A DNA stretch of 41,377 bases from Akkermansiaceae bacterium. Its GTDB lineage: Bacteria > Verrucomicrobiota > Verrucomicrobiia > Verrucomicrobiales > Akkermansiaceae. Shown here piece after piece: positions 1 to 41,377 of this stretch. The stretch is taken from NCBI GenBank assembly GCA_947462535.1, contig CANHPN010000017.1, positions 1-41,377 on the forward strand, in the 5' to 3' direction. The notes under the pieces were generated by a model. That model was not told where the DNA came from, ran no database searches, and was given only the letters and a program-made list of their open reading frames with translations. Within the stretch, counting starts at the first letter, position 1; every line of letters starts with the position of its first letter. The position numbers and the translations under genes were made by a program.

Positions 1-161
1 GAACCGGGTGCGGTGCCGCCCCAGCTTGCGCCGTCCGTGAGGTCGGTGCCGGTGGCGGCCTTGTTGATCGTTGCGGCTTGCGAGCTGGTGACGAGGGGAA
101 ACACGGCCAGCGCGAAGGCGGGACCGGTGAGGATGCGATGAAACAAGCTGCGTGGGTTCAT
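1..161 (-). CDS. N-terminus of a secreted protein, autotransporter-associated beta-strand type (partial)
   Basis: This is the first 53 codons of a gene that runs off the left edge. The ATG is at 161. The protein opens with MNPRSLFHR, a hydrophobic stretch (ILTGPAFALAVFPLVTSS) and a likely signal-peptidase site near SQAA. The mature start, TINKAATGTDLTDGASWGG, has the G-x-SW-GG pattern seen at the beginning of Verrucomicrobial proteins built of autotransporter-associated beta-strand repeats. Those proteins are large, exported and often carry a C-terminal sorting signal; none of that can be seen here. The family call is inference from about 30 mature residues. The signal peptide and reading frame are clear. 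Confidence 0.55.
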   Translation of the reverse strand, partial: MNPRSLFHRILTGPAFALAVFPLVTSSQAATINKAATGTDLTDGASWGGTAPG

Positions 162-494
162 GGTCTTGGGGTGTGGGTTACGGAGATTAATCTCGGAATT
201 GGTGGTGCTTGGCGGGACGGGAAATGGGAAACGACAGGATTGGGCGTAGTTTGGGCTGGCAGGAGAGATTCTGGATGAAGGGCATGGGCTTGCTTAAGCT
301 CGGCAGGGCGGTGGCGCACGAAATTAATTCGTTTGCTAGAATTTCGAATCCTGCGGACTCGTGCAAGAAAAAAAATCCAGAAAACAATCCGCAATAGCCG
401 GGTTGCTTCTCTGCGTGAATCGGCATTTCCGCAAGCGGGAATTTCGGTTGATCTTTTCGATTCCGACCCTTCGATGGGGAGCACGCAGTCCCGC
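162..494. other. 333-bp gap: leader of the secreted-protein gene, no convincing gene
   Basis: I see no protein gene here. The part next to the minus-strand start at 161 holds a perfect 12-bp palindrome (GAGATTAATCTC, 183-194), and near 319-333 there is a second, imperfect ATTAAT-centred palindrome (ACGAAATTAATTCGT). Both are AT-rich against a GC-rich background, so this stretch probably contains the promoter and operator of the minus-strand gene. An A-tract lies at about 367-376. Confidence 0.4.
183..194. promoter_or_regulatory. 12-bp perfect palindrome upstream of the secreted-protein gene
   Basis: GAGATTAATCTC reads identically on both strands and sits about 22 bp upstream of the ATG at 161. 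It could be an operator for a dimeric regulator or a small hairpin in the leader. One site alone cannot separate these possibilities from chance. Confidence 0.25.
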
Positions 495-665
495 ATGTCC
501 ACGCCCGATTTCAAAGCCAAGCTCCGCGAGGTGCCCCATTTCCGGCTCGTGGGCTGCCACAAGTTCCATGTCGCCAGGATCAAGCAGGGACTTGAGAGCG
601 ACGAGGCGTTTGATGAGTTCGGGGGGGGCGGATTCAAAACTGTTGGGAGTGGAGCGGATTGGTGA
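495..665 (+). CDS. hypothetical small protein, probably the 5' part of a gene broken at a G8 tract
   Basis: ATG at 495 (MSTPDFKAKLREVPHF) opens 42 codons with strongly GC-biased third positions, as expected of a real gene in this genome. The frame then enters a run of eight G (621-628), after which it reads low-complexity glycine codons and stops at 665. Removing one G would join it to the +1 frame, which continues with good codon usage into a transmembrane segment and ends at 834, giving a 112-residue protein. I recognise no family. It may be a frameshifted gene, a phase-variable gene or a sequencing error; a genuine 56-residue protein is less likely. Confidence 0.4.
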   Translation: MSTPDFKAKLREVPHFRLVGCHKFHVARIKQGLESDEAFDEFGGGGFKTVGSGADW

Positions 666-834
666 AGAGACGTCAAGGTGCCGGGCGATTCCGGTGGGAT
701 TCAAGGTCGCCGTCGGCGTGGTGATGATCGCCTGGTTCTTCCTCGATGTGTTTTTGATTGGAAAACAAGCGCGGCGGCCGCAGGTTGTCCCCGCCGCTCC
801 CCGGACGGTCGCAGTTTCGCGCAAGCGGAGGTGA
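613..834 (+). CDS. hypothetical small membrane protein, overlapping the previous ORF
   Basis: ATG at 613 has a Shine-Dalgarno-like GAGG at 603-606. The 73-residue product has one clear membrane helix (FKVAVGVVMIAWFFLDVFLI) followed by a basic tail ending in SRKRR. It starts inside the preceding ORF in the +1 frame, and its 3' end (791-834) overlaps the 5' end of RNase P RNA on the same strand, which is unusual. It is either an independent small protein or the C-terminal half of the gene that starts at 495, separated by the G8 frameshift. No family recognised. Confidence 0.35.
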   Translation: MSSGGADSKLLGVERIGEETSRCRAIPVGFKVAVGVVMIAWFFLDVFLIGKQARRPQVVPAAPRTVAVSRKRR

Positions 835-1178
835 GGAAAGTCCGGACACCACAGGGCAACGCGCCTCATGAAAGTGAGGGACGGGAACCGCGAGGAACCC
901 GGACAGACAGTGCAGCAGAAAGATACCGCCGATGGGCCGCAAGGCCACAGGCAAGGGTGAAATGGTGGAGTAAGAGCCCACCGCGAATCCGGGTAACCGG
1001 ACGGCACGGCAAACCTCGCGTGGTGCAAGACAGAACAGGGGAAGGGCTGCCCGCCCGTTAATCTCCGGGTATTAGTCGCACTCTGCGCAAGCAGGGCGCC
1101 CCGCCTCGGCGGGGTGAGAGAAATGGCCGTCCAGCCCCGCAAGGGGTGGACAGAATCCGGCTTACAGGGGAGCGGCAC
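791..1178 (+). ncRNA. rnpB: RNase P RNA (bacterial type A)
   Basis: This is the catalytic RNA of RNase P, which matures the 5' ends of tRNAs. The universally conserved elements appear in order: GAGGAAAGTCCGGAC near 833, the ACAGAAAGATACCGCC-type block near 917, AAGGGTGAAATGGTGGAGTAAGAG near 953-976 (CR-II/III region), AGACAGAACAGGGG near 1028, and GACAGAATCCGGCTTACA near 1149-1166. Helix P1 is explicit: 793-802 (GCCGCTCCCC) pairs perfectly with 1167-1176 (GGGGAGCGGC). At roughly 388 nt it is close to the 377 nt of the E. coli RNA. The exact ends are estimated from P1. Confidence 0.95.
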
Positions 1179-1281
1179 CTTCCCTCATGGACAGAAAGCA
1201 GGGCGAGCGTTAGCGAGCAATTCCCACCATGATTTCCGGAGGAGGAAATCACACTCCGCTTGGACGGAGCGGAGCGCAGTC

Positions 1282-1306
1282 AATCCGGCTTACAGGGGAG
1301 CGGCAC
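1282..1306 (+). repeat. duplicate copy of the rnpB 3' end
   Basis: These 25 bp are identical to 1154-1178, the last 25 nt of rnpB, including the 3' strand of helix P1 (GGGGAGCGGC). The copies are in direct orientation, 128 bp apart. The copy is preceded by a GGACGGAGCGGAGCG stretch. Duplicated 3' ends of RNA genes are what site-specific integration or its scar leaves behind, but no integrase lies between the copies. Confidence 0.8.
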
Positions 1307-1404
1307 TCCCTTTTGGTCTCCGGCCGGGGACCCGTCGCACGCCGGTTTTTATCCGGCATTCAATTTCTTGCCAAATTTACCAAGTTCCCTTTCACTCCCG
1401 CCCG

Positions 1405-1436
1405 GTCGCTCCGCACCAGGGGGCGAGGATTGAAAC
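1405..1436 (+). repeat. solitary 32-bp sequence resembling a type I-C CRISPR repeat
   Basis: The segment begins GTCGCTCC and ends GGGGGCG-AGGATTGAAAC. It is exactly 32 nt and has the two-arm layout (CGCTCC pairing with GGGGCG, one G-T pair) and the terminal ATTGAAAC typical of type I-C repeats. No second intact copy or spacer array is visible, and lysC starts 5 bp after it. A GTCGCAC start at 1334, 71 bp upstream, is a weak candidate for a decayed neighbour. It may also serve as the lysC leader: GAGG at 1425-1428 is the nearest Shine-Dalgarno-like sequence. An orphan repeat, a relic or coincidence are all possible. Confidence 0.5.
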
Positions 1437-1440
1437 ACCC

Positions 1441-2667
1441 ATGGCACTCATCGTTCAAAAATACGGCGGCACCTCCGTCGGCTCGCTCGACCGGATCCGC
1501 AACGTCGCCGCGCGGATGAAACGCACCCGCGACGAGGGAAACCAGGTCGTCGCCGTGGTCTCCGCCATGTCCGGGATGACCGACAACCTGATCAAGATGG
1601 CCAAGGAGCTCGCGGAAAATCCCAGCGAACGCGAGCTCGACGTCCTCCTCGCCACCGGTGAGCAGCAATCCATCGCCTTGCTCGCCATCGCATTGCACGA
1701 GTTGGGCGTGGACGCCGCCTCCGTCACCGGCAGCCAGGCCGGTATCCGCACCACCGGCTCCCACACCCGCGGCCGCATTCTCAACATGGACCCGTCGCTG
1801 ATGCAGAGTTTTCTCGACGCCGGGAAATCGCTCGTCGTCGCCGGATTCCAAGGAGTCACGCCGGACGGCATGATTCACACGCTAGGCCGCGGTGGCTCGG
1901 ACCTCACCGCCATCGCCGTGGCCGCCGCGCTCAAAGCGGATGTCTGCCAGATTCTCACCGACGTGGACGGCGTTTACACCTGCGACCCGCGCGTCGTCAA
2001 AAACGCCCGCAAGCTGCCGGAAATTTCCTACGACGAGATGCTTGAAATGGCCTCGTCCGGCTCGAAGGTCATGCAGTCCCGCTCAGTCGAGTTCGCCAAG
2101 AAATTCGGCGTCGTTTTCGAAGTCCGCTCCTCACTCAACGATAATCCTGGAACCCTCGTGTTAGAAGAACATCCCAACATGGAAAACGTCGTCATCCGCG
2201 GTGTTTCGATCGAGCGCTCGCAAGCGCGCATCACTATCACCGGCATCCCCGACGAGCCCGGCATGTCCGGCCTGATCCTCGGTGCCCTCGCCGAGGCGGA
2301 GATCAATCTGGACATGATCATTTCCAATATTGCCCATGACGGCCTCGCCCGCCACTCGTTCACGATGCATTCGAGCGACCTCGGGAAAGCCCAAGCCGCG
2401 CTCAAGCCGGTGCTCGCCGCGCTTGCGCCGAACTCGAAGATCGAGACCGAAGCCGGCATCGCGAAACTCTCTGCCGTCGGCATCGGCATGCGCTCCCACT
2501 CGGGTGTTGCTGCCACGATGTTCAAGGCGCTCGGCGACGCGGGCATCAACATCGGCATGATTTCCACCTCGGAAATCAAAATCGCAGTCACCGTGGAAGA
2601 GCCCCGCATCGAAGACGCCGCCCGCGCGGTGCATGACGCTTTCGGCCTCGACAAGGTGCCGGCGTAG
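1441..2667 (+). CDS. lysC: aspartate kinase
   Basis: Phosphorylates L-aspartate with ATP, the first step of the lysine, threonine, methionine and diaminopimelate pathways in the cytoplasm. The 408-residue length is standard for a monofunctional aspartokinase. The N-terminal MALIVQKYGGTSVG carries the KYGGTS kinase motif and GRGGSDLTA lies near residue 150. The C-terminal 140 residues form two ACT-type regulatory domains, which usually bind lysine and/or threonine. I took the ATG at 1441 because homology begins there; in-frame sequence upstream belongs to rnpB and the leader. The stop overlaps the edge of an inverted repeat that may end the transcript. There is no adjacent asd or dap gene. Confidence 0.96.
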   Translation: MALIVQKYGGTSVGSLDRIRNVAARMKRTRDEGNQVVAVVSAMSGMTDNLIKMAKELAENPSERELDVLLATGEQQSIALLAIALHELGVDAASVTGSQAGIRTTGSHTRGRILNMDPSLMQSFLDAGKSLVVAGFQGVTPDGMIHTLGRGGSDLTAIAVAAALKADVCQILTDVDGVYTCDPRVVKNARKLPEISYDEMLEMASSGSKVMQSRSVEFAKKFGVVFEVRSSLNDNPGTLVLEEHPNMENVVIRGVSIERSQARITITGIPDEPGMSGLILGALAEAEINLDMIISNIAHDGLARHSFTMHSSDLGKAQAALKPVLAALAPNSKIETEAGIAKLSAVGIGMRSHSGVAATMFKALGDAGINIGMISTSEIKIAVTVEEPRIEDAARAVHDAFGLDKVPA

Positions 2668-2668
2668 T

Positions 2669-2732
2669 GGCGATCACCGGTCGCCATGGATGCATTCATT
2701 GATTTTTCCACTCGCGGCGACCGGTGATCGCC
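2669..2732. repeat. perfect 17-bp inverted repeat after lysC
   Basis: The arm GGCGATCACCGGTCGCC (2669-2685) is perfectly complementary to 2716-2732, with a 30-nt AT-richer loop. It begins right after the lysC stop and ends before the hydrolase ATG at 2751. It may act as a terminator-like or mRNA-stabilising hairpin, or be a REP/MITE-like repeat. There is no T-run. I found no second copy in the window. Confidence 0.75.
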
Positions 2733-2750
2733 GCCACGTTTCAACCGACC

Positions 2751-3671
2751 ATGTCCGCACGAATCCTCGGTTTCTGGATCACTGCCCTCGCCATCGCGCC
2801 CGCCCGGGAATCCGTCACTGCGGATGACCTCCGAGCGCTGCTCAACGACCCCAACAGCGACCTCGCCAAACTCGCCGGGCAGATGGCCGGCAAGAAAGGC
2901 GGCAACCAGCTCTTCTATTTCCCCACCCGCGACGAGCCCGCGACACCCGCCGCGTGGGGGCTGAAATTCGAGTCCATCCATTTCAAATCCGCCGACAACA
3001 CCGCCCTGCACGGCTGGTTCATCCCCGCCAAGGGCAAAGCCGCCAAGTCGGCCAAAGGCACCGTCGTCTTCTCCCACGGCAACGCTGGCTCGATCGGCCA
3101 CCACCTCGGCTTCTGCGTCTGGCTCGCCGAGGCAGGCTACAACGTCATCATCTACGACTACCGCGGCTTCGGGAAATCCGGCGGCACGCCCGACCGCCGC
3201 GGCATGATCGACGACGTCAAAGCCGCCTTCGCCTACGCCCGCAAGCGCCCCGACATCGACACCAGCCGCCTCGTTTCCTACGGCCACAGTCTCGGCGGCG
3301 CGAAATCCGTCACCGCCCTCGGCGAGTCTCCGGTTGGGGGTCTGCGCGCCATTGTCATCGACGGTGCCTTCGCCTCTTATCTCGCGATGGCCCGCATCGT
3401 CGGCGGCCAGCTCGGAGCCAGCCTCGTCACCGACGAACTCGCGCCCAAGGACTTCGTGAAAAAGCTTTCGCCCGTCCCGCTGCTAGTCGTCCACGGCAGC
3501 AACGACGAGGTCGTCCCCGTCGCCCAGGGCCGCCAGCTCTTCGACGCCGCCGGCCAGCCGAAAACCCTCTTCGAGGTCAAATCCGGCCGCCACGGCACCG
3601 CTCTTTCCGACGATAACGGTGCCTACCGCCGGAAAATGACTGCCTGGCTCGATGCTGTGATGAAGGGCTGA
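2751..3671 (+). CDS. exported alpha/beta hydrolase (ABHD/BEM46-like)
   Basis: A serine hydrolase of unknown substrate, 306 residues. A signal-like hydrophobic N-terminus (ILGFWITALAIAPA) precedes the fold. The core begins near FESIHFKSADNTALHGWF (about 73-90), with the oxyanion-type VVFSHGNAGS at 105-114. The nucleophile is Ser180 in GHSLGG, and the other triad candidates are Asp252 (HGSNDEVVP) and His281 (SGRHG). These features fit the ABHD12/17-BEM46 type, often esterases or thioesterases. I chose the ATG at 2751 over a GTG at 2724 because the latter lies in the inverted repeat and adds nine residues before the signal. It converges on the DUF4130 gene, 7 bp away. Confidence 0.85.
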   Translation: MSARILGFWITALAIAPARESVTADDLRALLNDPNSDLAKLAGQMAGKKGGNQLFYFPTRDEPATPAAWGLKFESIHFKSADNTALHGWFIPAKGKAAKSAKGTVVFSHGNAGSIGHHLGFCVWLAEAGYNVIIYDYRGFGKSGGTPDRRGMIDDVKAAFAYARKRPDIDTSRLVSYGHSLGGAKSVTALGESPVGGLRAIVIDGAFASYLAMARIVGGQLGASLVTDELAPKDFVKKLSPVPLLVVHGSNDEVVPVAQGRQLFDAAGQPKTLFEVKSGRHGTALSDDNGAYRRKMTAWLDAVMKG

Positions 3672-3678
3672 ATAACTT

Positions 3679-4524
3679 TTAAAGAGATTCCTCCGCAGTC
3701 AGCTCCCGTAGTTTGTCGAGATAGGCGTTTTTCGGTCTTGGTTTCACTGGTCGTGGCTCCTCCGCGAGCATGTTGGTCACGCGGTGTTTGCTGTTGCCGA
3801 TGAGTTCTTCGATGAGGTCGGCTTCTGGCAGATTTTTCCAATAACGCTTGGGCATTTCGGTTTGCATCATCTTCACTTTGAGCCGTGCGGGGTTGAAAAT
3901 GCTGCGGTAGTAAACCCGCCACGCGGCTTCGAGCGCGTCGGGATTTTCCACCGGATTGCTGGGGATTCCCGGGGTGAGGGTGAGCAGCGTGCCATTCCAG
4001 TGCACGCAGCCTTTCGGCGTGAAGATGCTCCAATCCATGTTGGCGAAGCGCTTTTTGAAAAACGGCGCGCCGGCCTCGACGATGAAATGCTCCGGCTCGA
4101 ACCACGCGGCGTAGCGTTCGCGGCCGTTAGCCGCATCGGTATCGATCAGCTTGAAACGGACGAACGCGTGCATCTTGTGGATTTCTCGATGGACGTTTTT
4201 CTCCAAGGTCCGGGCCTTCGCCATATCCGGATCGCTGGCGATGGATAACAAATGCCGCTCGCCGCCGCGGACGACGCGCCACAGGATTTGATAGAGCAAG
4301 GCCCAGCGCGAAGGCTCGCGGTGGCAGGAGACGGACTCCGCCAGCCCGACGAACGCGGCTGGGACTTTCAGCCGCGGCGAAGAGGGTGGCTCCACGCGGG
4401 CGGCGGAGAAAAGCCCGCCCGCCTTTTCCCACAGGACTTCGCGCGGCGGGACGTTTTCCTCCAGCAAGCACCGCGCGGCATCGCGCCAAGAGGCGAAATT
4501 TTCTCCCGGATCAACGCATTTCAT
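3679..4524 (-). CDS. TIGR03915-type DNA metabolism protein (DUF4130)
   Basis: The 281-residue product begins MKCVDPGENFASWRDAARCLLEE and contains MAKARTLEKNVHREIHKMHAFVRF and WSIFTPKGCVHWNG, features of the DUF4130/TIGR03915 family. That family is almost always encoded beside a radical-SAM protein and is fused in some bacteria to a UdgX-type uracil-DNA glycosylase, hence its assignment to DNA repair; its reaction is unknown. Here it stands alone, without a glycosylase domain. I chose the ATG at 4524, which overlaps the upstream gene's end by 14 bp and implies translational coupling. A further in-frame ATG at 4587 would lengthen the overlap. Confidence 0.85.
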   Translation of the reverse strand: MKCVDPGENFASWRDAARCLLEENVPPREVLWEKAGGLFSAARVEPPSSPRLKVPAAFVGLAESVSCHREPSRWALLYQILWRVVRGGERHLLSIASDPDMAKARTLEKNVHREIHKMHAFVRFKLIDTDAANGRERYAAWFEPEHFIVEAGAPFFKKRFANMDWSIFTPKGCVHWNGTLLTLTPGIPSNPVENPDALEAAWRVYYRSIFNPARLKVKMMQTEMPKRYWKNLPEADLIEELIGNSKHRVTNMLAEEPRPVKPRPKNAYLDKLRELTAEESL

Positions 4525-5752
4525 CGGCGGCGAAAAGTTCGAGCTGCTGCGGTTTCGGCAGGAATCGGGCGCGGAGAGAGTCGGCATCGAGCAGATATGC
4601 GGAGGGGTTGTGATCGGCCGTTTTCAGGAACGGCTGGACCTTGGGCAGTGAAACCCGCAGTCGCATCAGATCTGCCAGACGGATGCGGGTGAAGCGGCGG
4701 ATGTTCAAAATGCGCTCCACATTCCGCACCCCGAGACCGGGCACGCGCAGCAGGATTTCCCGGCTCGCGGTCTGGATGTCGACCGGAAAATCCTGCCGGT
4801 TTCGCAGCGCCCAGGCGAGTTTCGGGTCGAGTTCGAGATCGAGGTTCGGTGTCTCGGGCGAGAGGATTTCCGTGGTCTTGAATCCATAAAACCGCATCAG
4901 CCAATCGGCCTGATAGAGCCGGTGCTCGCGGATCAGCGGCGGCGCTTTGATCGGCAGGATGCTCGATGGCTCGGGAATCGGGCTGAACGCGGAATAATAC
5001 ACCCGCCGCATCTTGTAGTTTCCATAAAGATCATCGGACTGAGCGAGGAAATCCGCATCCGTCGAGCTATCCGCGCCGACGATGACCTGGGTGCTCTGAC
5101 CGGTGGCGTGGCGGACTTTCTTGTCGCCGCCCTTCCGCCGCTCGTGCGCCTCGTCGAGCTTGTTTCGGATGCGGCCCATCGCATGCCGGGTGCGGACGAT
5201 GCTTTTTTCGGGAGCGAGCACATCGAGAGATTTCTGCGTCGGCAGCTCCAGGTTGATGCTGATGCGGTCGGCGTAGCGCGCGGCGGTTTCGATCAGTTCC
5301 GGTGACGCTTCCGGAATGGTTTTCAGGTGGATGTAGCCGCGGAAATCGTGAATTTCCCGCAGTGTGCGGGCGACCGCGATGACTTGCTCCATGGTGTAAT
5401 CCGCATTTCGGATGATACCGGAGCTGAGGAACAGGCCTTCGATGTAGTTCCGTTTGTAGAAATCCAGCGTGAGTTTGACGACCTCCTCGGCGGTGAAGGC
5501 GGCGCGGCGGACGTTGCTCGAGCGGCGGTTGATGCAGTAGTGGCAGTCGTAGATGCAGAGGTTGGTCAGGAGCACCTTGAGCAGGGAAATGCAGCGGCCG
5601 TCCGGCGTGTAGCTGTGGCAAATGCCCGCACCGCCGGTGGAGCCCACGCCTTTTCCGTCGAGGGAATTCCCCCGCATGGCTCCGGAGCTGGCGCAGGATG
5701 CGTCGTATTTGGCGGCGTCAGCGAGGATGGCGAGCTTCGAGTCGAGTTCCAT
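4511..5752 (-). CDS. putative DNA modification/repair radical SAM protein (TIGR03916-type)
   Basis: The 413-residue protein starts MELDSKLAILADAAKYDASC. Its radical-SAM cluster motif CxxxCxxC is at Cys66, Cys70 and Cys73 (CIYDCHYC), followed by NRRSSN, as in the TIGR03916 family. The C-terminal third has a helix-hairpin-helix-like segment (VPGLGVRNVERILNIRRF), a non-specific DNA-binding motif. The family is linked to the DUF4130 partner encoded directly downstream and is proposed to act on DNA lesions or modified bases; this is context-based knowledge, as no reaction is proven. The ATG at 5752 matches the expected family start. Confidence 0.9.
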   Translation of the reverse strand: MELDSKLAILADAAKYDASCASSGAMRGNSLDGKGVGSTGGAGICHSYTPDGRCISLLKVLLTNLCIYDCHYCINRRSSNVRRAAFTAEEVVKLTLDFYKRNYIEGLFLSSGIIRNADYTMEQVIAVARTLREIHDFRGYIHLKTIPEASPELIETAARYADRISINLELPTQKSLDVLAPEKSIVRTRHAMGRIRNKLDEAHERRKGGDKKVRHATGQSTQVIVGADSSTDADFLAQSDDLYGNYKMRRVYYSAFSPIPEPSSILPIKAPPLIREHRLYQADWLMRFYGFKTTEILSPETPNLDLELDPKLAWALRNRQDFPVDIQTASREILLRVPGLGVRNVERILNIRRFTRIRLADLMRLRVSLPKVQPFLKTADHNPSAYLLDADSLRARFLPKPQQLELFAADEMR

Positions 5753-5809
5753 GAGTTCGCGCGAACACTATAAGATGTTCTAAGGAACGCCAGCGGGATC
5801 TGGAGAAAA

Positions 5810-6544
5810 TCACAGATCGTGGGTCCGCGAGGAATTCGCCGCAGCCTGCTCGCTCATCCACGTGTAAAGCATGACCCACAAGGAAAGAGCGAGCCCGAAC
5901 AAGGGAATTTGCAGCATCGAAGGCAGCGAATAAAGAATCAGCATCACGGGAATCCAAACGCCCCAGGTCGCGAACAAAGTCGGCAACACGTGATCCCGGT
6001 AATACGCGCCGGTGAAGAATACGTCCGTCCCGTGGAAGCGGAAACCTCGCGATTTCCAATCGTAAAGCCAGGTGGTCACCGGACAGGCAAACAACGGGTT
6101 GTAGAGAAACTGGTCCACCAACACTTTTTTCGTCACCACCGCGACCGTGACCTCCCCGCCGAACCAGCCGGCTTGGCATCGATAGAAACAATCCACGGCG
6201 AGCCCCATCAGGCACCAGAACGGCGCGGTGAAGAGGAAGTTGGAGAGGTTGGAGCGGCGGAATTTGCCCCGCTGAAAAAGGAAGACCCGCAGCAGTTCGG
6301 GAATGACCGCTCCCGCGACGATCGAGTTGATGGCGGAGTAGCCGTAGCCCAAGCGCCCCTTGACCGCCGCCAGTTGGTCAAACCAACCGCGTGCCGGTGG
6401 ATAGAGATAATAAGCCACCAGGGTGGACAGCATGAGCGCCTGCACGATCAAGCCGGGCACCACATTCGCGCGCGCAGCGCGCAACCCCGCGGCCCATGGT
6501 CGGTCGTGGGGAATGCTCTGCGAGATGGAATGCTCTAATGGCAA
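5810..6544 (-). CDS. integral membrane protein, Mpv17/PMP22-like (tentative)
   Basis: A 244-residue protein with four or five hydrophobic segments. The C-terminal half resembles the Mpv17/PMP22 family: LVDQFLYNPLFACPVTTWLYD, then a polar stretch, then LPTLFATWGVWIPVMLILYSLP and a final LWVMLYTWMS helix, matching the family order of DQ-x-P, W-P and a terminal W-x-x-Y-x-S. That family is best known from mitochondrial and peroxisomal membranes and is proposed to form channels; bacterial members are uncommon. The only start in frame giving the full N-terminus is TTG at 6544, so the true start is uncertain. It is divergent from the gene at 6743. Confidence 0.5.
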   Translation of the reverse strand: MPLEHSISQSIPHDRPWAAGLRAARANVVPGLIVQALMLSTLVAYYLYPPARGWFDQLAAVKGRLGYGYSAINSIVAGAVIPELLRVFLFQRGKFRRSNLSNFLFTAPFWCLMGLAVDCFYRCQAGWFGGEVTVAVVTKKVLVDQFLYNPLFACPVTTWLYDWKSRGFRFHGTDVFFTGAYYRDHVLPTLFATWGVWIPVMLILYSLPSMLQIPLFGLALSLWVMLYTWMSEQAAANSSRTHDL

Positions 6545-6742
6545 CGGGGCGGACGTTGAAAGCGGCGGACCAAACCTTCAAGCGTGGATTCCTGACCCGT
6601 GCGCCGCTGTCAGGCGCGAAGTTTGTTAGCCTGATTTTTGTTGACGCGCCTCGCTCTCGGAAAATCCGCGCATCCTTCCAGAAGGGATGCGGAGCGTGAC
6701 GCCGCGAGCGCTGGCAGGTTCACGCAGAACTCGCCGGACACC

Positions 6743-7291
6743 ATGATTGCCAACAATTCCCTATCCACTTTTCATCAATGGCTGCTCGCCGAACCGAGCG
6801 GGTCGGCCCCTGCTCGGACCATCATCCTCCACGGGGATTCCACGGTTTTCAGCGACCGCTTGATCGAGGAAATCGCAACCTACCTGAATGAATACGACGA
6901 CGATGGTGCCGGTCGCTGGCTTTCGGCCATCTCCGACCTCGTGCTGCAGATTTCGGGAAATCCGGATCTCCGGCAGCTCCTCGGAATGGCCGAGGCTTGC
7001 CAGAGCTGCCCGCCCGACGGCCCGTGTGGTCTCCGCAAAACGCTCACGGCCCTCGGGCAACGCGGCCATGTGATTTTCCGCGCCTCCGCTCCTCCGGCCA
7101 AGGTTCTCGAACTGCCAGAAGCGTTTCACGCGGGCGTCGGCAACGGGCTCGGCCCCACCCGGAAGTGTCATCTGGTCCTTAATCCGGACCTGATGGACCC
7201 CGGCAGCATGGCCCATATCATCGGCGACGTGTTTCTCGAGTGGCACCACCGGAACCACTTCCGCGTGGCTGCGGCTCAAAAGAAGGCGTAA
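6743..7291 (+). CDS. hypothetical protein with Cys cluster, upstream of the cbb3 oxidase genes
   Basis: A 182-residue soluble-looking protein that I do not recognise. It has a CxxC-x5-C group (Cys86, Cys89, Cys95 in CQSCPPDGPCG) plus Cys142, and a histidine-rich C-terminal stretch (EWHHRNH). This could bind a metal or an Fe-S cluster, or carry redox-active thiols. It is the first gene of a same-strand run leading into the cytochrome oxidase genes, with 74 bp to the CcoS-like gene, so a role in oxidase biogenesis or redox sensing is possible but only inferred. ATG at 6743 follows the hairpin-containing leader at 6660-6690. Confidence 0.7.
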   Translation: MIANNSLSTFHQWLLAEPSGSAPARTIILHGDSTVFSDRLIEEIATYLNEYDDDGAGRWLSAISDLVLQISGNPDLRQLLGMAEACQSCPPDGPCGLRKTLTALGQRGHVIFRASAPPAKVLELPEAFHAGVGNGLGPTRKCHLVLNPDLMDPGSMAHIIGDVFLEWHHRNHFRVAAAQKKA

Positions 7292-7365
7292 AACATGCTC
7301 GTCTTTTCGCAAGCCGGGCTAAGACCTTCTTGTTAGCACCTGTTTGTCTAGCCCAGTCCTTGCCC

Positions 7366-7530
7366 ATGAACGTCCTCTCCCTCACGATCCTTGTCTCCTC
7401 CTGTCTAGCAGGAATTTTCATCGCCTGTTTCGCGGCGGAGATCCGCCGCTCCCGGCGCACCAGCCCCGAGCGGGACTCACTCCTGCCGCTCGATCCCGAA
7501 GCGCCCCGGACCGGCAAAACCCCTCTCTAA
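7366..7530 (+). CDS. CcoS-like cbb3 oxidase maturation protein
   Basis: A 54-residue protein: MNVLSLTILVSSCLAGIFIACFAAEI is a single N-terminal membrane helix, followed by a short polar, charged tail (RRSRRTSPERDSLLPLDPE). CcoS proteins have this size and layout and begin with a similar MNVL start; they help load metal cofactors into cbb3 oxidase. The gene lies 12 bp before ccoNO, which supports the call. The tail lacks the usual CcoS sequence, so an unrelated small oxidase-associated peptide is possible. Confidence 0.55.
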   Translation: MNVLSLTILVSSCLAGIFIACFAAEIRRSRRTSPERDSLLPLDPEAPRTGKTPL

Positions 7531-7542
7531 TCGCATCCATCC

Positions 7543-10014
<2,472 letters not shown>

Positions 10015-10026
10015 CTTTCTAACGTC

Positions 10027-10206
10027 ATGTTCCAACGCATCCTCGTCGAGGAATGGGCCACCTACGTGCCGATTATTTCATTCGTCCTCATCGCCGGTGC
10101 CTTCACCGCCGTGACGATCCGCGCGTTGAGAATCGGGAAGGGCGAGCGCAACCGCCTCGCATCCCTGCCACTTGAAGAAAACTCCGACAACCTGAAATCC
10201 CTATGA
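10027..10206 (+). CDS. CcoQ-like small membrane subunit
   Basis: A 59-residue protein starting MFQRILVEEWATYVPIISF, with one transmembrane helix (VPIISFVLIAGAFTAVTI) followed by a basic, polar tail. Size, topology and position between ccoO and ccoP match CcoQ, which stabilises the cbb3 complex. It starts 12 bp after ccoNO, and its stop overlaps the ccoP start (ATGA at 10203-10206), so the two are translationally coupled. CcoQ sequences diverge widely, so the call rests mostly on context. Confidence 0.7.
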   Translation: MFQRILVEEWATYVPIISFVLIAGAFTAVTIRALRIGKGERNRLASLPLEENSDNLKSL

Positions 10207-10838
10207 GCCGGGAACCCAAACGCGGCCACTTCGCCAAAGAAAAAGGCGAGGTCATCCTTCGTGAACACGAATACGACGGCATCCAGGAATACGACCAGAA
10301 ACTGCCGAACTGGTGGCTCTTCACCTTCTACGGTGCCATCGTCTTCTTCGTCGGAACCTGGGTGGCCTACTATCACACCGACTTTCTGAAGAACGATCAA
10401 CAGATCATCCGCGAGAAAATCGCCGCCATCCAGGCGGCGAAAATGGTCGAGCTGGAAAAAACCCTCGCCACCCTCGACGACTCGAAACTCGTTCACCGGT
10501 GGGCCACCGATGCGGCGCTTGTCAGCGCCGGCGAGGCGATCTACCTCACCAACTGCTCCGCCTGCCACGCCGCCGACCTCAGCGGCACCATGACCGTGGG
10601 TGCTCACAAAATTCCTCTTCCCGGCCTGCCGCTCGACGACCGCGAATGGAAATTCGGTGGCAAGCCGATGCAGATCTTCAGGCTCATCAACGAAGGCTCG
10701 CCGCCGGAAAGCACCGGCCACAACGGCGCGAAAATGCAAGTCTGGGGTCAGACGCTCAATCCCAAACAGATCGCGGAGGTCACCGCTTATCTGATCGCGA
10801 AGCTCCCCGAGGACTTCAAGGACATTCCCGCCAACTGA
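10203..10838 (+). CDS. ccoP: cbb3 oxidase cytochrome c subunit (CcoP-like, single heme)
   Basis: Passes electrons to the CcoNO core. The 211-residue protein has the typical CcoP opening (EHEYDGIQEYDQKLPNWW, residues 21-38), a membrane anchor (about 39-57), a charged helical linker, and one cytochrome c domain with Cys118-Cys121-His122 (CSACH) and probable axial Met178 (GAKMQVWG). Canonical CcoP is near 300 residues with two heme domains; this one has only one, so one heme domain has been lost or never gained. It overlaps the CcoQ-like gene by 4 bp. No ccoG, ccoH or ccoI follows; the next gene converges on it. Confidence 0.9.
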   Translation: MSREPKRGHFAKEKGEVILREHEYDGIQEYDQKLPNWWLFTFYGAIVFFVGTWVAYYHTDFLKNDQQIIREKIAAIQAAKMVELEKTLATLDDSKLVHRWATDAALVSAGEAIYLTNCSACHAADLSGTMTVGAHKIPLPGLPLDDREWKFGGKPMQIFRLINEGSPPESTGHNGAKMQVWGQTLNPKQIAEVTAYLIAKLPEDFKDIPAN

Positions 10839-10851
10839 TCGTTAGTAAAGT

Positions 10852-12048
10852 CTAGCGGATTTCCACGGTGGTGCCCGGGCGGATGAGCGAGGGCAGGCGG
10901 ATGGCGTCCCAGTTGGCGAGGCGGATGCAGCCGGAGCTGCGGGCGCGGCCGATGGTCTCCGGATCGGAGGTGCCGTGGAGGCCGATGCCGGGCTTGCTGA
11001 GGCCGCACCAGAAGATGCCGACCGGACTGTTAGGTCCGGGCGGGATGTTGAGCGCTTCGGAGTCGGCGCTGCGTTTTCCGGTATCGAGGAGTTTCTGGTC
11101 GTAGCGCCAGTGCGGGAGCTCGACGGAGTTTCTAACCTCCCAGGTGCCGAACTTGATGAACTGTGGCTTTCCCGGAGTGATGGGGAAAGATGCGATGAGG
11201 CCGCGGTTGGCACGGGTGGCCGTGGAGATGGTGGTGGCACCGGGCTCGGGGACGACGAGGGCGGCGGGCGCGGCTTCGAAGATGCGGACCTGGTTGATCT
11301 TGGTGTCCACGACGGCGTGGCGCTGGCTCATGGCCTCGTCGGTCTTGTAGCCGGCTCCGGTTAGGCTTTCGATGATGAAGGGGCTCACGTTCGGGACGAT
11401 GATGGTGTCGTGCGGCTTGAGATTGTTGATTTTGGCACTGCCGTTGAGGACGGTGAGGTAGGGGATGTCGGTGTGGTAGCGCTCGGCCATGAACTCGGCG
11501 TGGCTGCGGTAGCTCATGCGCTTGCGGGTGGCTTGGAGGGCTTTTTTCGTCGGCAGGGACGTGTCAACCCAGGCGGTCGAGATGTCGGGGACGATGGCGA
11601 TGGCGAGCGGGTTCGGGACGGCTTTGCGGGCGGCGGTGTTGACGGCGACCCAGTCGGAGATCGGATAGCCGTTGACCTCGTTCCAGGATTGCACGGCGAG
11701 CTCTGTGAATTGACCGGGTCTGCCGTCGATCACGCCGGGGCCGAATTTCGCCTCATCGAGGAAAATCTGCAGTCGCACGGCGTCGTCGCCGGTGGGTCTG
11801 ACTTCGAGCGGGGAGGGCGTGGAAATGGTTTCGATGGGAGTTGCCTTGACCACCGGTGGAGCCGGCCTAACAAGTAATGGTGCTGTCGTGGGGGCTACCG
11901 GATCGGCCGTGGGTGCCGGTTGGGAATTGATGTCGTCGTCGCCGCCGAGTGGCAGGGCGCGGAGGACCGGGCGCGCAGGCGGTGGAGTTTGTTGAGCTGG
12001 AGCAAGCGTGATGAGCGCGATGAAGACAGAAGAGGCGAAGCGGAGCAT
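10852..12048 (-). CDS. exported L,D-transpeptidase (YkuD domain)
   Basis: Forms or remodels peptidoglycan cross-links, or attaches proteins to the wall, in the periplasm. The 398-residue protein has a signal peptide (MLRFASSVFIALITLAPAQ), a Pro-rich spacer (about 20-80), a peptidoglycan-binding-like segment (LQIFLDEAKFGPGVIDGRPGQFTELAVQSWN) and a LysM-like part (YRSHAEFMAERYHTDIPYL). The catalytic YkuD region at the C-terminus has His358 (GLHGT) and nucleophile Cys374 in SSGCIRL. Most family members have SHGCIR, so the histidine is replaced by serine here. The gene follows hflX by 20 bp on the same strand and is probably co-transcribed. Confidence 0.9.
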   Translation of the reverse strand: MLRFASSVFIALITLAPAQQTPPPARPVLRALPLGGDDDINSQPAPTADPVAPTTAPLLVRPAPPVVKATPIETISTPSPLEVRPTGDDAVRLQIFLDEAKFGPGVIDGRPGQFTELAVQSWNEVNGYPISDWVAVNTAARKAVPNPLAIAIVPDISTAWVDTSLPTKKALQATRKRMSYRSHAEFMAERYHTDIPYLTVLNGSAKINNLKPHDTIIVPNVSPFIIESLTGAGYKTDEAMSQRHAVVDTKINQVRIFEAAPAALVVPEPGATTISTATRANRGLIASFPITPGKPQFIKFGTWEVRNSVELPHWRYDQKLLDTGKRSADSEALNIPPGPNSPVGIFWCGLSKPGIGLHGTSDPETIGRARSSGCIRLANWDAIRLPSLIRPGTTVEIR

Positions 12049-12068
12049 GGAACGGGATCGGGTGGAAA

Positions 12069-13370
12069 TTAGGCGGGAACGGCCGCGAAGGATTCAAGTC
12101 GCCCGGCGATGGCGGCGGGTACCACGGCGCTGACGAGGATGTCGTCGCCGTCGTAGTCGGTGGAGAGCACCTTGGCCTCGCGGTGGAGCAGGCTGACGAG
12201 GTCGGCGCGTTTTTGGGGAATGCGGTATTCCTGGTGGCGGACGCGGTCTGCGAGGACCTGGCTGCAAAGTTTGAGCAATTCTTCCAGCCCGAGTCCGGTG
12301 ACGGCAGAGGCATGGAGTGCTCCGGGAAATTTCTTGTCCAGCGAGATGAGTTCGAACGGATCGGTGACGCGGTCGATCTTGTTGAGGACGGTGATGGTGG
12401 GTTTGTCCCCGGCACCGAGTTCCGCGAGGACTTCGAGCGTGGTGTCGTGGAGCCGGTCGATTTCCGGCGAGGTGGCGTCGAGCACGTGGATGAGGAAATC
12501 CGCGAGGGCGGCTTCTTCGAGCGTGGCCTTGAACGCCTCGATGAGGCGGTGGGGAAGATTTCGCACGAAGCCGACGGTGTCGGTGATGAGGAGCGGCTGG
12601 CCGTCTGGCAGCTCGATGCGGCGGGTGGTGGTGTCGAGGGTGGCGAAGAGCATGTCCTTGGCCATGACGTCGGCACCGCTGAGAATGTTGAGCAGGGTGG
12701 ATTTCCCGGCGTTGGTGTAGCCGACGATGGCGGCGTGCGGGGTCTCGAATTTCTCGCGCTCCTTGCGCTGGGTTTTGCGTTGCTTGCGGACGACTTCGAT
12801 TTCGCGCTTGGCGCGGTCGATGACCTGATAGGCGAGGCGGCGGTCCACCTCGATCTGTTTCTCGCCCATGCCGCGGGACGCGCCGCCGCCCGCGCCACCA
12901 CCGGAGCCGGCGGATTCGCGGTCGAGGTGGCCCCACATCCGCGCGAGGCGGGGGAGGGCGTATTGCATGCGGGCGAGCTCGACCTGGAGGCGGGCTTCCT
13001 TGGTCTGGGCGCGCTTGGCGAAAATATCGAGGATGACCTCCTCGCGGTCGATCACGCAGAGGTCGGCGAGTTTTTCCCACTCGCGCTGCTGGGATGGTGC
13101 GAGGCCGTTGTCGATGACGATGACGTCGCACTCGTGGGCGCGGGCGAGCTCGACCATTTCAGCGGCTTTGCCGGTGCCGCAGAGGAATTTCTTGTGCTTC
13201 TCGCGGCTGCGGCAAAGCACCGACTCGACGACTTCAACGCCGAGGGTTTTGACGAGTTCGCCGAGTTCGTCGAGCAAGGACTCGGCTTCCGTCGCCTCGT
13301 GCGTCTCGAAATAGAAGCGCACCAGCAAGGCGCGCTCGATCATGTCCGGCTTTTCTCTGACTTCAAACAT
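12069..13370 (-). CDS. hflX: ribosome-associated GTPase HflX
   Basis: HflX binds the 50S subunit and rescues or splits stalled ribosomes, especially after stress. The 433-residue protein has the N-terminal HflX domain, the glycine-rich turn (GSGGGAGGGASRGMGEKQIEVDRR) and a coiled linker. The GTPase motifs are G1 GYTNAGKS, G3 DTVGF and G4 NKID. The C-terminal extension is typical. I chose the ATG at 13370 (MFEVREKPDM); a GTG at 13388 would add six residues. The L,D-transpeptidase gene follows 20 bp downstream. Confidence 0.95.
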   Translation of the reverse strand: MFEVREKPDMIERALLVRFYFETHEATEAESLLDELGELVKTLGVEVVESVLCRSREKHKKFLCGTGKAAEMVELARAHECDVIVIDNGLAPSQQREWEKLADLCVIDREEVILDIFAKRAQTKEARLQVELARMQYALPRLARMWGHLDRESAGSGGGAGGGASRGMGEKQIEVDRRLAYQVIDRAKREIEVVRKQRKTQRKEREKFETPHAAIVGYTNAGKSTLLNILSGADVMAKDMLFATLDTTTRRIELPDGQPLLITDTVGFVRNLPHRLIEAFKATLEEAALADFLIHVLDATSPEIDRLHDTTLEVLAELGAGDKPTITVLNKIDRVTDPFELISLDKKFPGALHASAVTGLGLEELLKLCSQVLADRVRHQEYRIPQKRADLVSLLHREAKVLSTDYDGDDILVSAVVPAAIAGRLESFAAVPA

Positions 13371-13470
13371 CCGCGGCACAGGTAGCACTGATGCCCCCTT
13401 CCGGCCATGCGAAATTTCTAGCGGTCCTCGTCTTTCAGCGGGCCTCCTCGTTCAACCCGCGCTCGCGGCC

Positions 13471-13740
13471 TCACAGGCCCCAGACGATTCCGGTGAGGCC
13501 GAAGGTGAGTAAAATCGGTGGCAGCGCGTAAGTCAGGCTGATTCCGGCCGGGCCGATGGTGGCGAGGAAGTGGTTGTCGATGAAATGCGGCGACAGGACA
13601 TGCATCGCTGGACCAAGTCCGAAAAGCAGCCAGCCGCTTGAATACTCGGTTCCTTTCTCTACGAATAGGCCGGGAAATCCTTGAAAGTAAGGCCTTCGGT
13701 AGCTTTTCCGGGGTGAAATCGCCCGATTGCTCTGCTGCAA
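13471..13740 (-). CDS. hypothetical small membrane protein (start uncertain)
   Basis: The C-terminal 50 codons (GLGPAMHVLSPHFIDNHF... ending GIVWGL) have strongly GC-biased third positions and encode a membrane helix (GISLTYALPPILLTFGLTGIVW), probably with a second shorter hydrophobic stretch before it (SSGWLLFGLGPAM). That suggests a real gene. The N-terminal part is less convincing. The ATG at 13740 has no clear ribosome site, and an AAAGGA near 13654-13659 is not followed by a standard start in frame. It is divergent from lysS. No family recognised; it may be a decayed gene. Confidence 0.45.
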   Translation of the reverse strand: MQQSNRAISPRKSYRRPYFQGFPGLFVEKGTEYSSGWLLFGLGPAMHVLSPHFIDNHFLATIGPAGISLTYALPPILLTFGLTGIVWGL

Positions 13741-13826
13741 ATGTTTTCACCGAAGTGAGAATTATCGCGCCGACCCCGTTTCAACTCTTGCGGGTCACCC
13801 GCCCGCAGCCTACTCCGGTCCCCGAC

Positions 13827-15305
13827 ATGAGTGAAGCCGTCACCCCGCAGCAACCGCAATCCACCGAAGCCGACCTGATCGCCATCCGCCGCGAGAAGCT
13901 CGCGAAACTCCGCGAACTCGGGATTGATCCGTTCGGCGCTCGCTTCGAAGTTTCGACCACGCCGGCCGACCTCCGCGCGAATTTCGCCGAAGGCCTGCAA
14001 GTGAAAGTCGCCGGCCGGATCACCGCGCTGCGCGACATGGGGAAATCCTGCTTTTTCGCACTCTCCGACGTCCACGGCAGCATCCAGGGCTACATGAACG
14101 TCAAGGCCTTGGATGAAACCGGAGTGGCCGCGTGGAAGTGCCTCGACCGCGGTGACTGGATCGGCATCGAGGGCGAGACGTTCCTCACCAAAACCGGCGA
14201 GCCGACGATCAAGATGGAGAAATTCACCGTGCTCTCGAAATCCCTCCGCCCGATGCCCGACAAGTGGCACGGCGTGGCCGACCGCGAGATCAAATACCGC
14301 AAGCGCCACCTCGACCTGATGGGCAACCCCGACAGCGCCGCGCTGTTCGTGAAGCGCTCGCTGATGATCGCGGAAATCCGGCGTTTCCTCCAGGACCGCG
14401 GCTTCCTCGAAGTGGAAACCCCGATGCTTCAGGACGTCGCCGGGGGTGCTGCCGCGCGGCCGTTCGAGACCTATCACAACGCGCTCGGCATGCCGCTCAC
14501 GCTGCGGATCGCGCCGGAGCTTTTCCTCAAGCGTCTGCTCGTCGGTGGCTTCACCAAGATTTTCGAACTCAACCGCAGCTTCCGCAATGAAGGGATTTCC
14601 CGGCGCCACAATCCTGAGTTCACGATGCTTGAGGCGTATTGGGCGTTTTCCGATTTCGAGGAAATGGCCGACCTCGTGGAGGAGCTCACCTGCCATCTCG
14701 CCGAGAAATTCTGCGGCGGCCTGCAGATCGAGCACAAGGACGAGGAGGGCAACGTCACCCGCACCATCAATCTCGCCCGTCCATGGAAACGCGCGAGCTA
14801 CCACGACCTGATCAAGCTCGCCGCCGGTGCCGACTTCTTCGAGATCGACGCCGCCGGCCGCCGGGCTCGCTGTGAGGAGAGGGGTGTTCAGATTTCCGAA
14901 AACATGGAGGACCACGAAGTCATCCAGCAGGTTTTCGAAAAGCTGGTAGAGGAAAAAACTTTCGACCCCTGCTTCGTCACCCGCGTCTCCAGCGAGCTCG
15001 TCCCGCTCGCCAAGATCAGCCCCGGCGGCCAGACCGTCGAGGTTTACGAACTCATCATCAACGGCCAGGAGATTTCACCCGGCTACTCCGAACTCAACGA
15101 CCCCGACGTCCAGCGCCAGCGCCTCGAAGCCCAGTCCGGCGAGGAAACGCAGAAGATCGACTACGATTTCATTGAAACGTTAGAATGTGGCATGCCACCC
15201 GCCGGCGGCATTGGCATCGGGCTGGACCGCCTGTGCATGATGCTTACCGGAGCTCCGACCATCCGTGACGTGGTGCTTTTCCCGCTGCTGAAGCGGAAGG
15301 ACTAA
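13827..15305 (+). CDS. lysS: lysyl-tRNA synthetase, class II
   Basis: Charges tRNA-Lys with lysine in the cytoplasm. The 492-residue protein has the N-terminal OB-fold anticodon-binding domain (VKVAGRITALRDMGKSCFFALSD) and the class II catalytic domain. Motif 1 lies near RRFLQDRGFLEVETPML, motif 2 is FRNEGISRRHNPEFTMLE, and motif 3 ends GIGIGLDRLCMMLTG. The length is typical. The ATG at 13827 is preferred, since in-frame sequence upstream to 13638 has no homology and poor codon use. A small hairpin (15325-15342, GGACTC/GAGTCC) follows the stop, without a T-run. Confidence 0.97.
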   Translation: MSEAVTPQQPQSTEADLIAIRREKLAKLRELGIDPFGARFEVSTTPADLRANFAEGLQVKVAGRITALRDMGKSCFFALSDVHGSIQGYMNVKALDETGVAAWKCLDRGDWIGIEGETFLTKTGEPTIKMEKFTVLSKSLRPMPDKWHGVADREIKYRKRHLDLMGNPDSAALFVKRSLMIAEIRRFLQDRGFLEVETPMLQDVAGGAAARPFETYHNALGMPLTLRIAPELFLKRLLVGGFTKIFELNRSFRNEGISRRHNPEFTMLEAYWAFSDFEEMADLVEELTCHLAEKFCGGLQIEHKDEEGNVTRTINLARPWKRASYHDLIKLAAGADFFEIDAAGRRARCEERGVQISENMEDHEVIQQVFEKLVEEKTFDPCFVTRVSSELVPLAKISPGGQTVEVYELIINGQEISPGYSELNDPDVQRQRLEAQSGEETQKIDYDFIETLECGMPPAGGIGIGLDRLCMMLTGAPTIRDVVLFPLLKRKD

Positions 15306-15396
15306 CGCAAGGAGGCCCACACAAGGACTCTGCGATGAGTCCATGCAACAATGAATAAGTATGGAAACGGGGATGCGGTGGTTGGCGACAACCCGC

Positions 15397-15435
15397 AAAA
15401 AAAATCCCGCCAGCGGACGAGCCGTTAGCGGGATT
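15397..15435 (-). terminator. rho-independent terminator for the TIGR04073 gene
   Basis: Read on the minus strand, AATCCCGC (15428-15435) pairs with GCGGGATT (15403-15410) across a 17-nt loop, followed at once by a run of eight T. It lies 28 bp beyond the stop of the gene at 15463-15894. Confidence 0.85.
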
Positions 15436-15462
15436 GGAAATCAGGCGGAGTGCCCGGATCGC

Positions 15463-15894
15463 TCAGTATTTCTGGGTGCGGACGTGGTCGGAGCCGGTTT
15501 CGAATCCGAGCTCGGGCGGGAATTCGGAGAGGCCGTCGTGCACGTTCATCTCGATGCGGTTGTCTTCGCCGCAGCGCTCGTAAGGTGGCTTGAAAGTGCC
15601 GCGATAGGTCGGGCAGGTGAAGGTGAAGAGCTCGTAAAAACCGTAGCCGAGGCGACGCAGTGCGCGGCTCGTGCCATCCACCGCACCGTAAGTCGAGCCG
15701 GCTTTGCGGCCGTATTGCTCGTTCTTGCGGACGATCTGCTCGGGGATTTCGATGAATCCGTAGAGGATGTTGCTGAAGGCGCGTCCGAGCTTGCGCGAGG
15801 ACGTGTAGGTGGATCCTGGAGGAGCTTGGATGTCCGCGACGACGACGCTGGCCATGGCCGCGAAGGTTGTAGCAATAACGAGGAGTTTTTTCAT
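15463..15894 (-). CDS. exosortase system-associated protein, TIGR04073 type
   Basis: A 143-residue exported protein with signal peptide MKKLLVIATTFAAMASVVVA. The body has RKLGRAFSNILYGFIEIPEQIVRKNE and GTSRALRRLGYGFYELFTFTCPTYRGTFKPP, the recognisable core of the TIGR04073 family, found in Verrucomicrobia, Lentisphaerae and relatives that carry PEP-CTERM/exosortase protein sorting. Its biochemical role is unknown, and no exosortase gene is visible nearby. The ATG at 15894 gives the signal peptide directly; upstream in-frame sequence is intergenic. A clear terminator follows. Confidence 0.85.
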   Translation of the reverse strand: MKKLLVIATTFAAMASVVVADIQAPPGSTYTSSRKLGRAFSNILYGFIEIPEQIVRKNEQYGRKAGSTYGAVDGTSRALRRLGYGFYELFTFTCPTYRGTFKPPYERCGEDNRIEMNVHDGLSEFPPELGFETGSDHVRTQKY

Positions 15895-15958
15895 GCTGCG
15901 GGGACGGTAATTAATCTGAATCGGGGTTGGCAACGGATTTTTCGGGATTCGTTGAATT

Positions 15959-17554
15959 TTACAGTTCGAAGCTGAGCACGCGGATGATTCCCGGGGTGGC
16001 GCGGAGTTTGGCGAGGAGTTCGGTCGGCGGCTCGGTGTCCACCTCGATGACGGTGACGGCGCGTTTGCGGTCGCTGGTGCGGCTGAGCGCCATGTTGGCG
16101 ATGTTGACGGACGCGCTGCCAAGGGAGGTGCCGATGGTGCCGACGATGCCGGGGCGGTCGTCGTTTTCCACAAAGAGGAACTTTCCGCTCGGGTTGGTTT
16201 CGACGTAGTGGCCGGCGATGTGGACGATGCGGGCGGACTTACCGAAGAATGTTCCGGCGACGGTGCAGACTTCGTTGCCCTTGATGGCGGAGACCTCGAT
16301 GAGCTCGGCGCAGTTGGTGGCGAGGGCGACGGTTGATTCGGTGACGCTGATGCCGTGGGCCTTGGCGATGGCCGGCGCGTTGATCAGGTTGACCTGCGCT
16401 TCGTGATGCGCGGCGGAGAGGTAGCCGGTCAGGACTTTGCGGGTGATCAGCTCGGTATCGAGCTCGGAAACCGGTCCGAGGTAGGAAACGCGGATGGCGT
16501 CGCACTGCGCGGGGGCGATTTTCGAGAGCAGCTTGCCGAGCGATTCGGCGAGGTTGAGATACGGGCCGACGCTTTCGAGGGTGCGGCTGTCGAGGTTGGG
16601 CATGTTGACCGCGTTGACGATTTCCCCGCTGAGGAGAAAATTTTTCACCTGGTGGGCGACTTCGATGCCGACGTTTTCCTGGGCTTCCGCAGTGGAGGCA
16701 CCGAGGTGGGGCGTAAAGACGCATTTTTTCACCGAAAACAGCGGAAAATCGGCAGGCGGCGGCTCGACTTCGTAAACGTCGAGCGCGATGCCGCCGAGAT
16801 GGCCGGCGTCGATGGAGGCCTTGGCCGCTGCTTCATCGACGAGGCCGCCGCGGGCGCAGTTGATGATGAGCGCGCCTTGGTTCATCAGGGCGATGCGCTC
16901 GGCGTCGAGGACGTGCTTGGTGTCCGGAGTGAGCGGGATGTGAAGGGTGACGACGTCCGCGCCGGTGAGGGCGATGGCGGCGCTTTCCGCGAGCTCGACC
17001 TTGAGCGATTGGGCGCGGGCGGCGGTGAGGAAGGGGTCGTAAGCGATGACGGTCATGCCGAAGGCCTGCGCGCGCTTGGCGAACTCGGTGCCGATGCGGC
17101 CCATGCCGAGGATGGCGAGTCGCTTGCCAAACATTTCCACGCCGGAGAGCGTTTTGCGGTCCCACTTGCCGGCGACCATCGAGCTGTGCGCCTGGCCGAT
17201 GTTGCGGGCGAGGGCGAGCATGAGCGCGAAGGCGTGCTCGGCGGTGGAAATCGTGTTGCCGCTCGGGGTGTTCATCACCACCACGCCGTGGTCGGTGGCG
17301 GCGGAGCGGTCGATGTTGTCCACACCCACACCGGCGCGGCCGATGGCTTTGAGGTTTTTGGCGGCGGCGAAAACTTCCGGCGTCACCTTGGTTTCGGAAC
17401 GAATGATGAGGCCGTGATAGTCGCCGATGATTTTGAGGAGCTCGTCCGGCTTGAGGCCGGTGTTCACATCGACGGAAATCTCCGGGGCCGAGCGCAGGGC
17501 AGCCACGCCTTTTTCCGAAATAGGGTCAGAAACCAACACGCGAAAACTTGCCAT
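15959..17554 (-). CDS. serA: D-3-phosphoglycerate dehydrogenase
   Basis: Oxidises 3-phosphoglycerate with NAD+, the first step of serine synthesis. At 531 residues it is the long, three-domain form. The NAD-binding motif is LGMGRIGTEFAKRAQAFGMTVIAYDP, the catalytic Arg region is INCARGGLVDE, and the catalytic His is in TPHLGAST. An intervening domain follows and a C-terminal ACT domain (FVENDDRPGIVGTIGTSLG) usually mediates serine feedback. The ATG at 17554 (MASFRVLVSDPISEKG) matches the family start. The upstream gene is 92 bp away, with a possible weak terminator between. Confidence 0.97.
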   Translation of the reverse strand: MASFRVLVSDPISEKGVAALRSAPEISVDVNTGLKPDELLKIIGDYHGLIIRSETKVTPEVFAAAKNLKAIGRAGVGVDNIDRSAATDHGVVVMNTPSGNTISTAEHAFALMLALARNIGQAHSSMVAGKWDRKTLSGVEMFGKRLAILGMGRIGTEFAKRAQAFGMTVIAYDPFLTAARAQSLKVELAESAAIALTGADVVTLHIPLTPDTKHVLDAERIALMNQGALIINCARGGLVDEAAAKASIDAGHLGGIALDVYEVEPPPADFPLFSVKKCVFTPHLGASTAEAQENVGIEVAHQVKNFLLSGEIVNAVNMPNLDSRTLESVGPYLNLAESLGKLLSKIAPAQCDAIRVSYLGPVSELDTELITRKVLTGYLSAAHHEAQVNLINAPAIAKAHGISVTESTVALATNCAELIEVSAIKGNEVCTVAGTFFGKSARIVHIAGHYVETNPSGKFLFVENDDRPGIVGTIGTSLGSASVNIANMALSRTSDRKRAVTVIEVDTEPPTELLAKLRATPGIIRVLSFEL

Positions 17555-17603
17555 AGGGACGGGGGCTTAACCCACAGGCCACGTGCTGGCAAGATCTGCG
17601 ATG

Positions 17604-17625
17604 AAAAAAACGCCGGGGTTTCCGG
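17604..17625 (-). terminator. possible weak terminator after the Pro-rich exported protein gene
   Basis: On the minus strand a short CCGG/CCGG stem (17622-17625 with 17613-17616) precedes CG and seven T (17604-17610). The stem is only 4 bp, but the T-run and its position 3' of the gene ending at 17647 are suitable. Confidence 0.4.
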
Positions 17626-17646
17626 ATGGCTGGGAAATCCAACCGC

Positions 17647-18462
17647 TTACTTGATTTCCATGCCGCTCTTGGGCCAGATCCAGCGCTGGACTTTACCGTT
17701 TTTGATCAGGGCCTTGGCCAGGATGGTTTTGACCCCGAAAATGGTCTCGGCTTTGTATGAGGCAAGGCCGGTCTGATAGGTTTCGCCGTCGATGGTTTCG
17801 TCGGACTCGGCCTTCCAGGTGAGGACTTGGTCGATGGTGAACTCCTTGATCTGGGCGCTGCGGACGCTTTCCTGCATCAATTTCACCGCATCGCTGGGCC
17901 CCGGGGTTGTCGTGGGTATGGGTTCGGGTGTTGGGATGGGTTCGGGTTGTGGCGCGGGAGTTGGAACGGGAGTCGGCTCCGCTGCTGGAGTTGGCGCGGG
18001 CGGCGGCTCGGGTGCGATTGGCGGTTCCTCGATTTTCATTTCCGGCGGCGCGGCTGGGGCCGCTGTCGGGGCGGAAAAGTTTGCGGCGATTTGCTGCAAA
18101 ATGTCGGTTTCCTGGACGGGTACCGTGCCGAAAAAGGCACCTTGGCCGGGGCTTATGATCACGTTTGCACCTTCGATGCGGACCGGTGTGACGCGGTTGC
18201 CGGCGTCGATGCTCATGGTCAGGCCGGTCGCCGGGTCGGAGACTTTCGCCCCGCTCTTCAAGAGGATCTGCTTGGGAAGTTGTTCCGGGCCGAGGGCTCC
18301 GAGATCGATCTCCAGAGCTCCGTCGGCGCGCTGCTGGATCTTCGGGCCAAGTCTCGAGTTGGTCGGCAACTTCCCGGTGAGTTGGAACCGCAGGTGGGGC
18401 TCGGCCAGATAGCCAAGCGAGCCAGCCGCTGTTATCGCGATGAGGGTGGAGATCAATTTCAT
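17647..18462 (-). CDS. hypothetical exported proline-rich protein
   Basis: A 271-residue protein I do not recognise. MKLISTLIAITAAGSLGYLA is a signal peptide or anchor. Residues about 30-125 form a conserved-looking domain (LEIDLGALGPEQLPKQILLKSGAKVSDPATGLTMSIDAG) that could be a small beta domain. Residues about 130-190 are a Pro/Ala/Glu-Pro-rich linker of the kind that spans the periplasm. The C-terminal 75 residues form a second small globular domain. A structural or envelope role is plausible only from this layout. It precedes serA on the same strand. Confidence 0.75.
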   Translation of the reverse strand: MKLISTLIAITAAGSLGYLAEPHLRFQLTGKLPTNSRLGPKIQQRADGALEIDLGALGPEQLPKQILLKSGAKVSDPATGLTMSIDAGNRVTPVRIEGANVIISPGQGAFFGTVPVQETDILQQIAANFSAPTAAPAAPPEMKIEEPPIAPEPPPAPTPAAEPTPVPTPAPQPEPIPTPEPIPTTTPGPSDAVKLMQESVRSAQIKEFTIDQVLTWKAESDETIDGETYQTGLASYKAETIFGVKTILAKALIKNGKVQRWIWPKSGMEIK

Positions 18463-18521
18463 GCGTGTGGGTGATACGTAGCGGCGGACCGGGTCCTAGG
18501 AAAGAAATTTCAAAGTGGTGT

Positions 18522-18755
18522 TTATTTCCCGTCCAGCGCTTCGAGATGCGCGAGGGCCTTCTGGTAGCTGGCGTTGCCGAGGTAGTGTCGGAGCTGCGCG
18601 TCCACGGAGGTCCGGTGCGCCGCCGTCCATGCGGAAATCTCCTCCGAAACGTCTTTGAGTGCTTGGAGATGGCCCGCTGCGTCCCGGTCCCGCCACGCGT
18701 GGTCGGCGATGATGGCGATGCGGCGGCGGAGGAGTTCGGTCAGTTCGGCGGTCAT
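18522..18755 (-). CDS. hypothetical small helical protein
   Basis: A 77-residue, charged, probably all-helical protein (MTAELTELLRRRIAIIADHAWRDRD... ending ALAHLEALDGK). There is no signal, no membrane segment and no cysteine. The LRRRIAIIADH and LKDVSEEISAW segments suggest a small helical bundle. I recognise no family. It sits between the Pro-rich exported protein and the divergent ppc gene. Regular codon use supports it as a true gene. Confidence 0.65.
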   Translation of the reverse strand: MTAELTELLRRRIAIIADHAWRDRDAAGHLQALKDVSEEISAWTAAHRTSVDAQLRHYLGNASYQKALAHLEALDGK

Positions 18756-18975
18756 GGGAGTCGGGAGAAAGCGATCACGCGTGGGGCGGCTTTATCGCGC
18801 CTTGCCGGGGCGATATCCAACGTAAAGTCAGGGAGAATGCGGGAATCTGTGTGAAACTGGAGACTTTACGATAATTCCGGGGAGCGATTTGCTGCAAATG
18901 TCGCCGCCGGTTGAAAAAATGGATTCGATATCGCCTTTCCGAATCGGCCCGGATCATGCTTAAGAAACGCCGCGC

Positions 18976-21723
18976 ATGACAGACACCGCCGCCCACCCCA
19001 CCCGCGAGCAGCTTCGACTGGAAGGATTCGACCTGATTGACGAGCGGTTGCAATACATGCTCGGCTGTTTGAAAGACGCGCTGGTCAGCACCGGGGAAAC
19101 CAAACTCCTGCCATTCCTGCCGTGGTCCGGCCAAGAGCCGGAAACCGGTGCCGCGCCCGAGGGGCTGCCGCAGCTTTATTCGATCGGCTTCCAGCTGCTT
19201 AACATGGTCGAGGAGCGTGTGGCCGCCGAAATCCGCCGCGAGCGGGAAAAGGCGCTCGGCGCGGAATCGATCCGCGGCTTGTGGCCGCAGGCGTTGCGGG
19301 ACTTGCGCGCCATCGGCCTGACGCCCGAGCAGATCCTCGAAGTGCTGCGCGACGTGCAGGTCGAGCCGGTGCTCACCGCCCATCCGACCGAGGCCAAACG
19401 CTCCAGTATCCGCGAGCGCCACCGCGCGCTCTACGATGAAATGGTCCGCAACGAGTTCCCGAAATACACCGAGCGCGAACGCCGCCGCATCCGCGAGCGG
19501 GTTGTCACCACCTTGGAAACCCTTTGGCGCACGGCGGAAATTCATCTCGTCCGGCCCGACATCACCAGCGAGCTGCGCAACGCCACCCACTACCTGCGCG
19601 ACCTTTTCCCCTCCGCGATCAACCGCCTCGACCTGCATTTCACCGAGGCTTGGCGCGACGCCGGGCTGCCGCTTGAAATGCTGCGCTCGGCAGGAAACAT
19701 CCCGCATTTGAAATTCGGCACCTGGATCGGTGGCGATCGCGACGGCCACCCATTAGTCACTCCCGCCGTCACCGAGCAGACGCTCGAAACCCTGCGCCAC
19801 TCGGCCTTCCGCCTGCTCCAGCGCGAGCTGTTGGAGCTCGGCTCGCAGCTCACGCTTTCCCGCTACCTCACGCCGGTGCCGCCGGAACTCCAAGCGCGCA
19901 TCGACCAACTGCTCGCCATGCTCCAGGGCAGCTCCGGCGTGGCGGAAATCCTCGACCGCTACGAGGAGGAACCGTGGCGGCAAATGGCGGCGCTCATGGC
20001 GCTGCGGCTGCGCGAACAGACGCAGGGGAAACCCGGCTACCGGAATCCCGCCTGCCTCGCGGATGATCTGAATTTGCTCTCGCGCACGCTCGCGGCAGCT
20101 GGCTGTCACTTGCTGGAGGAAGCGGCGATCCGTCCGCTGCGGCACAAGCTGGAGATGTTCGGCTTCCACCTCGCCACACTCGACGTCCGGCAGAACTCGG
20201 AATTCCACGACAAGGCGATCAGCCAGCTACTCGCCGCCGCCGGAGTGACCGATGGAGAAAACTACGCCGCCTGGCCCGAGGAGCGGCGTTTGGAATTCCT
20301 CACCGCCGAGCTGAAATCGACGCGCCCGTTTCTCCACGACGACCTGCGCGTGGGCACCGAGGCGGACGACGTGCTCGACTGCTACCGGGTGCTCGTGCGT
20401 CATCGCCGGAACTGGAGCTCCGGCGGGCTTGGCTCGCTCATCGTCTCGATGACGCGGCAGCTCTCGGACCTGCTCGGCGTCTATCTGCTGGCCCGCGAGG
20501 CCGGCCTGATGGAGCTCACGCCGGACGGCTTGCTCTGCCCGCTGCAGGTCGTGCCGCTGTTCGAAACGATGGACGACCTCGACCGCTCGCCCGGCATCCT
20601 GGAGGCCTTCCTCCAGCATCCGCTCACTTTGCGCTCCGCCGGGAAATTTCCCGCCCAACAGGTGATGCTCGGCTACTCGGATTCCAACAAGGACTGCGGC
20701 ATCCTCGCCGCGCAGTTCGCGCTGCAGCGGGCGCAGACCGCGCTCACCCGCGTGGGCCGGGAGAACGACGTGCGGCTGTGCTTTTTCCACGGCCGCGGAG
20801 GCACGATTTCCCGCGGTGCCGGGCCGACGCATTGGTTCATGGCCGCGCTGCCCTCCGGCGCGATGAGCGGCGGCTTCCGCATGACCGAGCAGGGCGAGAC
20901 GATCGCCCAGAAATACGCCAACCTCGCCAACGCCACTTACAATCTCGAACTCCTGCTCGCCGGTGCCGCCGTCACCACCGCGCACCACCGCCACCTGCCG
21001 GCCGCAGAGGATTCCTGCGAGGCCTTCATGTCGCGGCTGGGAGAAACCAGCCAGGCGGCCTACCAGAATTTCCTCAAGGCGGACGGCTTCATCGAATTCT
21101 ACCGCCAGGCGACGCCCATCGATGCGTTGGAAAACTCGCGCATCGGCTCCCGCCCCGCGCGGCGGACCGGTAAGAAGGGGTTTTCCATCAGTGACCTCCG
21201 CGCCATCCCGTGGGTGTTTTCCTGGACCCAGGCGCGCTACTATCTGCCCGGCTGGTTCGGCGTGGGATCGGCGTTAGAGACGCTGAAAAACGAGGACCCC
21301 GCGGGCTTCGGCGATTTCAAAAAGGCCCTGCCCAAATCCACCTTTCTCAGCTACGTGCTCACCAACGTGGAAACCAACCTCGCCTCGGCGAACCTGGAAT
21401 TGATGCGCGACTACGCCGGTCTGGTAGAAAACGTGGAGCTCCGGGACAAGTTCAACACCCTGATCCGCGACGAATTCGAGAGAACCCGCCACCTCCTCGC
21501 CGAGCTCTTCGACGGCGAGATGAAAGACCGCCGCCCGCGAATGGCCAAGACCCTGGAAATCCGCGAGGCCCCGCTGCGGGTGCTCCACCAGCAGCAAATC
21601 GCCCTGCTCCGCGAGTGGCGCGGCCACCTCGCCGCCGAGCGGACGACCGAGGCGGACTCGCTGCTGCCCAAGCTCCTGCTCTCCATCAACGCGATCGCCT
21701 CGGGGCTGCGGACGACCGGCTGA
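18976..21723 (+). CDS. ppc: phosphoenolpyruvate carboxylase
   Basis: Carboxylates phosphoenolpyruvate with bicarbonate to oxaloacetate, the anaplerotic supply to the TCA cycle and to the aspartate family that starts at LysC. The 915-residue protein has the catalytic histidine His136 in VLTAHPTEAKR, the substrate loop GTWIGGDRDGHP, GYSDSNKD starting at Gly566, and the arginine/glycine loop FFHGRGGTISRGAGP. The length is normal for the bacterial enzyme. The 220-bp leader holds a hairpin-forming GATTCG/CGAATC pair and an imperfect GCGATTT/AAATGTCGC palindrome. Allosteric control is usual in the family. Confidence 0.97.
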   Translation: MTDTAAHPTREQLRLEGFDLIDERLQYMLGCLKDALVSTGETKLLPFLPWSGQEPETGAAPEGLPQLYSIGFQLLNMVEERVAAEIRREREKALGAESIRGLWPQALRDLRAIGLTPEQILEVLRDVQVEPVLTAHPTEAKRSSIRERHRALYDEMVRNEFPKYTERERRRIRERVVTTLETLWRTAEIHLVRPDITSELRNATHYLRDLFPSAINRLDLHFTEAWRDAGLPLEMLRSAGNIPHLKFGTWIGGDRDGHPLVTPAVTEQTLETLRHSAFRLLQRELLELGSQLTLSRYLTPVPPELQARIDQLLAMLQGSSGVAEILDRYEEEPWRQMAALMALRLREQTQGKPGYRNPACLADDLNLLSRTLAAAGCHLLEEAAIRPLRHKLEMFGFHLATLDVRQNSEFHDKAISQLLAAAGVTDGENYAAWPEERRLEFLTAELKSTRPFLHDDLRVGTEADDVLDCYRVLVRHRRNWSSGGLGSLIVSMTRQLSDLLGVYLLAREAGLMELTPDGLLCPLQVVPLFETMDDLDRSPGILEAFLQHPLTLRSAGKFPAQQVMLGYSDSNKDCGILAAQFALQRAQTALTRVGRENDVRLCFFHGRGGTISRGAGPTHWFMAALPSGAMSGGFRMTEQGETIAQKYANLANATYNLELLLAGAAVTTAHHRHLPAAEDSCEAFMSRLGETSQAAYQNFLKADGFIEFYRQATPIDALENSRIGSRPARRTGKKGFSISDLRAIPWVFSWTQARYYLPGWFGVGSALETLKNEDPAGFGDFKKALPKSTFLSYVLTNVETNLASANLELMRDYAGLVENVELRDKFNTLIRDEFERTRHLLAELFDGEMKDRRPRMAKTLEIREAPLRVLHQQQIALLREWRGHLAAERTTEADSLLPKLLLSINAIASGLRTTG

Positions 21724-21759
21724 TCATCCGCCTCTTTGCGCACCCCGGGAATGCCAGCA

Positions 21760-22356
21760 TCACGCGAGGCCGCGGGCAGCCAGCAGCTTGTCCACGTATT
21801 TCGCGAGCATGTCCGTTTCCAGATTCATCGGTTGGCCGATTTTCGCGCGGTGGAGGTGGGTGTGCTCCCAGGTGTGTGGGGTGATCCAGAACACCGCGCC
21901 GCCGGGTGTGAGCTCGGCGATGGTTAGGGAAATGCCGTCGAGAGTGAGCGAGCCTTTGTCGATGCAGTAGCGGTGGATTTCCGGCGGCAGGGAGACGCCG
22001 ACGATGTGGTCCTGGCCGCTGGCTTCGAGGCGGGTGATTTTCGCGGTGCCGTCCACGTGGCCTTGGACGAAATGGCCGCCGAAGCGGTCGCCGACCATCA
22101 TCGCGCGTTCGAGGTTCACGATCGATCCGGCGGCGAGCCCACCGAGCGAGGTGACGCGCAGGGTCTGGGCTAGCAGGTCGAAGGAAACTCCGCCGGGAGC
22201 GAGGTCGGCGACGGTGAGACAGCAGCCGTTGATGGCCACCGAGTCGCCGAGCGCGAGCTCGGTGGCGAAGGGGATATCGAGGGTGAGCCGCGCTTGCTCG
22301 CCTTTGGATTCAAGGCTGAGCACGCTGCCGGTGGCTTCGACAAGTCCGGTGAACAT
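21760..22356 (-). CDS. ribE: riboflavin synthase alpha chain
   Basis: Dismutates two molecules of 6,7-dimethyl-8-ribityllumazine into riboflavin and the pyrimidinedione precursor. At 198 residues it has the usual two lumazine-binding beta-barrel repeats: the first opens MFTGLVEATG, and the second follows HFVQGHVDGTAKI. The conserved INGCCLTV and LTLDGISLTI lie at matching places in the two halves. It starts 6 bp after the antiporter gene and is probably in its operon, rather than a rib operon. It converges on ppc. Confidence 0.95.
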   Translation of the reverse strand: MFTGLVEATGSVLSLESKGEQARLTLDIPFATELALGDSVAINGCCLTVADLAPGGVSFDLLAQTLRVTSLGGLAAGSIVNLERAMMVGDRFGGHFVQGHVDGTAKITRLEASGQDHIVGVSLPPEIHRYCIDKGSLTLDGISLTIAELTPGGAVFWITPHTWEHTHLHRAKIGQPMNLETDMLAKYVDKLLAARGLA

Positions 22357-22362
22357 CGAATT

Positions 22363-23952
22363 TCAGGGAGTGGTGGTTTGGACCTTTTCCACCGGGGCAA
22401 ACATCTCGTCGATGCCACGGTCGGGGAAGAACAGCATGCATAGCGCGACGATGATGGTCGGCAGAAGCGCGGCGAGCGCGAGCTTCAAGGGGGAGACGCC
22501 TTCGCCGAAAAATTTCCCTAGCAGCGCCTGGCCGGCGGGGTTCGGCGCGTTGGCGATGACGGTGAGTCCGCCGCCGGTGACGGCTCCCGCGAGCACCGCG
22601 TATTTCAACTGGGGTGAGAGCCCTTCCACCTGACTGGCGAGAAAGGTGATGGCGGCGTTGTCGTTGAAGGAGGTGAGGATGATGGAGCCGACAAAGAGCG
22701 GGATTTGCGATAGGCTCGATATGATCGGTGCGAGCCACCAGCCTTGCAGCCCGCCGTGGACGACCAGGCCGGCGAGGAAGAATCCGACGAGGATCGGGCT
22801 GCGGAGATTGACCTCGTGCTGGTGGTTCGCGGTGGCTTGGGAGAACGCGAGAAAGAACAGAAATCCGCCGATGAACAAAGGCGGATAGTGGGAGAACGCC
22901 ACGGTCCACGCCATGAAGGCCAGGTGCGTGAGCGTGATGAACAGCGGCACGTGGTGCTTCTCCTGGATCACGTCGCCCACGCCGTCGCCGTCATGGTCGC
23001 CTGCCCGTTTCTCCATGGCTGAAAGCTCCTTGCGGAAAAAGAAGTAGTAGATCGAACTGGATAATATGATCGAAATGATCGCCTTGTCGCCATAGTGGAG
23101 AAACATTTCCGAGGAGGTGATTTCCCATTTCTTGGCAACCATCAGCACCGGCGGCGCGGCGAAATTCGTCAGCACTCCGCCAATGGAGATGTTGACGAAA
23201 AGCAGTCCCAGCGTGGCGTAGGCGAACCGCGGCGACGGCTTGAGTTGATAGAACTTCTTGGCCAGCAGCATCGCGGCGATGGTCATGGCACCGGGCTCGG
23301 TGATGAAGGAGCCTAGCAGCGGGGCCACGATCATGATCGAGAGCCACCAGGCACCCGGGGTCTGCTTGCCGATGCGGGCGAAGTAGCTCAGGCAGGACTC
23401 GGCGAAGCGCAGGATCGGCCGGGTGGAGGCGAGCGCCATGATGATTACGACGAACAAGGGCTCGGTGAAATTGACTCCCATGAAGTAGGTTTTCACGGTC
23501 GTCAGGTCGTAGAAGGCGATGATCGCGCCGATCAGGGCGATGACCCAGATGCCGAAGATCGCCTCCACCTCGCCGAGGAAATGGAGGACCGTCGCCTTGA
23601 AGTTGACGAGGTCGCCGGCCACTATCGTTTCGTGGCGGGCCGCCTTCAAGCTGCGGACTTTCGCGTCGTGATCATGCTGGATCTTGTGGGAGAGCTTGGT
23701 GATGGGGATGGCGAAGAAGGTGTGGATGATGGCGAGGGCGAAGATGATGGTCGTCACTAGCAGGAACGGCTGCTGCTCGGCCCGGAAGACGAGTCTTTCA
23801 CCGATGCCGTCGAGGCCCATGGCGCTTTCCCGGTCGGCGAAGGTCGCCATTTCCGTGACGAAGGCGGGCTCCTTGGCATGTACGTCCGCAGCAAACGCGC
23901 CGGTGGGGACCAGCAGGAAAATAACGGTAAAAAGCAGGACGATTGATTTCAT
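22363..23952 (-). CDS. putative Na+/H+ antiporter (PF07399-type)
   Basis: A 529-residue cytoplasmic-membrane transporter with a signal-like N-terminus (MKSIVLLFTVIFLLVPTGAFAA) and about a dozen hydrophobic helices. Motifs PLLGSFITEPGAMTIAAMLLA and NISIGGVLTNFAAPPVLMVA match the putative Na+/H+ antiporter family found in Chlamydiae and Verrucomicrobia. Substrate and coupling are inferred from the ion-transporter superfamily and have not been shown. A calcium-loop-like DHDGDGVGD occurs in a cytoplasmic or periplasmic loop. It is the first gene of a pair with ribE. Confidence 0.85.
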   Translation of the reverse strand: MKSIVLLFTVIFLLVPTGAFAADVHAKEPAFVTEMATFADRESAMGLDGIGERLVFRAEQQPFLLVTTIIFALAIIHTFFAIPITKLSHKIQHDHDAKVRSLKAARHETIVAGDLVNFKATVLHFLGEVEAIFGIWVIALIGAIIAFYDLTTVKTYFMGVNFTEPLFVVIIMALASTRPILRFAESCLSYFARIGKQTPGAWWLSIMIVAPLLGSFITEPGAMTIAAMLLAKKFYQLKPSPRFAYATLGLLFVNISIGGVLTNFAAPPVLMVAKKWEITSSEMFLHYGDKAIISIILSSSIYYFFFRKELSAMEKRAGDHDGDGVGDVIQEKHHVPLFITLTHLAFMAWTVAFSHYPPLFIGGFLFFLAFSQATANHQHEVNLRSPILVGFFLAGLVVHGGLQGWWLAPIISSLSQIPLFVGSIILTSFNDNAAITFLASQVEGLSPQLKYAVLAGAVTGGGLTVIANAPNPAGQALLGKFFGEGVSPLKLALAALLPTIIVALCMLFFPDRGIDEMFAPVEKVQTTTP

Positions 23953-24018
23953 GATGAGGCGGTGAAAGACCTGGGGAATTCATAGGCAAGGCGCGAACTC
24001 GGGGCAAGGGAAACCGGG

Positions 24019-27000
24019 ATGCCGGGAAAGCGAGTGATTGACCGGAGTGCAAGTTCCGGCGAAACTGGCGACGTTTTGTCAGACTTGGAAACAACAGGTG
24101 AGAAAGCCGGGGCGCGCCCCAAGCGACGCAGGAGGTGGCGGCGCTGGGTTTTTGTCGGCGTGCTGGTGCTCGGCCTGGTGTGGCTGAACGGTCCGGGAAT
24201 GCGGCTGCTCGCTCCTCGCGTGGCGGTGCGCTTTCTGGAAAAGGCCGGACTGCGCGGAAACTTCAAGGTCAGCGGAAGCCTCACCGGCGGACTGTCGTTT
24301 TCCGATCTGAAAATCGAGGGCGACAAGGAGCTCGCCCGCCTGAGCATCGACCGGGTGACCCCGGATTACCAATGGCGTGGTCTGTTCAAGGGCCGCTTGG
24401 AAGGCCTGGCGGTGGACGGCGTGCATGTGGATCTCCGGCTTGGATTGAGGAAGGACAAGGGGGAAAAGCCTCCGTTGGATTTGAAGAAGCTGGTCGAAAC
24501 CCTGCGCGGCGTGCGGGGAAAGATCGTGCCCGTGGAGTTTGATGTTAAGAACATCAGCCTCGCCGCCACCCGCGACGGGAAAGCGTTTCTGTCACTCGCA
24601 CCCAGCCGCCTTTCCCACAAATCCGGCAGCGGTAACATCATGTTTGAACTCGGCAAACTCACCGAAGCGGGCGGCCGCGAGTGGCCGGCCCGGCAATCCT
24701 CCATCACCTGGGCACCGGATGAGCTCTCCATCGCGCGCGTCGATCCCTATCCAGGCGTTAGTTTGCGCGATCTGTTGGTGCGGCTTCCGGCCGGTGGCGA
24801 GCCATCAGCGGAGGCGGAGCTGCATCTTGACGAAGCGGTGTTCGTAATCACCGGCGCGGCGGGGTTCGCATCGGTTAGCATCGACCTTCGCGAGGGCAAG
24901 CTCGATGTCGCGCAAGCGGCGAAGCGCTTCGGATTCGAGATTCCGGCCCGTGCGACGCTCACTTCCCTGGCGGTCGAGCTGGATCAAATCCTGCCGAAAC
25001 CGAAAGCAGCGGCTGGCAGGGTCAGTATTTTGTTAGAAGAAATCGCCTGGAAGGATTGGAGCGCGCCCGAGCTGGGGATGGACGCCACGCTTGCCGCCGA
25101 TCAAGCGTCGGTCACCGCCCGCGGAGTCATGCTGGGAACCGGCTTCTCGCTGGAGGCCGAGGCTCCCGTCACGCGCGGGGAAAACCGCTTCGTGCTCGGC
25201 GACGCGCAGGGCCGTTTCAACATCGCGGACGTGCCCAAGCTCCTGCGCGAACTGGCGGCCCGCGCGCCGGCCATCGACCCGCAGGCTCCGGTCCCTCCGT
25301 CGAGGGTGGAGGGAAATTTCAACGTCACCTTCCTCGCGAACAAGCCCCAAGCCGCCACCGCCGACCTCGTCTTGAAACCGGACGACGACGAGCTCGCTTC
25401 TCCCGTCGCGCTCAAAGGCCGCTGGGCACGAGACCAACCGCTTGGCGCGGATCTCTCGCTCGATGGCCTGAGAGCCGCGATCGACTATCACATTGAGCCA
25501 GCTACCTATCATGGCCTGCTGGAGTTTGATGGGTTCGACAGTCGCCGGATTGACCGCTGGCTCTCCATCGTGAGGGTGACGCCCGGTGCCGCTGCAAACC
25601 TATCAGGAATGTGGACCGGCAAGGGGGAATTAAAAACTGGTAAACACCTCGGCGAGCTGTCGCTCTCCCAAGCCACTTGGTCGCGTGAGGCCGCGCCGCC
25701 GGTCACTGCCATCGGCGGCATCCGCTACGACTGGCCGGCGGGCTTCGAAACCCAGGGCCTGCGGCTGCGGATGAACGAGCAGACGGTCGCGCTCGAAGCC
25801 GCGCTTGCTAACAATCTGCTAGAACTCCGCCATTTCCTCTGGAGCGACGGCAAGGAGGAGCTCGCCGAGGGCCGCGCCAGCCTGCCGGTGCCGCTGGATT
25901 TCTCGAAATGGCGCGACACGCTCGCCAAGGACGCCCGGCCGCTTGCGGTCTCCATCAAGTCGCGGGTGCTCTCGCTGGGCTTGGTCAACGAGTGGCTCCC
26001 GGCCATGGACAAACTCGATCCGCGCTCGACCGGCCAGTTCGATATCCAGATTTCAGGAAGCTATTCCGAGCCGGTGGTCGATGCGGTTTTGGAAGCCAAG
26101 GATCTCCGCTCTCCGGCCCAGCCGAAGCTCCCGCCAGCCGATTTGAAAATCGTGCTGGCCGCCCGCGACGGACGCCTAACACTGGATGGAAGCGCGACCG
26201 CTCCGGACTTCCCCGCGGCGGTCATGAAGGCGTCGATGGCGTTCCGTCCGTCCGAATGGGCCGAGTCGCCTGGGCTGATCCAGGACGAGCCGGTGGAGGC
26301 GCGCGTCGATCTCCCGCGCTTGGACCTCTCGCGTTTCGGCTCGCTGTTTCCCGCCGCCGAACGAATCGCCGGAATCGCCACCGGCAACATCGTCGTCTCG
26401 GGAAAGGTCGGCAAACCCGAGCTCAAGGGTGCCATCGGCCTAACCGGGATCGGCTTTCGTTTCAAGGACGGCCGCTTTCCCGCCATCGAAGGCGCGTCCG
26501 CGGCGGTGGAGCTCGCCTTGGACAGCATCATCCTGAAGAGCCTCAAAAGCACCGTCGCGGGCGGCACCTTGCAGGGCGACGGCTCGCTCGCGATCCGCGC
26601 CGGCAAGCCGGGTGAGATCGACCTGCGCCTCCGCGGCAACCACCTGCCGTTAGTCCGTAATGACGTCCTGATTCTCCGCGCCAACGCCGATCTCCGCCTG
26701 CAAGGCCCGTGGCAACTGCCGACGCTCTCCGGCAACGTCGGCGTGGTGGACAGCATTTTTTATCGGGACATCGAGCTGCTGCCTATCGGCTCGCCCTTCA
26801 TCGCGCCGCGGGCGGCGGCCTTGCCGAAAATCGACGCGCCGAAAAGACAGGCCGACTTGATTCCCGAGCCCTTCCGGAACTGGGCGCTCAAGGTGCAGGT
26901 CCGCACCGAGGAACCGCTGCTCATCCGGGGGAACCTCGTGACCGGAGACATCACCGGAAGCGTCCGCATCGGTGGCACGTTTGGCGCTCCCGCGCCGGAT

Positions 27001-27531
27001 GGAGTGGTCGAAATCAAGGGTTTCCGCGCTGCATTGCCGTTCAGCACCTTGTCCGTCGGGTCGGGCACGGCGACCTTCACTCCCGCGTCCGGGTTCGATC
27101 CGGTCATTGAAATCCGCGGCACCGCCGAGCCCCGTCCCTACCGCGTGACTGTTTATGCCTACGGTCGCGCCTCGGATCCCCAGCTGGTTCTAACTTCAAA
27201 TCCGCCGCTGCCGGAAAATGAAATCATGACCCTGCTCGCCACCGGCACCACCACCAGCGGGCTGGAAGATCCGCAGGCGGCGTCGTCACGCGCACTGCAG
27301 CTCCTCGTCGAGGAAATGCGCCGCGGGCGGTTCCGCTCTGGCAGGCAGCTCCGACCATTGTTAGGCCTGCTGGACCGGGTCGATTTCAGCCTCGCCGAAG
27401 CCGATCCGTATTCCAGCGAATCGTTCTCCACCGCCACCCTGTCCATTACCGACCGCTGGTTCCTCTCCGCCGGCATGAGCGGCACCGGCGACTCCCGCGT
27501 TCTCGCCATCTGGCGTCTTTCCTTCCGGTGA
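24019..27531 (+). CDS. TamB-like translocation/assembly module protein
   Basis: A large 1170-residue periplasm-spanning protein. A basic N-terminus (RPKRRRRWRR) and membrane anchor (about 43-56) are followed by long beta-helical, AsmA-like repeats. The C-terminus is the TamB/DUF490 domain (LPFSTLSVGSGTATFTPASGFDPVIEIRGTAEPRPYRV and PPLPENEIMTLLATG). TamB works with an Omp85 protein in outer-membrane protein insertion or lipid transfer. The partner starts in the next frame at 27531 (TGATG overlap), so they are coupled. Diverged from proteobacterial TamB in its first 800 residues. It is divergent from the antiporter. Confidence 0.9.
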   Translation: MPGKRVIDRSASSGETGDVLSDLETTGEKAGARPKRRRRWRRWVFVGVLVLGLVWLNGPGMRLLAPRVAVRFLEKAGLRGNFKVSGSLTGGLSFSDLKIEGDKELARLSIDRVTPDYQWRGLFKGRLEGLAVDGVHVDLRLGLRKDKGEKPPLDLKKLVETLRGVRGKIVPVEFDVKNISLAATRDGKAFLSLAPSRLSHKSGSGNIMFELGKLTEAGGREWPARQSSITWAPDELSIARVDPYPGVSLRDLLVRLPAGGEPSAEAELHLDEAVFVITGAAGFASVSIDLREGKLDVAQAAKRFGFEIPARATLTSLAVELDQILPKPKAAAGRVSILLEEIAWKDWSAPELGMDATLAADQASVTARGVMLGTGFSLEAEAPVTRGENRFVLGDAQGRFNIADVPKLLRELAARAPAIDPQAPVPPSRVEGNFNVTFLANKPQAATADLVLKPDDDELASPVALKGRWARDQPLGADLSLDGLRAAIDYHIEPATYHGLLEFDGFDSRRIDRWLSIVRVTPGAAANLSGMWTGKGELKTGKHLGELSLSQATWSREAAPPVTAIGGIRYDWPAGFETQGLRLRMNEQTVALEAALANNLLELRHFLWSDGKEELAEGRASLPVPLDFSKWRDTLAKDARPLAVSIKSRVLSLGLVNEWLPAMDKLDPRSTGQFDIQISGSYSEPVVDAVLEAKDLRSPAQPKLPPADLKIVLAARDGRLTLDGSATAPDFPAAVMKASMAFRPSEWAESPGLIQDEPVEARVDLPRLDLSRFGSLFPAAERIAGIATGNIVVSGKVGKPELKGAIGLTGIGFRFKDGRFPAIEGASAAVELALDSIILKSLKSTVAGGTLQGDGSLAIRAGKPGEIDLRLRGNHLPLVRNDVLILRANADLRLQGPWQLPTLSGNVGVVDSIFYRDIELLPIGSPFIAPRAAALPKIDAPKRQADLIPEPFRNWALKVQVRTEEPLLIRGNLVTGDITGSVRIGGTFGAPAPDGVVEIKGFRAALPFSTLSVGSGTATFTPASGFDPVIEIRGTAEPRPYRVTVYAYGRASDPQLVLTSNPPLPENEIMTLLATGTTTSGLEDPQAASSRALQLLVEEMRRGRFRSGRQLRPLLGLLDRVDFSLAEADPYSSESFSTATLSITDRWFLSAGMSGTGDSRVLAIWRLSFR

Positions 27532-29522
27532 TGAACCTGCTCCGCGCCAGTTTGATGATCCTGCTAACGGCTCTGCCCGCCGTCGCGGAGACGCGCGTGC
27601 GGATCACCGGCATGAAGCAAAACACCGAGAACGAAATCCTCGACCTGATGGGCGGCAGGCTGGCACATGTCAGGTCGAATGAGGCGGCTCCGTCCCGCGC
27701 GGATGACGCCGCGTTTCTTGTCCGGCAAACGCTGCGGAAGAACGGCTACAGCGATGTCCGGGTGGATTGGAAGATTGTCAGCCGGACGGAGATTTCACTC
27801 ACCGTGCACGAGGGCGGGCGTCTTTCGCTGGGTCGGGTCCGGGTGAACGGCGTATCCCCCGCCGAGGCGGAGAAGCTCGCGAAACTTTACAGCCGGCCCG
27901 CGATGAAAGGCCAGACGTTCATCCCCGGTGCCGCCCCGTTCCGCGAGGAAGACGTGGAAACCGGCCTGTCCTACCTCCGTCAGGAACTCAACGCCCAAGG
28001 CTATTGGGGGGCGGAGGCCGCCGTCACCTCACGCGCGACGGATCCGGCTTCCGGTTCGGTCGATCTAACGATCAATGCGCGTTCCGGCCCGTTATACAGT
28101 ATCGGCGAAGCGAGGATCGTGAGCCAGGACGGTCGCGGAGTGGCGGAAGCGCAGGCCGCCGTGAAGCCTTATGCCGGCAAGACCGCGAACACCGGGAATT
28201 TGAACGCGATGCGCCTCGCGGTGGAGGAGGCGTTTGTTAGCAGTGGTTATCCGGATGCGGAAATCTCGATGACCCGCACTCTGTCCGCCCCGCGGTTTGT
28301 CCCCGAGTTTTCCATCGAGCTCGGAAAACGCGTGCGCCTCAACCGGATTGAAATCGAGGGACTGGTCCGCACCAATCCCAAGCAGGTCGAGGCCCGTTTG
28401 AAGCATCTCGAAGGGGATTGGTATGACGAGGCGGCGATGAACAAGCGCCTCCGCGGCTTGCTGGCCATCGGTGCGTTTTCCTCCGTCCGCCTCGAAACCC
28501 GCGAGATCCCGGGAGACAGCATCGACGCGACCTTGCATCTGGTAGAAGCCCGGGCCAAGGAGATCCGCCTCGCCGGTGGATTGGATTCCTATCTCGGGGC
28601 GCTTCTGCGGACCACTTACACCGACCGGAATTTCTTGGGCGAGCTGCTCGGTTTCAGCGCCGGATTCGAGTTCAGCTCGCGCGGTGTTCTGGGAGAAACC
28701 CGCCTCACCGACCCGTGGTTTTTAGGCGCCGATGTGGCCGCGAGTGCCCGCCTCTTTGCCCTCATTTACGGCCGCGAGGGATACAGCTCGTTTGAAACCG
28801 GTCTGGAGGGAACCGCCACCTGGGAGTCCGGCGATCACTATAAGATCGAGGCTCTCGCCGGCTATTCCTTCGTGAATCTCAATGAGGACGGGCTTCCTGT
28901 GTCGGAACTCGGGGAGACGGTTTACGGCCAGCCTCGCATCCGCGTCACCCAGACGCTCGACTACCGGGACAGCGCGGTCCTGCCCAAGAATGGCTGGCAT
29001 CTGGCGGCCCCGCTGGAAATCGGTGCTGCCATTGGAGACCTGTCCACTTCCTATGTCCGGGGAGAGGTTTCCGGTGCTTATTACCATACGTTTGAAAGCG
29101 ACTATCAGATCGTGCTCGGCGCGGCATACGGAGTCATAGTGCCGTCCGGTGATGGCGGGGATCTCCCGATCAATCTCCGCTTGTTCAACGGCGGCGCGCG
29201 CAGCGTCCGCAGTTTCCCGGAACGTGAACTGGGCCCTACCGTCGATGGCCATCCGACTGGCGGGGAAGGCATGTGGCACGCCAACGCCGAACTGATCCGC
29301 AGGCTTGCTGGCAGTCTCAAAGCCGTCGGCTTTCTCGACGCCGGCAGCCTTTCCCGGCAATTTGACCAGCTCGGCTCCGGCGATGTGGAGCTCGCGATCG
29401 GGCTGGGACTGCGGCTGGATCTGCCGATCGGCCCGATCCGGTTGGACTATGGTTACAACCTCACCCGGGACCCAGGCGATCCCGTCGGCACCCTCCATTT
29501 CGCCATCGGCGTGGCGTTCTAA
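27531..29522 (+). CDS. TamA-like Omp85 outer-membrane protein
   Basis: The outer-membrane partner of the TamB-like protein, 663 residues. It has a signal peptide (MNLLRASLMILLTALPAVAE) and several POTRA-type domains through about residue 330 (e.g. IEIEGLVRTNPKQVEARLKHLEGDWYDE). A 16-stranded barrel region follows, with the strand-6-type motif VRSFPERELGP and ending FAIGVAF with the terminal aromatic expected for barrel insertion. The frame overlaps tamB by one base. Whether it is the TamA equivalent or another Omp85 paralogue is decided by the neighbour; a BamA role is unlikely here, as no lpx or fab genes surround it. Confidence 0.9.
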   Translation: MNLLRASLMILLTALPAVAETRVRITGMKQNTENEILDLMGGRLAHVRSNEAAPSRADDAAFLVRQTLRKNGYSDVRVDWKIVSRTEISLTVHEGGRLSLGRVRVNGVSPAEAEKLAKLYSRPAMKGQTFIPGAAPFREEDVETGLSYLRQELNAQGYWGAEAAVTSRATDPASGSVDLTINARSGPLYSIGEARIVSQDGRGVAEAQAAVKPYAGKTANTGNLNAMRLAVEEAFVSSGYPDAEISMTRTLSAPRFVPEFSIELGKRVRLNRIEIEGLVRTNPKQVEARLKHLEGDWYDEAAMNKRLRGLLAIGAFSSVRLETREIPGDSIDATLHLVEARAKEIRLAGGLDSYLGALLRTTYTDRNFLGELLGFSAGFEFSSRGVLGETRLTDPWFLGADVAASARLFALIYGREGYSSFETGLEGTATWESGDHYKIEALAGYSFVNLNEDGLPVSELGETVYGQPRIRVTQTLDYRDSAVLPKNGWHLAAPLEIGAAIGDLSTSYVRGEVSGAYYHTFESDYQIVLGAAYGVIVPSGDGGDLPINLRLFNGGARSVRSFPERELGPTVDGHPTGGEGMWHANAELIRRLAGSLKAVGFLDAGSLSRQFDQLGSGDVELAIGLGLRLDLPIGPIRLDYGYNLTRDPGDPVGTLHFAIGVAF

Positions 29523-29776
29523 CATGGTGGCGTCACCCACTGCTCCAGCCGCGCGACGCCCTGTGGAAGGACTCGTTTCACCTCGATGACTCACGGCTTG
29601 GCTTCCCCGCTGACGGGCACCTTGAGCGTCAGGATTTCCTCCTCCAAGGAGGCGGTGGTCTCGCGCGTGGGACGGTTTGGCCGGATCATTCTGGCGCGGA
29701 TGCCCATGGCGGGGTGGCCCTGCCCTCAATCTCGTGCTAGACCTGTGGCCCGGTCGCGGCTTCACTCCACCTTCAC

Positions 29777-30346
29777 ATGAGCCTTCTTTTCTTCAAGCGC
29801 GTCCTCGCGAATCCGATCCGAGTCGGCTACCTCGTCCCGAGCTCCTGGTTTCTCACCCGGAAGACCGCGAGGCGTATTGATTTCTCGCGGCCGCGGGTGG
29901 TCATCGAACTCGGTCCGGGCGAGGGCTGCCACACCCGCCAGCTCGTCCGGCGGATGAATGCGGAATCGCGGCTGGTGCTCATCGAGCTCGACGACCATTT
30001 CGCCGAGCATCTTGAAAAACAGTTCGCCCACGACGAGCGGGTGACTGTGGTGCATACCGACGCCCTGCACTTGGCGGAAACCCTGGCGGAAATGGGTATT
30101 TCCAATCCCGACTACATCGTCTCCGGCATCCCTTTCACCATTATGGAGCGCGGGCTGCGCGAGAAATTGCTCGCCAACATCTCGCTGGCGATGGGGCCGG
30201 AAAGCGTTTTTATCACCTATCAATTCTCGCTGGGGATCTCCGAACACGAGCTTTTCGATCTTTCGCGCAGCGACCTCTGCTTGCTCAACGTCCCGCCGCT
30301 TACGGTGATGGAATTGCGGAAATCCGCCTCAGCCATGAGGGCTTGA
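29777..30346 (+). CDS. SAM-dependent methyltransferase, phospholipid N-methyltransferase-like
   Basis: A 189-residue class I methyltransferase. The N-terminus (FKRVLANPIRVGYLVPSSWFLTRK) resembles the PmtA-type N-methyltransferases, which methylate phosphatidylethanolamine on the membrane surface. Motif I is VIELGPGEGCHTRQLV (residues 42-57), and the acidic motif II is LVLIELDDHFAEHLEK. SGIPF takes the place of motif IV. KsgA-like rRNA methyltransferases share part of this pattern but are longer. Substrate is inferred. The 250-bp gap before it (29523-29776) shows no confident gene. Confidence 0.7.
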   Translation: MSLLFFKRVLANPIRVGYLVPSSWFLTRKTARRIDFSRPRVVIELGPGEGCHTRQLVRRMNAESRLVLIELDDHFAEHLEKQFAHDERVTVVHTDALHLAETLAEMGISNPDYIVSGIPFTIMERGLREKLLANISLAMGPESVFITYQFSLGISEHELFDLSRSDLCLLNVPPLTVMELRKSASAMRA

Positions 30347-30462
30347 GAGGGGAGGGGCGGCGGTGCGATCCGGGGAATTCCGAGAAAATGTCCCGCCGGG
30401 ACGAAATTCCTCTTGTCAGATCCGGCATCGATCCTCATACATCCGCCCCGCGCAAGCGGAAT

Positions 30463-30548
30463 GGGTAGATGCCCGAGTGGCTAAAGGGGGCAGACTGTAA
30501 ATCTGCTAGCGTAAGCTTACGTTGGTTCGAATCCATCTCTACCCACCA
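30463..30548 (+). tRNA. tRNA-Tyr (GTA)
   Basis: The acceptor stem GGGTAGA (30463-30469) pairs with TCTACCC (30538-30544), followed by A and an encoded CCA (30546-30548). The anticodon loop CTGTAAA has anticodon GTA at 30497-30499. A long variable arm (GCGTAAGCTTACGT region) marks a class II tRNA, and the T loop is GGTTCGAATCC. Length 86 nt. A T5 run follows. Confidence 0.97.
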
Positions 30549-30930
30549 TTTTTAAAGTCAACGACTTAGTGGCCGAAAGGCTTATTCTGTTAGCTCGTGA
30601 AAAAGCTCTTCCCGCAGTTTTCCGGCGGTTTCGAGCCGGACCTTCTCGGTCTGGATCTCATTTTGAGTCCCTGACCCACCATGGCCCGCATGGCGGTAGC
30701 CATCGAAAAGAAAATGAAGTGTGTGGCTGGCCATGGTGCCTCCGTCGCCATTTCCTTTCCGCAGCCTCCCCGCCCATGCGGACGGAGAAGTGGGCGGACC
30801 GGCCGGGATCCGTCCTACCGGCGGAAAGCCGGAAGGGCATCTCCAATTTTTCACGAAAGGTCGGGAAGAACCTTGCCGTAAAGCCACCCGGAGTCGTCAC
30901 TCCGCGATCAACAATCCACACCTATCCACC
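30549..30930. other. 382-bp gap between tRNA-Tyr and the oxidoreductase gene
   Basis: I find no convincing gene. A minus-strand stretch ending at 30582 reads plausibly for about 30 codons (VRLETAGKLREELFHELTE) but has no acceptable upstream part, and may be the remnant of a small gene. A 9-bp match to the tRNA 3' end (ACCCACCAT near 30674) is too short to call an attachment site. Confidence 0.5.
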
Positions 30931-32196
30931 ATGAATCCGACTCTGAACCGCCGCTCCTTTCTTGGAAACACCACCCTGCTTGGTGCCGGCCTGGCTGCCA
31001 GTTCCGTTTTTGCCGTCAATCTGCCCGCTAGCACCAAGAAGGTGAAGGTGGGTCTTATCGGTTGCGGCGGGCGCGGCAATGGCGCGCTCGCGGATTTCTC
31101 GGCGGCCTGCAAGATCCTCGGCATCGAGGTCGAGGTGACCGCGACGGGCGACGCTTTCAAGGACAAGGCCGAAGCCGCCGGGCAGAAATACGCGGTCGCT
31201 GCGGAGCGCTGCTTCGGCGGTTTTGACAGCTATCACAAGGTCATCGCCAGCGGTTGCGACTACGTCCTGATGGCCACCCCACCCGCGTTTCGGCCGGTGC
31301 ATTTCGCTGCGGCAGTCGAGGCGGGCAAGCATTGTTTCATCGAAAAACCCGTGGCCGTCGATGCGGCGGGTGCTCGCTCAGTCATCGCCACCGGTGAAAA
31401 GGCCAAGGCCAAAGGGCTAGCGGTCGTGGCCGGCACCCAGCGCCGCCACATGGCCGACTACCTGCGTAACAAGGCGCTCATCGATGCCGGCGCCATCGGC
31501 CAGATCAAGGGCGGAGTGGTCCAGTGGAACGGCACCGTGCCATGGACCAAGCGCCGCAACGAGGGCGAGTCCGACGCCTCCTACCTGGCGCGTAACTGGC
31601 TCAATTTCACCGAAATGTCCGGCGACCACATCGTCGAGCAACACGTCCACAATCTTGACGTTGCTATCTGGTTTCTCGGCCGTCTGCCAGTGACCGCAGT
31701 CGGCTTCGGCGGCCGGGCACGCCGCCAGACTGGCAACATGTTTGACTTCTTCAGCGTGGATTACGACTTCGGTGACGACGTTCACATCCACAGCCAATGC
31801 CGCCAGATCACCGGCGCTTACGGCCGGGTCGGGGAGTTGTTCACCGGCACGGAAGGCGTTTGCTACGGCGGAGGAAAATTGAAGGGCAAGGATGTGAAAG
31901 TGGCGGAGTTCAAGATGGATTCGGAGAACGGCCAGGTCCAGGAGCACGTGGACATGATCCGTAGCGTCATCACCGGCAAGCCGCTCAACGACGCGAAGAG
32001 CATCGCCGAGTCCACCTTGGTGGCGATCATGGGCCGGATTTCCGCCTACACCGGCGAGATCGTCCGTTGGAGCGATCTGGTGGAAAATGAGAAATCGCCA
32101 TTCTACAACCAGCTCTGCGCGCCAGCGGCCATCGACTTCGAGAAGGGTGAGGTCAAGGCACCCGAGGAAGTTCCACCGGTGCCGGGCAAGGCTTGA
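30931..32196 (+). CDS. Gfo/Idh/MocA-family oxidoreductase with Tat signal
   Basis: A 421-residue NAD(P)-dependent sugar or polyol dehydrogenase of the kind expanded in Planctomycetes and Verrucomicrobia for carbohydrate breakdown. The N-terminal NRRSFLGN followed by a hydrophobic Ala-rich stretch is a twin-arginine export signal. The Rossmann motif is VGLIGCGGRGNG (residues 40-51), and the catalytic-type lysine is Lys139 in EKPVA. The C-terminal sheet domain includes SGDHIVEQHVHNLDV. Substrate unknown; no transporter or glycosidase lies next to it. ATG at 30931 gives the Tat signal; earlier in-frame sequence is not homologous. Confidence 0.9.
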   Translation: MNPTLNRRSFLGNTTLLGAGLAASSVFAVNLPASTKKVKVGLIGCGGRGNGALADFSAACKILGIEVEVTATGDAFKDKAEAAGQKYAVAAERCFGGFDSYHKVIASGCDYVLMATPPAFRPVHFAAAVEAGKHCFIEKPVAVDAAGARSVIATGEKAKAKGLAVVAGTQRRHMADYLRNKALIDAGAIGQIKGGVVQWNGTVPWTKRRNEGESDASYLARNWLNFTEMSGDHIVEQHVHNLDVAIWFLGRLPVTAVGFGGRARRQTGNMFDFFSVDYDFGDDVHIHSQCRQITGAYGRVGELFTGTEGVCYGGGKLKGKDVKVAEFKMDSENGQVQEHVDMIRSVITGKPLNDAKSIAESTLVAIMGRISAYTGEIVRWSDLVENEKSPFYNQLCAPAAIDFEKGEVKAPEEVPPVPGKA

Positions 32197-32228
32197 CGCA
32201 CGACGCTACTTCTGCGGGTGAAACTCTT

Positions 32229-32425
32229 GGGGAGCACACGCGCCCTCGCGTGTTGTCTTTGGTGCCCTCGCCAAAGACTTCTGTCTCCCATCACAGGAGC
32301 TTTGGGATGGGAGACGAACGGCCTCCGAATCCCGAAAATCTACCGCCCTACGTAAGTCGCGTGAGGCAGAGGGAGGTTTTCGACGAGGGCGTCGAAAACG
32401 AAATGCGAGGGCGCATGTGCTCCCC
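32229..32425. repeat. 197-bp multi-hairpin element with 21-bp terminal inverted repeats
   Basis: The ends are 21-bp inverted repeats (32229-32249 and 32405-32425) with a single mismatch. Inside are five hairpins. ACACGCG/CGCGTGT is at 32236-32253 and GTCTTTGG/CCAAAGAC at 32255-32278. GTCTCCCATC/GATGGGAGAC is at 32283-32315 and TTTTCGAC/GTCGAAAA at 32377-32398. ATGCG/CGCAT is at 32403-32416. The heptamer GCCCTCG, or its complement CGAGGGC, occupies the apex of four of them. No protein is encoded. It fills the gap between the oxidoreductase and the glycosyltransferase. It could be a MITE-like mobile element or a structured RNA/terminator cluster. Confidence 0.85.
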
Positions 32426-32440
32426 TTGAATACACAGCGG

Positions 32441-33172
32441 CTACTTCCGCCGCTTGCGGATGCGGAGCAGCGCCTTGAACATCCCCCACGCGTCGCACAG
32501 GGGTCTGACCTTGCCGCCGGGTTTCTCGATCCAGTTCACGGGGATTTCCGACCACTTCGAGCCATCGCGCTTGAGGGCACAGAGCAGCTCGGAATCGAAG
32601 GCGAGGCCGTTTTCAAAAAGCCCGTCGGCGATGCTCCGGTAGTGGCCGCCGTGCAGGACCTTGGCACCGCACTGCGGGTCCTCGCATTGGAGGTCGAGGA
32701 TCACGTGCGCGGCTAGCAGGAAGCCTCGGTGGAAAATTCCGCGCCACGGGCTTTCGACGAATTCGGTGGTGGCCGTGCGCTTGCGGATTCCCAAAACCGA
32801 CATTTCCAAATCCACTGCGGCATGGATGAGCCGCAACATTTCGCCCGGAGTGACGCTGCCGTCGGCGTCCACAAAGGCGAGCCACGCAGCATCCGGCCGC
32901 AGCGCCCATGCCTCCCGGACCACCGCGCCCTTGCCGTGATGCCGCCCGGCGAGGTGGAGATGCACGCGCGGGAAAATTTTCCCGAAGGCGTCCCTGAGCT
33001 CACGCAGCGGCGCGTGGTCGTGCGAGGCCGATCCGTCGTCCGCGATGATCCAGTGGATCGCGAGCGGGGAATCCGCCAGCGCCGTCGCGAGCTCCATCCC
33101 GAAGCCTGCCAGCCGTGCCGAGTCGTTCCAGACCGGTGTGACTAGCAGGATTTCGTGAGGCCGTGCGGGCAT
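32441..33172 (-). CDS. family 2 glycosyltransferase (dolichyl-phosphate-glucose-synthase-like)
   Basis: A 243-residue GT-A fold transferase beginning EILLVTPVWNDSARL. The first aspartate region is IIADDGSASHDH, and the DxD-type metal site is VDADGSVTP (Asp102, Asp104). KGAVVREAW corresponds to the family's GKG-x-A-V motif. DPQCGAKVLHGGHYRSI matches DPG/ALG-type enzymes that transfer a sugar to a polyprenyl phosphate. There is no transmembrane helix. It is divergent, by 64 bp, from an Agl23-like membrane protein, suggesting the two share a glycan or lipid-linked sugar pathway (inference). Confidence 0.85.
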   Translation of the reverse strand: MPARPHEILLVTPVWNDSARLAGFGMELATALADSPLAIHWIIADDGSASHDHAPLRELRDAFGKIFPRVHLHLAGRHHGKGAVVREAWALRPDAAWLAFVDADGSVTPGEMLRLIHAAVDLEMSVLGIRKRTATTEFVESPWRGIFHRGFLLAAHVILDLQCEDPQCGAKVLHGGHYRSIADGLFENGLAFDSELLCALKRDGSKWSEIPVNWIEKPGGKVRPLCDAWGMFKALLRIRKRRK

Positions 33173-33236
33173 GGGTGTGAATGCACCAGTTTAACATTGC
33201 GGGCCAATCATTTCTTTCATCGTATCCAGCCCTTTG

Positions 33237-34724
33237 ATGAAACATGCTGCCACCATTGCCTGCTGGATCGCGGTGGTTTTCACCGGGACCTTCCTTCGTT
33301 TCGACGAGCTTTCAAAGCGTCCGTTCCATGCGGACGAGGCGACCGGCGCGCGGCTCACCGCCGCCCGCATGGAGTCCGGGGACTACCGCTTCGACCCGCT
33401 CCACTACCACGGCCCGACCTTGAGCCGACTCACCATGTCGCTCTGCCGGCTGCGCGGCGAGGCCTCCTGGCGGGAAATGACCAAGACCACGCCGCGCCTG
33501 CTCACCGCGAGCGCGGGCGTCCTGCTGCTGCTCGTCCCACTGCTGTGGCGCAGGCGTTTCGGCGAGGGCCCGATGCTGCTCGCTGCGGCGTTTCTAGCGA
33601 CTTCCCCGCTGCTCGTTTACTACAGCCGGATGTTCATCCACGAGTCGCTGCTGGTGCTGTTCGGGATGCTGGCCATTGTCTCGCTGACCCGCGCGCCGCG
33701 CTGGGGAATCCCGGGCCTGCTGGTCGGCCTGATGTTCGCTACCAAGGAGAGCTTCGCCATCAGCATGATCGCCTGGACGGGCGCGGCGGTGATGGTCGTT
33801 TTGGAAAACCGCAAGCAGCTCGACCGCGCCTGGTGGGTTTCCGCATGGCGGGAATACCGCGTCTCCGTCGCCACCTCGCTACTAACCGCCGCGCTGGTCT
33901 CGGGATATTTCTACACCGACGCCTTCCGCCTGCCGCGTGGCGCGATCGACGCGGTCCGCACCTTCTTCGTCTATGAAACCGTGGCCGGGCACGACAAACC
34001 CTTCGGCTATTATTTCAACCTGCTCGCGCTGCCCGGGAAATCCGGCGGCGTCTGGTGGTTTGGCACGCCGGTGGCGGTCCTCGCGCTGCTAGGTTTCGCC
34101 TTAGGCTTCCGCCGCCCCGTCGTCCGCTTCATCGCCTATGCCGCAGCCGGGCATTTCGTGATTTACAGCCTCATCGCCTACAAAACGCCGTGGCTCGCCT
34201 GTCTGCCGTGGGCGCACGTCTGCCTGCTCGCCGGCTTCAGCGTCGCGGGATTTTCCGGAAGACGGCTTTGGATAAAAACCGCGCTCTGCCTGCTAGTCGG
34301 CACCTGCCTTGTCACCCAGTTCACCCAGGCGAGACGCGCCAGCGGCCGCCTCGCCTCGGACGCGCGCAATCCCCTCGCCTACGTCCCGACCCGCGCCGAG
34401 ATCGAGACGCTCGCGCCGTGGCTCGAAAAACTCCGCCACTCCGCGCCCGGAAACTCGCTGGAGCCGGTGGCGGTCATCGGCAGCGATTACTGGCCGCTGC
34501 CGTGGTATCTGCGCTCGTTTGAAAAAATCGGTTACTGGCCGCTGCCACCGGACGATCTCGCGTCCATGCCGCTCGTCTTCGCCATGCCGGAAACCGCGGA
34601 GACCGTCGCGAACCAGCTCCGGCAATCCCACACGCTCCTGCCCCGCGGCCTGCGCGCGGAGGTGCCGGTGATCGTGTTCGTGAGAAACGACATCTGGAAC
34701 CAATGGATGCTAACCGGGAAATGA
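33237..34724 (+). CDS. Agl23-like membrane protein (TIGR03663-type)
   Basis: A 495-residue polytopic membrane protein of the GT-C/PMT type. Near the N-terminus, FHADEATGARL carries the acidic DE pair expected in the first periplasmic loop of GT-C enzymes, and YHGPTLSRL follows; both are hallmarks of TIGR03663. Archaeal Agl23 is called flippase activity-associated and is tied to lipid-linked sugars. About ten hydrophobic helices and a soluble C-terminal part follow. ATG at 33237 is chosen; a TTG just upstream is in frame. Its stop overlaps the apbE start (ATGA), so the two genes are coupled. Confidence 0.8.
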   Translation: MKHAATIACWIAVVFTGTFLRFDELSKRPFHADEATGARLTAARMESGDYRFDPLHYHGPTLSRLTMSLCRLRGEASWREMTKTTPRLLTASAGVLLLLVPLLWRRRFGEGPMLLAAAFLATSPLLVYYSRMFIHESLLVLFGMLAIVSLTRAPRWGIPGLLVGLMFATKESFAISMIAWTGAAVMVVLENRKQLDRAWWVSAWREYRVSVATSLLTAALVSGYFYTDAFRLPRGAIDAVRTFFVYETVAGHDKPFGYYFNLLALPGKSGGVWWFGTPVAVLALLGFALGFRRPVVRFIAYAAAGHFVIYSLIAYKTPWLACLPWAHVCLLAGFSVAGFSGRRLWIKTALCLLVGTCLVTQFTQARRASGRLASDARNPLAYVPTRAEIETLAPWLEKLRHSAPGNSLEPVAVIGSDYWPLPWYLRSFEKIGYWPLPPDDLASMPLVFAMPETAETVANQLRQSHTLLPRGLRAEVPVIVFVRNDIWNQWMLTGK

Positions 34725-35581
34725 CGCATTTTCCAACAGCCCGCCTGTTCACCCACGAGGCGATGAACACGACTTTTTACCTGCGGATTTGTGAAGCCGG
34801 TGAGGCCGCCGCGCGGGAAATGGCCCGGGAGTGCTGCGACCACCTCGACTTCATCGAAGCCCGCCTCAGCCGCTTCATCGAGGACAGCGACGTCTCGCGC
34901 ATCAACCGCATGCAGGCCGGCGAAACGCTCTACATCAACGAGTCCACCCACCAATGCTTGTTAGCCGCACTCGACGCCTACGCCCGCACCGGCGGTCTTT
35001 TCGACATCACGCTCGGCAGCCGCATCGAGCACCGGAAATCCGGCGATCCCGGACCCATGCCGCCGCTCGCCGGGCAGTTGGCGATCCATCCGGACGTCCC
35101 CGCCGTGACTTGCTGCGCGCCCGGCCGCGAGATCGACCTCGGCGGCATCGGCAAGGGCTTCGCGCTCGACCAGCTTAAGGTGCTTCTCACCGAATGGGGC
35201 ACGGAAGGCGGGCTCCTAACGGCGGGCGCCAGCTCGATGCTCGCCTTCGGCCCGCAAGCGTGGCCGGTCGAACTAACCGGCGACCGCGAATCCGCCCGCA
35301 TCGCCCTTTCCAACCAATCGCTCAGCGCCTCCGGCACCGCCATCCAAGGCAGCCACATCGTCCATCCCCGTGGAGAAACCGCGATGCCCGCCAAGCCCTG
35401 CCGCCGCGTCTGGGTCACCGCGCCAACCGCCGCGCTCGCGGAAATCTGGTCCACCGCGCTGATGCTGGTAGAGCTGGACGAGATCCCCGGTTTCATCGCC
35501 GGAGAGGAAATCCCCAGCGCCGTGTATGTTCACACCGATGAAGGGGCCGTGCTCCTGTCGTGCGGTCCGAACCAGCCCTGA
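34721..35581 (+). CDS. apbE: FAD:protein FMN transferase (ApbE)
   Basis: Attaches FMN covalently to threonine or serine of redox proteins in the periplasm, using FAD. The 286-residue product contains HEAMNTTFYLRI, LSRFIEDSDVSRIN, the Gly-rich IDLGGIGKGFALD (138-150), LLTAGASSMLAFG and SASGTAIQGSHIVHP, all typical of ApbE. No obvious lipoprotein signal or Cys follows the chosen start at 34721, so export may rely on another route or the protein may act in the cytoplasm. The start overlaps the preceding gene by 4 bp; an upstream ATG at 34703 adds six residues. No Nqr/Rnf target gene is nearby. Confidence 0.92.
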   Translation: MTHFPTARLFTHEAMNTTFYLRICEAGEAAAREMARECCDHLDFIEARLSRFIEDSDVSRINRMQAGETLYINESTHQCLLAALDAYARTGGLFDITLGSRIEHRKSGDPGPMPPLAGQLAIHPDVPAVTCCAPGREIDLGGIGKGFALDQLKVLLTEWGTEGGLLTAGASSMLAFGPQAWPVELTGDRESARIALSNQSLSASGTAIQGSHIVHPRGETAMPAKPCRRVWVTAPTAALAEIWSTALMLVELDEIPGFIAGEEIPSAVYVHTDEGAVLLSCGPNQP

Positions 35582-35624
35582 AAAGCCTCCCCGCCGCAGT
35601 GAAGCGCGGAGGGCCAGAACGCAA

Positions 35625-35652
35625 ACGAGCCGCTCTTTGCGGAGCGACTCGT
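35625..35652 (-). terminator. hairpin terminator between apbE and the Lys/Ala-rich protein gene
   Basis: ACGAG-C-CGCTC (35625-35635) pairs with GAGCG-A-CTCGT (35642-35652), with one internal mismatch and a 6-nt loop. On the minus strand it is followed by TTTGCGTT. It separates two convergent genes and could serve both. Confidence 0.6.
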
Positions 35653-35684
35653 GAAAAATCCAGTGGATGGTGAATCGGGGAAGC

Positions 35685-35960
35685 TCAGGCTTCCGCAGAT
35701 TCCGTCGTTTCGACAGCGACGGTCTCGGTAGCTTCCGGAGCAGCGGCCTCAACGGCGGTCTCCTCGGCAACCTTCTTCGCAGCCTTCTTCGCAGGAGCCT
35801 TTTTAGCGGCAGCCTTCTTCGCAGGAGCTTTTTTCGCCACTTCGGACTTCTTGACGGCTGGCTTCTTTACGAGGCCGCCGAGCTTTGCCGATGCGGCCTT
35901 GCGCTTCAAATAATCGGCGCGGCGACGGCGTTTGATGATCTTTTTCGATTGTTGTCCCAT
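35685..35960 (-). CDS. small Lys/Ala-rich DNA-binding-type protein (histone H1-like tail)
   Basis: A 91-residue protein starting MGQQSKKIIKRRRRADYLKRKAASAKLG, an arginine-rich helix. A repeated KKAPAKKAA tail (residues about 40-65) follows, with an acidic Glu/Ala/Thr end (EETAVEAAAPEATET). Such AKKA repeats occur in histone H1-like and HC1-like proteins and in mycobacterial HupB tails, which bind DNA or RNA non-specifically. The ATG at 35960 is chosen over an ORF extension to 36071, which has no coding character. The tail is encoded by near-repeat DNA, which may expand and contract. Confidence 0.75.
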   Translation of the reverse strand: MGQQSKKIIKRRRRADYLKRKAASAKLGGLVKKPAVKKSEVAKKAPAKKAAAKKAPAKKAAKKVAEETAVEAAAPEATETVAVETTESAEA

Positions 35961-36032
35961 GGTTGGTAGCCACTTGGGTAGGGGCTCCGGGGGACGGGGG
36001 CAAGGGAAAATCTCGCACTCGGGGCAAATTGA

Positions 36033-36308
36033 ATGAAGTCCGGACCGGATTCTCCCCGGAGCGCCCCGCAAGCCCGCCGGACCTCCCGTCTTCCCGGCCG
36101 GAGCACTTCACAAGTCCGCCGGAGTCCCCGACTCCCCTCCGGAACGCTCTGCAAGCCGCCCGCAGCGCCCAACAACCTCCCAAAAGTCCTAAACAACCCT
36201 GCCGGAGCGCCTGACAACCTCGCCGCCGCCTCGATCCTCAAGGACGCGGTGAACCGCATCGGTGACCTGCTCGACGACAGAAAAGTGAACGCCAGCTTCA
36301 AAGGCTGA
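36033..36308 (+). CDS. possible hypothetical protein reading through the 21-bp repeats
   Basis: An open 91-codon frame runs through a degenerate 21-bp tandem repeat, giving 7-residue units rich in Pro, Ala, Ser and Arg (e.g. APNNLPK, VLNNPAG, APDNLAA). It ends ASILKDAVNRIGDLLDDRKVNASFKG, which looks like real protein. One repeat is 20 bp, so the frame shifts relative to the unit there. The minus strand is open too. I cannot decide between a small gene, a decayed gene and non-coding repeats. Confidence 0.25.
   Translation: MKSGPDSPRSAPQARRTSRLPGRSTSQVRRSPRLPSGTLCKPPAAPNNLPKVLNNPAGAPDNLAAASILKDAVNRIGDLLDDRKVNASFKG
36057..36223. repeat. degenerate 21-bp tandem repeats (about 8 units)
   Basis: Units start at 36057, 36078, 36099, 36120, 36140, 36161, 36182 and 36203. 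Most begin CGGAG or CGGAA/CGGAC and contain a CAA-rich second half (e.g. CGGAGCGCCCCGCAAGCCCGC). All are 21 bp except the fourth, which is 20. The last units diverge towards ACAACCTC. Confidence 0.7.
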
Positions 36309-36366
36309 GCGAGAGCACCATTTTTCGGGAGTCATCAATCCGGGGTGAGGGAAGCAATTTTCCTGC

Positions 36367-36487
36367 CTCGGATTTTGCGTTGGGTGCCGCATGGAAGCAC
36401 GTGCCGCTTGCACAAGGGATGGCAATATCGCCTCCCCTCACAAAACCATTCCGCGTGAGTTAGGCATCGTTGGCACGCGGATTGAAC
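36367..36487 (-). repeat. 121-bp conserved tail downstream of integrase remnant (copy A)
   Basis: Aligns without gaps to 40862-40982, with about 98 of 121 positions equal by hand count. It holds a perfect 7-bp hairpin, CCGCGTG (36451-36457) with CACGCGG (36474-36480), whose loop contains GTTAGGCATCGTTGG. It lies just beyond the stop of the recombinase fragment. Read from the recombinase, the order is coding end, hairpin, conserved tail. Confidence 0.85.
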
Positions 36488-36493
36488 AGGCGG

Positions 36494-36757
36494 TCAGCTT
36501 TCCTCCGAATCAGGCAGCGTGACGATTCTCGCCCGGTGATCCCATTGGTAGGTGTTTTCCCACTGGCCCTCTTTCGGCATGATGTTGAACCACGCGGCGG
36601 CTTCATCGTCGCTGGCCAGCTCGCGGTAGTTCTTGAAGATGATGGCCGGCGAGTTTCCGGCTTCGAGGGCGACCTGGTCGGTGCTTTTTACGATGGCGAT
36701 GCGGTAACTGATGAATGAATCGCGAAGCACGTTGCGCGGCCACCCGATCTTTAGGGT
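36494..36757 (-). pseudogene. C-terminal fragment of a tyrosine recombinase/integrase (copy A)
   Basis: Reads GWPRNVLRDSFISYRIAIVKS..VALEAGNSPAIIFKNYREL and ends WFNIMP plus 23 residues. This resembles the LRHSF...YR...GHS/GNS...Y end of phage-type integrases; the tyrosine in IIFKNYREL sits where the nucleophile is expected. The catalytic-domain N-terminus with the first arginine is missing, as an in-frame stop (36758-36760) precedes it. The histidine of LRHSF is Asp here. It pairs with a second such fragment at 40987-41235. Confidence 0.7.
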
Positions 36758-36852
36758 TTACTCCAACGCGGAGATCTGGCGATGAAAATCATTGTCCTTC
36801 ACGATCTTGCCTTTCCGCATCAGGGGCTTCTCAGATCGTCTGTGCTAACGAA

Positions 36853-37896
36853 TCAGAATCTGGCCCATTTCAGCGCTTCCTCCAATTTCTCGGGTGAGGC
36901 ATTGACATGGCCCATGCCTAGAACATCGATGAAAAGATAGTTGGCGCGCGCGGCTTTCCAGTCCGCGCTGGTTTTGAGAATTTCCTTGTAGTTGAAATCC
37001 TTGTCACCGGAAATCACGACCCACTTGTGATCTTTGCAATCCTTCCCCGTGATATCGCGCACTGCGAGACCGGGAAAATGACCGCAGCCTCCATTCCCTG
37101 GCAGGTAGCTTTGCGCAGCATGGCTGATCGATGCGCGGAACCATTGCGGAAACATGGCATGCGTCAACATAGCGATGTGACCGCCACCTGAAAGACCACC
37201 CACACAAACCCGTTTCTCATCCACATTCCATTGTTTTTTGACCGCAGCCAAGGCATCGACGGCGAGTTTTACGCGGCGCATCATGGGTTGCTTGTTCGAG
37301 GTTCCCTTGGGGCACACATAGATCAGGGACAATCGATCCATGACTGGCTGACAATTTATAAGTTCATGCCCTTGATCGTTCGCGCTGACGTGCAGATACA
37401 CGCCCATTGGCTTGGCGGGATCATAGTGAGCCGGCACGTAAACAATCATCGCACCATTGTCATAAGAGAACATTTCTTCGATCGGGCCTTTGTTCGCATC
37501 CCACTCTTTGGGGAAATTGCCTTTGGCAAAAGCGTCATACACCGCCTTCGCGTTCGCTCCCTCCAGGTATTCCTTCGCGGTGGCATAGGCAGGCTGGCGT
37601 ATCTCCACATGGTTCATGTATCCCGTCTTGGCATCGCCACCTTTCATGGGCTTGTCCGCTTTAGGCGAGTCCGCTACCTGTTTTGAGACAAATGTGCGAT
37701 CCGCTGCTGAGAGTTTATTCAGCACATATTTGATCTCTTTGCCATTCATCAGCAAGGTTACCTCAGAGCCATCGCTGCTTACAAACTCGGCATTAATCAC
37801 CTTGCCCTCGTTGTTTGTCCATTTGCGGGTCTCACCAGCGGCTGCATGAGTGGAAACCACAATAGCTAACAACATTCGCAAAAAATCAAAATTCAT
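36853..37896 (-). CDS. exported SHD1-domain alpha/beta hydrolase (esterase-like), paralogue 1
   Basis: A 347-residue secreted hydrolase. Signal peptide MNFDFLRMLLAIVVSTHAAAG is followed by an SHD1-like domain (TRKWTNNEGKVINAEFVSSDGSEVTLLMNGKEIKYVLNKLSAADRTFV, about 23-70) and an esterase domain of PHB-depolymerase type. The nucleophile is Ser236 in GGLSGGG. Asp298 (SGDKD) and His330 (GMGH) complete the likely triad. SHD1 domains are frequent in Planctomycete/Verrucomicrobial exported proteins. Start at ATG 37896; an earlier ATG at 37914 would add six residues. Base composition is more AT-rich than in the core genes. Confidence 0.8.
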   Translation of the reverse strand: MNFDFLRMLLAIVVSTHAAAGETRKWTNNEGKVINAEFVSSDGSEVTLLMNGKEIKYVLNKLSAADRTFVSKQVADSPKADKPMKGGDAKTGYMNHVEIRQPAYATAKEYLEGANAKAVYDAFAKGNFPKEWDANKGPIEEMFSYDNGAMIVYVPAHYDPAKPMGVYLHVSANDQGHELINCQPVMDRLSLIYVCPKGTSNKQPMMRRVKLAVDALAAVKKQWNVDEKRVCVGGLSGGGHIAMLTHAMFPQWFRASISHAAQSYLPGNGGCGHFPGLAVRDITGKDCKDHKWVVISGDKDFNYKEILKTSADWKAARANYLFIDVLGMGHVNASPEKLEEALKWARF

Positions 37897-38104
37897 GGGT
37901 GGTAGCTTCATCAAAGTTATCCATTAACGTCAACCGATTTATGAGGAAAAAGGGAAATACATGTGACGGATTTGAACTCCGTGACAGCTCTTTCATGGAT
38001 TTGCGGCCATGAACTGAAGTGGCCCTGATGCCAAACGGGAGTGTATGGCCATCTCCATCAGACGGAGCCATGGTCCGTTTCTTTGGCCGCATCGAAGCTA
38101 TCTA

Positions 38105-39061
38105 TCATCTAACTTTTATCAAGTCGGGATCAAGGGGGGTGGGCGAACGTTTGCCGGCTGACATCCGGTTTCCCGCCAAGGTTGATGTTTTGAGCCATTG
38201 CATGGCTTCCAGGACGACTGCCGGGGGTGCAATGACGTGGCCGCCTTTGAAGCTGAAGGTTTTCACCTCGCAACGCTCCCTCTCAAGGACCCGGGTATCA
38301 CGCTGGACGCAGGAGTTCGCATTCTTGTCCGCATCGCCATTGACGATGGCCACCGCCATTTTCGGCGCGCAGTTCAGGCTCTCCTTGCCGCCAAGCCAGC
38401 CACCGAATGCGAGCACTCCCTTCCATGGTCGGGCACAGCTTTCGGAATAATCATAGGCTCTCAAGGCTCCACCCGACATACCGCCGAGATAGAGCAAATC
38501 CCCGTCATGGGGCACGGTCTTCTCAATGTGTGGCAGGACTTCGTGCCATTTTTTATCGAGCACGGCTTCGTCCGAATTGTTTTTAAACACATCGCATCCC
38601 ACTCCCACCCAGCCAAGTGTCTCACAAGCATCCTTTACGGAGCCGAGGATTCCTTTGCCGCTGCCCCCGGCACTAAACATGATGATCATCGCGGGCGGAG
38701 AATCCGGATTGTAGCTCGTCGGATAATAAACATGGTAGGAAACGGCCTCCGGTCCATCGGATTGATTGGAAACGGTCTTGCCGGCATTGCCTCGGATCGC
38801 CGCGGTCGCTTCGACCAATTTGCTCTGGCGCTCGGTCAGCCACGATTGATCGGAATCGCTGAGTGCATCAAGTGCCAGCGTCGCATTTGTGCCGTTTGAT
38901 AGCTTGAGCGTGACTTTTTTTGTCTCGGAATCGTAGCTCACGAGTTCGGCCTGAATGGTCTTGCCTTCACGGTTGGACCAGGTACGGGACTCCGCATGCA
39001 GCGATGACGTGGAAAGGACAAAAAGGCTGGCAAGAGTGATATGAGGGGTCAGTGATTTCAT
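38105..39061 (-). CDS. exported SHD1-domain alpha/beta hydrolase, paralogue 2
   Basis: A 318-residue secreted protein with the same layout as its neighbour: signal peptide MKSLTPHITLASLFVLSTSSLHA, an SHD1-like domain (SRTWSNREGKTIQAELVSYDSETKKVTLKLSNGTNATLALDALSDSDQSWL, about 25-75) and a hydrolase domain. The likely triad is Ser196 in GGMSGGA, Asp243/Asp245 (NGDAD) and His275 (GGH). The two differ widely outside these motifs, so the duplication is old or they arrived together. Substrate unknown; short-chain or wall-linked esters are possible. The 208-bp gap between them (37897-38104) shows no gene. Confidence 0.8.
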   Translation of the reverse strand: MKSLTPHITLASLFVLSTSSLHAESRTWSNREGKTIQAELVSYDSETKKVTLKLSNGTNATLALDALSDSDQSWLTERQSKLVEATAAIRGNAGKTVSNQSDGPEAVSYHVYYPTSYNPDSPPAMIIMFSAGGSGKGILGSVKDACETLGWVGVGCDVFKNNSDEAVLDKKWHEVLPHIEKTVPHDGDLLYLGGMSGGALRAYDYSESCARPWKGVLAFGGWLGGKESLNCAPKMAVAIVNGDADKNANSCVQRDTRVLERERCEVKTFSFKGGHVIAPPAVVLEAMQWLKTSTLAGNRMSAGKRSPTPLDPDLIKVR

Positions 39062-39170
39062 CTGTGTGTGACGATCAAGCCGGTTGAAACAGGAGAAATT
39101 TTGCCGCTAAGCAGTTGATTCCGCAAGCCTTGAGTCGCGGGAGCCGGGTGAGGGCCTCCATGGGCTGCAG

Positions 39171-39250
39171 CTGCAGGAAGTTGCTTATTGCAAGAAGCTC
39201 CTGAAAGAGCTAATGGGACGGACCGGAGGGCGGGGAAATGGGGGTTGTGT
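39171..39250. repeat. 80-bp intergenic repeat (copy 1), 3' side of the duplicated-domain gene
   Basis: Aligns without gaps to 40581-40660, including the exact blocks CTGAAAGAGC and GACCGGAGGG and a nearly exact GAAATGGGGGTTG. The two copies flank the gene at 39285-40427 in the same orientation. On the minus strand both read NPHFxALRSxPxALSGA, so they may derive from a coding sequence now lost. Confidence 0.7.
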
Positions 39251-39284
39251 CTCGTCTTGTTCGCTTGGACTTTCTTTGAAAGAC

Positions 39285-40427
39285 TTACTCGCGAAGAACC
39301 CTGTAGAACTCTTTAGGTTTTAGTGCCTCCACATAAAATGCCGTTTCTGATCCTGTTCCAGTCAAGGATGCTCCAGTCGGTGAAAACGTGACTAAATCAT
39401 CGCTGTTGTAGAGAACATACGTTACGCCAGTTTCGCCAAAAAACTTAATAGCGTGAGCACGTGCAATGGTGGCAGAAATTGCATAGGCGATGTCACGGGC
39501 ATGAGCCGCAGATAGATTTTCATCCGGGGCTTCGCGAACGAAAACCAGAGGAATCACTGGGGATGATCCCGCTGCAAACTTCCACTGAACCCAACCATCT
39601 CCAGAGGAGAAGCGCACCTTAGACCAGTTGTCGCTGGAGCTCATAATGTTGCCTCGGAATGGCGAGAAATATGCTTCGTTTGTGCCAGATTGGTCGGGGG
39701 CTACGAACGTCGAAGTTCCTCTCACCCACGCGTCACCTCCACCCGATTGCCCGGTAAGGCCATAGCCTCCCGTTGCGTCAATTGCGGCGAACGATCCGAA
39801 ATCCGCCAGAGAAACATCGTTAATTCCGTCACCGTCGATGTCATTGAGACCATTCGCAAGCGGAATTCCAAGGTTTCCTCCTTCTCTCTGAACGCGATAC
39901 GCAACCTCCCAGGCCTGAGCCGCAGATAGATTCTCATCGGGAGCCTCGCGAACGAAAACAAGAGGAATCACTGGGGATGACCCCGCTGCAAACTTCCACT
40001 GAACCCAACCATCTCCAGAGGAGAAGCGCACCTTAGACCAGTTGTCGCTGGAGCTCATAATGTTGCCTCGGAATGGCGAGAAATATGCTTCGTTTGTGCC
40101 AGCTTGGTCGGGGGCTACGAATGTCGAAGTTCTTCTCACCCATGCGTCACCTCCACCCGATTGCCCGGTTAGGCCATAACCTCCCGTTGCGTCGATTGCT
40201 GCGAACGATTCAAAATCCGCCAGAGAAACATCGTTAATGCCATCACCATCAATGTCATTAAGGCCAGCCGCAAGCGGACTTCCCAGCTTTCCACCAGTGA
40301 ACTGGCTGGTTGCCGCATTTGCGAAACTTGAGGCAAACAAAACAACGATACCTAAGCAGCCGCATAGGTGTATTGGGTTTTTAAGAAGTATTCTATTGTC
40401 GTTCGTTGATAGGTGTTTGTTTTTCAT
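39285..40427 (-). CDS. secreted protein with duplicated DxDGDG calcium-motif domain
   Basis: A 380-residue exported protein with a signal-like segment (LLKNPIHLCGCLGIVVLFASSFANAA). It contains two nearly identical copies of about 125 residues (unit about 53-178 and 191-316), each opening NGLNDIDGDGINDVSLADF. This EF-hand/thrombospondin type 3-like calcium loop is followed by GGYGLTGQSGGGDAWVR and DNWSKVRFSSGDGWVQWKF. The C-terminal 70 residues (IKFFGETGVTYVLYNSDDL.. ending EFYRVLRE) match the short domain that ends many Verrucomicrobial secreted proteins. Function unknown; adhesion or polysaccharide contact is possible. AT-richer than the core genome. Confidence 0.75.
   Translation of the reverse strand: MKNKHLSTNDNRILLKNPIHLCGCLGIVVLFASSFANAATSQFTGGKLGSPLAAGLNDIDGDGINDVSLADFESFAAIDATGGYGLTGQSGGGDAWVRRTSTFVAPDQAGTNEAYFSPFRGNIMSSSDNWSKVRFSSGDGWVQWKFAAGSSPVIPLVFVREAPDENLSAAQAWEVAYRVQREGGNLGIPLANGLNDIDGDGINDVSLADFGSFAAIDATGGYGLTGQSGGGDAWVRGTSTFVAPDQSGTNEAYFSPFRGNIMSSSDNWSKVRFSSGDGWVQWKFAAGSSPVIPLVFVREAPDENLSAAHARDIAYAISATIARAHAIKFFGETGVTYVLYNSDDLVTFSPTGASLTGTGSETAFYVEALKPKEFYRVLRE
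39502..40291 (-). repeat. 414-bp tandem duplication inside the secreted-protein gene
   Basis: The segment 39502-39877 repeats at 39916-40291 with a constant 414-bp offset (138 codons). Long stretches are identical in DNA, for example across 39551-39700 against 39965-40114, and differences are mostly single bases. In-frame and recent. Confidence 0.9.
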
Positions 40428-40456
40428 ATTGATTTATAGATTTAGCGATTGAGGTA

Positions 40457-40520
40457 GGAACGCCGATTGCCCGGCGTTCCCCTCGCAGATCCCAGCGTGC
40501 GAAACTACCGCACTAGGCTC
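40457..40520. other. structured intergenic segment upstream of the secreted-protein gene
   Basis: GGAACGCCG (40457-40465) pairs perfectly with CGGCGTTCC (40472-40480). A second hairpin, GTGCG/CGCAC (40497-40501 with 40509-40513), follows within 20 bp, flanked by AGC...GGCT. The order resembles a small structured RNA or the end of a mobile element. No ORF. The rest of the 558-bp gap 40428-40986 holds only the repeats listed. Confidence 0.5.
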
Positions 40521-40580
40521 CTCGGATAGACGCGCAAACAGAGCGCGTGGATTCATTAGTTTGTCCGCTTTGATTCATGC

Positions 40581-40660
40581 TGCTAGGAATTTGCTTTCTG
40601 CGGGGGGCCCCTGAAAGAGCCATTGGGGCGGACCGGAGGGCGGAGAAATGGGGGTTGCGG
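40581..40660. repeat. 80-bp intergenic repeat (copy 2), 5' side of the duplicated-domain gene
   Basis: Colinear with 39171-39250 (about 60 of 80 positions equal by hand count). Direct orientation, 1410 bp apart, bracketing one gene. Confidence 0.7.
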
Positions 40661-40861
40661 GGGAAAAGGGGACGGAAGAAGTGTTTCGGTGCTTCGGGTA
40701 ACGGTGTTTCGGTAAGAAAAATCCCAGTCCGCGCCGGTAATCGGAGGACTCGGGAGCTTTCACGGCGGTTTTCATTTGCCGCGATCGTAGCTCTCCGAAC
40801 CGCTGTGCCAAGATTTATTTGGGCGACGGTTTGTTGGGTGCTGGGGGGCTTCTCTTTTGGG

Positions 40862-40982
40862 CTCGGATTTTGCGTTTGGTGTTGCGTAGTAGCATGTTGC
40901 AGCCGCACAGGGGATGGCAATATGACCGGCCACCACAAAACCATTCCGCGTCCGTTAGGCATCGTTGGCGCGCGGATTGAAC
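40862..40982 (-). repeat. 121-bp conserved tail downstream of integrase remnant (copy B)
   Basis: Same length as 36367-36487 and ungapped against it. The hairpin is kept in a changed form: CCGCG (40946-40950) with CGCGG (40971-40975) and an inner CC/GG pair, around the identical loop GTTAGGCATCGTT. Stem bases vary while the loop is fixed. It lies 4 bp from the end of the second recombinase fragment. Confidence 0.85.
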
Positions 40983-40986
40983 GAGA

Positions 40987-41235
40987 TCACTTGATCTCCG
41001 CGCCGTTGAGGATCACTCGCCGCTTCTTGCGATCATAGGTGAGGGTGTTTTCCAACTGGCCGTCCTTGGGCAGAATGGCGAACCACTTCTCCGCAACCTC
41101 AGGCGTGGTCAGCTCCCGGTAGTGTTTGAAGATGATCGACGCGGAGTTGCCCGCCTCAAGCGCCACCTGATCGGCACTTTGGACGATGGCAATCCGGTAA
41201 CTGATGAATGAGTCCCGAAGCACGTTGCGCGGCCA
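40987..41235 (-). pseudogene. C-terminal fragment of a tyrosine recombinase/integrase (copy B)
   Basis: Reads WPRNVLRDSFISYRIAIVQSADQVALEAGNSASIIFKHYREL and ends WFAILP plus a polar tail. It is clearly homologous to 36494-36757. Only the last part of the catalytic domain remains. The sequence upstream switches at about 41235 into an istB fragment on the opposite strand, so the gene was cut by an IS21-type insertion or rearrangement. LRDSF again has Asp where LRHSF is usual, which suggests the two copies share an ancestor that already carried it. Confidence 0.75.
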
Positions 41236-41336
41236 TCGACCGATTGGTGCATCACTCCATCATCCTGGAGTTCGACGGCGCGAGCCAACGGGTGAAAAAG
41301 GCTGGCGAGAAAGAGCCCGAACCAGCCGTCGGCTAG
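41229..41336 (+). pseudogene. C-terminal fragment of an IS21-type istB helper ATPase
   Basis: Thirty-five codons read AAIDRLVHHSIILEFDGASQRVKK... and stop at 41336. IDRLVHHSIILEF followed by a GxS-x-R motif is the typical end of IstB, the helper ATPase of IS21-family transposons. The rest of the gene is missing; the left boundary runs straight into the recombinase fragment. After the stop, 41351-41366 forms TGGGGC/GCCCCA, possibly part of the element end. The window ends 41 bp later. Confidence 0.6.
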
Positions 41337-41377
41337 CTCCATGCGGCTTATGGGGCTGCCGCCCCAAACCCCGCCGA

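Follow-up and report, generated by a model that had tools for sequence, protein, structure and literature searches.

Two integrase remnants with a common tail in an Akkermansiaceae genome, and a repeated phage element that may act as a recombination seam

Integrase remnants and the genes between them

The window, a 41,377-nt stretch of an Akkermansiaceae contig, contains near its right end two truncated tyrosine integrase genes, each followed by a copy of the same non-coding tail. Three genes lie between them, and the segment comprises the following features.

36220-36311, plus strand: 3' end of gene A, a small phage gene convergent on the integrase in relatives; bounds the inserted block on the left
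36337-36374, no strand assigned: terminator-like hairpin between the integrase and gene A, found by inspection of the sequence
36367-36487, minus strand: tail of relic 1, the T-form of element X, from repeat comparison
36494-36829, minus strand: relic 1, integrase C-terminal end, residues about 339-444 with one internal stop; nearest to integrases at tRNA-Lys
36853-37914, minus strand: 353-aa protein; Peptidase_S9 match just above the cut-off, SHD1 match below it
38105-39061, minus strand: 318-aa protein; weak SHD1 match below the cut-off, relatives of 30-44% identity in 7 other genomes
39174-39253, minus strand: solo R, an IS91-family element end, from repeat comparison with relatives
39285-40427, minus strand: 380-aa protein whose gene contains a 300-bp tandem duplication; no family reaching the cut-off
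40448-40522, minus strand: weak group II intron-like match, below the Rfam gathering score
40569-40822, minus strand: U-R, the terminal ~250 bp of an IS91-family element lacking the transposase (R at 40569-40660, U to 40822)
40862-40982, minus strand: tail of relic 2, the T-form of X, from repeat comparison
40987-41235, minus strand: relic 2, integrase C-terminal end, residues 368-443; nearest to integrases at tRNA-Leu(AAG)
41238-41336, plus strand: candidate IstB-like C-terminal end (IS21 family) adjoining relic 2; IstB_IS21 E 0.0048, below the cut-off

The chromosome matches that of a relative (G001) at 94% up to position 36222 and then diverges, which marks the edge of the inserted block. 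The two tails form an ungapped direct repeat of 121 bp (81% identical, spacing 4495), as the first-pass annotation had described, and the next repeat blocks are integrase C-terminal coding DNA (e.g., 36613-36742 and 41106-41235, 82%). The entire gapped match of the two relic regions spans 386-388 bp with 76% identity (E about 1.6e-43). Clade placement assigns the relics differently, the best match of relic 1 being L069 (82%), and that of relic 2, L076 (95%). A third tail copy lies beside a full-length integrase gene in the same genome. The relics look like remnants of two different prophages, judging from these sequence comparisons.

Relics of this kind with the same tail lie in other loci too; they show no fixed cut in the gene, since they start at various points, from about residue 309 to 373, with one at 410. 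A site-specific cut inside the integrase was considered and rejected: the starts cluster at ~364-373 in several loci, but fall at ~309-345 or 410 in others. Three of the loci with starts near 364-373 (L068, L077, L106) have one common junction with gene A, which suggests common descent. The start of relic 2 adjoins the IstB-like end, whose match covers profile positions 214-235 of 238; the contig ends at 41377. There is no tRNA gene at the window relics, the nearest one in the window being tRNA-Tyr at 30463-30548, 6 kb away, and none was found around the flanking ApbE gene in the loci of eight relatives (3-4 kb each). Hence, simple tRNA integration probably does not account for the arrival of the block.

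The three genes between the relics are located on the minus strand and, in agreement with the annotation, are AT-richer than their surroundings (GC 0.513, 0.555, and 0.511 vs. 0.615 in the window); by eye, their products have hydrophobic N-termini and are candidate secreted proteins. The edges of this gene block are in part solo IS91-family ends. In loci L155 and L162, U-R lies directly downstream of Zn_Tnp_IS91/Y2_Tnp genes, and by this sequence evidence it is an IS91-family end. The 77-bp repeat R is found in arrays, predominantly on the same strand; an integron-like reading of R was rejected, as the genes directly upstream of two R copies are IS91-type transposases. The R alignment yielded no consensus fold (energy 0), and a 42-base R pattern had no exact match in viral contigs.

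Full-length integrases and element X

The full-length integrase has 445 aa and, in a search with family profiles, matches only the general Phage_integrase family. Its best match in the phage collection, an Akkermansia phage integrase, is 27% identical over 59% of the query, and hence the family looks undescribed there; a literature search aimed at this Akkermansiaceae phage family found no paper on it. Relatives in viral contigs were reached by DNA patterns, and the miss with peptide patterns reflects a limit of the method. Whether full-length copies end next to the tail, a point raised by the annotation, was checked in the 27 fetched from the same genus. All have the tail, or at least its beginning, behind the gene, with partial tails in three of them (L076 and L085, at contig ends, and L065, which diverges after 33 model positions), a count that is partly selected, as T-form copies were mostly found via the integrase search.

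In 22 of these 27 copies, a tRNA gene of the same orientation directly adjoins the 5' side of the integrase gene; among the others, L078, L085, and L086 lack an upstream tRNA, in L070 it is on the opposite strand, and L081 is cut by the contig end. Thus, in relatives, a tyrosine integrase is situated at a tRNA 3' end, as in tRNA-integrating prophages, and the window relics differ in this respect. One locus (G017:C11) has a 125-bp repeat that includes the tRNA 3' half, its second copy being at a distance of 58 kb, and genes for terminase, portal, and tape-measure proteins lie between the two; the far repeat adjoins the first 74 residues of a second integrase, as if insertions had been stacked at one tRNA. 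No convincing attR repeat was found in 30 loci searched up to ~14 kb downstream, many of them for less than 3 kb. Given the tRNA position in 22 of 27 copies and the tRNA repeats 58 kb apart, the attachment site likely is at the other, tRNA end of the integrase, and the proposal that the integrase itself recombines at the tail finds no support. The intact order is tRNA, integrase, tail, terminator, gene A (convergent), and late genes; no named family was found for gene A.

The tail is one form, the T-form, of a repeated intergenic element X of about 110-140 bp. X occurs close to stop codons, in some cases between early phage genes where there is no integrase, as well as in predicted viral contigs. 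In 48 of 67 copies its start falls in the span from 6 nt ahead of to 25 nt past the end of a stop codon, compared to 14% of random positions (stop codons of open frames of at least 60 codons; this count, too, is partly selected). Among 17 regions fetched around the X motif, at least three (L259, L266, L271) are unlike X by eye. Copies of another form, the L-form, extend to the following start codon and vary greatly inside; visual inspection suggests a possible ribosome-site hairpin in them. The loop of X carries CTAAC/GTTAG motifs, and in distant pairs the tail has kept a higher identity than the integrase DNA.

The description of the tail as a hairpin holds only for a short inverted repeat at the start of each relic tail (8 and 6 predicted base pairs), as the tails fold no better than dinucleotide shuffles (RNA z-scores -0.87 and +1.69). 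The z-scores of 14 X copies range from -3.45 to +1.69, with a short outer inverted repeat and most copies similar to shuffles, and covariation is low. A stronger, terminator-like hairpin lies at the tail end, at 36337-36374 in relic 1, and is common to the integrase and gene A. The tail was also considered as a known RNA, and this was rejected: an Rfam scan of 36150-41377 gave one sub-threshold match, outside both tails, and five prophage loci yielded tRNAs only. A sigma-70-type scan of one locus recognized no promoter in X, all four predicted sites (2.7 expected) being outside it.

Gene exchange at element X and competing explanations

The tRNA target follows the integrase tree perfectly, while the tail type follows it weakly. 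On this tree the target changes six times (22 loci; minimum 6; shuffle mean 14.3; none of 5000 shuffles as low), and the tail class, nine times (25 loci; minimum 2; mean of shuffles 11.6, with 5.3% of them as low); an assignment with two classes misplaced gave ten changes vs. 10.4 in shuffles. In most of 15 close pairs the tail and integrase identities are similar, e.g., 0.86 and 0.88 in L078/L080, and 0.91 and 0.93 in L073/L075, and the DNA beyond the tail is 0.72 alike in L060/L061, which indicates that integrase and tail are often inherited together. Other pairs depart from this trend: integrases of 0.99 identity carry tails of 0.84-0.93 (0.84 in L004/L061), and L071/L081, with integrases at 0.72, have tails at 0.93 and DNA beyond the tail at 0.89. 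Two integrases of another family, nested within the tail-bearing clade, lack the tail. In G035:C69 and G018, two X copies flank a ligase gene that is absent in G046 and G035:C79; in the last of these X is chimeric, with an X1-type left flank and an X2-type right half. This case comprises four loci and one chimera. The idea of a shared boundary around variable genes thus survives in a changed form: X copies flank a gene that comes and goes, but the boundaries in the window are in part IS91 ends.

The reading that we favor, and consider somewhat probable, is that the relics are what remains of two different members of a single family of siphovirus-like temperate Akkermansiaceae phages that integrate at tRNA genes, and that X is a homology seam for gene exchange. 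Ordinary homologous recombination, by phage or host functions, between X copies of different phages would replace the gene beside X and leave its neighbors unharmed; at the integrase, the gene would be swapped together with its tRNA target, and the tail and the backbone would remain. Two such prophages in the window would since have been cut down to integrase ends with tails, through deletions, an IS21-type element, and IS91-family ends, with host-type genes between them. Recombination at X would be homologous rather than site-specific, and X may have a regulatory role in addition to that of a seam.

How temperate phages swap integrases cleanly, and thus move to another insertion site, is difficult to observe, since such seams seldom show. 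In these phages a conserved element directly follows the integrase stop codon, the integrase clade predicts the tRNA target, and the element type tracks the integrase weakly, making such an exchange testable. The seam reading also helps to explain the scattered integrase ends with a common tail in these genomes. A stronger version, with X as a dedicated recombination signal at which a phage recombinase or integrase swaps single genes as cassettes, seems improbable to us; if true, a single step would give a phage another integrase and, with it, another tRNA target.

Prophage decay combined with a conserved integrase 3' region is an unlikely yet serious alternative. The tail would then be the end of the integrase mRNA (a terminator or an RNA-stability or regulatory element), other X copies would be regulatory leaders, and gene exchange at the tail would be incidental. 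The terminator-like hairpin common to the integrase and gene A, the L-form copies ending at the next start codon with their possible ribosome-site hairpin, and the parallel divergence of tail and integrase in most close pairs are all consistent with this; the discordant pairs, both those with near-identical integrases and that with distant ones, the variable presence of the ligase gene, and the unremarkable fold energies argue against it.

An integron-like cassette system, where the tail or X is the integrase's own site-specific recombination site and the genes between copies are cargo, as the first-pass annotation had it, is quite improbable. The closeness of X to stop codons and its loop motifs recall attC sites and their boxes, and a gene is indeed gained or lost between X copies, but the tRNA at the integrase 5' side, the matching tRNA repeats in one locus, the related integrases of another family without the tail, the wide internal differences of L-form copies, and the variable relic starts all speak against such a site. 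Local segmental duplication of one integrase end with its tail, suggested by two direct copies 4.5 kb apart, is very improbable, since the relics belong to different integrase clades and the third tail copy accompanies a full-length gene. Moreover, gene A is kept by relic 1 only and U-R is present at relic 2 only, and gene conversion would be needed against the clade assignment. The annotation had expected tails lacking integrase ends elsewhere to indicate a simple duplication; such copies exist, and point instead to a repeated phage element.

Comparison with known systems

In integrons, attC sites lie close to stop codons, with boxes known as a consensus; here the integrase is followed by one tail and then by gene A or an IS91-type end, with no cassette array at the integrase. 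Temperate phages that integrate at tRNA genes with tyrosine integrases have the integrase gene directly beside the tRNA 3' end, and the same layout is observed here, one locus also having repeats with the tRNA 3' half. With the IS91 family (Y2 transposase), the window has the U-R sequence in common, but retains only ends, without the transposase.

PeSL elements of T4-type phages were reportedly treated by Arbiol in 2010 and Comeau in 2014. As far as excerpts of PMC4503421 and PMC3950731 go, these promoter early stem loops occur in T4-type phages. Like X, they are repeated intergenic motifs tied to gene shuffling between related phages, exchange at X being seen in a few loci. In contrast to PeSL, the hosts of X are temperate, siphovirus-like Akkermansiaceae phages with integrase and tape-measure genes, X has no recognized promoter in the one locus scanned, one form of X is located downstream of the integrase, and the terminator-like hairpin is present only in the integrase copy. 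By this analogy, X would work like PeSL, without itself being classed as PeSL.

In the haloarchaeal tailed virus HGTV-1, a repeated motif with an inverted repeat precedes many ORFs, with proposed roles in regulation and genome shuffling and a reported TATA-like box, according to an excerpt of PMC3950731; in X no TATA-like box was found in the one locus scanned, and X also follows the integrase. Finally, boundary sequences at phage module edges, short homologies proposed to guide exchange (excerpt of PMC3029335), differ from the present case, in which copies of one related element mark several module edges within a genome, including that at the integrase.

Two integrase ends and the DNA between them

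The paired tyrosine integrase ends with a common 121-bp tail described in the first-pass annotation are real: the non-coding tail forms a direct repeat (36367–36487 and 40862–40982, 81% identical), which together with the adjoining C-terminal coding DNA gives a gapped match of 386–388 bp at 76% identity. On the minus strand, the sense of the integrase, both copies read as the integrase end, a few bases, and the tail.

Features of the window discussed in the text
36494–36829, minus strand: relic 1, integrase C-terminal end with one internal stop
39174–39253: copy of the 77-bp repeat R, IS91-type end
40569–40660: copy of R, IS91-type end
40987–41235, minus strand: relic 2, integrase C-terminal end

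A simple local duplication, the outcome named beforehand as the alternative, does not fit the affinities of the relics. Relic 1 is nearest to integrases located at tRNA-Lys (L069, 82%; L066, 79%); for relic 2, the nearest ones lie at tRNA-Leu AAG (L076, 95%; L077, 92%). Judged by their sequences, the relics derive from two phages. Next to relic 1, the terminator-like hairpin persists, as do 92 bp of gene A, a small phage gene convergent on the integrase. Upstream, relic 2 abuts sequence whose plus-strand translation resembles the C-terminal 22 residues of IstB (E 0.0048; below the Pfam cut-off, but matching the proper end of the profile). The window spans the entire contig, which stops at 41377. 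The match of the window to the relative G001 (94% over 4.5 kb) stops at 36222. As the closest tRNA within the window is 6 kb off and none was found in the corresponding loci of eight relatives, the present position of the relics is probably a rearranged one. More broken pieces of the same integrase (N-terminal and middle parts) are present elsewhere in this genome (C72:11405–12074, C24:23433–23885).

Repeat R is found in 56 of 145 family genomes at E 1e-4, frequently with multiple copies sharing a strand (since no more than six candidates were scored per genome, true copy numbers may be higher). We assign it to IS91-type ends, since homology between loci often stops at its edge (among the matches listed) and genes of 502- and 505-aa IS91-family transposases stand directly upstream of two copies. 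Several and exact tandem R copies are also seen among host genes, mostly without an adjacent transposase (L155, L156, L157, L160, L161, L172, and others). In the window, two R copies bracket the 380-aa protein gene. This gene contains a 300-bp tandem duplication (39483–39782 and 39897–40196, 93%), and just upstream of it (40448–40522, minus strand) there is a group II intron-like match (Rfam Intron_gpII; E 0.0064, below the gathering score). The 318-aa protein gene looks like a host accessory gene, as relatives at 30–44% identity occur in seven of 58 other genomes searched. Taken alone, the window is ordinary: it holds the remnants of two prophages, host-type genes, and remains of IS21-type and IS91-type elements.

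Full-length integrases and their prophages

A third copy in the same genome (contig C77) consists of tRNA-Arg, 73 bases, a 445-aa integrase, and then the tail. Matches at E ≤1e-20 were obtained in 62 of 99 genomes (this one and 98 relatives), and 52 loci were fetched around the stronger ones. That full-length copies end at the tail, as had been proposed for checking, is borne out within the genus: at least the tail start follows the integrase in all 27 full-length same-genus copies (≥52% identity; fetched loci and C77), the tail being cut by contig ends in L076 and L085 and diverging early in L065. No tail follows L092, a more remote copy from the genus (47%), or the other-family copies L064 (67%), L087 (72%), and L089–L091 (46–49%). 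According to ARAGORN, a tRNA (Arg, Lys, Leu, Phe, Tyr, or Met) lies directly upstream on the integrase strand in 22 of the 27; L070 has tRNA-Leu on the opposite strand, no upstream tRNA was found in L078, L085, and L086, and L081 begins inside the integrase. An 11-tRNA array is observed downstream of one tail-bearing integrase (G017:C45, L078:3062–4446).

In G017:C11, a 125-bp stretch including a tRNA 3' half is repeated 58 kb from the integrase at 94% identity, with terminase, portal, tape-measure, and helicase genes between the repeats and the N-terminal 74 residues of a second integrase at the far one, as if prophages were stacked at one tRNA. Gene A follows the tail in 13 of 44 aligned tail regions, separated from it by a terminator-like hairpin; no known family was found for it. 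At L068:323, L077:13915, and L106:3506 (two genomes), a truncated gene A is joined to an integrase C-terminus by the same junction, reflecting either one spread deletion between stacked prophages or a recurrent deletion.

The tail as a form of element X

The search beyond the relics also showed that the tail is not restricted to integrases: prophages of this type also carry its motif, that of element X, where no integrase is present. Allowing one mismatch, the pattern GTTCAATCCGCRYGCCAA is found 52 times across 20 of 79 genomes (some of these hits are not X), compared to two for the reversed control. X has two forms, T (tail-like) and L (a leader ending at the next start codon). It starts –6 to +25 bases from the stop-codon end of an open frame of at least 60 codons in 48 of 67 copies (T, 39/52; L, 9/15), against 14% of random positions; these counts are partly selected, many T copies having been located via the integrase. 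Among 18 viral-contig stretches, picked by the motif and hence no independent test, five have the integrase followed by the T form, and in eight, one or two L copies come after a T in the same orientation.

Apart from the terminator-like hairpin, we claim no RNA structure for X. Of 29 pairs in the tail consensus fold, five show both-sided change in some sequence, four of them in the terminator; among 14 single X copies folded, the z-score is ≤–1.79 in four and positive in five. Tails differ in the loop of their first inverted repeat, with CTAA(C) in one set and its reverse complement GTTAG in another (L062, L072, L078 and L071, L080, L082), as if the loop were flipped.

Possible gene exchange at X and known systems

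The tail thus led to an element that is repeated in what appears to be an undescribed family of temperate phages. X may let single genes, integrase included, be exchanged, which would proceed by homologous recombination. In three integrase pairs at 0.99 identity, tails are at 0.84–0.93 and the DNA beyond at 0.40–0.72; L071 and L081 share only 0.72 in the integrase, yet 0.93 in the tail and 0.89 beyond. On the other hand, for the majority of the 15 close pairs compared, tail and integrase are about equally alike; the correlation of the two identities is 0.33 (276 pairs, 24 loci). The integrase is coupled to its tRNA target: for 22 loci, the integrase tree requires six target changes, which is the minimum, against a mean of 14.3 in 5000 shuffles, not one of which reached so low a value. 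Coupling of the tail type to the integrase is only weak, nine changes being required for 25 loci, with a minimum of 2 and a mean of 11.6 in shuffles, 5.3% of which gave as few. The two tail-less integrases of another family are nested among tail-bearing ones (support 0.88–0.97). Behind a RadC-like gene, an ATP-dependent DNA ligase gene stands between two X copies in G035:C69 and G018, the latter with an extra small reading frame ahead of the ligase; G046 has one X alone at this position. G035:C79 likewise has only one, which combines the left flank of copy one with the right half of copy two and has different DNA behind it.

X is carried by phages of a different kind, and a scan of one early locus recognised no sigma-70-type promoter within it. 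We therefore do not file X among the promoter early stem loops (PeSL) of T4-type phages, although it would work in a similar way.
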